A stretch of 64,000 nt of DNA from Anaeramoeba flamelloides (taxonomy: Eukaryota > Metamonada > Anaeramoebidae): positions 2,852,501 through 2,916,500 of the forward strand of contig JANTQA010000051.1 of assembly GCA_027625915.1 (NCBI GenBank). Direction: 5' to 3'. The translations under genes and the position numbers were made by a program. The notes below the pieces were generated by a model. It was given only the letters and a program-made list of their open reading frames with translations, ran no database searches and had not been told where the DNA came from. Positions within the stretch are counted from its first letter, which is position 1; each line of letters starts with the position of its first letter. Below are positions 1 to 64,000 of this stretch, one piece after another.

Positions 1-2639
1 TTCAGAATCTTGGATCCAAGATGTGCCACCATTGCCAGAACATAAAAATTTAATATTTTTTATTGATCCAAACCTTACAATGGTTATTATTTTTGAAAAT
101 GCTGAAAAAAAAGAAAAATGGATTAAAAATGTTTCACAAGCAATTGCAAAACAATTAGAAATCGATCCAACAGGAATAGGTAAAAAATACTAATTTTTCC
201 TAAAAAAAAAAACAAAATTTCTTTTTATTCTAAAAAAAATTTAACATTTATTTTATTCTTTTAAAAACTTAACATTTATTTTATTCTTTGAAAAATTTAC
301 CTTTCAAAAATTTATTAAATTATTATTTTTCTCCTTAATTTATTAAATTAATTTCCAAAAAATTCAAATTATTTTATTTTTTTTTTTAATGTTTTTAACT
401 AGATCGTAGAATTAAAGTGAAATTACCAAGGCGATTTCAGAAGCAATTATCTGAGAATTTAACTGTCATGAAAATCTTAAATAATTTGCTTCCACCAAAA
501 AAAGGATGCTTTGCAACAACAAAAATATTTGGAAATGATAATATATTTTTAGGAAATTTTGGGATGAATCTTGGTTCGTCCTCTTCAGCAATTTTTTCGC
601 GTGGTATTTCTTCCCAGGATGTTGTTACCAGTGATTTAAAATCCAATACAATGGAAAATAATACTAATAGGAGATCACAAAAAAGATTTCAAACATTTTA
701 TTCTAAAAACACAAAACCATTTGAAAAGGAGAAAAAAAAGGTTCGAAAAAATCATCAATCAATAACAAATTTTGATATGGGAATAACAAATAATCAATCA
801 AAAATTGTTGAACTTTTAAAATCAAGAAGAAATACGAATTCTAAAGAGAAACCAAACCTTCCAAATATTTCATCTCGAAATAAATATCAGACAATAAATC
901 TTCGTCAGATGTCTCATTCTAAAAACAAATCACAAATAATTAATTTAAGGAAAAATATTAGGAAGAAACGGGGCAACAGGGACTCTATTTCAATAAACCT
1001 AGTAAATATAATTCGTGAAAAAAGAAAAATACAAAGAAAAAATGGAAATGAAAATAAAAAAATAAATGAGGACGAGAATGGGAATGGTAATGAGAATATG
1101 GATCAGAATGAGAATGAGAATGAGAATGAAAATGAGGAGTTCGATCGAAAAAATGAACTTTTAGATATGATTGATGAAATAAATGAAGTTGATGTTGAAA
1201 CAGAACAAAAAAAAGATGAAGAAGATGATATTGAAGATGATATTAATCAATTTTTAGATGAATTGGGTAACGAAGAGAGTAAAACAAAAGATGATGAAAA
1301 TATTCCAAATAAAAATATAAAAAATGAACAGAAAAATGAAAATGAAAATTTAAAAGCAAATGAAAAGAAAAATGATAGTGATTTCAAAGAAAAACAAAAC
1401 GAAAGATCATCGCAACCTTTAAAAATTCTTAATAAAAATAATTTCAAAGAAAAAAAATTAAGAAGATTAAGTATTGCTTTAGGTGTACCAATGAATATTT
1501 TAAAACCAAAAAAAGTTGATCAATCTGTTTTAGTTCAGTTAAGACAGAGACGTTTAAGTAAACGATTACCACCACCGATCCCACAAAAAAATAAGACATC
1601 TGGAATTTCAAAAAAAAGTTTTGAAAATAATAATTTGAACAAACAAAAACAACCTTTAACTATAATGGGCAAACAAGAAAAGGAAAATAATCAAAAAATG
1701 GATGATTTATATCAGAATATTGAAAATGATAATAAATTAAATAATCAAAATGTTATTGAAAATGATAATCAATTAGATAATCAAAATGATATCAACAAAA
1801 ACAATAAATTAAATGATCAAAATAATATTAAAAATAATAATGTATTAAATAATCAAAATAATATTGAAAATAATAGTGTATTAAATAATCAAAATGATAT
1901 TAAAAAAAACGATCCATTAAATAATCAAAATATTATTGAAAATAATAATCAATTAAATAATCAAAATGATATCAACAAAAACAATAAATTAAATGATCAA
2001 AATAATATCGAAAAAAATAATCAGTTAAGTAATCAAAAAGAACTTGAAAAAAAATTAATTCCCAAAAAAATAAATCGAAAAAAAACACTCGAAATGTTGA
2101 AAAAGGATCTTCCAAATACCCCACCACCCCTTCCTTCAAAATCGAGTCGACTTCGAAAAAACTTTTCGGCTCCACAGTCTCAAAAAAAGAAAATTGTAAA
2201 TAAAATCCCATCAACAGATTCAAATCAGTTAAAAATACAAAATAAAAATAAAACTACCATCAAGCCAAAAAATGAAAAATCAAATAATCAAAAATCTGTA
2301 AAAAAAGAAAATGATATCGTTAGTGAGAAAAATATAAAAAAAAAACAAAATAGCATACCAAAATTACCACAAAGAAAAGTTGATTTAAACATTTTACGAC
2401 AATTAAGAAAAAATAAATCAAATGAACCACCCCCACTCCCCTCAAAAAAGAACATTTTAAATAAAAAACTTCCCCAATTACCACCAAAAACAACAAATAA
2501 AACATCACACACCGAAGAAACAAATAAAAGTATACCTCCAAAAATACCACCTAGAAGATTAGGAGGGAGAGGAGGAGGTAGAGGTAGAGGGAGAGGGATA
2601 GTGAAAGTAAATATTCAAAATAGGCCACAACAAAAATAA
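1..2639 (+). CDS. PH-domain protein with Asn-rich and proline-rich tail (3' part of gene)
   Basis: The gene enters from outside the window. Exon A (open from base 2 to 179) encodes the end of a pleckstrin-homology domain: alternating strands, then a closing helix around EKKEKWIKNVSQAI with the typical tryptophan. A GT..AG intron at 180-402 (donor gtaaaaaat, acceptor aactag) splits an Asp codon in phase 1. Exon B runs 403-2639. No ATG near 417 is needed because the frame is continuous through the splice. The long tail is basic and acidic low complexity, then nine 12-residue Asn-rich repeats, then several SH3-ligand-like motifs (PPPIPQK, PPPLPSK twice, LPQLPPK, IPPKIPPRR), ending in an RGG-like GGRGGGRGRGRG box. 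PH domains bind phosphoinositides, so a membrane-associated scaffold is likely. It may follow a RhoGEF domain upstream, as PH domains often do, but that part is not visible. Exon joining is inferred from phase and family fit. Confidence 0.8.
1731..2046 (+). repeat. 36-bp coding minisatellite (about nine units)
   Basis: In-frame repeats encode a 12-residue unit of the form LNNQNDIxNNNx, about nine times. The block 1768-1828 recurs almost unchanged five units later at 1948-2008, which shows a higher-order duplication of 180 bp inside the array. Confidence 0.85.
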
Positions 2640-2943
2640 ATATTTTACGAAAATTAATGAGTACAAAATACTAATTTAAAAACAATATTTTTCAATTTGT
2701 ATTTACAACAAATATTTTTTTTAAAAACAATAAATGAATTTAAAAATAATACACGATTAATAAATTGACATTCAAAATAATGAATTATACAAAAACAAAA
2801 ACAAAAATAATTTTTAATTACTAACATTCATAAAATAATTTATTTTTAAATTTTTTTTTATTTTTGAAAATTTTAATTCGTAAACAGAATAATTTCAAAA
2901 TAATGATAAAATCTAGTTAAATTAATGTTTTTTTTTAAAAAAG

Positions 2944-3490
2944 TCAAATAAACTAAAATTCAAAATTTTCCACACAGCTAAAACGTTCCAAACAATCATA
3001 ATAATACAATTTCATTGAAATTGAAGATAATTTTGATTTTTGTAAAATATGAAAATCATTTTTTCATCTTTTAGTTTCTGTTTTCGTTTCATTTTTTTGA
3101 ATTTACCTAATTTGTTTAGTTGGATCAAAAATTTTTACAACCATTGATATTAGGTTAAAGTTGAGTTGTTCCAAATAGAAGAATTCAAATAAAATTTATT
3201 GGTAGTATCTAACCTTTGATCGATCGATATTCCTAATAGAATTTAAACAAAGTTACCAATGTATTTTTTTGTTTTGCTCCCTCCAAAATTTTTAACACAC
3301 TGATGATTTATTTGTATTGATAATTATTTATTTATTGTTTTGTGAGTATTGTAATTTATAAACAAGTGTTAACATTTCAATTAGTGAATGGTTCTAATTT
3401 GGTAAATCTTCTTGAATTGATTAAATAAGTTTTTTTCTTCACAAATTGAATTTTGGTGTGTTAAAAATTTTGAATTGGGGTTTATTTAAT
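2944..3490 (+). repeat. Diverged interspersed repeat family 1, copy a
   Basis: About 550 bp. Aligns by eye with 4876-5425 over its length, and its second half aligns with 58012-58330. Shared anchors are GAGTTGTTCNAAATAGAAGAA, TTTGTATTGATAATTATTTAT and CATTTCAATTAGT-AATG. No open frame is conserved between copies. Confidence 0.75.
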
Positions 3491-4440
3491 GAGATGTTTT
3501 TTTTTTATTTTTTATTTTTTGAAAGAGAATATTTAAATCATTTGTACTTCCATTAAAGCAATAACTATCCATAAAAAAAGTAACAATAACTATAAATTAA
3601 CTTTTCTGTTTTTTTTAATATTTTTGGGAACAAAATAAATTATTCTCGGTTTCTTAAATTTTAAATTTAAACTGATTATGAAAAACTGATAATATGAAAC
3701 TTTTTAGATTTAATATTAACAAAATAACTGTAACAATTTTTTTTTTTTTAATTTAATATTTTTCGGAATTAAGAGTTAAATTTGATTTTTTTTATTTTTA
3801 TGTAATGTTAATATTATATTTTTTGAGAATTATATATGAACCTAATCCCTTATTTTTTTTTTTATTGAATATCCCAATATTAGAATCCATAAGGAAATTT
3901 TTAGCAAAAATAATTTTTTTCACAAAATTATGATTATTTCGAAATTATTATTATTATATTTTTAAAACATTAGTTTCTTGAACATCCCTAATAAAAAAAT
4001 CAATTATATAGTTATTTATTTAAAAGACTTTATATTTCTATCCAATTCCTTTTTATGATCATAAAAAACATTTCAAGAATATGAAATAATTTTTATAACA
4101 TTTAATTAAAATTGATGATCACACTTTTAATTGTAGAGTTATTTGTCTATATTTATTCTTGTATTATTTTAATTACTAAATGATATTTTTATCCTTTCAC
4201 ATTTAGAAATTAGCAATATGAAATGTTGAAATAATGTTTTATTAAAGTAAACAAAACCATGTTTTATAATAAATAAATTTATTGCATAATAAAATATTTA
4301 AAAATCCATTGTTAAACCTAATGATTATTATTAAATTTTAAATTTATTAAGAAAAGGAATTATGGAAACTTAGATTTATTTTTCCATTACAGCTATTTTA
4401 CTTTAGTGAATAATATTAATTTTTTATGAGATTTTTTGCA

Positions 4441-4590
4441 TTAAAACTTTTTTAAAGTTTTCTATTTTCATAAATCTATAAATTTTGTTTTTAAAAAAGG
4501 TGTATTTCTTTGCATTACAATTTCCACATTATATTTCAAGGTTGATTCAAAACTTTATGAAAACAGAAAACTTTCAAAGAGTTTTTGTTA
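4441..4590. repeat. Hairpin, arms about 33 bp
   Basis: Left arm AAAGTTTTCTATTTTCATAA is matched by the inverse near 4553-4590, with about 85 bp between the arms. A decayed fold-back element is likely. Confidence 0.55.
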
Positions 4591-4875
4591 TGAAACAGTT
4601 AAAACTTATTTAAAATTAAAAATGATAATAAAGTGTTAAAAAATTCCTCGCATTTTTAAAAACTACTGTAGTATTTTTTAATTATCTAAACCTGTTATTT
4701 TGGCAATTTTGTAAATTGAAAATCAAGTATTCATTAATGGGTTTATGTAAAATTTATTTATTAATGTTACAAACAAAAAAATCCATTATAATATTTTTTT
4801 TTCCTAAAAGATAAAATTTACTTTTTTAAAGATTATGTCGTCACTAATTTATAGCTCATAATACATGAAAAAATA

Positions 4876-5425
4876 TATAATAAACTAAAATTCAACATTT
4901 TTAACACAGTTAAAATGATACAAACATTCAGAATTACACCATTTCATTAAAATAGGGTATAATTAAGATTATTTAAAAAATTTGAAAATTATTTTTTCAT
5001 CTTTTACTGTTTTTTGGTTTTCAATTCATTTCTTGAATTATCAAAATTTATTGATTTGATCAAAATTTTTTTCTACAACCACTTATATTATGTTATAGCT
5101 GAGTTGTTCAAAATAGAAGAACTTGAATAAAATTAGTTGATGGTCCCTCGCCATTCCATCGATTAATAATCCTAATCCAATTTAAACAAATATATAATAC
5201 ATTTTTTTGGTTTACTCTCTCCTAAAGTTTTTAAAGACAGGTAATTTGTTTGTATTGATAATTATTTATTTTTTATTTTTCGAGTATTGTAATTTATTAA
5301 AAATAGTTAAGATTTCAATTAGTAAATGGGATTTATTTGGTATTTCTTCTTGAATAGATTACAATAGATTTTTTTTTTCAAAAATTGGATTACTGTGTTT
5401 TTAAAAATTAGAATTGGAGTTGAAA
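4876..5425 (+). repeat. Diverged interspersed repeat family 1, copy b
   Basis: Same order of anchors as 2944-3490, many substitutions and small indels. Starts with the shared string AATAAACTAAAATTCAA. Confidence 0.75.
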
Positions 5426-5877
5426 CCTTAAACTTCTATACCTGATAAATTTTTGTGATTGGTTCCAAATATTTTCATTATTTTCTAAAACACTAACCCT
5501 TAATTGATAAATCTAATTTTTTTAAAAAGTTTTTTATTGGAAACTAGATAATACTGTTCTAAGAAGAATAGTGGTTGGGTTATTTCAACACTATCAACTT
5601 AGAATTCATAATCTGATAATTTAGTATTTCAAAATTCATAAAAAATTGAAATTTATCAGATTAAGGTAATCTTAGATTCTTTATAATTAAAGTACGTAAA
5701 AACGTGGTGAAAAAAAATATACTTCTATCTGATTCACATGACTCGAAAAAATCTATGAGAAATATTATTGTACAATAAATTATTTAATTTTTTACGAAGG
5801 ATCTCAATTAAAAATTGTCATTTTGTAAAATTTTATTTACTTTTCCTAACCTAAAGATAAACACCAAAATAATATTA

Positions 5878-6425
5878 AACTTTGTCTCAGTCAAAGAATA
5901 CCCAACAGTTTTTTCAAATATGAATGAATTATTTTATATGATTGAACTTTTGACCTATAAATAATTAATAAATAGTATAATACAAACCAAAGAATTGTTG
6001 ATTACATCTATGGAATAAAAATAATCAATCAATAGATTTTCTTAAAAATTGAAAAACTCAAATTCAAAGTAATACATTGGGAAAAAAAACACGAACAATC
6101 ATTTTGATCAAAGATTGAAGTCCAAATAAAATTCCAATAGAAATCAATATGATTTCATACAATCATTTTTACTGTTTCTGTAACAGTAAAATAACATATT
6201 TTTATTTGGAAAATATGCGGCATTTCCATAAAAAAAATTTTGCAATGGAATTTATTATATCAAAATAAAAAAAAAAATGCAAGATAAAAAAAGCAAAAAT
6301 GTGAAAAAATGATTTCAATTTTGAAAATTTCCAAAATAAAATTTTTCTTCTAATATCCATCCAAAACCTTTAAGTGTATGTAAACCACTATCCACAACTT
6401 GAATATTTTAACAGTAAAATGGGTT
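5878..6425 (+). repeat. Diverged interspersed repeat family 2, copy a
   Basis: Aligns with 31079-31610 in the same orientation. Shared anchors are AGTAATACATTGGGAAAAA, GAACAATCATTTTGATC and AAATAAAATTCCAATAGAAA. Confidence 0.8.
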
Positions 6426-7679
6426 ATTCAAGTTTTTAGTAATTCATATTTAGGAATCTCCAAAAGTAACTATTTTTTTAATTCTTTAATTTCAAAGATT
6501 TACCCAATAATTATCAATACAAAAACAAATAGACTGATTATAATTGTTTTCTTTTTATAAATCTAATTGTAACATTAATATATTTGTAATTATTTGTTAA
6601 ATAATTTGATCTAATTAATTGATTTGTTTTTTTTGATTTTTTTTAGAAAATTTATTTTTTAAGAAATAAATCTACATTTCGCGACAAATTTAAGAAAGAT
6701 ATTCTGCAACTTTAGTAGTCTGAATACTGATAATTAAACCTTTAAATTTGTTATCAAAATACACATTTTTTTTCTAAAATTCTAGGATTTTTAACTAATA
6801 CAAACGATCTTTTTTTGATTAATGAAGATCAACTATAGGTACTCTTTTACTAATTGATTTTTTAGAGTCATTTGTACCATGTTGAATTAATGTGATTTAT
6901 CTTCCAATAATAACATACTTTAATCTTAGAAATCTCCTACGTAGACACTCTTCTCTACTAAGTTTTTCTAGAAATCATGAGATTAGGGAAACAATTCAAG
7001 AATGTTTTGAACCATAATTTCTTTAATGAATCTTGATTTTATTTGAAATAACCCATAAAAAAGTGTGACAAAAAAGTTTTTGAAACGATCGATAAAATAT
7101 TCACCAAACCTCTTAAAACTTTTTTTAAGCTTATTTTTAGAGGTTTATTAAAAAAATTTTTATTTCACTTTTTTAAAAGTTTAATTCTTTTTAATTAATT
7201 TAGAAAAACGTTCCAATAAAGTAGATCGAAAAATATCCCCTCACAAAGAATTTTGTTAATCAAAACATAAAGTTTTAAAAAATTATATTCTTTAAAAATA
7301 ATAAAACACATTATCACAAACTAAATAAACAAAATATTTGTTTTTCAAAACTTTTATAAAAAGAGCAGAAACAAGAAAATAAGGAATAAATTCAAGTGGA
7401 AAGGAAAAGGTTGTACAAAATAAATTACAAAGTTTCTTATTGATAAGTTTATTTTTTACTTGATTGATCATTGAAAAATGACAAAGTTTGCAATTGAATA
7501 TTTAAATAGCAATGTATTCTAAAGAGTTTTTCGAGGTTCGTAAATCTCAGAATTATTCATTCAGTCAGATCTAAGAAGGAAATAATGAATTTTTTTACTA
7601 AAACTGTTAGAATTTTGTCAATCAGTATTAAAAAATAACAAAGAAGGATCGGAAAAATTAACTTTTTGAGAAAATTTCT

Positions 7680-7781
7680 TTTTAAGTGAAAATGGAAAAC
7701 CATTTGGCCTAGTTGAGAGTTACCTACGATTAATTTTTTATTCCTGAATTAAGTTTAAATGGTTATCCATTTTCACTTAAA
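7680..7781. repeat. Short hairpin
   Basis: TTAAGTGAAAATGG near 7682 is matched by its inverse CCATTTTCACTTAA near 7766. The flanks TTTT/AAAA and AACCATTT/AAATGGTT extend the pairing. Confidence 0.7.
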
Positions 7782-7859
7782 AGGTAAAAATGGAGAAAAA
7801 TGTAAATCTTTGAGGAAGTTTTCTTTGTTATTTCAAAACCAAGACACATCTGATAAAAG

Positions 7860-8440
7860 GCACTGTAATGTGTTTGGTATTGTATCAAATTCACCAAAAT
7901 CCTCAATTAGAAAATAGAAAGATCATTTTTTCTCTAATGAAACATTAATTGAATTTTTTACAAACAAAAACTTGACTCATTTTTGCATAATTTTTTCATG
8001 ATGAAAAAATGAATGTAAAATTCGACAAAACCTTTACCAGAGCTACTGCAACCAAAATTTTCTTTAAACGCACAATTCAGTTTTTCGAGAGAAACAAAAT
8101 ATCCAAAAAAAAATTGTCACTTAAAAATTAACAACGTGTTTCGAGTATTAACTAAGGTAGATTCTCTCTAAATATACAATAGAGTAAACAATATCCCCAA
8201 GATCCTAATAAGTACTTCAATTCTAGAGATAACAAAGGAACCAAGACCAAAAAAACTAAGAGAAAATCCCAATCACTTGTTAGGAATTGGTCTGATTTGT
8301 GGTTACAATTGAAAATTCAAGCGACTTAATGATCAAAAGTCATAGACACACGATCTTCAAAAGTTAGAGTCATATGTCAAGAAAGTTTGAAATGATCGTC
8401 AGTTTTCAAGCTCAAAAATCGTGATTATTTTTCAATTTCT
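7860..8440 (+). repeat. Diverged interspersed repeat family 3, copy a
   Basis: Matches the reverse complement of 24980-25560. Anchors are TTTTTTCTCTAATGAAACAT, then 0.4 kb later CTCATAGACACAC-like and CTTCAA-AGTTAGAGT strings, in the same order in both copies. Confidence 0.75.
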
Positions 8441-8540
8441 TTTTCTTTTTCACGTTTCTTGATACGGTCTTTTGAGTTTACTTGTTTCTCAAATTTTTTT
8501 TTGATCATTTTCCATTTTTAAAAAATGAAAGAATTATGAA

Positions 8541-9478
8541 ATTTTGATCCAAATTGTTGAATATTTTACTTTAACGTTACCATTGTGAAAAAAATTTGGT
8601 TCATTAAAAAAAATTGGGTCAGTCCAAAATTTGTTTTCGTTTTTTAAATCGTAAATATTAGTAAAATGATTTTTAATCAAAGTAAAATTGAATGAACAAA
8701 TCTTACATTTAAGAAAAACCAAAGTCACTATCAATTATAATTTTCAAAGGCAATATTATTTCGTTGCATTTTGTGCTTTTAGAATTACTATGGGACTCTA
8801 AAAATACAAAAATTGAATTTAAATTGTAAACTTTACCAAAAAAAGTTATTTTTTTTTATTAGGCTACATTCCAAGATCAAGTTAGTCATTGTTTGGGAAG
8901 ACCAAAAAATAATAAGTGTTTTAAATTATAGTTTGTCTATGGGGATTTTTAGAATTTAAATGGTTTCTGAAATCTTGGTATTTTGTTATTTAGAAGTTTT
9001 GATTGTAAAACATTAGTGAAAAACAATCTCTTTTGAAAAAATAGCTTTTTTTGGAAGATTTTATGATTTAATTGTGTTTAAAAGGATATTTAAGATTAAG
9101 TTGATAAATTTGCGTTAATTAACAATGATAAATATCATATTGAATTTATAGATTTTAATATTTCCTATTAAATATTTCTCTTATTTTTAGTAAAGTTTAC
9201 AATTAAAAATAAATTTTTGTTTTTTAGAGTTCCACAGTAATTCTAAAGGCACAAAATGCAACGAAATAATATTGCCTTTGAAAATTATAATTGATAGTGA
9301 CTTTGGTTTTTCTTAAATGTAAGATTTGTTCATTCAATTTTACTTTGATCAAAAATCATTTTGCTAATATTTACTATTTAAAAAACGAAAACAAATTTTT
9401 GACTTACCCAATTTTTTTTAATGACCCAAATTTTTTTCACAATGGTTACTTTAAAATTTTAATGGGAATGGATCAAAA
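8541..9478. repeat. 0.9-kb palindrome (inverted repeat, ~300-bp arms)
   Basis: The left arm 8541-8843 and right arm 9187-9478 are inverted copies of each other with roughly 85-90% identity by eye, around a 343-bp spacer. Both arms keep the same open frame of about 50 codons, starting after a stop and containing a K-C-K-I-C stretch, but neither has an ATG. The right arm ends about 40 bp before the start codon of the TEX264-like gene, so it forms that gene's upstream region. It could be a fold-back transposon or an inverted duplication. I saw no clear target duplication. Confidence 0.8.
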
Positions 9479-9886
9479 GACTTTAGAACAATTTTGTGAA
9501 TTGTCAATGTATTCCTTAAATGAGTAAACTTACATTTAGAAAAATCATTATTTTGCACATGTTCCCTTTGGTAATTCTTCTTTTGATTATTCTTTTAGCC
9601 TTTTACTTGCGTGTTTTTACACCAGTTAAGATTACTGAAGCAAAATACATGGATTTTATTTTTGTTTACAGAACAACAACTGGCCCAGATAATAATGTCA
9701 GGAAAGTTGGTTTGGAGGTAAGCAAAATTGTCGACGAGAAAAGCAACTTCAAATACGATATGACATCTAGTTTTTATTACAACAATCCACACCAACACAT
9801 CAAGCCTGAAGGTTTACTATCTACACATGGCGTTTTAATCCCCAAAGTCAAGGACTCTTTTGCAATTCTTGTGTTTTGTAAGACAA

Positions 9887-12717
9887 CACTACAAGGAAAA
9901 TTTAAATACCTAAAATTAAAGTTAGCCAAAAATATACATTGGATTTAAGTTATACTTCTTTTATAAATTATTTTTTCAAAGTTATCATAATTTTAGGTAA
10001 TAAAAATAGGATAGCTATTAAACTCTTGAAAATCTGAATACCCCCCTTTTCAAAAATACCGACTTTTGAAAAAAACACCTATTTTCAGGGTATTTTTATA
10101 TTCGAAAAAGTTGAAATGAATTAATTTTTGATTGAACATTAAGATTGAAAAAAGAATATATGTTAAAGCAATTTGCAGAAAAAAAACCGGGAACGTATAT
10201 AAAAAACTCAAACATGGAAAAAAATAAAATGATAAAAAATATTCCAAAAACAGATAAAAAATCAGATTTTCAATTTAATTGAGCAATATCTTTTGATTGA
10301 AATATTTTGTACTATTTTCAAATTGAAAAATATGTTTACTTTTATACTATTAAAAAAAATACTTGAAAATTATCTCTCTACTAAGTCAATTAAAAAATTC
10401 AAAAAATTTTACAATTAAAAATGAAACAAATATTACTGAAAAATTTCATTTTTTTTTCAATTCCTATTAATATCTATTAAAGTTGTAAACCTCATTGAAA
10501 ATTGTTATGTATAATAATGTTTATTATTTGAGTGTATTTCAAAAATACAAAATTTAGAGATTTTTTTTTGAAAAAATTTTCCTTGTATACAAGGAAAATT
10601 TAAATACCTAAAATTAAAGTTAGCCAAAAATATACATTGGATTTCAGTTATACTTCTTTTATAAATTATTTTTTCAAAGTTATCATAATTTTATGTAATA
10701 AAAAAAGGATAGCTATTAAACTCTTGAAAATCTGAATACCCCCCTTTTCAAAAATACCGACTTTTGAAAAAAACACCTATTTTCAGGGTATTTTTATATA
10801 CGAAAAAGTTGGAATGAATTAATTTTTGATTGAACATTAAGATTGAAAAAAGAATATATGTTAAAGCAATTTGCAGAAAAAAACCGGGAACGTATATAAA
10901 AACTCAAACATGGAAAAAAATAAAATGATAAAAAATATTCTAAAAACAGATAAAAAATCAGATTTTAAATTTAATTGAGCAATATCTTTTGATTGAAATA
11001 TTTTGTACTATTTTCAAATTGAAAAATATGTTTCCTTTTATACTAGTAAAAAAAATACTTGAAAAATATCTCTCTACTAGTTCAATTAAAAAAATTCAAA
11101 AAATTTTACAATTAAAAAATGAAACAAATATTACTGAAAAATTTCATTTTTTTTTCAATTCCTATTAATATCTATTAAAGTTGTAAACCTCATTGAAAAT
11201 TGTTTTGTATAATAATGTTTATTATATGAGTGTATTTGAAAAATACAAAATTTAGAGATTTTTTTTTGAAAAAATTTTCCTTGTACACTACAAGGAAAAT
11301 TTAAATACCGAAAAATTAAAGTTAGCCTAAACTATATATTGGATTTCAGTTATACTTCTTTTATAAATTATTTTTTCAAAGTTATCATAATTTTATGTAA
11401 TAAAAAATAGGATAGCTATTAAACTCTTGAAAATCTGAATACCCCCCTTTTCAAAAATACCGACTTTTGAAAAAAAACACCTATTTTCAGGGTATTTTTA
11501 TATTCGAAAAAGTTGAAATGAATTAATTTTTGATTGAACATTAAGATTGAAAAAAAGAATATATGTTAAAGCAATTTGCAGAAAAAAACTGGGAACGTAT
11601 ATAAAAAACTCAAACATGGAAAAAAATAAAATGATAAAAAATATTCCAAAAACAGATAAAAAATCAGATTTTCAATTTAATTGAGCAATATCTTTTGATT
11701 GAAATATTTTGTGCTATTTTCAAATTGAAAAATATGTTTCTTTTTAGACTACTAAAAAAATACTTGAAATATATCTCTCTACTAATTCAATTAAAAAAAT
11801 TCAAAAATTTTACAATTAAAAATGAAAAAAAATATTACTTAAAAATTTCATTTTTTTTTCAATTCCTATTAATATCTATTAAAGTTGTAAACCTCATTGA
11901 AAATTGTTATGTATAATAATGTTTATTATATGAGTGTATTGGAAAAATACAAAATTTAGAGATTTTTTTTTGAAAAAATTTTCCTTGTACACTACAAAGA
12001 AAATTTAAATACCTAAAATTAAAGTTAGCCAAAACTATACATTGGATTTAAGTTATACTTCTTTTATAAATTATTTTTTCAAAGTTATCATAATTTTAGG
12101 TAATAAAAAAAGGATAGCTATTAAACTCTTGAAAATCTGAATACCCCCCTTTTCAAAAATACCGACTTTTGAAAAAAAACACCTATTTTCAGGGTATTTT
12201 TATATTGGAAAAAGTTGAAATGAATTAATTTTTGATTGAACATTAAGATTGAAAAAAGAATATATGTTAAAGCAATTTGCAGAAAAAAACCGGGAACGTA
12301 TATAAAAAATCAAACATGGAAAAAAATAAAATGATAAAAAATATTCTAAAAACAGATAAAAAATCAGATTTTCAATTTAATTGAGCAATATCTTTTGATT
12401 GAAATATTTTGTGCTATTTTACAATTGAATAATATGTTTCCTTTTATACTATTAAAAAAATACTTGAAAATTATCTCTACTAAGTCAATTAAAAAAATTC
12501 AAAAAATTTTACAATTAAAAATGAAAAAAATATTACTGAAAAAATTTCATTTTTTTTTTAAATTCCTATTAATATCTATTAAAGTTGTAAACCTCATTGA
12601 AAATTGTTATGTATAATAATGTTTATTATATGAGTGTATTTCAAAAATACAAAATTTAGAGATTTTTTTTTGAAAAAATTTTCCTTGTAGTGTAGTGTAG
12701 TGTAGTGTAGTGTAGTG
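9887..12717. mobile_element. Tandem array of four ~700-bp CACTA-ended nonautonomous elements
   Basis: Four near-identical head-to-tail units start at about 9887, 10585, 11286 and 11990 (period 698-704 bp). The outer ends are perfect inverted repeats: CACTACAAGGAAAATTT on the left and its complement ending CCTTGTAGTG on the right. Inner junctions read CCTTGTA-CACTACAAGG, except the first, which is shortened to CCTTGTATACAAGG. The CACTA terminus is diagnostic of the EnSpm/CACTA superfamily. Flanking AA at 9885-9886 and 12718-12719 is a candidate 2-bp target duplication, shorter than the usual 3 bp. No unit encodes a transposase, so movement would need one in trans. The unit contains a C6 run (gaatacccccctttt) and an internal inverted repeat around AAAAATACC. 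High identity among units suggests recent amplification. Confidence 0.85.
12688..12717 (+). repeat. TAGTG x6 microsatellite at the array terminus
   Basis: Six perfect copies of TAGTG, the complement of the CACTA terminus, close the right end of the array. The left end has only one CACTA. Confidence 0.95.
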
Positions 12718-13267
12718 AAATGGATTAAAATCCTACGAAATCAAAGAAGCAGATGTAATCGAAGGGTACTTTCCGATTGACAGGTCACTAGCCATGTTTG
12801 TTGCAGACCGGACGAAAATGGTAGGCTTCATGAAAAAGGCTGCCCCCTTGGGTGGAAAGGAGGCGCTTATGGAGTGCTGCACTGGCAAGCCTGGCAAAAA
12901 AGGGTCAAATCTTTATTATGTTGTAACAAAAGAAATTAAGGGAATTTGGGATGTAAAAAATTGTTTCAGAGAAATCAAAAAAGAAAAATAAATTTAATTG
13001 TCAATGTAGAGGATGGGAAAACAGTTTGAACGAATTTGATCTTTTTTTAAAAAAAAAAGAGCTGAGCTTTTAATTTCAATGAAAAAGATCACAAATCCCT
13101 CTTTTTTGTTTTCTTTTTCTTGTTTTGCTTTATTATTCTTTTGATAATTTTCCTGATTTGCTTTGGTTATTGAGTTAGTTTTTGAATGTTCAAGGTTTTT
13201 TAAGTTAGTTATTGGGTGGTAAAGGTTTTTTTTTGTCTTTAGTTCTTTGCAAAAACAAGACTTTTAC

Positions 13268-13471
13268 AGTCAGTTTCACTTTTAAGGCACAAACTTTCAA
13301 CGAAATTTAAGGCACAATAAAAATCTCAAATTAAGGCAAAAAATTTGGAATGAAATTTTTTACAAATTAATTTACTAGAATATGAATTTTGTGCCTTAAT
13401 TTGAGATTTTTTATTGTGCCTTAAATTTCGTTGAAAGTTTGTGCCTTAAATTTGAAATTGACCTAAAATAT
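13268..13471. mobile_element. Palindromic mariner-like MITE, copy a
   Basis: About 200 bp, nearly all inverted repeat. Terminal CAGTCAGTTTCA, then AAGGCACAAACTTTCAACG and AAATTTAAGGCACAATA in the left arm, mirrored on the right. A TA precedes the left end, and the sister copy at 48017-48209 is flanked by TA on both sides, as expected for Tc1/mariner-type insertions. Confidence 0.85.
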
Positions 13472-13649
13472 TGTTCTTCTTTTTTTATTTGTTTATATTT
13501 CAGGGTATAAATTTTGAACCTTGATAAAAGAAAAAACATCTTATTCAATTTACAAGACAGTAACAGATTATTACAGCCATTTTGTCAATGATAGGAATCA
13601 AAGTTTTTTACAATTGTCACACAGACTATTTGAAATACTCATTTTAAAA

Positions 13650-14160
13650 AGTTTGGAAATTATCCTTTATTGAAAATTAGTAAGGACCAAGTCATTATGG
13701 TTAATAATAAATTTCTGCAACGGAAAACACTATTTTTGAAATTTTTATGAGTACCTGATATCAACCAAAAAAAAAACCAACACGTGAAGTACAATTGATC
13801 TCCGAAAATCAACACTCTGAAAAAGATAACATTTTTAGAAAAAAGTGCCAAAGGTTGAAATTAAATTTTCAATTTAAATAGTTAGAATATAAAATTTTGA
13901 AAAAAATTATGTTGGTTTTGGTGGGTTGATCTTTGGCACTTTTTCTGATCTTGAAGATTTTTATTTTTTTCATTTTTTTCCTTTCTTGAAGAATGAGTTT
14001 ATTTTTATCCGAAGGATGTTACAAAATCCTTAAATTGCCAAATATAGAGAGTTAAAAAATAATCAAAAATTAGAATAAACTCAATTAAATTGATTATGTA
14101 CTGAAAGAAAATAATTTGTTTTAAATTGAGGAAATTTAGACTTTTGGAAATGTAAAAAAA
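13650..14160 (+). repeat. Diverged interspersed repeat family 4, copy a
   Basis: Aligns with 25900-26370 in the same orientation. Anchors are AGAAAAAAGTNCCAA, CAATTTAAATAGTTA, GAAGATTTTTAT and AAACAATTTGTTTTAAA-TTGA. Confidence 0.75.
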
Positions 14161-16590
14161 AACAATATATAATTTTTTTTTCAATTTAGGATTTTTTTTA
14201 AATTTATGATTTTTTTAAAATTAAGAATGCTTTGAAACTTTTTTGTATTTGAGATACTATGAAATTTTTTTTTGAATTAATTTGAATTTTCTCAATGAAT
14301 AGCTTTTAAATTAATTTTTTTTGATTAAATTGAATGCCAATGAAGATCCTTTGAAAATTGTTTTTTGATTTTTGAATTTTTTGCCAATGAGATCCGATGA
14401 AATTTTTTTTTCTGTTATTTGAATTATTTCAATCAAAAGAAGGGCTATTTCATAATAACTTTTTAAGGTTCAAGTCACTTCTTGAGTATGGGTCAAATCC
14501 AGGGTAAATGACTAGAGCCTTAAACCAAGAATAAAGAAAGTTCAGAAAAAAATAGATTGAGCATAGCTTTGAAAATAGATCTGAGACAGCTTACATTTTA
14601 TACCATGAAGTGTGTTAGATATTTTTTTTATAACTAAAGATATCATTTATTTGAATAAGATTAATAAAGATCAGTTTAAATTTTTGATTTTCTGTTTTAA
14701 AGTATAGCAAAAACGTTTTTCTTTGGAGGATTTTGTTTATTTTTTGAAGTTTTTATATTAAACAGAAATTGTTTTTAATTTTTTTATTCTATTTATTCAT
14801 TTTGTTGTTTTCATTAGGAATGTTTATTGTTCAATAAATCGAAAAAAGTTTTCACTTAATTATCTTTTTTTATATCTTTCTTTTAACAAAAGAGTAGTAG
14901 AAGAAGCTAGTTATTTTATATCATGGTTTGAATAGGAAAAGGAAAGGGAAAATGAAATGAAGAGAAAACTTCTCCCCATCGAATCTGCAAATACATTAAC
15001 TGCTGTTTAAAAACTACAGTGAAATTTTGTCTAGATTAAAATTTGATGTTTATCTCGATAGTTAAAAAGTTGAATATGAGAATAAGAAATCTCGAATTGT
15101 ACATTTTTTGTTATAATAGGTTAAGATGAGACATAATCTTCTGATATAATCAAAAAAAAATACCTTTTTTTTAAAAACAAAATTTATTTAGTTTCTCAAC
15201 GAATTTTTCAATATTTAAAGTCATTTTGGGTTCTGAAAATATATTTTTGAATATCTGAGGAAATTTGTGAAAATTCACTCATTTAGGAAATTATTTTTTC
15301 AATAAGGGATTTATTATCCTTATATTCTTATTTTTAAAAATCTATATAAATATCAAAATTTGATACTAAAAAAAAAACAGGATAGTATTGGAAAAGCTGT
15401 AATACTGGATTAGCAGTAATATAATTATTAAAAATAAATTGTTCATAATTTTTCGAAAGAAAAAACGAAATTGAATGAGATCTTTCATTTCTAAGCACTT
15501 TTAAAATTTTTTTCGATGAGATTTTTTTAAAAAATTATTCATTTACAAAGGTATATCTTTTATGAATCTCAACTCTAACCCGAAGGTTATGATTTCTCTT
15601 ATTTCGAATTAATCTTAGATTGGTTTATTCTAAAAAAAAGTGAATTTTACATTTTTAGCTGGGCCACTTTGATTGAAATGAAGACTATTTGTATGATTTG
15701 CAAATTAATGACTATCGATCTAAATAGAGAACTCCAAATATTTCTGAAGTCTTAATTGATATTTTTCCTCAATTTTTCTTTTTCTTTGAGTTGAATATTT
15801 TGTCACTGCTTTTTGATTCTGAGAATTCAACCCATTTTTTTTAATTTTGGAGAGAGTATTCTTTATTTTGGCTTTGTTTTAGTTTCAATATTTGAAAAAA
15901 GAATTTTGAAATAAAATTTGTATAAAAAATGTTTTGTAAAATAATAATAAATAGTATTGGGGCAAAAAATCCAAGGTTAAAACTTGTTTGGGTTCGTACA
16001 AACTCGGAAGAAAACGAAAACAAATCTTTGAAAATAAACTTTGATCGATATTTTTTTCTTACATTCTTGATTTAAACAAATTTCATTTTAAAGGTGATCA
16101 CTCTAGTTTGGTTTTCGAAAAGAAAGGAGTTGTTTCAAATACACACCTTCTCATGTCTATTTTTTCGTTTACTCTTGGATTAATTTCACTCATTCATATA
16201 ATAAACACTTTTCAAGATCCAAAACCTAATTTAATAAAACCAAAAATGTAATCTAAAATAATTGTTCAAAAATCGAAAAATGAAAGATTCAACTCTGATT
16301 TTATTTTGGTACTTTTCACAAACAGAGTCACTAATGAATGGGATTTTGGTTTCAATGTTTTAATCTCCAATGACACTCAAAAAATCTTTTTTCAGTGAGG
16401 TTGTCACAATTAAAATTTTTCAAAATGGTAAAATGTGCCTACTCCCTTAATAAAAGGTATTTATTACTTACTAAAAAAAATAAAGTTGGAAGCTAATATA
16501 CCCAAGTGTTGTTCGTCACAATTCTTTTGGCCCAAGCTTTAAATAACAAAACAAAAAAATAACAAAAAAGTGTTTATGAAAATGATGCTT

Positions 16591-17229
16591 TTAATTTTCA
16601 TCAAATTTTTTTAGTTCAATCAAATCTTCATATGAACTCTCTGTGTTTACGTTTCTTTGACGTAAATTAGAAGAAAAAAACTTTTCTTGTTTTGGCTGCA
16701 CCTTTACTTCTTCAGAGTTTTCTGATTGTTGAACAAGCTCCTCAATTTCTTGGTTGAAAGTTTTTTCTTGATCATTATTTTTGATCCATTTTTTATCAGA
16801 CTTCCATTGCTTTACTGCCAGATCAAGATCTTGTTGGTTAAGATCTAAATAAACTTTAGCTTCTAAATGCGAAGTTTTTGTTTGTTTCACAAATTCATAT
16901 TGTTTTTGTTTTTGTTTGAATTCTTTTGATTTGATCCATTTGAAAGCTTTTTCGTTGAGAGGGATAATTAAATGCTTCACAAAAAGCATTTTCAGATTCC
17001 TATTTATCATCGAGTTCGCTTTCATAATGGAATTTTCAGTCACGTTGTAACGAATGGAGAGCCCAGTTAATGTGTCTCGAGGACTTAGCTCATGTCGAAT
17101 GATCATTTTCTCATTATCGATATTTTTGTTGTCCTCCGACTCAGAACTTTCGGTGTGTATTAAAGGATCAATTTCGCTGAGTTTTTTTGTGATTCTTTCT
17201 AATTTCTTTAATTCACGAGACAAAGACAT
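16591..17229 (-). CDS. LysM-domain protein with UBA-like helical motif
   Basis: A single-exon gene of 212 residues. The frame is open for 41 more codons upstream, but I chose the ATG at 17229 because the upstream part is a hydrophobic, Phe-rich stretch unlike a coding leader, while MSLSRELKKLERITKK starts a helical, charged region. An acidic linker (TESSESEDNKN) leads to a LysM-like domain at about residues 45-91 with DTLTGLSIRYNVTENSI, KANSM and the closing strand LIIPL. A second motif, EAKVYLDLNQQDLDLAVKQW at about 120-140, resembles a three-helix UBA-type segment followed by KSDKKW. There is no signal peptide, so this resembles the intracellular eukaryotic LysM group (LYSMD-like) rather than chitin receptors. 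Substrate unknown. The 5' flank is duplicated just upstream (17268-19402). Confidence 0.75.
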   Translation of the reverse strand: MSLSRELKKLERITKKLSEIDPLIHTESSESEDNKNIDNEKMIIRHELSPRDTLTGLSIRYNVTENSIMKANSMINRNLKMLFVKHLIIPLNEKAFKWIKSKEFKQKQKQYEFVKQTKTSHLEAKVYLDLNQQDLDLAVKQWKSDKKWIKNNDQEKTFNQEIEELVQQSENSEEVKVQPKQEKFFSSNLRQRNVNTESSYEDLIELKKFDEN

Positions 17230-17267
17230 TCGAAAATGAAAACAAAATATAAAAAAATGAAAAATTC

Positions 17268-19402
17268 TTGAACTTAACACGACAAGAATAGCACAAAAAT
17301 TGTAGTCACTTTTTTTCCTTAGCAAAACTTTGTTTTTTTGAAATTGTTCCAAATTTTGAAAGGAATTAGAAGATTACAATGCAATAACTTTTAATTTAAA
17401 AGTTTTTACAAGTCAAACTTTTCAAAACATGTAATTTAAACAACTTTCCAATTTTGGGTTTCCATAAAAAGAGTTTTAGGTTATTGAAAGTTTAAAAATA
17501 TTTTTCTTTTCGATAACTTGATAAAAATTTCAATTAAATTCAAAAGGTTATCTTTTGTTAATTATTTATTTTTAACCCTTTTTTCGGCTTACAAAAGTTT
17601 GTATCAAGTATTTGAAATTTGAAACAATATGAAAGAATATCAGAGACTGAAATCTTGCATACTGTCAGTCTGAAAGTTCTAAAAAGTCTTGAAAGTATTT
17701 GTATGGATTGTGCTATTCTTGTCGTGAACAGCACAACAATAACACAAAATAGTGGTCAGTTTTTTTTCCCATGAAAACAATTTTGTTTTTTTGAAATTAT
17801 TCTCTATTTTGAAAGGAATTATAAAATCACAATGCTATTAACTTTAAATTTGTAAAGTTTAAAAAGTCAAACTATTAAAAAAGATGTAATTAAAACAACT
17901 TTTCGTTTTTTGGATTTCATAAAAAGCGTTTGAGGCTTTTGAAATTCTTTTTCTTTTGGCTGAACTTTTAAGGGGCTAGTAACTCTAATTATTTATTACC
18001 AAAAGTAATAGAATGAGTACCTTAACTAGGATATGATTAAACCTAATATGTAAACTCATTTTACAACTTTTGAGAAAAGAGTTATAATTTTTGAAAAGAT
18101 TTCATTTTTCCCCAATAAACTTTTGAGTCAAAAGATCAAGATCCTTTTTTGTTGGATTTTTGGATGGAAAAATAAAAAGAAAAATTTACAAAAAAATTTA
18201 TTTTAAAGAAATCTTACTTTTAGTAATTCCTAAGAGTCTTTCAGAAAAATAACCTGGAAGCTTTTAATCTTATTTTAAAAATACAATAAAAATAAATCAA
18301 TTATTGAATCCTTGCAGATCTGAAAACAAGATGATCATTTATTTTATTCACATATAATTATGAAATTTCTTAAAAATTAAAAGACTAGTCAATATTCTTT
18401 TTCAAATACAAAGAGTATAAATAAGGAAAAATTTGTATTATAATCAGTTTTTTGATAATTGCTATTATTTTTTTTTTTTTTTAGTAGAATTTTTATTATT
18501 GAAATTTATTTTATTTGTTTGAAAATCTTTTACAAAATAGAAAAATAATTATAAAGTCTTTTGATACTGTTAATCTTTGTGTTACCAATAATCCACTGAA
18601 AAAATTTAGATGGGTTATTATTTATTTTTTATAAATCATCAAATTCAAAAGTATTTCTTTAGTTTATAAATTGAAATTCCCAGGTTTTTAATAAACAGTA
18701 TGGGAAGAATTTTAAATTTGATTGTTTGGTTTTTTTTCTTATATTTTAATTTCATAAAATAAAAAAATTAATTTGAACAGTTCTTTGAATCAAAATATTA
18801 TATTTTTTTAAAGTTTTAAAATAATTATTGTAATTATTTTGAAATTATGTTTATGCTTTATTCTGAGTTAATTCAGAACTTAGTGGTTTCATTTTTATAA
18901 TGTTTTTTTCTAAAATTCCTTTACATAGACAATAAGATTTCTTTCTTCCTACAAATAAAATATTTTTTTTTGAAATAATTCAGAAATATGTTGGATTTTG
19001 AACTATTCAAAAATATAAAAAATAAATCTAACTTTTAAAAAATAATAATTCATTTCTGAAAATAGTTTTTAAAGTAAGGTTTGATTTTCTGTTTTCAGAT
19101 TTGAACTTTATTTTTCAATTTCAAGATGCGATACAATTGTTTTGTATTTGCTAATAAATTTACTTGAAGATTTTTTATAGGTTTACTAGTCCCTTATACA
19201 ATATTGAATAAATACTAAAGGTTAACTTTTTGTTCTCAGCAATTTTGTTTTACCCTTTATTTTTGGTGTTTCAAAAACTGTCATCAGATATTTGAATTTG
19301 AAAAAATATAAAAGAATAACTAAAACTGTAATGTTTATAGACTGTAAGACTGAAAGTTCCTAAAATTATTGAAATTATTCATATGAATTGAGTTATTCTT
19401 TT
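17268..19402. repeat. Tandem duplication of ~450 bp flanking the LysM gene, second copy interrupted
   Basis: Unit 1 (17268-17715) is repeated as unit 2 (17716-19402). Alignment anchors are TTTGTTTTTTTGAAATT-TTC, TTTTGAAAGGAATTA, AGTCAAACT, then GAC-GTNAGNCTGAAAGTTC. Unit 2 is split by a 1,224-bp insertion, whose removal restores collinearity with unit 1. Confidence 0.8.
17971..19194. mobile_element. Nonautonomous TIR transposon, TA-flanked (1,224 bp)
   Basis: Ends are inverted: AGGGGCTAGTAA on the left and TTTACTAGTCCCT on the right. TA occurs on both sides (17969-17970 and 19195-19196). The position is confirmed independently because the element interrupts the second copy of a tandem duplication at one exact point. 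No transposase frame is present. Confidence 0.8.
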
Positions 19403-22400
19403 GAAGCAGGAATTTTTTTCACAAGCTCTCCAAATAAATTACATGCGGGCATCTCATAAAATCTGGACAATTAAATAAAATTTGTTTTAGCTTTGTTTTA
19501 TGTATTTTAAAAATTGACAGATATGTTAAAAGCAAGGATTATATTATAAATACATTTGTGATTATACTCTTCAAAAAATAAAAAAATGATGATTGTTGCA
19601 ATTTATTTTAAAAGTAGTAAATTAAAAATGTAATTCCAAACCATTGGATTTAATATAATTTTCGAAACCAACAATATACCCATAAAGTTATTTAACTTGA
19701 TTATTAAAAGATTTGTTTTGTATGACCAATAAACCCAACAAAGGAAAAATATTAATAGTTACTTTTTTTTAACAATAATTTAAAGAAAACTAGAACCAAA
19801 ATTGTTTCCACAATTCTCTATCCTGAATCATTTTTTATCTATCTTATCCTAAACTACAAATAAAATTATAACAATCGAATTTTATTTTCCCCAACCTGAT
19901 TTTTTAAGTTTTTCAATTACAATACCAAATAATTAAAAAAGTTATATAAAAAATTATCAAATTGTATATTATTAATTGCTAAACATATTAAAAATGATTG
20001 AGTCGTAAACAGTTATCAATTTCAAATATTATTTCATACTTCGTGCTTTTTGAAAAAAAAACCCTGAATGGAAAATAAATCAGATTATTAGTAAATTAAA
20101 ATAGAATTCTGAACCTCAAATAAAAACCAAAATGTAAACTGTATTTACTTTTTTCAAATTTGAAATTTAATTGTAATCATTGTAAAATTGAAATTTTTGG
20201 GATCTAATATTACAATGATTTTTAAATTCATTTGAAATTTAGCTTTAAGGGTTTACCAATATTTATTAATTCAGTTTGAGCAATTTAAATTTTTATTTAT
20301 CGTTCTTGATCAGTAAACAATAATTTAATAATATTTGAATAATTATCACTTTATTTTTTCTTTTATTTTTTAATTGATTTGAAAATTTTTTTCAATATTA
20401 CAATTTTTTTCCTGAAAGGTAAAAATGAAATTGTGTTGAAATAATCTCTTATTCTTCACATTTTTTAATCATAAATTTTAAAAAATATATGTATTCCAAT
20501 ATATGCTATTAGATAAAATTGACTTTCATTTGTTTTTTCTTTTTTTTCTTTTCTTTTGCTTTATTATATCTTTATTAACTGCTTTCCAGTCAAAGGAGCA
20601 TATTTAAATTGTAAAAATACAATACATTTTATGAATTTTATTCATTATACTTCTTAAAATAAGCTTTCAATTCGTAGATCTGATTATTTAATATATTTTG
20701 TTGTATTTTTATTTTTCTTTTTGATATTTTATTTTATTTTTTCTTCTTTTCTACCTTTTTTTTCTTTTTTTTTCATTTTTAAATTTGAAAATAAAAAAAA
20801 AATATGAAACTCCAAATTAAAATGCGGATGTGTAAATCTTTGTAATTTATTATAAAATTCGGATATAAAATTAAAAATTCTTATTTTCAATATTTTTAAT
20901 ATTAAGAAATTGTAAAATTTTGCACAAGAAGTTTCAATGAAAAAGAGTCCGAAATTTTTTTTCACATTTATTTTTTTTTGGAAATTTTGCTTTTATTTAG
21001 ATTTTTCACATCAATTAAGATAAATTTGAATCTTTCGTTAATTATTTCTCTGGTTTTGAACAATTTTGAGTATAATTTATCATAAAAAAAATGAAAAATT
21101 CATTTTTATCAAGTTCATTTGTGTTTAATGGATGTAATTTTATGATTATATAATGATACTCTAGAAGATATCTTTGATTAAAAGTAAGATTTATATTAAT
21201 TTTTTTTTATTATAAATAAAAATTTTAATTGTAAAAGATTAATAAACATTAAATTTAATTTATACAATTAATACTATTTAAATTATATTAATTTTTTTTT
21301 TTATTTGAAAATAGCGAAAATACAATAATTTTTTTTTTTTTTTTTATTTTTTTTTGTTGAAATACTGTTTTAAAAAGATGAAATTAATTTATAAACGACA
21401 ATGTTTAAAGAATGATGATAATTTAATGTTTTATTAAATATCCTAAATAATATTCAGTTTTTGAATTTGATGAGTTTTAGTAAATTCGACTTAATCCAAA
21501 AAGATATGTTTTTTATTGAAGAGAAAAATTTCTTTTTTCAAGTTTTTTTTTTCATTATTAAATAGTTTTTTTATTGCATTTTAACTCTTAAGAAGAGGTT
21601 TTTTTTATTTTTTTCCCATTTTTCTCCTGGTTGTTCAATTATATTGAGAAGTAGAGTTACTATGGAAAAAGATTCAGGGGTTAATTGCTAATAATGTGAT
21701 ACTGAAACATGAAATTATGAGTAACTTGAAAATAAAAACAAAAAAGCAAAAGTCTAAAAATAACCAAAGGTTGAAAAAAAATCAGATCAAAGTCAAGAAA
21801 AGAAATTACAACAATTAAATAACGATCCCCAAGTGAACATTCTGGATCAATTATCAAATTAAATTAAATTGAAATTATTGTAACTGTGATTTTTGTATTT
21901 CTTCATTTAAGATATCATTAGTTTTTTTTGATTTTTTACCAATTGCTTCCTCTCAACCCTTTTTATTAAATTTCTTTTTTTATTTCTTGTTTTTTTTACT
22001 TTTTGCTTTTTTCTTTTCAATTTTTCGCTTTTACCTTTTAAACATTGGAAAAAATTGGGTCTGTTTTTCACTTGAACAATCGTTAAATCTATGATTTTAC
22101 ACTTAAATTACCTTTGAGGGAATATAAGTAAAAGGACATTTAGACTGTAATAGACTCTTCTTCCATCAATAAAAATCAAAAAAGAGTTTTTTTTTTCTTT
22201 TAATTTTTCTGCTATTGGAAAGCTAAAAATAGTAATTTAATTTTTAAAGCAGATGATTGATAAAAGAATCACAACAAAAAAAAAAAAAAAAAAAAAACAA
22301 TTTAATTTAAAAACAAATAAAACAAATAGGGATTTTGAATTGTATTTTCTATTCATTTTTATTTCCCTTATACAATTTTTTAAAAAATTACATATTTACT

Positions 22401-22641
22401 AATTCAAAACATTAAAAAATGAAAATGCTTCCCCACTCAATTTGATTTCACTAAAATTGTCACGTAAATTAAATAAAAAAATAATTTCATTTGAAATTTT
22501 GGATTCAAAAAAGTCAATTTAAAGTTCTTAACGAAATAAATAAAAAATTTATTTGAATAATTCTTACAATAATAAATCAAGAAAATAAATAAAAAAAAAA
22601 AAGAAATAATAATTTTAAAGAAAAAGAATTGATTTTAAAAA
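19403..22641. other. Gene-free, very AT-rich region
   Basis: No gene found. A reverse-strand copy of repeat family 5 lies at 21742-22180. The rest is A/T homopolymer-rich sequence, including a run of about 22 A near 22276-22298. Part of 22180-22641 should be 3' untranslated sequence of the RasGEF gene. Confidence 0.6.
21742..22180 (-). repeat. Diverged interspersed repeat family 5, copy a (reverse)
   Basis: The reverse complement aligns with 52440-52845 along its whole length: GGAAGAAG, ATTACAGTCTAAAT-TCCTT, TTTACTTA-ATT, then CATAGATT, GATAATTGA and TTTTTAGACT in the same order. Confidence 0.8.
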
Positions 22642-25600
22642 TTATAATATTTCAGACTTTTTTGAATTTCTAGGTTCCCTTTTCAAACTAATATAAAATA
22701 ATTTTTCATCTGATTTAGCTGGAAGGTTCTGATTGAGTATTTTTTGTATTTGATGAATTTTTAATAAATTATATGATTCTTGTTGGTAATAACAAAACTG
22801 TTCAATTTTTCTAAAAATCAATCTCCGTTTAGAGAAATTGATCAATCCATTTATTGTGTCAGAATTTTTTTTCACAATTTGCTTTAAATCTTTTAGGTAT
22901 ATTTTAATATGGGGCACGATTGGCGGTTGTATAGTCGAGATGTATTGGTGATATTTGGAATAATTATTAGATTCTTTTATAATTTCAAAAATGTTTTCGT
23001 TTGAATTTAAATTTTTCGACAATTCGGATTTGGTAATTTTCAATCTCTTTACGCTAGTTGACGAGAGCGCATAATAAATTGACGCAATTGAATAAAAATT
23101 ATTTAATTGATATAATTGTTCATTAATTTTCAAAATTCGATTCAAAACTGCAACTCGATTTTTTAATAATTTAGGCATTACTATTTGAGTTGCAAAATAT
23201 CTTTCAATTTGATTAAATTTCTGGAGAATTTTAAAAACATTTTTTTCCTTTGATTGGTTATTTACTTTGTTCCAGGCACCTGAGATTAAATCTTTAGGCC
23301 TTATTTTTTTAAAATTTTCATGGAAAAAAATGGTAAGTTGTCTTGCAAATTCAATTTCATCCAAATTATCTAATGTTACTTTGTGAGAAAATAAATTTTT
23401 TGGTATTCTAATTTCTGGTGGGTTTGTTTTAAATACAGCCTCACTTCTTAATGTAATTCTTTTTTTTTTATTAATGATCGTTTGTTGGATTTTTTTTGCA
23501 AATGTCGGATAACTGCTATATACTTGGTTATCAACAAAGGCAGCCAAATCCGAAAGAATCATTGGATCAAATTCCTCATCTGATTTGATCCAAGTGTTTA
23601 ATACAGTTAAGACCCTTAATTGGAATAAGGAATTTTTTTTTCTTGCATCTTTATTATTAAAACTATTTTGAATGAGTTTGGGTGGTAAATGATATCTTTG
23701 AATTAATTTTTCAAACACATGCTCCGCTTTTGTAAAAGAATGGTACGTCATTAAAAATGCTTTGATATAATCCTGGTCAGTTGAGACTTCCCATGTTAAC
23801 CTTTCAATCAATTTATTGAAATTTGCCGCAATTAAAATATCTAAAAATTGTTTTTGCTTATATGAATCTTTTTGTTCTTTAAAGGTTTCGCAATAAAACA
23901 AGATGTTATTTGGATTGTCTTTTGGCTCATCCCAAACATTTACATCATTTTGGATTTTAAACCGAAGCCCCAGATCTTTTGATAAATACTCGACTTTTTC
24001 AATTTTTTTTTGAATATCTTGCTTATTTTCATTTTTATTAATAATAATTTGATCCCAAATTTTTTCAGTTTCAGATAGATTAGTATTTAATATTTTTAAC
24101 AATCTATTTTCACCTAATCTTGGAATGCAATCTATGATTTTTGAAAATAATAAATAAATTTTATTTCAAGTAGAATAATAAAAAATTAATAATAATAAAT
24201 AATTAATAATAATAAATAATTAATAATAATAATAAATAATTAATAATAAAATAGAAAAATAAATATGTATATATATATATATATATATATTAGTTAAGGA
24301 ATGTTTTTGAGAAAAGGGAAATTCATGAAAATATTTTCTTTAGAGATAAAATGAGATTATCGTGAGTTTTAGTCGGATATTGCTAATTTCAATTTTTTTC
24401 ATTTATTAAAATAGTTTTTACAAATTTAATATATATTTATGAAAAGGTCTTTTGCAAAACGCAACAATTAAGAGATTTATTATTTCTTATCTTGTTAGAA
24501 AAGCTAAATAATAAAGCAAAAGTTGCATTATTTTTACATATTTCTTAATGATTTTTTTTAAGTTTATTGACTTTTGTCAGTCTATTTGTGAAGATTAAAG
24601 ATGGTGTCACATGATGAAATCGTAATATACAGAAATAAAGACAACAATATATTGGTTCCAGTAATTATGATATACTATTCAGTGACTAATATATATATAT
24701 ATTGACAAAAAAAAGCGTTTTTTGGTTTGTATTTTTTGTTCTATTGTAAAAAGAAAAAATCTACAGAGTAGTAATCAAAGACTAAATTTACAATTCACCA
24801 AATTGTCTTAAAATCCTTTTGATACAATCCCATTTAAATTGTAACGGAATAATCTTTAAAATATTGTCCAATTTGGATCAAAAAATCATTTTTCATCATT
24901 TTTTAATGAAAAATTAACAAAAAATTTTTATATACGTAAACTTGAGCAACCTTTAGTAAGAAACGTGGGAATGAAAAAGAAAAATAATCATCAATTTTCT
25001 TAGCCTAAAAAAAGGTGATCAATTCAAACATTCTCAATAAACAACTCTAACTATTGAAGATAGTGTGTCTATGAGTTTTGACTATTGGATTGCTTGAATT
25101 GTTCCAGTTATCGCCGAAACAAATCATAACAATTCTTGCAAAGGAATTGTGATTTGCTCTTCATTTTTTTTTGTTTTGTGATTCTTTTTGTTTTTTCTTG
25201 AATTGAAGTTCCAAGCACAACTTTCAAGGATGGGGGTATTTACTCTATTTGATTATTGAACAGAATCTACATTACTGAATAATAGAAATATCTTTTTTAT
25301 TTTTGTGTGATAATTCTTTTTTTATTTGTATTGTTTCTCTCTAAAAAACAATATGGTTTATTTTCAAGATAAATTGAATTTGAGTGTTGTGGGAAAGGTT
25401 TTGGAAGAATTTTGCAGTTAAATATCAATCGAAATAAAATTTTCAAAAACAAGTCAAGTATTTGATTTAAAATAATTCAATTAATGTTTCATTAGAGAAA
25501 AAATGATCTTTATTTTAAGGAAATGGGAAATTTGAATGAATTCCATACAATACTGAATACTTATTTGAGCCTTTAATCAAAATTTAGCCTTTGTTTGAAA

Positions 25601-27035
25601 ACAATAAAGAATAATTCCAAAATTTTTAAAAAAGTAAAATGAGTTTAAAATCTTTCGAATATATGTTTCTTTACACATATTTGTCTAGACCTTCTTTGAA
25701 TTAGAAAACATAACATTTAGAACTTCAAAACTCTATCTCTAAACAGATTAAGTGTTTTTTAACATTTAACTCTTAGCAATAAATAATTCCGAAATTTGTT
25801 CCATTTCCTTCCATTTTGCTACCGAAGATTAAAAATTTAAAACACTCCAAGCTTAATTCATAAGTCAAAAAAAAAAAAAAACATAGCAAAATTCTCAGTA
25901 ATCTTTCAGGGTTTTAAAAAATGACTTAAGGGAAGAGTCATTGTGGTGAAAAAAATTTGTAATTTTTATAAGTTGTTAATAACAATCATAAATAAATCAA
26001 AATCTCATGTACTATCGATCTCTCAAAATCAAAAATCAAAAAAGAGGATTTTTTCAGAAAAAAGTACCAAGGAGCGATAATCAATTTCCAATTTAAATAG
26101 TTATGAAATAAAATTTTGAATAACAACTGTGGTAGAATTTTTATTTTCTCTTTTTGGTTGTTTTTAAAATCTCGAAGATTTTTATTACCATTTTTCGAAT
26201 GAGTTTTTTCAATCTAAAGAATATTAAAAATCTTACTTTGTCAAATATAGTGGATTCTAAAACAGCCAAGAGCAATTACAAATTGAAAAGTATTGATTTT
26301 GCACTTTTAGAAAACAATTTGTTTTAAAATTGAAGAAATTTAAGCACTAGAAAAAATAAAACATTAAAAATATGGTTTTTTCGTTTTTTACAAGCTTTGA
26401 ATTTCACTTTTTATTGTTTGTGTTGGGTATTTGGGTTATTCGTCTCATTTTGACAAATAATCATTATGTCAAATGAATCAAATGATGGATTTAACAGAGT
26501 TTAATTGTCTGCTCAAATGTGTTATAATCATCAAGGGGTATTCTTAACTCGTGTATAAGATAATTTGGTTATGAGCAAAATTACATTTAATTCCTGTGTA
26601 CCAGAGTTAAATCATCAAAAGCAGTAAAATAGCAAAAAAAAAACCCAATATAACCAAAAAAAAAAAAAAAAAATGCACCAACATATTTTTTGTTAGCTTT
26701 TGTACATTTTTTTTTTCAATTTCATAAAAATATTATTTTTCAAAAAAAGATATAAAAGAATTATGAACACTTACATAATTGAGATGAATTTTCTTCAATA
26801 TAAGAAATAATATCTCTTCTTCCCAAAGAATTAAAATATTGCATAATTAATTGTAATATGTCATCTTTAGAAAGTGCATGTGTAATTTCGTTTTTCGTGG
26901 AACCATAAATTTTCGAAAAAGTAATTGATCTTTGAACTGGGTCAATTCGATCCAACATGTTTAAATATTCTGGGTGTAAGTGATACACATTTGATAACCA
27001 ATTTGATCTATTCGTTTGGTCATTTGGCCGAAGTG
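22642..27035 (-). CDS. LisH / RasGEF_N / CDC25-type Ras guanine-nucleotide exchange factor
   Basis: Two exons are well supported: 26775-27035 and 24131-22642, with an intron of about 2.6 kb (donor GTAAGTGTT, acceptor AATCATAG, phase 1). The joined frame reads ...EENSSQLYCIPRLGENRLLKIL. The first exon holds a LisH-like dimerisation motif (DDILQLIMQYFNSLGRRDII). The second holds a RasGEF N-terminal helical domain (FLDILIAANFNKLIERLTWE), then the catalytic CDC25 domain: LDEIEFARQLTIF, RYFATQIVMPKLLKNR, NFYSIASIYYALSSTSVKRL and INFSKRR. It should load Ras-family GTPases with GTP at membranes. LisH plus RasGEF is a known layout in amoebozoan RasGEFs. The usual PCIPFLG is here PIVPHIK. The 261-nt exon opens at an acceptor after a T-rich tract and has no ATG, so further 5' exons exist; a candidate lies at 33451-33518. 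The transcript ends shortly after EPRNSKKSEIL. Confidence 0.82.
24980..25560 (-). repeat. Diverged interspersed repeat family 3, copy b (reverse)
   Basis: Reverse complement of the family seen at 7860-8440, with matching order of anchors. It lies inside the RasGEF intron. Confidence 0.75.
25900..26370 (+). repeat. Diverged interspersed repeat family 4, copy b
   Basis: Same orientation as 13650-14160. Also within the RasGEF intron. Confidence 0.75.
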
Positions 27036-27946
27036 CTATTTATTTTTATTAAGTTATTATTAATAAATTTTAAAAAAAAAAAAAAAAAAAAAATACATAA
27101 AGAGTTTTTTAACATAGGCTGATATATTGATAATTGAATTCAATATATAATCACCCCCTAGCATACATACACATAAAGCAATTAAAAGATAAATCAAATA
27201 CAACCTTAAATAAATATAATTTTGAAATAAAATCAATTTATCATCTATAATAAATTGAAGAAGGAATAATTTGACAATAAGTCTAAAACCTTCTTTATTG
27301 AAAAAAATATTGTAATCAACAAAAAAATTCTCTAATGAAATACGAATTTACAAGAAAATAATTATTTATAAATACGTATACGCCTTATTACTGTATTATT
27401 ATTTCCCACAATTATAATAATAAATGGATTATTGTTCACAGCAAATCAATAATAAATGATAAACTAATCAAGTATTTATGAATTAATTTGGATAAAATAG
27501 TCTTATTAATGAGTAAAATTTTATATTTTTTTTTTATTAATTATCTAAATTTTACTTAGTTTTTTAGCAAATTTCAAATTTGGGTTATCTTGTTTATTAA
27601 AAAAAATCTGCTTTCTTTATACAAAATATATTTTTTTTACATAATCAGTAATTCTATTTACTAGGATCTTTATTTTAATCCAAATAAAGAAAAGGTTTTT
27701 AACAATTAAATTGTTTTAATATTCATTAAAATAATGTATTTCCAAAAAAGTGAAACATTTATTTTTTGAAATTTTAAATATTTAATTGAGAACATTTGTA
27801 AAAGTGATCAAATTCGCAAATATTTTTTCAAGTTCAGAAGAATTTAAATAAGAATTAAAACAATTTCATTACAATTTATTTTGCATTTTTTGTTTAAATT
27901 TTAAAAAGGTATTTTGAAATTAAATTGTAATTTTTTATCAAAATTT
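27036..27946. other. AT-rich stretch upstream of the RasGEF exon
   Basis: A run of about 22 A at 27071-27092 gives, on the minus strand, the T tract before the RasGEF exon acceptor. Nothing else recognisable. It may be intronic if the upstream exon candidate is real. Confidence 0.5.
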
Positions 27947-27965
27947 AATAAATAGGATAGTTTTT
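27947..27965 (+). repeat. LINE target-site duplication, 5' copy
   Basis: AATAAATAGGATAGTTTTT is repeated exactly at 30918-30936. The leading AATAAAT may partly be tail sequence. Confidence 0.9.
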
Positions 27966-30917
27966 CAAAAATCATTATTATTAAAAGGAAAAAAGAGAGA
28001 ATATAACAACAAATTTATTAATATAAAAATTTTATCATTTAATGTCAGAGGGTTAAATGAAAAGAATAAAATTTCTATTTTAGAATCTTTTTTATTAAAA
28101 TTAAATATTGATATATGTCTTATACAAGAATCAAAAGTTACAAAAAATCCACGACTTATGAATTATTTTTCAATTAATAAAAAATCTTATGGTAAGAAAA
28201 ATAGAAAAGGTGGTTTATTAATTATAATAAAAAATATTTTTAAAAGATTTTACAAGAGAAATATTATTTCCAGATCTTGATATTATGGGAATTCAATTCA
28301 CTGATTTTATCATTATTAACTTATATAAGAGACATGACAGGAATAAAGAAATAAATGAAAAAATCCTTGGTTTATTACAAAAATATCAAAACCATAATAC
28401 AATTATCGGGGGAGATTTTAATTTGAATGAAAATCAAATAAATTATTTTTCAAAATTCAACTTTAAAATTATTTTAAATACTAAGCCAAGTAGAAAAAAA
28501 ATAATAACATTGATTATTTTATAACAAATTTCAATAACTTAAAATTTATCAAATCAAAAACCATAAAAAATAAAATTAGTGATCATAATGCAATATTAAA
28601 TAAATTTAATATTAATAAAAACTGGGAAATTAAAAATGTCTACAAAATTAAAGATATTGCAAAGTTTCATGTTGACTTTATAAATTTTTATAAAAATAAA
28701 AATTATCAATTAAATGGAAAGAATTTTAAAATCTTTAAAAAACAATTTAAAGTAAAAGGAGAGAATTATCTTAAATATACCAAAAAAAGATTTAAAATTA
28801 TATAATTTAATTAATAAATTATTTGAAAATAATGAATTAATTAAAGAAATTAAAGATAGGAATAGTAAACAATATTTTAAATTAATAAACCAGATTAATA
28901 TTGAATTTGAAGAAAATCAAAACTTTTGGAAAAAGCTAAATAGATTAAGAGAAACTTCGAGTAAAATGATTCTTAATAATGAAAATATGGAAACTTCATA
29001 TTTCGGGTTTGTTAAATCTATTAGTAAAAAACCAAAAAAATATATTCTTAATTTTATTAAAAATTTCACATTAGATAAAAATAATTTATTAAATATTAAA
29101 ATAGAAGAAATATTCTCAATTACTAAAATCAAAGAAATTATCAAATATCAAAAAAATAAATCTGTCAAAGAATTTGATAAAATTAAACAATATAAAACAA
29201 TAAAAAATCAAAGTAGTGAATTTTATATAAATTATGAAAACTTTATAAAAACAATCCAAAAATATTTTTTAATTGGATTAATGATATTTCTCAAAAAAAT
29301 ATTAAATTTATTAAAAAAAGAAATTTATTATTCGTTCATAAATCTGGCGATGAAGGTATTCCACTTAATTATAGACCAATTTCAATTAATCAAACTCTCC
29401 CAAGATTTTTTCTTAAATTGTTATATGCCGGAATTCAAGATTCTTGGGACTTAGTTTCAAAAAACCAATTTGGATTTAAAAAAAATTAGATACTAGAATT
29501 GCAGTTTTAAACTTATTGAATGAATATCAAAAAAAAAAAAAATAAATTTAAAAAAGAAAATATTTATATTGTTACAATAGATATACAAAAATGTTTTGAC
29601 TCTATTCACCATTCACTTATTTATTATTCAATTAAAAAATTTATAAAAAATGAAATTATTGTAGAATATCTACTTGCTTATTACTCAAAAGAAGGAATTG
29701 GTGTTTACCAAGGAGATTCATTATCTCCTTTATTATTTGGATTTATTACTCATTTTCTCTTAGAAAAAAATTAAATCACTAGCGTTACATATTCAAATGT
29801 TTGCAGATGATCTGATTTTACTGATGAAAGGATCATTAATAGAAATAAATTTTCAATTACAAAAAATCTTTAAAATAATAAAAAGATTTTGGAATGAATC
29901 TAATGATGATAAAACTAAAAAACTTTAATTCCAAAAGAAATTTTATATCTTGGTATTTGGCTAGATAAAAAAACTCATTTAAAATTCAACCTTGATAAAG
30001 TTAAGGCCAATTTTAAAAAGTTAATCAATATCTTACAACAAAAAAAATTTTTCTAATGGATTAAAAATTCAATTTTTTTAAAGCTGTATTACATAGCCAA
30101 TTATTATATGGTTTAGAAATATTTGGTTTGACAAAAACAGATTTTAAAGATATTGATACTTGGATTAATAAAAAAATTACAAAATTTTTATTAATCAACC
30201 CACACTCACCAAGGCTTATTTATAAAACTGAAGCAAAAATTGATCCCGTAAGGATAACGATATATAAAAAGAAGATTTAAGTTAATTCAAAAATTAAAAA
30301 ATCCTCCATTATGATGAATTAATTAATTATCTTCCTTTTAGAAAAAAAAGAATCAGAAAATATAAATTGGTACTCCAAAAATTTAAAACAATTGGAAAAT
30401 GAACTAGAAAATTTTAGAATTAAAAACTTAGAAAATAGTCCAAGTTGGAAAGTTCAAGAATATCTAAAAATAGTACAAATCAATAATACTATAAATAAGC
30501 AGCAAAGATATTTAAAATGGAAGGGTTCAACTTCAATTTTAAAACTCAGAAATTTTACAAATTACCTTAACAGGTACTCTTATGTTATGAATAAAAACAA
30601 ATCAAAACTATGTGAATTATGTAAAAAAATAAACAATTTAGATATTATTGAAGATTTAGACCATTTTCTATGGAACTGCTCAGCCTATGAAAATAATCGC
30701 AAAATCTGGATATCTGAATTAAAAAAAAATTAATATATCTAATATATTAAATAATAATAATATTTCTAATATTATTATAAAAAAGGATTCAAACTCTTTA
30801 TTAGCCTTAGTGGGCAATAAACTTATTTTTGAATCTTTAATTAAATTCCTAAATAAAAATTTAGGAATTCGGGCAAATAAGAGGGGTCAATAACTCCTCC
30901 CTTAAATAATAAAAAAA
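27966..30917 (+). mobile_element. Non-LTR retrotransposon (LINE), near full length, decayed
   Basis: A 2.95-kb element between perfect 19-bp duplications, ending in an A-rich tail (AATAATAAAAAAAAAT). Reading frames in order: an APE-type endonuclease from about 28030 (ILSFNVRGLNE, then DICLIQESK, then IIGGDFNLNE at about 28400 and SDHNA near 28575); a connector; reverse transcriptase (IPLNYRPISIN near 29357, VTIDIQKCFDSIHHS near 29570, GVYQGDSLSPLLFGF near 29702, QMFADDLILL near 29798); a thumb region (SQLLYGLEIFG near 30098); and a C-terminal zinc-finger-like C-x2-C..H..C (30600-30700). Several frameshifts and stops separate these parts, so it cannot encode a working protein as read. There is no separate ORF1. 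Two further relatives lie at 54100-55045 and 45600-47720. The orientation is opposite to the RasGEF gene. Confidence 0.9.
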
Positions 30918-30936
30918 AATAAATAGGATAGTTTTT
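30918..30936 (+). repeat. LINE target-site duplication, 3' copy
   Basis: Exact repeat of 27947-27965. Confidence 0.9.
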
Positions 30937-31078
30937 AATCACATGGTTTGAATAAACATTCATAACACCATTATTATTAATAGTTGATTTGTCATAAAAA
31001 TATATAAAAAAATTTTCATAAAGTTGTTTAAATTTTGTCTGTTTTTTTCAAAATTTAAATTTAAATTTTAATACTTTA

Positions 31079-31610
31079 TAAACTTTGTTACTATCAAATG
31101 AGCCCAATTTTTTTTTCAAATATCAATATTATTATTTATAATTAACCTTTGAAAAATAAATAATAAATAAGTTGAATAATACACATCAAAGAAAAGTTGA
31201 TATTTGTATCAAGAAAATCGAGTCAATCAATATATTATCTTGAAAATTGAAAAAACTAAAATTCAAAAGTAATACATTGGGAAAAACAAGAACAATCATT
31301 TTGATCTTCAATTGAATATCCAAATAAAATTCCAATAGAAATCAAGGTGATTTTTTTACAATCATTTTCACTGTTTCAATAACCTTATCGTAACACGTTT
31401 TTACTGAGTGACTATTGATCTTGCAATAAAAAAATTTTCTACTTCTGAATTACTTTTAAAAAAATAGAAGAAAAAAAAAAAAAAAGCCGAAAAAATGATT
31501 TCTATTTTGAACATTTCCAAAATAAATTTTTTTTCAAATATCCATTCAAACCCTTTAAAAGAATGTAATCTGTACATCACAACTGAGCCACTTTGACTGT
31601 TAAAATAGTT
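31079..31610 (+). repeat. Diverged interspersed repeat family 2, copy b
   Basis: Aligns with 5878-6425. It lies just 3' of the LINE. Confidence 0.8.
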
Positions 31611-33202
31611 TACTTTTGTTTTTTTAAAGTTAGTCTTGGGTTTTAAACAATTTTTTTTTGTAATTTACTTTCTTAAAAAAAAAAAAAAAAAAAAAAAAAG
31701 AAAAACAAAAATCTACAAAATAACAAAAAATGTCAATTTTTTTATACAAGGATTCATTTTTAAACTTTTTGAATTCTTATTGTTTAATATTTGGGAAAAA
31801 ATATATATGTCTTTTGCTACAATTTCAGTATTTTTTATTTTTTCTAATTTCCATTATTCAACATCCAAAAATAATATTAATTCTTATGTGTGAATATTGA
31901 AAATTGAAAGGGAATTGTTGATCAATAAACTAATAAAGAAAAAAAAATAATCAAAGATAATAAACTGAAACAATTTTTACTTAATGTAAAAAATAATTAA
32001 AAATCTATTAATTTGGAATTGAATGTAGAGTTACTCGTTAGAATTTGAATCGAACAAGGTTAAACAAGTTTAGTTACTCTGTTTTTTGATCATAAGAGAT
32101 TTATCCAAAACAGATTTGTAATCGAAAAACGTAATGTCTTAAAATAATACAATTTTAAAGAAAAATTAAAAAGGGATTTTATTTTTTTTGGAATATTTTT
32201 TTGGAAAACAACTATGAACAATTTCAAATTCTAAACCATAAAAAGGATATTTAGTTTCAAGTAAGAGGAAAACGGTATTTAATTGATTTTTTTGAAGTGA
32301 AAATTTTCTTTAAAAAATTAAATCTTCAATAGAGATCGGGGATTTGTTGCTCATTTCCATTAATGTGATTTACTTTTTGAGATTATTTATTACCAAGTGA
32401 GTTTTAAAAATTACAAATACACATCTGGAAAGTAAACCATTTGTCACTTGAATGTTTGGTAGTAATTAGATTTTATCTTGTTTTTTTTGGTTGAAGAAAA
32501 AGAACAAAAAGGAGAAATTTAATTCCTCAACACATAGAAAGAATAGTTTAATTTCCATTTTAGTTTTAAAATTGTTTTGTTTTGGTTGTGTGCATTCCAC
32601 TCGGTACAGAAAAAAAGAAGTTATATTTTTCAGGAAAAAAATCTACAATTAAAATTATTTTTTTAAAAAAATAAAATGATGTTTTCTTTCTTTGTTCCAA
32701 TTCCCATGAAAATGAAAAACAAGTGAATTCGCTCTCTTTGGACTATTTTTAAATTATTTTGATTTGAGTAACTAAAAAATAATAAAACGTGGGAAATATT
32801 TTTATTTTTTTTCAATTTTTAGCAAAAGATTCTGTGGTTTGTTGAAGCAAAATAATGAATCGAGGGTTTGTTTTAACAATATTCTAATCAAATTGAGATG
32901 TGTATATTCATGAAAACAAATTCTTTGAAAAAAGCATTGTCCCCGTATATTAAGACATATGCAATGAAAGGTTTAATTTTAATTTTTTTCAATCATTTTT
33001 TTTTCAAAGATCAAAGACTTTTATCTTTCCATTTTAATCAAAATCTTTTTAATCTTCTCAAAAAAAAAACTCGGTTTTAATTTCCTTTTTGGCAATAAAC
33101 AAGTATTTTTTTTTACAAAATGAATTTTAATCAAGTTATGAAAAAACGAGATTTTACCCCCTATTAAAACTCCTATTAGAAAATCAATATATTTTCATTT
33201 CC

Positions 33203-33408
33203 AAATCACAGAAATCACAGAAACCTAAAATCTTCTATTTTTTGATAATTTCAAAGTTTATCATTTTGAATTGCCTTTATATCACTAATTTAGAATTAGA
33301 AATACCAAAATGACTGAATTGGTTGGTGAGATAAAATAAAAATAAAAATCAAAATGTTATCAAAATTTGAGATTGTGGGATCTGTGATTTCTGTGATTTC
33401 TGTGATTT
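33203..33408. repeat. Short palindrome built of ATCACAGAA units
   Basis: AAATCACAGAAATCACAGAA at 33203 faces TCTGTGATTTCTGTGATTTC near 33389. Each arm is itself a 9-bp tandem repeat. Confidence 0.7.
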
Positions 33409-33450
33409 TCTTTTTTAAAAAGAAATGAAAATATTCTGTCTTCTTTTTAC

Positions 33451-33518
33451 TTTTTCGAATGGGAGTCTTTTCAAATGAAGACCTTCCAAAGATATTTTTT
33501 TTTGTTTTAAAGTTTGGA
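33451..33518 (-). CDS. Candidate upstream exon of the RasGEF gene
   Basis: On the minus strand, a T-rich acceptor (...TTACATTGACAAG) is followed by about 22 codons of protein-like sequence: PNFKTKKNIFGRSS, then FEKTPIRK. A donor GTAAAAAG follows in phase 1, which fits the phase-1 acceptor of the exon at 27035, giving ...TPIRKTLRPNDQ. The intron would be 6.4 kb and contain the LINE. No homology is recognisable in the peptide, so this is only a phase-compatible guess. Confidence 0.3.
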
Positions 33519-34150
33519 CTTGTCAATGTAAGAAAACTTGATTAAGAATGACAAAAAAAAAATTTGTTTTTAACAATTATTTTTTCTTTTTTGAAAACTT
33601 TTTAAAACTTTCAAACATTGAAGATCTTAAAAGCTTTATCAAATTTAATGTTCTAGATTCAAGTTAATTTAAGTAGGAATTATGTTGGATTTTTTCTAAA
33701 AAATAATGAATTAAAATTTCCCTTTCATGTTAAACATGAAGAGTTAAATAATTTTAGATGAGATCTAAAAAAGTGAAGGATTATAAATTTTTCACATTTA
33801 TTTGCTGTATTATTTTTTAAGAACTGAAAATTATTCTTTGGGTTTTCTCATCTTTTTCCAGCTGAAGTCTTTTTTTGGAACATTAACTGATATTTATTAT
33901 CTTTTGTTTGATGATATAGTAATTCCAAAGATAAAATCTATTGAAATAATTTGTTTTTGGAATTCAAACTGAAATTTAATATTGAAATTGCAATAGTTTC
34001 TAAAAGGGAAAAGTAACATATTTCAAATTTATTATCAGCAAAATTCAAATCATGTTAACTCAATTATATTTATTATTGAGGTTGATTTTCTGAATTGTTA
34101 TATAGGTATTTTCTTTGAATATCAATCTTCCAAATAGGGCAAAAATAATC

Positions 34151-34818
34151 AATTTTCAAAATTAAAATGAGAACTAAAGCCTTTGAATAATCATGAATAG
34201 TCATTTAATTTAGAAGTTTCTTAATTTCAATTTCATCAAGATTGTTCAAGTAGATTGTACTAAAAGTCAAATGCTTATTTGAAAATTAAACCTAACTCAA
34301 AATGAAGAATTATCAATGTTTTTTTATCTTTGTCATTTTAAAAGTTCTTTTAAAAATTGAGTTGTTAATGATTTTAGTAATTTGGAATTTATATCAATTA
34401 ATTTTGAGTATTATATCCTTAATCTTGATATTTAATACTATTTTGAAAAGAAATTAATTCTTTCGATTCTATTAAGATTTACAATTAAAAATTGTAAAAT
34501 TCCAAAATCTATCATTTTCACAATTGGTTCAACTTAATAAGAAGAGTGTTTTTTTTTTTGAGTACTCATAAAATAATTCAGTTTAAATATTAAGGGCTAT
34601 ATATGAAAGAACGTAATTTACCAGACACGAATTGTGCTCAAAAGCCACTTTTTACATCTTTTTTGCGACTCTTTAAAAACCTAACAATAAAATATTTGAT
34701 TTGAGTAACATTCTTCTTGAGCAATCTTGATGAAATTGAAATTAAGAAACTTCTAAATTAAATGACTATTCATGATTATTCAAAGGCTTTAGTTCTCATT
34801 TTAATTTTGAAAATTAAC
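34151..34818. mobile_element. Fold-back/TIR element with ~100-bp nearly identical arms
   Basis: Left arm 34151-34250 and right arm about 34719-34818 are inverted copies with about one mismatch in 100 bp by eye (anchors GAGAACTAAAGCCTTTGAAT and CATGAATAGTCATTTAATTT). The ~470-bp interior has no open frame. The identity is far above that of other repeats in the window, so it is young or kept alike by gene conversion. Confidence 0.8.
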
Positions 34819-34868
34819 TTTTTAAAAAAACTGGTGATTTGATCACTATTACTAATGGGGTGTTTGAA

Positions 34869-34968
34869 ATATTCCCGAAAATACCCGAAAATAAAAAATA
34901 TTCGAAAATTTTTAATCAATTAAAATACTTTTTGAATATTTTCGATTTTCGGGTATTTTCGCGAATAA
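34869..34968. repeat. Hairpin with CCCGAAAATA stem
   Basis: TATTCCCGAAAATACCCGAA is mirrored by TTTTCGGGTATTTTCGCGAA about 50 bp later. It stands out because C/G bases are rare in the surroundings. Confidence 0.7.
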
Positions 34969-35826
34969 TTAATAGATTCTTACTAATGTTCACAATTAAA
35001 TTTTTGTAATTTCAAATCAAAAAAAAAATTACTCACTTTTGTTTCATTACTCATTATTTTCTTTTTTTCACAGAATCTGAATATTAAATGATTAAAATAT
35101 TTGTTTTTTTTATTATCTGGTGAATTACCTTTTTTATTAATTTTTTTTTCTGAATTCTAAGTACGTTTAAAAAAATGCATTCACTCCTTGTTCTGTGGCA
35201 TATTTAACACATTTTTTTACTAATATGTCACAAATCAAATTAGTTTCTTTCTTTTTATTTTGAAAATTCCCAAAAAGTTTATTTTTTTTTTTTTTACACA
35301 GAATCTTTATGTGATGTTTTCGGAAAAAAGATTAACTTCAAAACTTTAAACATTATTGTTGTATTTCTTAAATTGATGAGTTTTTCTATTTTTTATTGTT
35401 AAAATTTTGAAAAATAATTCTAAAAAAAGGTTTGTAAATATAATACGGTTATTAACTACAAGGATATGTACTCACATATATACCCCCCTCCCCCTCATAA
35501 ACGAATAAATATAATACAGTTATTATCATGTAAAAATGTAGTGTGTTATTTTACACCACGTATTTGTATATTTTAAATTTATTCTTTTATTGTAATTAAA
35601 GTATTTTTAACTCATTTTAGTTTTTATTTTTAAAATCATTTCTTTTGAACTTGACCCCTTAAAACAAAATCCATCAAATTAAACCATTTCTTTATTTGAT
35701 TTATTTTTAATAAAAAATAATTTTGTTAAACCCAATTAAGCACATGAATGATACTCAAATTATTCTTAAATAAAAGTTTATATACATGAATAAATATTAA
35801 TTATGATCATTTTATATTAAGAAAAT

Positions 35827-36127
35827 TCAAAATCCTAAAAAACAAAAGATGGGAATCTTACTTCTGAACATTTCGATAGCCTGTTTTGATTTGCCTCTTT
35901 TCAAAAGGGATATTTTGGTTTGTTTTTTTAATAATTGTTGTTTAAAACGTTTGATTTTTAATTGAAATTGTTGTAAGCTTTCATAATCAAATTGATAAGA
36001 ACTGCTAAATTGATCTAATAATTTTTTTTTTTGCTGTTCAATTTTCACAATTTCTTGTGAACGGAGAGCCAATGCCCTGCGTTTTTCATCTAATTTTAAT
36101 ATTTACCAAAATTATATCAAAATAAAG

Positions 36128-36168
<41 letters not shown>

Positions 36169-37897
36169 TATGAATTGTGTGTGTGTGTTTATATGTATAT
36201 TTATAAATAAAAGTAGATTAAAAGTATAAATAATAAATAAATAATTAAAAAATTGGGAATAAATAAAAATAGATCCCTCAAAATTGTATAATTGAAATTT
36301 CATTTAGAAACTGAAAATGTATATTGAATGAACAAACCTGCGTCTTTGTTGTTTGTTGCTCTGCAAACCTTTATATCAATTTGAAGATTAATCATTTCAC
36401 TTTCGATTTGTTTTTGTTTGATTGTTTCATTTTTCAATTTTATTTTGTTTTCCTCAATGTTGGTAGTAAATCGTTCAATCATTTTTAGACAATATTGCGA
36501 ATCACGAATACCGATTATTTTTCTTCTGTTTTCAGCTTCTTTTTTGATTTTTGTTTTGACAAATTTTAATTCCTTCAAATATTGCTCTCTTTTCTTTTTT
36601 TGTTCAATTAGTCTTTTAATTAGTTTTTTCCGATTTTTTTTTTGTTCTTTTCTCTTGGAGATTTTTTTTTCTTCTTTTTCTTTTGTTTTTTTTTTTCTTT
36701 CATTTTGTTCCACACAAAAATTATCGTTATCTTGGAGATTATCATTCTCTTTTTCGTTTTTGTTTTCTTTTTTCTTTTCATTTTCTCTTTGATCAGTTTG
36801 TCCATTTATTCTGTTGTGTGGATTTAGATTTGCTCGTTTGGTGTGTTTATGATTTTTTTTTGGATCAATTGGGAATTTTTCTGTTAGTTCTTTTAATCGA
36901 ACAATCTGGTTGAGTAATATTTTTCTTTCGTCAAGAAGGAATTCTATAAATTCTTGGTGTGGCCGTAAAATTTTTAATAACCTTGATGGTTTGATTTCTA
37001 AAAGGAATAAAAAAGACAAATTTACAGACGTCCGTGATTTTTTTTTGTTTTTTTTTTGAAGGACAAAAATTGATTATTGTGGGGGTTAAAAACAATCAGT
37101 GGAATTGAAAAGGGTTAAAGAGAAAATTCGTGAAGAAAAAAAAAAAAAGTTTGTTTACTTGTTCTTTGTTTTGTTTTGTTTTTCATTGAAGGTAGCCTGA
37201 TTTGTGAAGGTCGCACAAAAATTCCAAAACCTTTCTTACATTCAAAATATTTTATTCCTTGGATTGACCCATCATTTCTACCATCTAAAAAGGAAAAAAA
37301 AAATCATTAGATATAAGGTTTATTAGAAGTTACGGGTTAATCAGCAATTTGTATTTTATTTTTTTTTTTTATTTTCTTTTCTTTTCTTTTCTTTTCTTTT
37401 CTTTTCTTTTCGAGATCAATAATGATAAAGGTGTCCAAATATGGTTTATCAAATTTTTAGAAAAGAAACCACCGTCATTAATTCTTTCTTATTTTTAATT
37501 ATTTACATCTGATTTTATTTTTGTTTCTTTTTCTTTTTTATTTTCCTTTCGAGGAAATAGTTTGTAAAAAAACAACAAAAAGTGTTCAAAAAAAAGAGAG
37601 TCTTTTTCGGATTAGAAAAGGGAACTCAGAAATAACTTTTTGAAGTGAACTAAAGAAACTATTTCAAAAATGAAGAGAATTCCCAAACAGTGCTTGACAA
37701 TTGATTTTTTTTTTTGGCTGTTAACACAATAAGTTTTACAAAATTACAAAAAAATTTTCGGAAAAAGATTTACTTGGGGTTTTGAGCTCAATACCAACCC
37801 ACGTACCTGGGGAAAATTGAGTGTCTCCAATAAAACGAATAGTACCCTCATTTGCAAAGATTGAGACTGTGTCACCAATTTCAAAAGACAAAGACAT
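35827..37897 (-). CDS. CAP-Gly domain protein with long coiled coil
   Basis: Four exons, all in one frame: 37897-37774, 37284-37159, 36997-36338 and 36089-35827, giving 390 residues. All three introns are phase 1. Exons 1-2 encode a CAP-Gly microtubule-binding domain (residues about 6-72): [20 protein letters not shown], then the hallmark NGRNDGS (GKNDG with Arg for Lys), then [14 protein letters not shown] and RPSQIRL. Exons 3-4 encode a helical, highly charged coiled coil: [20 protein letters not shown], then long Lys/Glu runs, then [11 protein letters not shown]. The family binds microtubule plus ends or EB-type tails through CAP-Gly, and here the coil would dimerise it. The ATG at 37897 starts right at the domain. 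The final exon contains a possible extra 27-bp GT..AG segment (35861-35835); its removal would keep the same stop codon. Introns carry simple repeats. Confidence 0.85.
36129..36169. repeat. (TG)n microsatellite in the CAP-Gly gene's third intron
   Basis: A long TG run, slightly interrupted at its right end by TATG. Confidence 0.95.
37372..37411. repeat. (CTTTT)n microsatellite in the CAP-Gly gene's first intron
   Basis: About seven perfect copies of CTTTT within the intron 37285-37773. On the transcript strand it is (AAAAG)n. Confidence 0.95.
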
Positions 37898-40800
37898 TCA
37901 ACAACTTTGTTTTCAAAGAGAAAAATTATTGAATGAAATTTGCTTAAATTTTCAAAGTTTAAAAAAATGTTTTCTAATGTTTTGAAAGCCTTACTTGTTT
38001 TTCAAAATATTTTTTAGGGAACAGTGATCAAAGAAACCTAATTTAACATTCAAGGATTTATGTTTTGATAAAATTTAAATCCTAAATTTAAACTTTTTTT
38101 TTTAAGTACTTTGATTTTAAAGGGTTTAAGGTTTTCAATCCCTGAAATTTAAAAGAAGATTATTTTGTGTCAGATATGGTGACATGTTGGTTTGGTTCTT
38201 AGGTGATTGATCTTATGCATGATATGGGTTTTAATAGTGGTTCAAAAGGGTAATTTTTGACAATTTTGTTATTTTTTTTTTCCAAAATCCGAATTGAAGA
38301 GTGTAAGATTAATAGATTGGTAGCTTTTTAAGAATAAATTTTGATTTTTGGGTTATAGAAGAAAATTTTCATTTTCTTTTTTTGTCAATTAACCGAATGA
38401 AAAAAAATAATTTTTTTTAAAAGGCTCCCAATAAAACCAAACCTAATTTATAATTTGAATCAGTCACCCACAAACCACATTTCTTTATCACTTAAGTTCC
38501 AGCCAATTAGATTTACACTCTTCAATTTGGATTTGTGAAAAAAAAAAAATAAATAAATTATCAAAAATTGCCATTTTGAACCACTATTAAAACCCATACC
38601 AAGTACAAGATCAATCACCTAAGAACCAAATTAACATGTCACCATACCTGACACAAGATAATCTTTTTTTCAGATTTCAGGGATTGTAAACCTTAATATC
38701 ATCATAAATTCATCTATAATAAAAGTGTAATGTAATTGAATACAAATTATATTCTAAACAAGAATTCCAATAGTTCTATAAAATCTATTATAATTTTTAT
38801 TAATAATATATTTTAAGATTTTTTAAAAATAATTATCATAATTAAAAATATGTTGATTTCAGAGATTTTTTTTATAATTACCTTTCAAATCTAAAATATA
38901 GAAATCATAATAAGAGTACTCCATTTTATAATAATAAATGTTTGGGATCTCTAAAAGTAAATAAACAAGAGATATACCCCCCAAAAAAAAAAAAAAAAAA
39001 AAAAAAAATAGTTAAGATTATTTTAACATTTATTCATTTAACAAAATTATCAAATATCAAGTTAAAATATCAAAAATACTTATTCATAGTTCCTTGCAAT
39101 TAAATAAGAATCAAATTTATTTGTTAGTATTCATTACTTGTAAATCTAGAGGTGAAAGTTTTATATTTCAATTTAATATCATATTTTTGAAGTATCGAGA
39201 TATCGTAGTTATTTTTTTTTTTTTAATCATAAAAATTGTTTATTAAAGGCATTTATTTTTGAAAAAAATTCTAATAGAATCAAAATAATATCAGGAGATT
39301 TTATATATTCAAAAATCGTTTGATCCTTGAAATTATGTGCATTTTCTATTGAATTTGATTGTTTCCTGTTTTCTCCAAAAAAAGTAATTCGTTGTTTTTC
39401 TTTTTTTGGAAATTTTTCGTTAAATATATTCTGTAATATATTTAATGAATATTAAATCAAAATTAATCTTTGCCTTAATTTTATATTGTTAATCTACAAA
39501 ATAGATACACAAGCAAAGAAATTCTATTATTTAGAGAAATGAAAATCCAAAATAACCATCTTGTTTCGAAATACCCTACATTTGAACACTATATGTTCAT
39601 ATATCATCATTAATTGCTGAGATTAGATTCACGAAATCTCAAAAGGTGGTGTTTGTATATTTAATAAGAGTTTTTTTAATCAAAAAAACTTGTCTTTGTA
39701 TTTGACCTCTCTGATAATTATTAATCCTCACAACTTATCATTTTTAAATTTAATATAAAAAAAAATTATTTATGAAATGGGAATAGATAATAGAATCTAA
39801 TCCCTTTTTTCAAAAAAAAAAAAATTGGTTTCAATAAAGAAATGGAATATATTCTCTTGGTTTAATCTATTTTTGTACTGAAATTAAATTTTCAATTTTT
39901 GATCTGATCATTTTTTCAAATTTTCAATATTTTTTAATTTGTTCTTTTCTTCTTTCTTTTTTATTTTTTATAAAATAAATTAAAAAAGTCTTTTGAAAAC
40001 AAAAAAAAATCCTTAAAACTCCAAATTAAATTAAAAAAAAACAACACTTTACATTTTTTTAAAAAATGAATATATTTACTATCAAAAAATATTATTGTCA
40101 AAAATTTTAATTTCAGAATGAAATTGAGTATTTTTACTTCAATGTGTTTGCATTTTAAGATGCTATACATTTTTTAACCTTTTATTATTTTCCAAAATTT
40201 ATATTTTGTTTATTCCTGGATTTCGTTTATGAATATCAACTTTCATTTGAAGTTTATAATTTGTTTAATTTCTAAACAATCAGATGCTGGTTGATTATTT
40301 AAAAGAAATTGAATTTTTCATTTTTAGCTGGGCAGCTTTGAATGAAATGGAGTTTAGATTATTTTTTTCTATTGGGTTTAAATATAATTCTGGTAATATT
40401 TGAGTTTCTTAAATCTTGAATGAATTTTACTACTTTGTTAACACAGATAAATAACTCTTAAAAGAAATTATTTTAGAAAAAATAAAAAAGAAAAAGAACA
40501 CAAATTCTCATTCATTTTTTATAAAACTTTGTAGTCAATTTAAAGGGAAAATATATACCAAAATCGGTATTTATAAAATATTGAAAAAAATTAAAAGATT
40601 TTAATTAGGAAGAATCTATTTAAAATAAATATAATTAATTTTTTTTCGATGCTATTTTATTATTTGATTTTCAACAAAACGAAAAAAACAACTTGTTTTT
40701 TCATTCCTTCAAGTATGAGTAAGAAATGGCTACTAATTTCTATAAACATATTTTAATTAATAGAATGAATATTAGTAAAAACATCATCAGTTATGCCTCC

Positions 40801-41659
40801 ACTTTTGGTGTGATCTTTAGCTGATTTAGGTTATATAGTAATTTTTTTCATTCTAATTCTGAATTTTCATTAATAGGTTTATAAAAATAATTAGACAAAA
40901 CTGATGAAAAAAGTTCTCATACAAAGTTTTCAAATATATCACTCAAACGAGATAAAATGGTTAAACTAAATTGTTTGGAAAAAGTTATATGTAACTTCTA
41001 TTTCATAATTTTTAAAAAAAAATTAAGTTTTGAACGTTTTAAATGGAGCAAAATGGCGAATACTAACAAGAATAATAATAATAATCATAATAAATATTAT
41101 ATAATTTTATTTTAAAAGGAAAATTATTTATGTAAAAAAATTTATATTACGGTTTTTTTTAGGAATGCAAAAGTAATTGACAGTTAAACAAATTTAAATC
41201 CATTCATAAAATATAAATACAAGAAATTTCTTTCAATGTATAAGAATAAGAATAAGAATCAAGTCATTTTAAAAAAGCGTGACCAAAAAAAAAAAGTTTT
41301 TAATAGAGTCTTCAAAATAGTTCTATTGAAGTTACTCAATTGACCGCTTTAAAGAAACTTTTTGAAAACAGATTTTGTTCACACTTTTTTTAAAAGTGCT
41401 CTAATAAATGAATAAGAATAAGGATAAGAATAAAAAAAAACAAATATTCAATTGAAAGGAAAAGTATATATATATATATATATATATTTACCAAAGTTTC
41501 CAATATTATTTTTGAAAATGGTAAATCAATACAGATCTCCACAAAACATCTATCTAGATATATATTTTTGTGTGTATGTGTGTGTGTGTGTGTGTTTGTG
41601 TGTATGTATTATTTATGTTGAAAAATTTCTAAGGGAATCAACAATAGATAATTACAAAA
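37898..41659. other. Gene-free region
   Basis: Holds a TA-flanked palindromic element (38129-38693), a run of about 25 A at 38984-39008, and TA and TG microsatellites (41465-41488 and 41572-41606) near the 3' end of the Ras-BTB gene. A string near 40320 (CATTTTTAGCTGGG-AGCTTT) resembles one near 15651. Nothing coding found. Confidence 0.6.
38129..38693. mobile_element. Palindromic TIR element (MITE), 565 bp
   Basis: Arms of about 180 bp begin AGGTTTTCAATCCCTGAAA on the left; the right arm is the inverse, with AGGTTTACAATCCCTGAAA. Shared inner anchors are GGTGACATGTTNNTTTGG, TTCTTAGGTGATTGATCTT and ATGGGTTTTAATAGTGGTTC. TA flanks both ends (38127-38128 and 38694-38695). A single-arm relative occurs at 61436-61600. 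No open frame. Confidence 0.85.
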
Positions 41660-42841
41660 TCACATAAGTGAGCATGCTGTATTTTTCTGAGTAATGCAAA
41701 GCTTGCTATTTAAGGAAGAATTCAAATTTAATTGATAATAGTCAATTAATTCTAAAAGTTCCAATGAAGTATTTTTCTTCAAAGTTTTGGGGATTTGGTT
41801 TGTATAAAAAAAATTGATCAAATTTTCGATAATAACGGACGATTTTCGAGAATAATCGTTGACTTGGTTTGTCGATTTTTCACACGAAAGGAAGAATCCC
41901 CTAAAAAGGTCTGATCGTGCTGCAAGAATTAGTTTGTGTGTTTTGATGCTTGTTTTGCCAATTTTTAAGGTGAAATCTGTAGTCTTTTCGTTTTCACGCA
42001 ATTCTTGCAAATCACTAACCAAATTGTTGACACCTGACAAATTGAAATAGTCGAGATCCAATTTTTGGCAAATGTTCTGGATATTTGCAAAATTTGAAGG
42101 GTTTGTGTACCCGCAGTAAGCCCAGCTCAGAAACTTTTTTGCTTGCCTTGGTGTGATTGTTAAAAGCACCTCTTGAATTGTTTCGAGAGAGACTTTCAAT
42201 TTGCACTCCAAGATGAGCCGATGAACACCGATTTGTTTGTTGTTTTGCAGTTGGAACGCGTGGTCGCAAAACTCTTGCCTTTCGAGCAAGTGTTGGAAAT
42301 CCTCAACCAAATCCTCATGGCTGATTTTTTCCTTCATGATGGTGAAGTAATGCAAAATATTGACAAAGGTCGTTTCCAGATTTTCCTTTGTTTTCAACGA
42401 GCACTCGAAATAGGGGCAGTCGTATTGCCTTGACAATTCTTCTCCCTCTTGCCTGCTGATTTTCCTTCCCTTTGTGTTCTCTCCGAAATCGACCTTGTTG
42501 GCAAGCAAGACATACTTCAAGTTACGGCTGCCTTTCGTCTTGATTTTGCGTTGGAATTGCTTCACCTTTTTAAGGGAGCGCCGGCACGTAACGCTGTACA
42601 TTAAAATGAAATAGTTGAAACGGAAGATGTGCTGATCAAACATCGAGTCAAGAGGCTCCTGCCTTAGCATCTCAACAATCCCCAAGAAATAGTCGCGATC
42701 CTCTAATTCAAGCAGCTTGTTGTACGTTTTGTCCCATTCCTCGTCAATGTCGCACAGCAAACTGTTTTGAACGCTCTTTCGAAAGGTTGTCTTCCCCACT
42801 TTGGAGTCTCCTAAAATCATAATTTTGTCCTGTTCGTCCAT
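41660..42841 (-). CDS. Ras-like GTPase fused to two BTB domains, CaaX-ended
   Basis: Single exon, 393 residues. N-terminal Ras fold: P-loop GDSKVGKT (11-18), the strand FILMYSVT (78-85), base-recognition NKVD (115-118) and a CSLK in place of SAK (147-150). The switch regions are abnormal. The effector threonine context is replaced by DEEWDKTY, and the DTAGQE motif reads VEMLRQE (56-62), so the Mg-binding Asp is absent. Two BTB-like units follow: an atypical one at about 188-250 (FCDHAFQLQ..VHRLILE) and a clear one at about 288-375 (TTDFTLKIG..THKLILAARSDLFRGFF). The protein ends in CSLM, a CaaX prenylation signal, so membrane attachment is expected. BTB domains recruit cullin-3 ligases; here the GTPase may be a targeting or pseudo-GTPase module. 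The same tandem-BTB block ends the Sel1 gene at 55.5-57.5 kb. The first two thirds are notably GC-richer (about 45% in a sampled line) than the neighbours. Confidence 0.85.
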   Translation of the reverse strand: MDEQDKIMILGDSKVGKTTFRKSVQNSLLCDIDEEWDKTYNKLLELEDRDYFLGIVEMLRQEPLDSMFDQHIFRFNYFILMYSVTCRRSLKKVKQFQRKIKTKGSRNLKYVLLANKVDFGENTKGRKISRQEGEELSRQYDCPYFECSLKTKENLETTFVNILHYFTIMKEKISHEDLVEDFQHLLERQEFCDHAFQLQNNKQIGVHRLILECKLKVSLETIQEVLLTITPRQAKKFLSWAYCGYTNPSNFANIQNICQKLDLDYFNLSGVNNLVSDLQELRENEKTTDFTLKIGKTSIKTHKLILAARSDLFRGFFLSCEKSTNQVNDYSRKSSVIIENLINFFYTNQIPKTLKKNTSLELLELIDYYQLNLNSSLNSKLCITQKNTACSLM

Positions 42842-43559
42842 TGCCTATACTAATTTTCTTTTGTTATTTTTTGGAAGAATTTTTCTTTTGATAATTTGTC
42901 AGTTGTTGAAAAAAGTGACTGTTGTTTGTAAAAGTTGTATTTTGAAAATTTGCAAAAAAGAATAAAGAAATGAAAAATTAAAATTCCTATCCCAATATCT
43001 AAGCGATTCCTAAAAAGATGGAATTATCAATTATTTCTATTCGTTGGATTGAAAAGTACTTACTCCGGTTGTTTAGTGCATTTTGGACAATCATTATTTG
43101 CTTTCATTATTTGAAAAATTTTTATTTTCGAAACAAATTTATTTTTTAATTTTTTCTAACTTTTCCAAAGATCATTTTTTTTTTGTGAAAATAAAAAGAA
43201 ATTTCAAAGTATCCGAATCAAAAAGGATGTTTTTTCAGTACTTTTTTTGAATTTTTTTTAAATAATTAAAGAACTTTCACCAACTTAATTTTCCAAAACA
43301 GGAAATCGTTTTAAAAAGCGTTTGTTTGTTTGTAATCACTTATCAAGCAAAAACACTCTGCTACAAAAATTTTTGAATAAATTCTCAATATACGAAACGA
43401 AAAGAAGTGAGTCCTGAAATTTGGATGAATTTTCTTTCAATTTGTTCCACAAAATTATTTGGATTTTTTTCATTTATTACAGTGATCAAAAGAATGCGTG
43501 CACAACGACTATAATCCGCGTTTCAAAATATTATCCGTGATTTTTTTTATTCTTGTACC

Positions 43560-43980
43560 AATGTAACATCCAATCTACTACCAAATAGTATACCTGAGCC
43601 CAAATCAATTTTGAAAGTAAAGGTCTGGTTATTTTCAGTAAAATTTAAATTATTCATGCAAATAGTTGAAAATTTTCAATAATATTCTCAATTTTTTTGA
43701 AATTCTTTGTTTTTTTTATGATTAAAATTTTCTTAAAAATTACTCTATTTTTAGAGATAAATTTTGCAATTTGATCCTTCATTTTTAGAATTTCTTTTTA
43801 AATAATAGAACTTTAAGAAACCACTACTATATTTTTTTAGGGTTTGTTATTGGTTTCTTTGATTGGTTAATGTATAGTTCTTCTATAACAAAAAAACAAG
43901 CTTTTTATTTTGAAACAAGCATTAAATTTTTTGGTACGCTTTATTTTGAATACAGTATTTTTGTCAAAAAATAAAATGTT
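43560..43980 (+). repeat. Repeat family 6, copy a
   Basis: Aligns with 44190-44610. Anchors are AAATCAATTTTGAA, TTGAAATTCTTTG, TTTGATCCTTCATTTTTA and ATAGAACTTT-AGAAA. Confidence 0.8.
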
Positions 43981-44189
43981 TGCCTATCAAAAATTAAACT
44001 TTAAGGGAGAAAGACACAATCATAAAAATCAAAAGACTTTGGGTTTATTATAACTGAATTTAAACCCTTTTTTTAATCCCTTTTTCAACTGATCCTAGGA
44101 TTATTGTGTCTTCGTTTGATGATCATAAAACCCTGTAAAAATCCCAAATCCCCTGTTATTAAAATAAAAACCTTTCTTTTTTTTTTTCT

Positions 44190-44610
44190 TTTAGTCCATA
44201 TACAACATCTATTGGACTGATCAATAGTGCAGCATGAATTCAAATCAATTTTGAAGCAAAACTACTTGATATTTTCTCGAAATTTTTAAATTAGGAATGC
44301 AAATAATTGAAATTTTTTGTATTATTCTCATTTTGTTTGAAATTCTTTGTTTTTTTATCAAGAAATTTTCTTTGAGAATAACTCAATTTTTTGCATTGAA
44401 TTTTTGAATTTGATCCTTCATTTTTATAATTTCTTTTTAAATTATAGAACTTTCAGAAATCAATACCATGTTTACTATGTGTTTGTGTTTGGTTTATTTT
44501 ATCAATTAATATATAGTTCTTGTATAATAAAAAAGTAAGATCTTTTATTTTGAAATATGGATTAAACTTTTCTGAACAGGCTATTTGTAAAACAGTGTTT
44601 TTCACATTTT
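44190..44610 (+). repeat. Repeat family 6, copy b
   Basis: Direct repeat of 43560-43980, about 630 bp downstream. A reverse copy lies at 60945-61195. Confidence 0.8.
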
Positions 44611-45044
44611 TTTTCTCCCCTTTTAAATCAGAATGTGGATTATAAGTTTATGTTTAATTAAAAACGATTTAAAACTACCCACCACAATTTACCAATTATC
44701 AAATCTTAAGTCTTTTTTTTTTGAAATATAATCGAAACATAATTCCAAAAATTTGGACACAGTTTAAATAGTTGAAAGAATAGCAAAAATCAACTTTACA
44801 TTCAATTTGGAAATAATTTTGATATTATAAACAATTTTATTTTTGGTCTTTTTTGTTTTTGTTTTCATTTACTTTTTTTCAGTTATATAAACTATTTCGT
44901 AAGATCTTGAAAAAATTTTTTCAATGGTTGATAGACATTTATTGTTGAGTTTGTTGAATAGAAAAACATATATAATTAGCTGATGTTATCATATCATTTG
45001 ATTGATCAACAATTTTTGGTGAAATTTCAACATTTTTTTTTTTT

Positions 45045-45160
45045 TTTTTATTGAGGAGTAAGTGTATATTACACTCTAAGTGTCTTTTTACTTAAATTCC
45101 CTTTTAGAAATTTAAGCGTAAAAATCATAGATTTTATGATTATTAATTAACCCAAATATT
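45045..45160 (+). repeat. Repeat family 5, partial copy
   Basis: Only the first ~110 bp of the family-5 element (TTACANTCTAA-T-TC-TTTTACTTAAATT, then CATAGATTTTA) is present; compare 52440-52845. Confidence 0.65.
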
Positions 45161-45485
45161 TTTAAACTATCATAATTTAAAATTATTACATTAAAATTTA
45201 ATTCTTGTAACTTTTCAGAAAAGTTAATCCATCATTTTCATAGGAAAAGAACATAACCATAAAAAATGATCAATGTTTTCTATATTTTCTTCTGTTCATA
45301 TTTAAAACATAAAGGACAAAATTGGTTTGAATTTTTATGTAAAGTCTATTTCAAAATAATTGGCCCATTAAAAATCAAATTTTAGAAATATATATGATTA
45401 TAAATTAAGTTATATATTAAAATAAAAAAATTACTATTTTTTCTTATTTTATTTTGAAGAGAGGAAACTAGTTTCCTCGTACATC

Positions 45486-45600
45486 CGTTGGGATTTTTTT
45501 AAGTCTAAGAAATAAACCGAAAATTAATTTAATTTTATTTTTATTTCTTAAATTAAAAAAGACCTAGGCACTTGACGGCACTCTACGGCACTTTTCCTAA
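45486..45600. repeat. Hairpin module A with GC-rich tag
   Basis: The stem TTTTTTTAAGTCTAAGAAAT faces its near-inverse ATTTCTTAAATTAAAAAA about 40 bp on. It is followed by the tag CCTAGGCACTTGACGGCAC and CTCTACGGCACTT. It abuts the 3' end of the reverse-strand LINE at 45600-47720. Confidence 0.7.
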
Positions 45601-46076
45601 TTTCTAAATTTTTGTTTAGAAATTTTAATAAAGAGTCATAATTTTCTTTATCCTTAATTAATGATAAAATAAATAATGAGTCTTTGTTTTGAATAATATC
45701 TTGATTATTATTCTTCAATTGCTTATTATTTGTGTTTATTTGAATTAATTCATTAATCCAAATTTTTTGATTTTTTCCATAGAATGGGTAGCCCCAAATG
45801 AAAAAAAAATTACTATTTTAATATTCAGTTCTTTACGTTTGGTATATTTTTTTTTTGTCAAAAAATAAAATAAATAAAAGTAAAAACAAAAATAAATAAC
45901 AATCGGGTCATTTATGTGGAAATTTAGTTTATTATATAGTAATATCTATTTAAGTAATTGGTAAATATACTGAAATATATAAAGTTGAGCTTGATGAGTA
46001 ACTTAAATTTCTTTGATTAATAAATAAATGTTTTTGGTTTTTAATTATTCCGAAATATTTTTGTGGATTCTCGTAT

Positions 46077-46430
46077 AGTGCCGTCATTTGCACAAGTTTT
46101 CTTGAGGTTTTCTGTTTTATTGTTTAACTTGTTCTAGGTTTTTTTTTTTGCTTTTTGAAATAAAGAGAAAATTTTAATAAATTTTCCGTTTATTTCTAAA
46201 GTAAAAAAAACCTAACGAAAATCTATTGATTATCCAAATAAATAAACAGAAAACTCAAGAAAAGTTAATGCGGTTTTCCAGAATTTAAAAAAATATAGTA
46301 AAATCTTTGATTTAACTCAATTCTTTTAAATTCTGGAAAACCTAACGGAGTTTTTTTTTAATTCAAGAAATAAATTGAAATTTTTTCAAATTTTATTTTT
46401 ATTTCTCAAATTAAAAAAAAAGCTAACTAC
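46077..46430. repeat. Cluster of three hairpin modules inside a LINE copy
   Basis: Three fold-backs in a row: 46134-46210 (AGGTTTTTTTTTTTGC.. against ..GTAAAAAAAACCT), 46273-46342 (GGTTTTCCAGAATTTAAA against TTTAAATTCTGGAAAACC, perfect 18-bp stem) and 46343-46425 (TTTTTAATTCAAGAAATAAA against TTATTTCTCAAATTAAAAA). They are joined by CCTAACG and bounded at the left by AGTGCCGTCATTTGCAC. The LINE coding match stops at one side and resumes directly on the other. Confidence 0.8.
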
Positions 46431-47319
46431 ACATACAACTTGTAGAATTCAAAAAAGCATTAAACTTATATTTAAATATTTCATTCTTAAGAATTTTTAA
46501 ATTTTCGGGATTCTAATTAATTTTATTGTTAATTCTTTGATTAGATGTAATTAGTTTTATCAGATAAATTAGAGATAATTTTTTAATTTATTTTTTGAAT
46601 TTGTATTTCTTTTTATAATTGAAATTACCATTTTTTCAAATTTAAATTCTGTAATATAAATAAGAATTGGGATGTGTGTTTATTTTGTCTATTTCGGTAA
46701 TGCATGTATTTATCCACGGGTTTAAATAGTTTGGTGTTGCATTTAATAATTTTCTATTTCGAATCCGTATATTAATTGGCTTTATATAAAAGATTTAAAT
46801 AATCTAATTTTTAAATTATTTTTTAGTAAATTTACTCTGAATAATCGTTTATAATTATAATAAGTTTCTTTTTTCTTTTTTAGTTTATATACTAAATGTG
46901 AGATTGTTTCCAAATATTTAATCCTTGATAAATCTTGAGTAATATTGTTTTTATCTTGATTATTTTTTAATCCGAATTGGACATTTACACGATATATTAA
47001 AATTAATTTTGTATTTATTTGATTTATATTCTTTTTATGATCAAAATTAAATAATCAACAAACATTTGATATTGATCTGTTATTGATAGTTTTTTAGTAA
47101 AAGAAAATGTGAAATGAGTACAAATATGATAGGTGATAATGGATGGTCTTGGTATGTACCGTGTCTTTCCCCTTGATAATAGTTTTATAAAATTTTTTTT
47201 TAAAATAATTTTTTTATTGTTTTTCTAATTATTTTAAAATTGATTGAGTCAAAGCATTTTGCTATATCAATCATTATAATATAAGTTTTATTTTTCTCAT
47301 TTACATTATTTTTTTATCC

Positions 47320-47323
<4 letters not shown>

Positions 47324-47371
<48 letters not shown>
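47324..47371. repeat. (TA)n microsatellite
   Basis: An uninterrupted TA run of about 48 bp within the decayed LINE. Confidence 0.95.
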
Positions 47372-47374
<3 letters not shown>

Positions 47375-48016
47375 AAACGTTTAATACCACGATACAAGTA
47401 TCAGTTTTTTTTTTTTTTTTTGGAAAAACAAACTGTGATTTATGAATGTATTCTCAACATGACTCAATTAGATAGAACTTTTTAAGGAATAATCTTAGAA
47501 AACTTTGATTAATTGAAATTTTTCTTAAGTTTAAAGCTACTCCTTCTTTTCATTTTTTGTGAATAAATAAAATTGATCTTTTTTTGATATATTCAATAGT
47601 TGTATCAATTGGGGGTCATTAACCATTTATTAATTTTATTTTGAATTTTATTTAGAAATCTTTTATAATCTTCATTCTCAAATTTCAACAAATTTACCAA
47701 TATATTTTTTGTTCAGTGGTTTCATAATTTTTGACACAATCATTTTTTTTTTTTTGGTTTTTAATTTTTTTTTTTATTTGGATGAAAATAAGTGCTTATA
47801 AATAAACTCAAATACAGTGAAATTTAAATGTTGTTAGTAATTACTTTTGTAAAAATACAATAAATTCGGAGTTTTTTTTGAATATTTTTGATTTTTGAGT
47901 TTGTCTTAATTTTTGGAATCGAGTTTAGAAAAAAAACAAAAAAAATGGGGGGTATTTAATTTATTGTTGACAAAAAAAATTTTGGTTTAACAAGGATCAA
48001 AATACATAATAAAATA

Positions 48017-48209
48017 CAGCCAGTTCCACTTTTAAGGTGCAAACTTCAATGAAAAATAAGCAAGATAAAATTCTCTTATTTAGGTACAAAATTCATATTC
48101 TAGGAAAATAATTTGTATAAAAAAAATTCCAAATTTTGTGCCTTTATTTGAGATTTATTTGTGCCTTAAATTTCGTTCAAAGTTTATGCCAAAAGTTTGA
48201 AACTGACTG
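48017..48209. mobile_element. Palindromic mariner-like MITE, copy b
   Basis: Same element as 13268-13471. Ends CAGCCAGTTCCA and TTGAAACTGACTG are flanked by TA on both sides. Shared inner string AAATTTCGTT-AAAGTTT. Confidence 0.85.
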
Positions 48210-48591
48210 TAATTGAATTTTTATATATTTTTAAAAAATAGATTTTTCTGATTGTATAAAAAAAAGGGATAACAAAAGAAGAGTAAGAAAATACGAAAAC
48301 TAAATTTTAAAACAAAAATACCAAAATTATTGATTTAATATTTTTTACAAAAAACCAAAATTTCTGTTAGAGAATTTAGACAATCGGGATACATTTTTAT
48401 AATTGATCTCTGTGTTCATACAAAATAAAACAACTGAACACTTTTCTTCACTTTTATTATTAAAATGAAATCTAAATTTATATTTTAAAACTAAAAACAA
48501 TCACCTACCCAGATGAATTTCTTCTTTTAAAAAAACTGATTTCAATATTTTCACAATCTCCTCAATAGCTCTATCAAATTTCTGAAGTAGA

Positions 48592-49053
48592 TACATTCAA
48601 AATGAAAAACTTAAGTACACACAAATTCTGTCCTTTCTTTTTGGTTCAGAGTCTTTCAATCCTTTATTCAAAGATGAACATAAATATTTTGAAAAATACT
48701 GTTTTTTAGGAATTTTCAGTTTTGTTTCTATTTCTTCTTTTTTGTAAATACCTGCTTTACCACAGAATAGAAATGAAGAATGGTATTCATTTATGGGGAA
48801 ATTAATAAATTAACTGAGTAAGGATTAATTTCATACTAATTACCGACGAAACCAAAAAAACTAATTGGATAAATATCTTCTTGGTTATTTTTCTAAGATT
48901 AGGTTAGTGAGGTTTTTGAATAATAAAAAAAACGAAAAACACTATTTTTCAAAATATTTATTTTCATCTTTGAATAAAGGATTGAAAGAGTCTGAACTAA
49001 AACGAAAGGAGGGGATTTTTGTGTACCTAAGGTTTTCATTTTGAATGTCAATA
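48592..49053. mobile_element. TIR element (MITE), ~460 bp
   Basis: Arms of about 120 bp: ATTCAAAATGAAAA, then TCTTTCAATCCTTTATTCAA and ATATTTTGAAAAATA in the left arm, inverted in the right. The interior has no open frame. It ends about 400 bp before the Sel1/BTB start codon. Confidence 0.8.
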
Positions 49054-49457
49054 CTTTGTATTTTGAAAATTTTTTGGAATTGAAAACTTGTAAAAAATTT
49101 CAAAAAGTACGTTTAGACACTTTTATAAGAAAAAATAACCACCTGGATCCTTAAATAATTCAATTAAAACTAATTTCTGTTTTTTAAAAGTTTTCCAATT
49201 TGATGAATTATTCCAAATCAAAATGTCCTTTGAAAATATTCTAATTTTTATTTAAAGTCGAAAGGGTTTAAAATTATCGACATTTTATTTTTTTTAAAAT
49301 AATTAAATTATTTTTAAACCTCAAATTAACCAAAAGAAATTAAGAAACAACCCTTGTTTCAAAATTAATTATTAGTTAGACATTGAACAAATATTGAAAC
49401 ATAAATTTCTTGTTGTTTATATCGGAAAAAAAGATTCTTTTTACAAAGTATTTATTA

Positions 49458-52400
49458 ATGGACATTGAAAAACTCAAATCAAAAGCCAAAACAAATTCCA
49501 AATTAAAGACAAAACTTGGATTTCTTTATTTGGAAGGTCTTGAGGTTCCACAAGATTTAAAACGAGCTTATCAATTATTCCATATTGCAAGCTACGAAGG
49601 GGATAATAAAGCAAATTATTGGCTAGGTGAATGTTATTATGTTGGTTTGTATGTACACCGTAACTATTCAACAGCGTATCGGCTATTTAAAGCTGCAGCA
49701 GAAAAGAAAAACCCAAGAGGTAAGACTTTTATCAGAGTAAAAAAAAAAATCAGATCAATAACAAATTTTTTTCCAAATAAAGAAAAAAACTCCTATTACA
49801 AAAGCTCGTAGATTGGTGGTGTTTTTAAAACTGTCATTTCCCAAAATATAGATTATCCCTCAAATTTGTTATCTCAAATACAACACAAAGATATTCGTCC
49901 CAAATTTAATGAGATCTTGTGCGAAAAAATTCTCATTTTGTAGTGATCAAATTTTCATATTTTCCGAAAAAATTATAATTGTCTCATTTTGACCATTTTG
50001 AGATTCGTAGTTTATGTTTTTTCATGGAAAACAGAAGTTTAAAGGAATATAACTGATGAAATAATAATTTTCAATTTGTTTTCAATCTTATTTCATATAA
50101 AAAATTTTATCATTATTTTCAAAATTATTTGAGAAAGTATAATGGTATATTCTTGTCAAAATTAGTGAAATCGAAATAGTTATATTCTTGAAGGTTTTTG
50201 AAGAAAATTATAAAATAGGAAAAAAGTTAAGTTTCATTTTTCGCCTTTGGTAGCTGAATTGATTACAAAAATATTTCAAAAATTGGTTATTCTTCAATGA
50301 ATAATCACTTTATTTTGAAACAAATTTGTTGGTAAAAACAATCTATCTAATAACTCGGTTGGGGTTTATCAACTCAATACTCAATGGTTTTCGAAATTTT
50401 TTTTGCCATGTAGTATTTCAAATGACGAGACTAATTGAAAATATTTAAAAAAATTAGTCACATCAAAAGCAAAATAAGGGTTTCTAACAATTAAGGAGTT
50501 TTTTCAGTTTTTATCGTTTTATAACTATCGTGTGTTGTAACAACGAATTGTGAAGAAAACCTCATTGGGAAAATAATGACAATTTTGATCTTTTTCCATT
50601 TGTTAAGGGTAGTGGTGTTAGTGGAATACAAAACTAATCATAATATTTATTTCAAAAAGTTTGTTTACGAAGAAATTCAAACAAGTACAAAAATTTTTTT
50701 CTAACTATTTCCATTATTGAAAATCTGATAACTTTCACTTTCAAAACAATTCTTAACAAGGAATATTTTGAAGATCAACAAATTTTTCAAAATTTCATAA
50801 TATTAAAAAATAATAAAATCCTTGGCCCATTTTTATTTCAACTAACCATTAGGGAAAAAAAAGTTCAACATAGTTTTCCATTCGGAAACTTAATAAAAAC
50901 TAAAAACATAAACTAAAATCAATTCAAAGAAGAAACCAAGTAGCTCCAAATAATAATATATTATATTATTTTCATTCAATCGAACAAAAACAATTTAAAT
51001 CTATTTTATCAAAATCAAAATACACTTGATTGGTTTTGGAGATCCTCAAAAATCTTGAATTTTTTCAACAAATTGTTAATAAATGATTATTCAAATAACA
51101 ACTCTTGGCCAAAAGGTAGTATTGAAAAAACTTTTTTTGTCTTGAATCCTCCCTTTTGTCTTTAATCATTTATTTTTTCTAATATTATTAAACATTGCAA
51201 AATACAGGGAACAAAATTTTCATTCAGCTTCCCAAAAAAAGCATTTAAAAATCCTGAAACATTTAAAATTTTTAATAATTCCAAAAAGAAACTTAAATTA
51301 TTAATTAAACTTTAAGAATTTCATATTTTGATGATTTATTTTAATTCTTGAGGGTAGATGTGATTTTTTTGGAAAGTTGAATCAAAATTTTGATCATTTT
51401 ATTTTGCAATTAAGAGTATTAGATCTTATTTTTCAAATTCTGTTGGTACCCAATTAAAAATCATGTTGAACAGTTTTTCCTGTTTCGCTTTTTTTCCTGG
51501 ATTTTAAGGTAAAAAAATTTTCAAAAGAAAAAATTAAGCAAAATTTTCTCCTCTTAACTTATATTGGGATTTATCGTTGCAGTATTGATTACTTATTAAC
51601 TTTTAGGAGTAAATTTTACTCGCAGCTGTTGAAAAAAAGCGAGTACTAAAAGTTTTCAAAAGTTGTACTTAATTCTGACTAATTTAAACAGATTAAACAG
51701 TTTTATTAACTTTTTATAAGAGGTTTAATTTCGATAATTTTGTAATCACTGTATCAATTTTTTTTAATGTTTGTTGAAGGAGCAATTTGTAAACCATTAG
51801 AAGAATTTGAAAAAAAACATGAATAATTTGAAAGACCTAAAAAATGATAATTTTTTAAAAATAATAATAAATGAAATTATCCAATTTTATGTGAATTTTA
51901 ATATTTTATGTGTATGTACATGATATCACTAAAAAAAAATTATTTTTTTAATTTTGTTGCTTGAAAAAAAAAATCTATATTTAAAACAATGAATTCTAAA
52001 GTCGTCCAAAGTATCTAAAAAACTTTTTTTGTTAAAAATTATATTGAGAAAAATTAATCGAAAAATCATAACTTGAAAAAAAAATTATTTCTTGGGTAAA
52101 ATAATGGATTTATACTAAAACAGGAAAAAATATTTTAAAACTATTATTAAAAGAATGGTAACAAAATAGAAAATAAAGAAACATTAATTGTTAAAACAAA
52201 TGTAATAAAAGGGGTTTTTAGAATTTCACATAAATCAAGAATAATTTTTTTAAAATCAAACCAAATAATTTACTCATGCAATACTTTTATTTGAATAAAT
52301 AATCGATGTTACAATAGCATATGTACTGAAATTAATCATTTTCATTAACCTTGCAATTTTTAATAATAATTCTTCAAAAAATTTTTATAAAAATATTTAA

Positions 52401-55400
52401 AAAAAAATTCTTTTGATTTTATTAAATAAAAGAAAAATATTTATTGTTGGAAGAAGTATAAATTACAGTCTAAATATCCTTTTACTTAAATTTCCTCAAA
52501 GGTGATTTAAGAACAAACTCATAGATTTCACGATTTTTCACGCGAAAGACATAACCAAATTTTTTTATTTTTAAAAAGCAAAATGGGAAAATTGAAAAGG
52601 GAAGAAAAAAAAAAAGAAATTTAAAAAGGGTTTATAAGAAAAAATTGGTTAAAAATTAAAAAAAAAACTAAATTAATTGTATCTTTAATTAAGGACTCCC
52701 AAATTTACAACCGCGAAACTTTTGGTTGATTTGATAATTTGATAATTGAACATTCATGATCAATTATCAAATTATTAAGTTGTTGTAATTTATTTTTGTT
52801 TTGATCTTATTTGGTTTAAACCTTTGAACCTTTTTAGACTATGCTTTTTTGTTTTTATTTTAAAAGTACCCACACTTGTGGTATTTCAGTATCATGGTAT
52901 ATTGACTACTTGGTATTTTTTGTTTGTAAATCTTCTACATAATAAAAAGAAAAATCAGCAGGAAAAAAATGGAAAAAAATTAAAAAAGTATCGTTTTATT
53001 TATACATACTTATGAATATGTGGGTTTCCCACCTAATTATCGATCTTTCCGAATAAACAAAACCTTTCCAACATTTTTTCTTCAATTTTTATACGCTGAG
53101 GTACAATATTTCAAGTATTTAGTGTCAAAAAAAACAATTTGGTTTTCAAAATTAGATACATGGGGTGATGTTTTGAATTTATTATATAAATATAAAAAAT
53201 AAGTAAGCTAAATTTCAAAAATAGGGTCATCATGAGTATTTTCTAAATTATTGGTATATGTGTTGCGTTGACCAAATATTCTGAACCCAATATCATTTAA
53301 AAGTTATTATTGAATATTTAATATCAAGAAACAATCTTCTTTTAATGAAAATTTCCCAAAGTTGAATTCATTTTTTTGCAATTTTTCTTTCAAAATGATT
53401 CCATATTTTTATTTTTATGTTGAATGAACAAGAACATTTTTGAAAACCGTTAATATTCAAAAGATGAGATTAATTAACATTGGAGAAAGGGTTTGTAAAA
53501 TTCAAAGAAAGTAAAACACCCAAGAAGTGTTTGCTTCGAAAACAAGTATCAACCAAATTTGCTTTAATGGGTTACAATGGTTCCTTGAAAAGTGAATAAA
53601 TAGAGAGATCAAATAAGATCTTCTTTTCTCTTTCATTTGGAGACAATGTGATGAATGTGAACGTATTCATTTTATCTTTTTTGTACACTCAAAAAATTGT
53701 TTTTGTTTTCGTTTTCTTTTCTTTTTCTTTCTTTTGTTGAGATTCTTTTTATCTTGAAAAAGGTATCAAGGAAAGTTTGGGTTGATACCAAATGGGTAAA
53801 TAGTAAAAATCTGATAACTCTGATGGAAAGTTGTTTCAAAAGGTTCTTGGAAGCAATGGTGAATCTTAAATGGATAATTTTAAGATGAAAAATCATTTCA
53901 AAAATAGGGTCAAATTTATTTTTTTCTTTATGGGTTTCTTTTCTCTATTCTTTTATTAGAAATAATAATTAAAACAGAAAAGGGTGTTTTAGACAGTTAT
54001 TTTTAAGCTTTAAGTTCTGATTTTTCTGGGTTGAGTTTTGGTATTCACTAAATGAGAAACTACAATTTTTTTTCAATCAAAAATTTGCCCCTATTTTTGA
54101 AATTAAGCTTAAATGAATACAAAATTGAAAATATTTATCTTGTAACAAATGATATTCAAAATTTTTTTGACTCTATTCATCATTTTTTGATTTATCACTC
54201 AATTAATAAATTTATCAAAAATGAAATTTGTAAAAAATTTCTAATTGAATATTATTTAAAAAGGGAGAATATATATTTACCAAGGAGATTCGTTATTTCC
54301 ATTATTAATTACCTTTATTTCTCCTTTTCTTTTAGAAAAAAAATCAAATGATTAGCATTTGGTGAACTGATATTTGCTTATGATTTGATATTAATAATAT
54401 AAGGATCAATTATTGGAATAAACTATCAATTTATAATATATATATATATAATAAAAGATTTTCTTATGAAACCAAATAACGAATAAAATTAATAAAAACT
54501 TTAATACCAAAAGAAATTTTATATATTGTGATTTGGTTAGACAAAAAAAAAAAACATCTGATATTCAACTTTGAAATATTTGATAATAATTTTGAAAAAT
54601 TTCTCTATATCTTTATAGAAATGAATTTTTCGAATGGGTTTAAAATTCCATTCTTTAAAGTGGTTTTTACTAAGTCAACTCTTATATGGATTGGAAATAT
54701 TTGACTTCACAAAATCTGATATCAAAAAAATTGATGTATTTATTAATAAAAAAAAAAATAGAATCAGTATTATTTCAACACATATTCCCCCAAAACTTAT
54801 ATATAAAAGTGAAGCAAAAATTGACTCAGCAAGAATCACAATTGACAAAAGAAAATTTAAATTAATCTAAAAATTAATAATTCTAGAATTAGATAAACAA
54901 ATTTATCTTCTTTCTTAAATTCAGAAAAAAGGAAGTAGAAAATATTAGTTGGAAATTAAAAAAATTAAAAGAATTAGCATATGAATTAGAAAATTACAGA
55001 ATAGATTAAACAAAAAAAATATCGAAAATAGCTGGAGCTGGAAATGTCTTTAGGTTTTTTTTACTTTTTGAAATATAAAGAAAATATATTTATTTTTCTT
55101 TTCATTTCTCAAATTAAAAAAAAAAAAAAAAAAAAAACCTAGGTACTCTACGGCACTCTAAGTACTTGATCACACTCCTCAAAATTAAAAAAAATAATTA
55201 TCATACAGAAAAATATTAACAAACAATTGTATCGTTAAGTACAGTGTTTTTTTTTTAATTTAAAAAATTATAAGAAAATTTCAATAAATTTTCGGACTAT
55301 TTCTTTAATTAAAAAAAAAATTTTGAAAAAAATAAGAGAAATTTTAAATTCCTCCTTTAAATGTTAAGAAAAAAAATTTTTTTTTTTTCTCTGAAAAATT

Positions 55401-57524
55401 CATTATTTAAAAAAATAAATTTTTGCTCAAATAAATAAATGAAAAAAAAAAAAAAAAATAGCTTTGGGAAGGTTGGGTGATTGTTATTTTTTTGGCCATG
55501 GAGTAAAAAAAAACATTATTAAAGCAATTAATTTATATTTAGAGTCATCTGAATTTTCTGTTTCAAGATCTGAAAAGCGAATGGTCGATTGTTTCAAATT
55601 GAAGAAAAATAAAAACAATGAGAAATTAATTCAGAAATATCACGAGATTATTACACAATTAATAAAAAACGCAGAACAGAACAATGATACGAAATCACAG
55701 TTAATCTTAGGAATTTTCTATCAAAATGGCAATGGAGTTGTTGAAGATAAAGAAAGGGCATTTGGGTATTTCAAATTATCTGCGAAACAGGGCAATTTAA
55801 TTGCACAAAGGAAATTGGCATTAAGTTATTTACAGGAGGGGGAGAGAAAAAATAAAGAAAAATCAAATTATTGGATGAATTTATCAGCTGATCAGGGTAA
55901 TTCTGGATCAATTAACAACATTGCTATTAATTATTTAAATGGGTTTGAGGTGGAAAAGAATTTGTACAAATCAATTTTGAATTTCCGAAAAGCTAAAAAA
56001 CTGAAGAATGCTAATGCTTATAACTCTTTGGGTATCTTGTATTTAAATGGCGGGGGTGTACCCAAGAATTTAAATATTGCATTCAAATTTTTTTTCAAGT
56101 CCCATTATTTAGGATCGTCCAATGGAACCGAAAGTTTAGGGTTCTACTACCAATATCACAGCAATAATTCCCATGTCAACAACAAAAATAATTCATACAA
56201 GATATACAATTATTACTTGCGTTCTGCTAAAGAAGAGAACCCAGATGCACAGTTTGCCTTGGCGATTTGTAGTTTACAGGGTATTGGGGTAACAAAATCA
56301 AAAAAGCAGGCATTTCATTTATTTAAAAAGGCTGCAGAAAATGGAAACACTGAAGCAAAAAATAGCTATGCAATATGCTACGAAAAGGGGCGTGGGTGCA
56401 AAAAAAATATACAAAAGGCCTTTGAAATCTATAAAGAAGCAGCCAAATTAAATGAAGCCAATTCTTGTTATAACTTAGGGATCTGTTATTTAAAAGGAAA
56501 AGGTGTAGATGTTGCATATGGTCGGGCCTATAAGTGGTTTAAAAGGGCAGCTCAATTTGATGATTTTCGTAACCTAAGCATTATCCAGGGCATTTCAAAA
56601 TTACAATTCATTATCACAAGAAATGGGAGATATGAGGAAATCGAAAAGGTGTTGCGTAAAGGGTGTGAAATTAATGAAATTTGCCAGGCAACAAGCCAAA
56701 GTGCCTTACATTTGATATGCCAAGCATCCAATAAAAAACAATTCCAATTATTCCAATTATTAATTGACCATGGGGCAAACCCTTATTTGAAAAATCATTT
56801 AAATAAAACACCCATCGATCTCTTAAAAACAAAATCAGACAAAAAAATGTTTTGTTGCGAAATTTCAATAATAGAAGATTTTTTAAACGTTTTTCAAGCT
56901 GAAGAATTGACAGATTTAATAATTTGTAAAAAAAGGGTAAATAGGTTTTGGGTTGAGCATCGTATCGGCAGAAAATTTACAATCAATGACAATCACATTT
57001 TGTCACAATATTCGTGTCAAGAGGTGAGGCAATGGCTAAAATGGGTTTATACGGGAATCATTGAGGGAGAAAGAAGGATTATCTTGAAGATTTCAAATCA
57101 TCTCAAAATAAGTACATTTCAACAAAAGACCGGCAAATGTGGTTTAATTAATGATCTCAGAATGCTTATTCAACAAACTAATTCAATGGATTTTACTTTA
57201 ATCATTGATCAAAAAAATTTAAAAATGCACAAGTTTATTATGCAAACAAGATCAAATTTATTTAGAGGACTGTTTTTGAGCGTAACACAGATCTTTAACC
57301 AAGTCAGAGACTATTCAAAAAAAAGTTATCAAACTTTAAACTGCTTAAGAGATTTTATTTATTCTGACTCGTTTGCTACTAATAATTTTATAAATAATAA
57401 CAACCCAAATATTTTCCATCTAATCGAAGATCTTAAGGAGGCCAAAGAGTATTACCAATTAAATAAAAAATCTAAATTAATTGATTGTTTGCATCAAATT
57501 AAAAATTATTGTAATATTAACTAA
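49458..57524 (+). CDS. Sel1-repeat / ankyrin / double-BTB protein
   Basis: Two exons: 49458-49719 (ATG at MDIEKLKSKAK) and 55462-57524, joined across a 5.7-kb phase-1 intron (donor GTAAGACTT, acceptor AAATAG) to give 774 residues. The joint falls inside a Sel1 repeat and reads AAEKKNPRALGRLGDCYFFG, a normal family sequence. About ten or eleven Sel1-like repeats span residues 18-450 (for example LGICYLKGKGVDVAYGRAYK). Two ankyrin-type repeats follow at about 476-542 (SALHLICQ, LLIDHGANPYL). An atypical BTB unit (about 564-640) and a clear BTB domain (about 662-760: MDFTLIIDQ, MHKFIMQTRSNLFRGLF) end the protein. Sel1 and ankyrin repeats are protein-binding scaffolds, and BTB suggests a cullin-3 substrate adaptor; this role is inferred. 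The tandem-BTB part matches the Ras-BTB protein at 41660-42841 in order and motifs. Confidence 0.87.
52440..52845 (+). repeat. Diverged interspersed repeat family 5, copy b
   Basis: Aligns with the reverse complement of 21742-22180. Inside it, TTTGATAATTGA and its exact inverse TCAATTATCAAA (near 52736-52770) form a perfect 12-bp stem. Confidence 0.8.
54100..55045 (+). mobile_element. LINE fragment (reverse-transcriptase region), decayed
   Basis: Translation matches the 28-31 kb LINE from LNEYKIENIYLVTNDIQN, through FDSIHHFLIYHSINKFIKNE, SQLLYGLEIFDFTKSDIKKI and LIYKSEAKIDSARITIDKRK, to NSWSWK. It is truncated at both ends. The 3' break at about 55045 is occupied by a hairpin module. Several stops and frameshifts. 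Confidence 0.85.
55045..55325. repeat. Hairpin modules with GC-rich tag, abutting a LINE fragment
   Basis: The first fold-back, 55048-55142, runs from TAGGTTTTTTTTACTTTTTG to a T-rich/A-rich inverse ending AAACCTAGG. It is followed by TACTCTACGGCACTCTAAG, then a second A/T fold-back at 55250-55320 (TTTTTTTTTTAATT against AATTAAAAAAAAA). Confidence 0.7.
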
Positions 57525-58011
57525 TATTTAGTTCTATTTTTATTATTATTTTGATTTTTATTGGGTTTTTTTTTTGTTTTCAAAAATAAAAATTTTGTGT
57601 TGTGTTATATTTTTAAGTACCATTTTCTTATAATAATGGGTTTTTTTTTTTTCAAATTGTTATAAGAAGTATTTTGTAGAAAAAAAAATGTAAACTAAGA
57701 ATGAGTAGAACATTTTTAAACATGAGAAAAAAAAAAAAAAACAATTGAGTTCCAAATGTTGTAGGGGCTAAGACTAAAGTGATTTTCAAAAATTCCGGTT
57801 TAATTTGAATATTTAAATATTTAGTCTCGCCACATCTCTAAAAATCTATAAGTACTGAAACTGAAGACAATAAATAAATTAAATATCAAAATTAATTTAG
57901 TGGGAAGAAATATTTATTTGATTTTGTTTGAAAGAAATAATCCATAAATTATTAATTAAAATTTATTTTGTTACAATTTAATACTTCTCCAAAATAATAT
58001 TTCTGATCGAC

Positions 58012-58330
58012 TAAAATAAAATTTGTTGATGGTATCTAACCTCTTGATCGATCAATAATTGTTAATAGAATTTAAACAAATTTAACCTAAACATGTTTTT
58101 GTCATGCTATCTCTCCAAAACTTTAAAACATCGATAATTTATTAGTGTTGGTTATTATTCATTTTTTGTTTTATTACTATTGTAACTTCCTAAATAATTA
58201 TGTTTACATTTCAATTAGTAAATGTTTCTAATTGAGGTATTTCTTCAAGAAGTTATTAAATAAATTATTTTTTCAAAAATTGAATTTTGATGTGTTAAAT
58301 ATTTTGAATTGGGGTTTACTTGAATCAGAG
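58012..58330 (+). repeat. Diverged interspersed repeat family 1, copy c
   Basis: Matches the second half of the copies at 2944-3490 and 4876-5425: GGTATCTAACCTNTTGATCG, AATAGAATTTAAACAAA, ATTTCAATTAGTAAATG, TTTTGAATTGGGGTTTA. Confidence 0.8.
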
Positions 58331-58826
58331 TTTCTTTTCACCAAGTTCAACTTCTAATCTGAGGCTAAAATAATAACCAATGGGTTAAATCCGAACAATT
58401 TCTCTCAAGAATTTATTTTTTACTTTTGAAAAATAAGTTTCTATTCATTATTACTAATAGTATATTTGAATTCATTCTATTTATGGGCAATTGAATAAAA
58501 TTAAAGTAAAACGTTCTTTGGTTTTATTCACTCAAACCAAATAAATATTTAAATCAATTCATTTGGGAATGTAAAAAATATTATAATTTTGTAATTAATA
58601 AATCGAATTTTTTTTTTGAAAATTCAAAAATATTTTACTAATTAATAGCTGAAAAAACACAAAAATGATCACAAAAATAATTTAAAATTGATATTTTCAT
58701 TAAATTTAATTTGAGCTTCCTTATTGAACTTTGAGATAAAATTTTAATTCGAGTAATTTAATTTTAAAAAATAATTGAATATGTTTCAGGATGTGCTTAA
58801 ACAAAAGTTGTGGACTGGAAAAATCT

Positions 58827-59003
58827 TACTGGTATTTGAATTAAAAACGGGAAAAATTTTCACTTCATTTTCAATTTCGTTTTTAAAGTAGAAATCGAAA
58901 CCACAAACCCCAAGCTACTTCTTTGCGAACTCAATTTATAAAAGAAAAATATGGTAACTGAAGTGAAAATTTTTTCCAATTTATAATTCAAATAGCAGTA
59001 TTA
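58827..59003. mobile_element. Palindromic element (~180 bp)
   Basis: Left arm TACTGGTATTTGAATTAAAA and GGAAAAATTTTCACTTCA are mirrored on the right (TGAAGTGAAAATTTTTTCC..ATAATTCAAATAGCAGTA). Probably a small MITE. Confidence 0.75.
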
Positions 59004-59370
59004 TACTATCCTGTGACAAAATATGTTTTAATTTGTAGACTAAATCAATTACCCCGAATCTCGATTTCATTAAGAGTATGTTTATAACAAATTTTAAAAA
59101 ATTTCTAACAAATATTCCAAATTGTGTACTTGCCAAAAACCAAAAAAAGGTAAAATCAAAAAAAAAAAGTTTAATTTCTTTTATTGAAGAATTTTACGAT
59201 TTTTTTTTGTGTGTATAAAGTAATTGTCTATTTTGTGAAAGTGATCTTGGTGTTTATTAATTATGCTTTTTTTTTTTTTTTTTTTTTTTGTTTTTTTTGC
59301 TTTTTTCAAAAAAGAAAAAGAAAAAACAACAGAAAAAAAAATTAGTTAAAAAGATTTTAATACCTAAAAC

Positions 59371-60484
59371 TTATTTCTTTTTGGATTTTGCTTGTTCGTG
59401 TTTTTTAATTCTTTGTTTTCTGTCTTCGTTTGGATCTGGTCTAATACCTCTATTTTTAGGAAGGGAGATCATTGGTCTATTTTTTCTTCCAATTACAAAG
59501 ACATTTGATAATCTTGTGGCGAAGGAGTGTCCCTTTTCATCCTTGATATGGATGATGTCATATGAACCAGCATGTAATTCCTTTTTGGTGATGATTCCAA
59601 TTCTTCCTGTATTTCTACCTCCTGTGATCATGACAACATTACCAACTGCGAATTTGATGAAGCCGACAATTTTGTTTTCTTTGATATCGAATTTGATTGT
59701 GTCGTTGACTTTGATTAAAGGATCTGGATATCTGAAGGTTCTTCCATCATGAGTGACAATAAATGGGATTCTTTTCATACCAATTTGTGATTTTTTGACT
59801 TTACATAATTTAAAGTTGGATTCTTTTTGAGTGATCTTATGTGCGACAAATCTTCCTTTTTCGTCATAAAGGATTCTAAAGTTTTCATTGGTTCGATCAA
59901 TCGAAATGACATCTTTAAAGTTTATTTTGAAATTTAATTTTTTTTTTTTTTTTTTTTTGAATTTGTGTTGTTAGGTGTTTGAAAAAGATTTAAAAGTTAA
60001 CCTTTGTTGATTGAAAATAAAAATCATAAAAGAAAAAGAAAATTGTTTTGTACCCATAAAACCAGTTGGATAGGTGTTGTCAGTTCTAACTTTTCCGTCA
60101 ACTTTGACAACTCTTTGCATAAGGATCAAAGTAACTTCTTTTCCTGTTAAAGCATATTTCAATTTGTTTCTGAGTAAAAGTGTCAATGGAAGACATTCTC
60201 TTAATTTGTGTGGGCCAGTGGATGGTCTTGGTGCCTTTTTTTTTTTTTATTTTTTTTTTATTTTTTGAAAAAAGTAAATTCAATTGGTTATTTTTTGGTA
60301 TTGAGCAAATTTCAAAAAAGTTTTTTTTATTGGTTTTTTTTTTTTCTTGATTGAAAAATAAAAAAAGAAAAAGATTAGTTGAAAATTGAATTTATAAACT
60401 TACCCATGTGCCACCTAATTTGTCTAACATCCAATTTTTTGGAGTGTTTAATCTTTTTAAATGTTTTCTTGGTCCTCTAGTCAT
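59371..60484 (-). CDS. RPS4: 40S ribosomal protein S4 (eS4)
   Basis: Three exons: 60484-60404, 60234-60054 and 59912-59371, together 267 residues (animal eS4 has 263). Intron 1 is phase 0 (ACATGG|GTAAGT), intron 2 phase 1 (ATG G|GTACAA, then AAAG|AT). The start is unambiguous: [20 protein letters not shown] matches the universal eS4 N terminus. Next come [17 protein letters not shown] and [14 protein letters not shown] (RNA-binding S4 domain), [20 protein letters not shown], a central eS4 domain ([20 protein letters not shown]), a KOW segment ([15 protein letters not shown]) and a C-terminal [15 protein letters not shown] with a basic tail. The protein is part of the small ribosomal subunit. 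This gene is the clearest housekeeping marker in the window and would serve for placing the organism. Confidence 0.97.
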
Positions 60485-60944
60485 TCTTTAGAAATAAAAA
60501 TTATGGAAATTAAAAAAAAAATGAAAATAGATCTTATAAATTTTCCTTTTGAGCGAATATACAACAGCATACTTTAAGATGGGAATTTTCTGTTTTGTTT
60601 TTTTGGGTTTAATTTTCACTCAACTTACGGTACTAATATTGGGGAATCCCCTTGAAAATATACGAAATTTGAGTATCTTTTTGATAAGATCAAAAATTAG
60701 AAACTAACAAACGCATTTTGTATGGTGTGTTTGGATCTAAAATATCTTAAAACTCTGTCCAGGCACTAAAAATTGATAAACGTCGTGATATCTTGATTAC
60801 ATGTGTTTTTTTGATACTATTGTCAAGTTTAATGCAGGTTCAAAAGATTGATCGTGTTTCACAAAAGAAAAAGCGTTTTTTATTGTTATCGAAGACCTAT
60901 ACATCAACCATTTATAAAAACCAACAATAAACCTTAATTAATTA

Positions 60945-61195
60945 TGGTATTGGTTTCTTAAAGTTCTATAATTTAAAATGAAATTCTAAAAATAAAAGAT
61001 CAAATTGGACAATTTATCTCAAAAAATAGAGTAAATTTTTAAGAACAAATATTTTATTAAAATTTAAAAAATTCCAGAAAAATAAAAACTAAGAAAGATT
61101 TTGTAACCTATTTTAAATTTTGCTGTAAATATCAAGTAGTTTACTTTCAAAATTGATTAGAACTTAAGTATACTATGGTGTGATACTTTATATTT
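60945..61195 (-). repeat. Repeat family 6, copy c (reverse)
   Basis: The reverse complement gives CAATTTTGAAAGTAAA, CTACTTGATATTT, TTACTCTATTTTT-GAGATAAA and ATAGAACTTTAAGAAACCA in the order seen at 43560-43870. Confidence 0.8.
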
Positions 61196-61435
61196 TATAT
61201 TGTAATAAGAAGAAAAAAAAAACAAAGACTATATTTTGAAACAGATTAAAGACTTTTGGAAATGCATTATTTTACTCACTGTAAATTTAAATTTGAAACC
61301 TAAAATTTTTTTTACCCAATACTACATTCAAGATGGGTGGTGAATTACTGAAGTAGCACTTTTGGTTTTTATCTAAACACAAAATAATAAAAGAAAGAAC
61401 ATATAATTTTGAGAATTTTATTTTTTAGTTCTTTC

Positions 61436-61600
61436 AGAAGTTTCTCAAGGTTTACAATCCCTGAAAACTGAAAAAAGATTATCTTCTGTTAGGTTTGGCT
61501 ACTTGTTATTTTAGTTCTTATCTAATTGATCTTGGACTTTATATGAGTTTTTAATCGTGGTTTAATAAAAAGCTTATCTTTGATTTCTTAAAAAACAATT
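61436..61600 (+). repeat. Single arm of the 38-kb palindromic element
   Basis: AAGGTTTACAATCCCTGAAA is followed by diverged GATTATCTTCTGTTAGG and GTTTTTAATCGTGGTTTA, corresponding to one arm of 38129-38693. No opposing arm follows. Confidence 0.75.
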
Positions 61601-63335
61601 TAGAAAAGAATTTTTTCTTTTGATTATTAAATAAAAATAAAATAAAAATCAAAAATGTGATAAAAATTTATTGATGAAAATAGACAAATATTTCATAATT
61701 GAATTGATTTTTTAAAAAATAAATTATTTTTCAAAAAATGTGTGAATTTTATCATTATTATTATTCTAAATTATTATTGTTAATTGAAGGGGAATTTGGA
61801 AAATTTTTTGTAAAAAAGTGAAAAATAGAAAAATAGGATTTATGTTTGTACAAGCCGTTTTAAGAGCTAAAACTGGAAATAAAAGAATAATAATTTAAAG
61901 TTTGAAACAGAGTATTATACTTAATATTGTGATCTTTGGTTTTGGCACTTCTATTGTTTTTAGTGTATTAAATTCGTGATCGGTTACTGGTGTCATAGTT
62001 ATTTATATAGTTCATTTTATTTCTGCTATCATTGCTATTATTGATGCTGGCGGTGAAATTATAATTATTATTAATAATATTGTTTTTATTATTGATTATG
62101 TTGTTATCTTCACAATTGCAATATTGATGATACAAAAAAGCACACAGTCTTAATATCTACAAATATTCATTGCCAAGGGGAATATAATTTAATTTTATGA
62201 TTTTTATTTTGAGAACAAATTTTATGTTGAAATAAAAAGTATCCTAAAATAAGTATATTGTAAAAAAATGTCACCCCTTAAAAATAAATAATAAAAAAAA
62301 AAAAAAAAAGGTATTTACAGAACCTAACCTAGAACGTTATTGTTATCCTTAAAGTTACTAGTGTTATAATTGTTGAGTTTACATATTATATCGTTGGATC
62401 ATATTTTTCAATAGTGTTCTTGTACATTATTTTTGAAGAAAAAAAAAAAAAGGATGTTTATTAAAAATTGTAGCCTTTAATTTCACAAAAAAACAGGAAA
62501 AATCTTTTGGTAAATTGATAAAGACCAAACAGTAAATTATGATGTTGTAAAAAATAAAAAAATTAAACCTAATTTTGGAAACCGTAATATTCAATAGTAA
62601 TTCAATTTTAAATTTAATATAAAATTCATTTATTGGCTGGTAATTTCTTAAAATATTTTTTTTTTTAAATAATAGATAGATTATTTGAAGAAATATTTAT
62701 TTTGGTTTATTCAAGGGAATAAAAATAATTATTGAAAAGTCCACAAAAAGTCAAAGACAAACATTAACAATAGACAAAGAAAATTAGAATTTTTTATTGG
62801 AAAAAACTAAGGCACACTAGAGTATTATGATGAAAAGATATTATTCAAGTGTTCCTTTTTTATTGGAAAAATATTTTTTAAAAAAAAATCTAGCTCAAAA
62901 TGAGATATATTAAATGACGTGGAAACTTAAAAAAGATGAAATTGAAAAATATTCACAAATTATATGATTTCTAATTGATAGTTGCTGTGAAAAAATAAAT
63001 AAATTTAATTTCACTCATTTCTAATTTTAATGATAAATTTGGACTATAAAGGTAATCAAATAATACATTTGGTTAAATTGTCTAGTAATTACATCTTTTG
63101 ATATATATATATATATATATTATTAACTTCTATTTTGAAACATAAAAATCACTCAAAAAAATTGAAAAATACTATATTAATGGGGTAATATACTCTTTAA
63201 ATTTCATATGCTAGAATACTATTATCAACCAACTAATCAATTTATTTTACTGTATACCATTTTTATAGCCCTTTCTATTTTTCTCATATATTTATAAAAG
63301 ACCAAATGTTCACTGGCTGGGAATTCAGTGGATTT

Positions 63336-63610
63336 ATCATGTGCTGTAGAGTTCCGCCAAGATCCGTAAAATGTAGAAGAGTATAATTAAGATAATTTTT
63401 TTTTTGTTAATTGTAGAAATTAAAAGAAATTTTTTGAAATTTTCTTTTTATTAATAAAAAATTAATGACACTTTTCAAAAATTCAAAATTATGGAGTAAA
63501 AACATTGATTTAACTCAATTTTTTTAAATTTTGGAAAACCTAATGACTAGTGTCGTGAAGTGCATAGCTATTACAGAATTCAAAATTATGGAAAACCTAA
63601 CGAGAGTAGA
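63336..63610. repeat. Hairpin module group with GC-rich tag
   Basis: The tag GTGCTGTAGAGTTCCGCC (compare GTGCCGTAGAGTGCCGTC, the reverse complement of the tag at 45586-45596) is followed by an A/T fold-back (63396-63460). Then comes a relative of the 46273 hairpin (TTGATTTAACTCAATT..TTTTGGAAAACCTAATG) and a partial copy ending TGGAAAACCTAACGAGAG. Confidence 0.65.
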
Positions 63611-64000
63611 TAATTTTTAATTTTGCCATTAAAATGAGATGATTATTTTATAAAATAATCTTTTAATTATTTTACTTCTTCTCTTTTTAGATTTTGATAA
63701 TTGTTTTTTAATTAATCCCTTCTCACAATAAATAAAAAATAAAAAAAAAGAATAATTTTATGTAAATGCAGAACAATACTTTGTGATAACACGTATTCGA
63801 ATAAAAAATGGTTAAAAAAAAATATCACTTTATCTTTTTTTTTTTTTCAAAAAAATAAATTTTGAGTTATAAATTTGAATTCGTTCTCTCTGTTTATTGA
63901 AGTTGTACTTTTTATTTTTGGCATTGAAATATTTAGGTTATAATTGATCATTTAACGAATAAGAAATATTGAAGAATTAAATAAAAAGTTATCTCAGACG

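Follow-up and report, generated by a model that had tools for sequence, protein, structure and literature searches.

In the excerpted literature considered here, tandem arrays of transposons have so far been ascribed to slippage, nesting or microsatellite targeting, and head-to-tail arrays have been treated for both CRISPR and transposons (PMC6977970). According to the cited part of PMC9333248, insertions of IS30 at its own ends yield exclusively left–right junctions, and its hot-spot insertions are accompanied by 2-bp duplications. In rice, 11% of MITEs were reported to occur in multimers (Jiang and Wessler 2001, as quoted in PMC10664404), and coral CMITE arrays have been attributed to slippage (PMC2872659, in excerpt). 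Duplications of 3 bp are described for plant CACTA elements (excerpt of PMC8978399), and duplications of 2 bp for 7 of 14 copies of the animal CACTA member SmTRC1 (excerpt of PMC1636069). Polar self-insertion combined with a growing terminal repeat was undescribed in the titles and abstract openings among the matches listed for self-inserting or tandem MITE and CACTA arrays in a limited set of papers.

In the window, i.e., the whole stretch of 64,000 nucleotides of Anaeramoeba flamelloides DNA analysed here, the array at 9887-12717 consisted of four ~700-bp units in a single orientation (Table 1). Its outer ends were formed by CACTACAAGGAAAATTT at 9887-9903 and by the exact complement at the right end (17 bp, perfect), the pairwise identity among the four units was 96.2-97.8%, and no ORF of at least 150 aa was found inside the array. 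The initial annotation had described four ~700-bp units between perfect inverted ends with AA on both sides, and both the sequence and the unit alignment bear this out. With a slash marking the boundary between units, the three junctions were, in order, CCTTGTA/TACAAGG, CCTTGTA/CACTACAAGG and CCTTGTA/CACTACAAAG; the inner junctions thus carry nothing, CAC and CAC, which leaves the inner right ends without a GTG of their own. End-like sites (15 bp, at most two mismatches) numbered 8 in the window vs. 1.32 expected, and none of 100 shuffles reached 8.

Table 1. Features of the interrupted gene and of the inserted array, in window coordinates
Feature	Position	Strand	Basis
Split reading frame, left part: first 122 codons and one base	9520..9886	+	joined-frame translation, paralogue alignment
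AA, 2-bp target duplication, left copy	9885..9886	.	empty paralogue, flank comparison
Unit 1, including the outer left tip CACTACAAGG	9887..10587	+	sequence read, unit alignment
Unit 2; junction to unit 1 without CAC (CCTTGTA/TACAAGG)	10588..11285	+	unit alignment
Unit 3, preceded by CAC tip; standard junction CCTTGTA/CACTACAAGG	11286..11989	+	unit alignment
Unit 4, preceded by CAC tip; standard CAC spacer; left end with one mismatch	11990..12689	+	unit alignment
Right tip GTG(TAGTG)5, i.e., six GTG	12690..12717	+	sequence read
AA, 2-bp target duplication, right copy	12718..12719	.	empty paralogue, flank comparison
Split reading frame, right part including the stop codon	12720..12991	+	joined-frame translation

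Removal of the array together with one AA gives a frame of 212 codons with its ATG at 9520. When the right half of the gene was used as a DNA query against the genome, one other locus was found (86% identity), and this paralogue, L049, carries a continuous frame in which the site is empty. Its alignment with the joined flanks contained 630 identities in 755 positions and 10 gap positions, none of which fell at the insertion point. The proposal that the array splits a 212-codon frame is thereby borne out, and the empty paralogous site also supports the view that a mobile element with CACTA-type tips broke the reading frame and duplicated 2 bp of its target. As for the 2-bp flank said to restore the frame, the frame is indeed regained with one AA removed, but the flank is an ordinary target duplication and no special frame-restoring device. 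The dN/dS ratio between the split gene and L049 was 0.34 (simple Nei-Gojobori count, 199 codons), a value that is silent on the time since insertion. The TEX264-like name was not confirmed with the intact paralogue, which gave no supporting Pfam or PDB match: the Pfam search yielded no family at E ≤ 0.001 and, at E ≤ 10, two matches below the cut-off, both to other families, and the PDB sequence search returned one match with an E-value of 1.5. That the array serves as an intron in a gene still being expressed is very unlikely. GTAAGA does stand at the left boundary, CCTTGTAG resembles an acceptor, and another acceptor inside the gene's right half might preserve the frame at the cost of a short deletion (all by eye); however, GT joined to any TGTAG acceptor leads to an immediate TAG or to loss of the frame (by eye), and the paralogue has no intron at that position. 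At this locus, a MITE has disrupted a gene in an ordinary manner.

Other features of the window were recorded alongside the array. A palindromic element of ~200 bp with 55-nt arms that are 95% complementary lies at 13264-13462; its relatives, with 78-92% identity, were seen in L017, L025, L035, L039, L041, L044 and L045, and in L025 one such element lies inside a MITE unit. A gene at 41660-42841 (minus strand) joins a Ras domain to a BTB domain, and a gene at 55464-57524 combines Sel1 repeats with a BTB domain. The domain search also detected RasGEF genes; these, the Ras-BTB gene and the high A+T would be in keeping with an anaeramoebid (excerpt of PMC11550330).

Genome-wide, where the host DNA is high in A+T, the 17-bp end with at most one mismatch was matched 1049 times (541 + 508) and its reversed pattern once per strand, and the exact 25-bp junction occurred 96 times, with none for the reversed control. 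Clustering of these 96 junctions placed tandem copies at no fewer than 72 sites, so that the initial annotation's view of such arrays as unusual for a protist does not hold for this genome. In a similarity search confined to the best candidates, all of the 95 matches listed except the query itself were 94-97% identical. A non-random sample of 40 regions was taken from the lists of end, junction and similarity matches; including the window, it comprised 42 loci (19 solo copies and 23 arrays) with 95 units, after L025, whose unit is split by another insert, had been dropped by the length filter and L001-L008, loci supplied with the end matches, had been left out.

The tips could be read by script on both sides at 31 of the 42 loci (the other 11, 8 solo copies and 3 arrays, were set aside), and 2-bp duplications flanked 27 of them, namely, 11/11 solo copies and 16/20 arrays, with 4/20 arrays having no matching flanks. 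The swapped-flank control gave a 2-bp match at frequencies of 0.145 and 0.158, and a 3-bp flank match was found at none of the 31 loci. The duplicated dinucleotide at the 27 positive loci was TA in 8, TT in 6, AT in 4, AA in 3, AG and CA in 2 each, and GG and TG in 1 each. To the left of the duplication, the adjacent base was C in 16 and the next one A in 21 of these loci; to the right, T occupied the second position in 19 and G the third position in 15. The targets thus resemble YAC-NN-GTR, which is close to the element's own tip CAC/GTG, and the right tip CCTTG-TA-GTG consequently supplies one half of such a favoured site. At 10/27 loci, the flanks contained a complete CAC on the left or a complete GTG on the right. 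Since CAC on the left and GTG on the right were equally frequent (6/27 each), the host targets are without polarity, and they were rejected as the source of the polarity of the arrays.

With its 17-bp TIR, target duplication, absence of coding capacity and many homogeneous copies, the element belongs to the MITEs, although the usual MITE length is ~500 bp and the unit described here, at ~700 bp, is longer. Plant CACTA elements bear CACTA tips, and the termini CACTA...TAGTG of the CACTA/EnSpm type were found here as well; the plant-type 3-bp duplication was not, its place being taken by the 2-bp one. The TA duplication of Tc1/mariner elements does not describe the family either, TA accounting for only 8 of the 27 duplications, and the absence of a target duplication that characterizes Helitrons was likewise not observed. 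A rolling-circle, Helitron-like concatemer inserted at once would account for tandem copies, which Helitrons are described as forming (excerpt of PMC5148889); however, the same excerpt describes Helitrons as making no target duplication, in contrast to the 27/31 readable loci with one in this genome, and the units within an array generally do not derive from a single template, so that this origin is scarcely credible.

Profile searches with PF02992 and PF18759 gave no match in the genome and none in any control genome. The end-variant pattern CACTACAAGGAAAATTTS occurred at 10 places, three of which were at known copies (C1:4082066 and C1:4930160, corresponding to L016 and L018, and C24:19799602 beside known junctions); five of the other seven were fetched, and no transposase with the same 17-bp ends was found among these five of the 10 places. 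As candidates for an autonomous partner, L051, L052 and L054 proved to be MITE copies, L050 a MITE with an internal insert, and L053 a stretch of another, unrelated repeat that contains a short match to the end; the remains of a DDE_1 (pogo-type) transposase in L055 were rejected because they lie between inverted repeats with other ends. The CACTA identity proposed at the outset is upheld for the tips, and the family may belong to CACTA/EnSpm; the searches above returned no transposase with such ends, and its duplication measures 2 bp, a length also reported for animal members. Two side observations concern these loci. The DDE_1 pieces of L055 (2245-3449, minus strand), near L053, have other ends and show that a second DNA transposon family is present. 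The repeat at L053 80-500 is abundant, unrelated and dispersed (five copies ~80-84% identical; best 40 of 3744 first-look candidates scored).

The junction pattern used distinguishes all four possible arrangements of two units, and all 86 exact junctions so classed were direct and right-nested, CCTTGTA/CACTACAAGG head to tail, with none in the reversed control and no inverted or left-nested junction among the 86. Exclusive left–right junctions at the element's own ends are an IS30-like feature, in the sense of working alike rather than of membership. Among the 53 sampled junctions, 43 carried CAC and 5 carried GTGTAGTGTACAC, and TAC, CAT, TTACAC, GTGTTATATTACAC and no spacer were found once each. 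The arrays are quite probably the product of a non-autonomous MITE (~700 bp, CACTA-type tips) that inserts serially into the right tip of a resident copy. A transposase acting in trans would cut the target CCTTG-TA-GTG with a 2-bp stagger, and the newcomer would land between TA and GTG, the resident retaining CCTTGTA. The newcomer would then be trailed by the duplicated TA and the displaced GTG, which would add one more TAGTG to the right tip, and its own complete right tip would renew the target, so that the array could gain one unit per round. Direct insertion at TA/GTG of the right tip with duplication of TA predicts CCTTGTA/CACTACAAGG on the inside and TAGTG repeats on the outside; at the GTGTAGTGTACAC junctions, the unit would have joined at a TA lying further out in a repeated tip. 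As for the window array, its first unit would have entered the protein-coding gene at AA and the array would have grown there, the six GTG of its right tip representing displaced right tips plus TA duplications from successive self-insertions.

Right tips with at least three repeats were matched exactly 63 times (control 0), and a pattern fitting left ends only found no left tip with at least three; in the sample, two repeats were present at 3/42 left tips and three at 0/42. The number of units was correlated with the number of right-tip repeats (Spearman 0.75, 42 loci; left tips, -0.06); the coefficient was 0.65 when six more solo units, picked for having three repeats, were included, and 0.51 for the arrays alone, or 0.64 when the repeats trapped in junctions were counted. 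Repeats equalled or exceeded units in 19/23 arrays (shuffled mean 16.7, p = 0.065; 17/23 by right tips alone), with fewer repeats than units in 4/23. A right tip with at least three repeats was found in 23/54 arrays of at least two units, in 11/13 of at least three and in 4/5 of at least four. An exact junction lay within 2.5 kb inward of 39 of the 63 repeated tips, the outward control giving 1. As for the other 24, the tip at C13:8669002 ends a pair of adjoining units and one belongs to the solo unit L031, which has six repeats; the six fetched from these 24 tips were all solo units with three repeats. By eye, the 2 bp outside the tips matched in L060, L062, L063 and L065 and did not match in L061 and L064. 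It was considered whether the repeat-bearing solo units form one mobile subfamily; this was rejected, as the tree gives six label changes for six rows, i.e., they are scattered.

Solo units with expanded tips mean that the repeat number is no clean counter of units and that solo units, too, retain or acquire repeats. They also speak for the reverse order of events, in which slippage or repair first lengthens the right tip to (TAGTG)n and insertions are subsequently drawn to the longer tract. Such an order is nevertheless unlikely, since, given the 2-bp duplication, insertion at TA/GTG alone adds TAGTG, and since the 43 plain CAC junctions correspond to the innermost TA instead of being spread along the tract. 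Tract expansion and self-insertion may both be at work, and array collapse by recombination between units, or slippage, is a likely addition to the self-insertion model.

The order of the units by age was evaluated from how many differences separate a unit from its nearest sampled relative; the medians were 21 for solo copies, 14 for first, 11 for middle and 4 for last units (14, 11.5 and 8 for first, middle and last units, respectively, when relatives from the same array were excluded). First and last units differed when paired over 23 arrays (p = 0.001). Judged from these sequence differences, the last units look youngest in the sample, but not in the window array, in which the first unit had 10 and the last 15 differences to the nearest relative; there, six repeats stand against four units and the last unit is not the youngest-looking. 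At alignment column 320, the A/C ratio was 11:12 among first units vs. 50:3 among later ones (p = 1.2 × 10−5, uncorrected for the columns scanned). For 17/23 last units, the nearest relative in another array was also a last unit (6.7 by chance), and relatives of the same class were found for 3/23 first and 8/30 middle units, both below chance.

An alternative is local amplification, in which replication slippage, or unequal exchange among the units, would have multiplied a single insertion at its site; the strict head-to-tail order agrees with this. The nearest sampled relative was in the same array for 17/76 array units vs. 2.1 expected by chance, and units 2-3 of L037 and units 3-6 of L044 are identical or near-identical neighbours, which suggests recent local duplication in some arrays. 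The mean identity was 97.16% within arrays (100 pairs) vs. 96.79% between arrays (2750 pairs), a value as high being reached in 0/1000 label shuffles; however, within-array identity is barely above that between arrays (97.2 vs. 96.8%), and slippage of whole units adds no TAGTG at the right tip and puts no youngest-looking unit last. Local copying contributes as a minority process in this sample, and as the general explanation of the arrays it is improbable.

It is more doubtful still that an already arrayed element was inserted, whole arrays moving as composite transposons via their outermost tips. The window array has intact outer tips, and most of the readable arrays (16/20) have 2-bp duplications, but the same duplications are equally expected from the insertion of a lone first unit, and no two of the 23 arrays shared two near units in the same order (by eye, unit pairs with at most 6 differences). 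The number of units also varies within same-site pairs. In the first such pair, L014 has three units and L026 one unit with one repeat; their left flanks are 90% identical over 249 positions, and the right flank has a common start and then diverges (68% over 142). In the second, with flanks 96 and 94% identical, L022 has three units, three right repeats and two more in a junction, and L045 has five units and five repeats. Most units in both pairs have their closest relative in a place other than the partner's units; independent growth, loss or conversion is therefore involved. Of the two histories put forward in the initial annotation, the one favoured for the family is array growth following insertion, in view of the youngest-looking last units and the variable unit number at shared sites, and insertion of an already arrayed element is less favoured, as the by-eye comparison of the 23 arrays showed no shared ordered units; the age order is not seen in the window array itself.

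By analogy with IS30 (excerpt of PMC9333248), the strict polarity of serial self-insertion would reflect orientation-specific recognition of the resident's right end. Palindrome instability could account for the absence of inverted units and not for that of left-nested direct units, and was set aside as an explanation. The left tip has the same 17 bp as the right tip, and its lack of use as a target is not explained by the findings, which raises the question of what allows so strict a distinction between ends that share one 17-bp repeat.

In comparison with known systems, the gene disruption is ordinary, but the element forms arrays in a systematic and polar manner that can be read mechanistically. 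The likeness to IS30 lies in the 2-bp duplications, near-palindromic preferred targets, insertion beside its own ends and tandem dimers; in contrast, IS30 is bacterial and autonomous and has circular or dimer intermediates, and no growing terminal repeat is described in the excerpt (PMC9333248), so the likeness is an analogy only and no homology is claimed. The rice MITEs, known here from the citing paper (PMC10664404, in excerpt), are similar in forming multimers. The coral CMITEs also form tandem arrays of full-length MITEs; according to the excerpt of PMC2872659, they differ in being of the piggyBac type with TTAA duplications and in that the units and spacers of one array are alike, whereas in the arrays described here a unit is, on average, scarcely more similar to its array partners than to units at other sites. 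The SaTar MULE arrays of guayule and rice likewise line up uninterrupted elements with short repeats at the joins, but they consist of unrelated families in microsatellites (excerpt of PMC5907723), whereas here one family is involved and the repeat matches the tip of the element. With the CACTA elements of plants and animals, the family shares the CACTA tips and, with SmTRC1, the 2-bp duplication (excerpt of PMC1636069). Dozens of arrays can be read in this genome by their fixed junction, terminal repeat, 2-bp duplications and age order, and the step from a dispersed transposon to a satellite-like array becomes directly testable. Even weight, for and against, is given to the broader proposition that a eukaryotic transposase prefers its own right end, in an orientation-specific and constantly renewed manner, with one-way growth, the newest unit last and one repeat per event. 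If true, this would place a counterpart of IS30 end targeting in eukaryotes, one formally similar to the polar growth of a CRISPR array.
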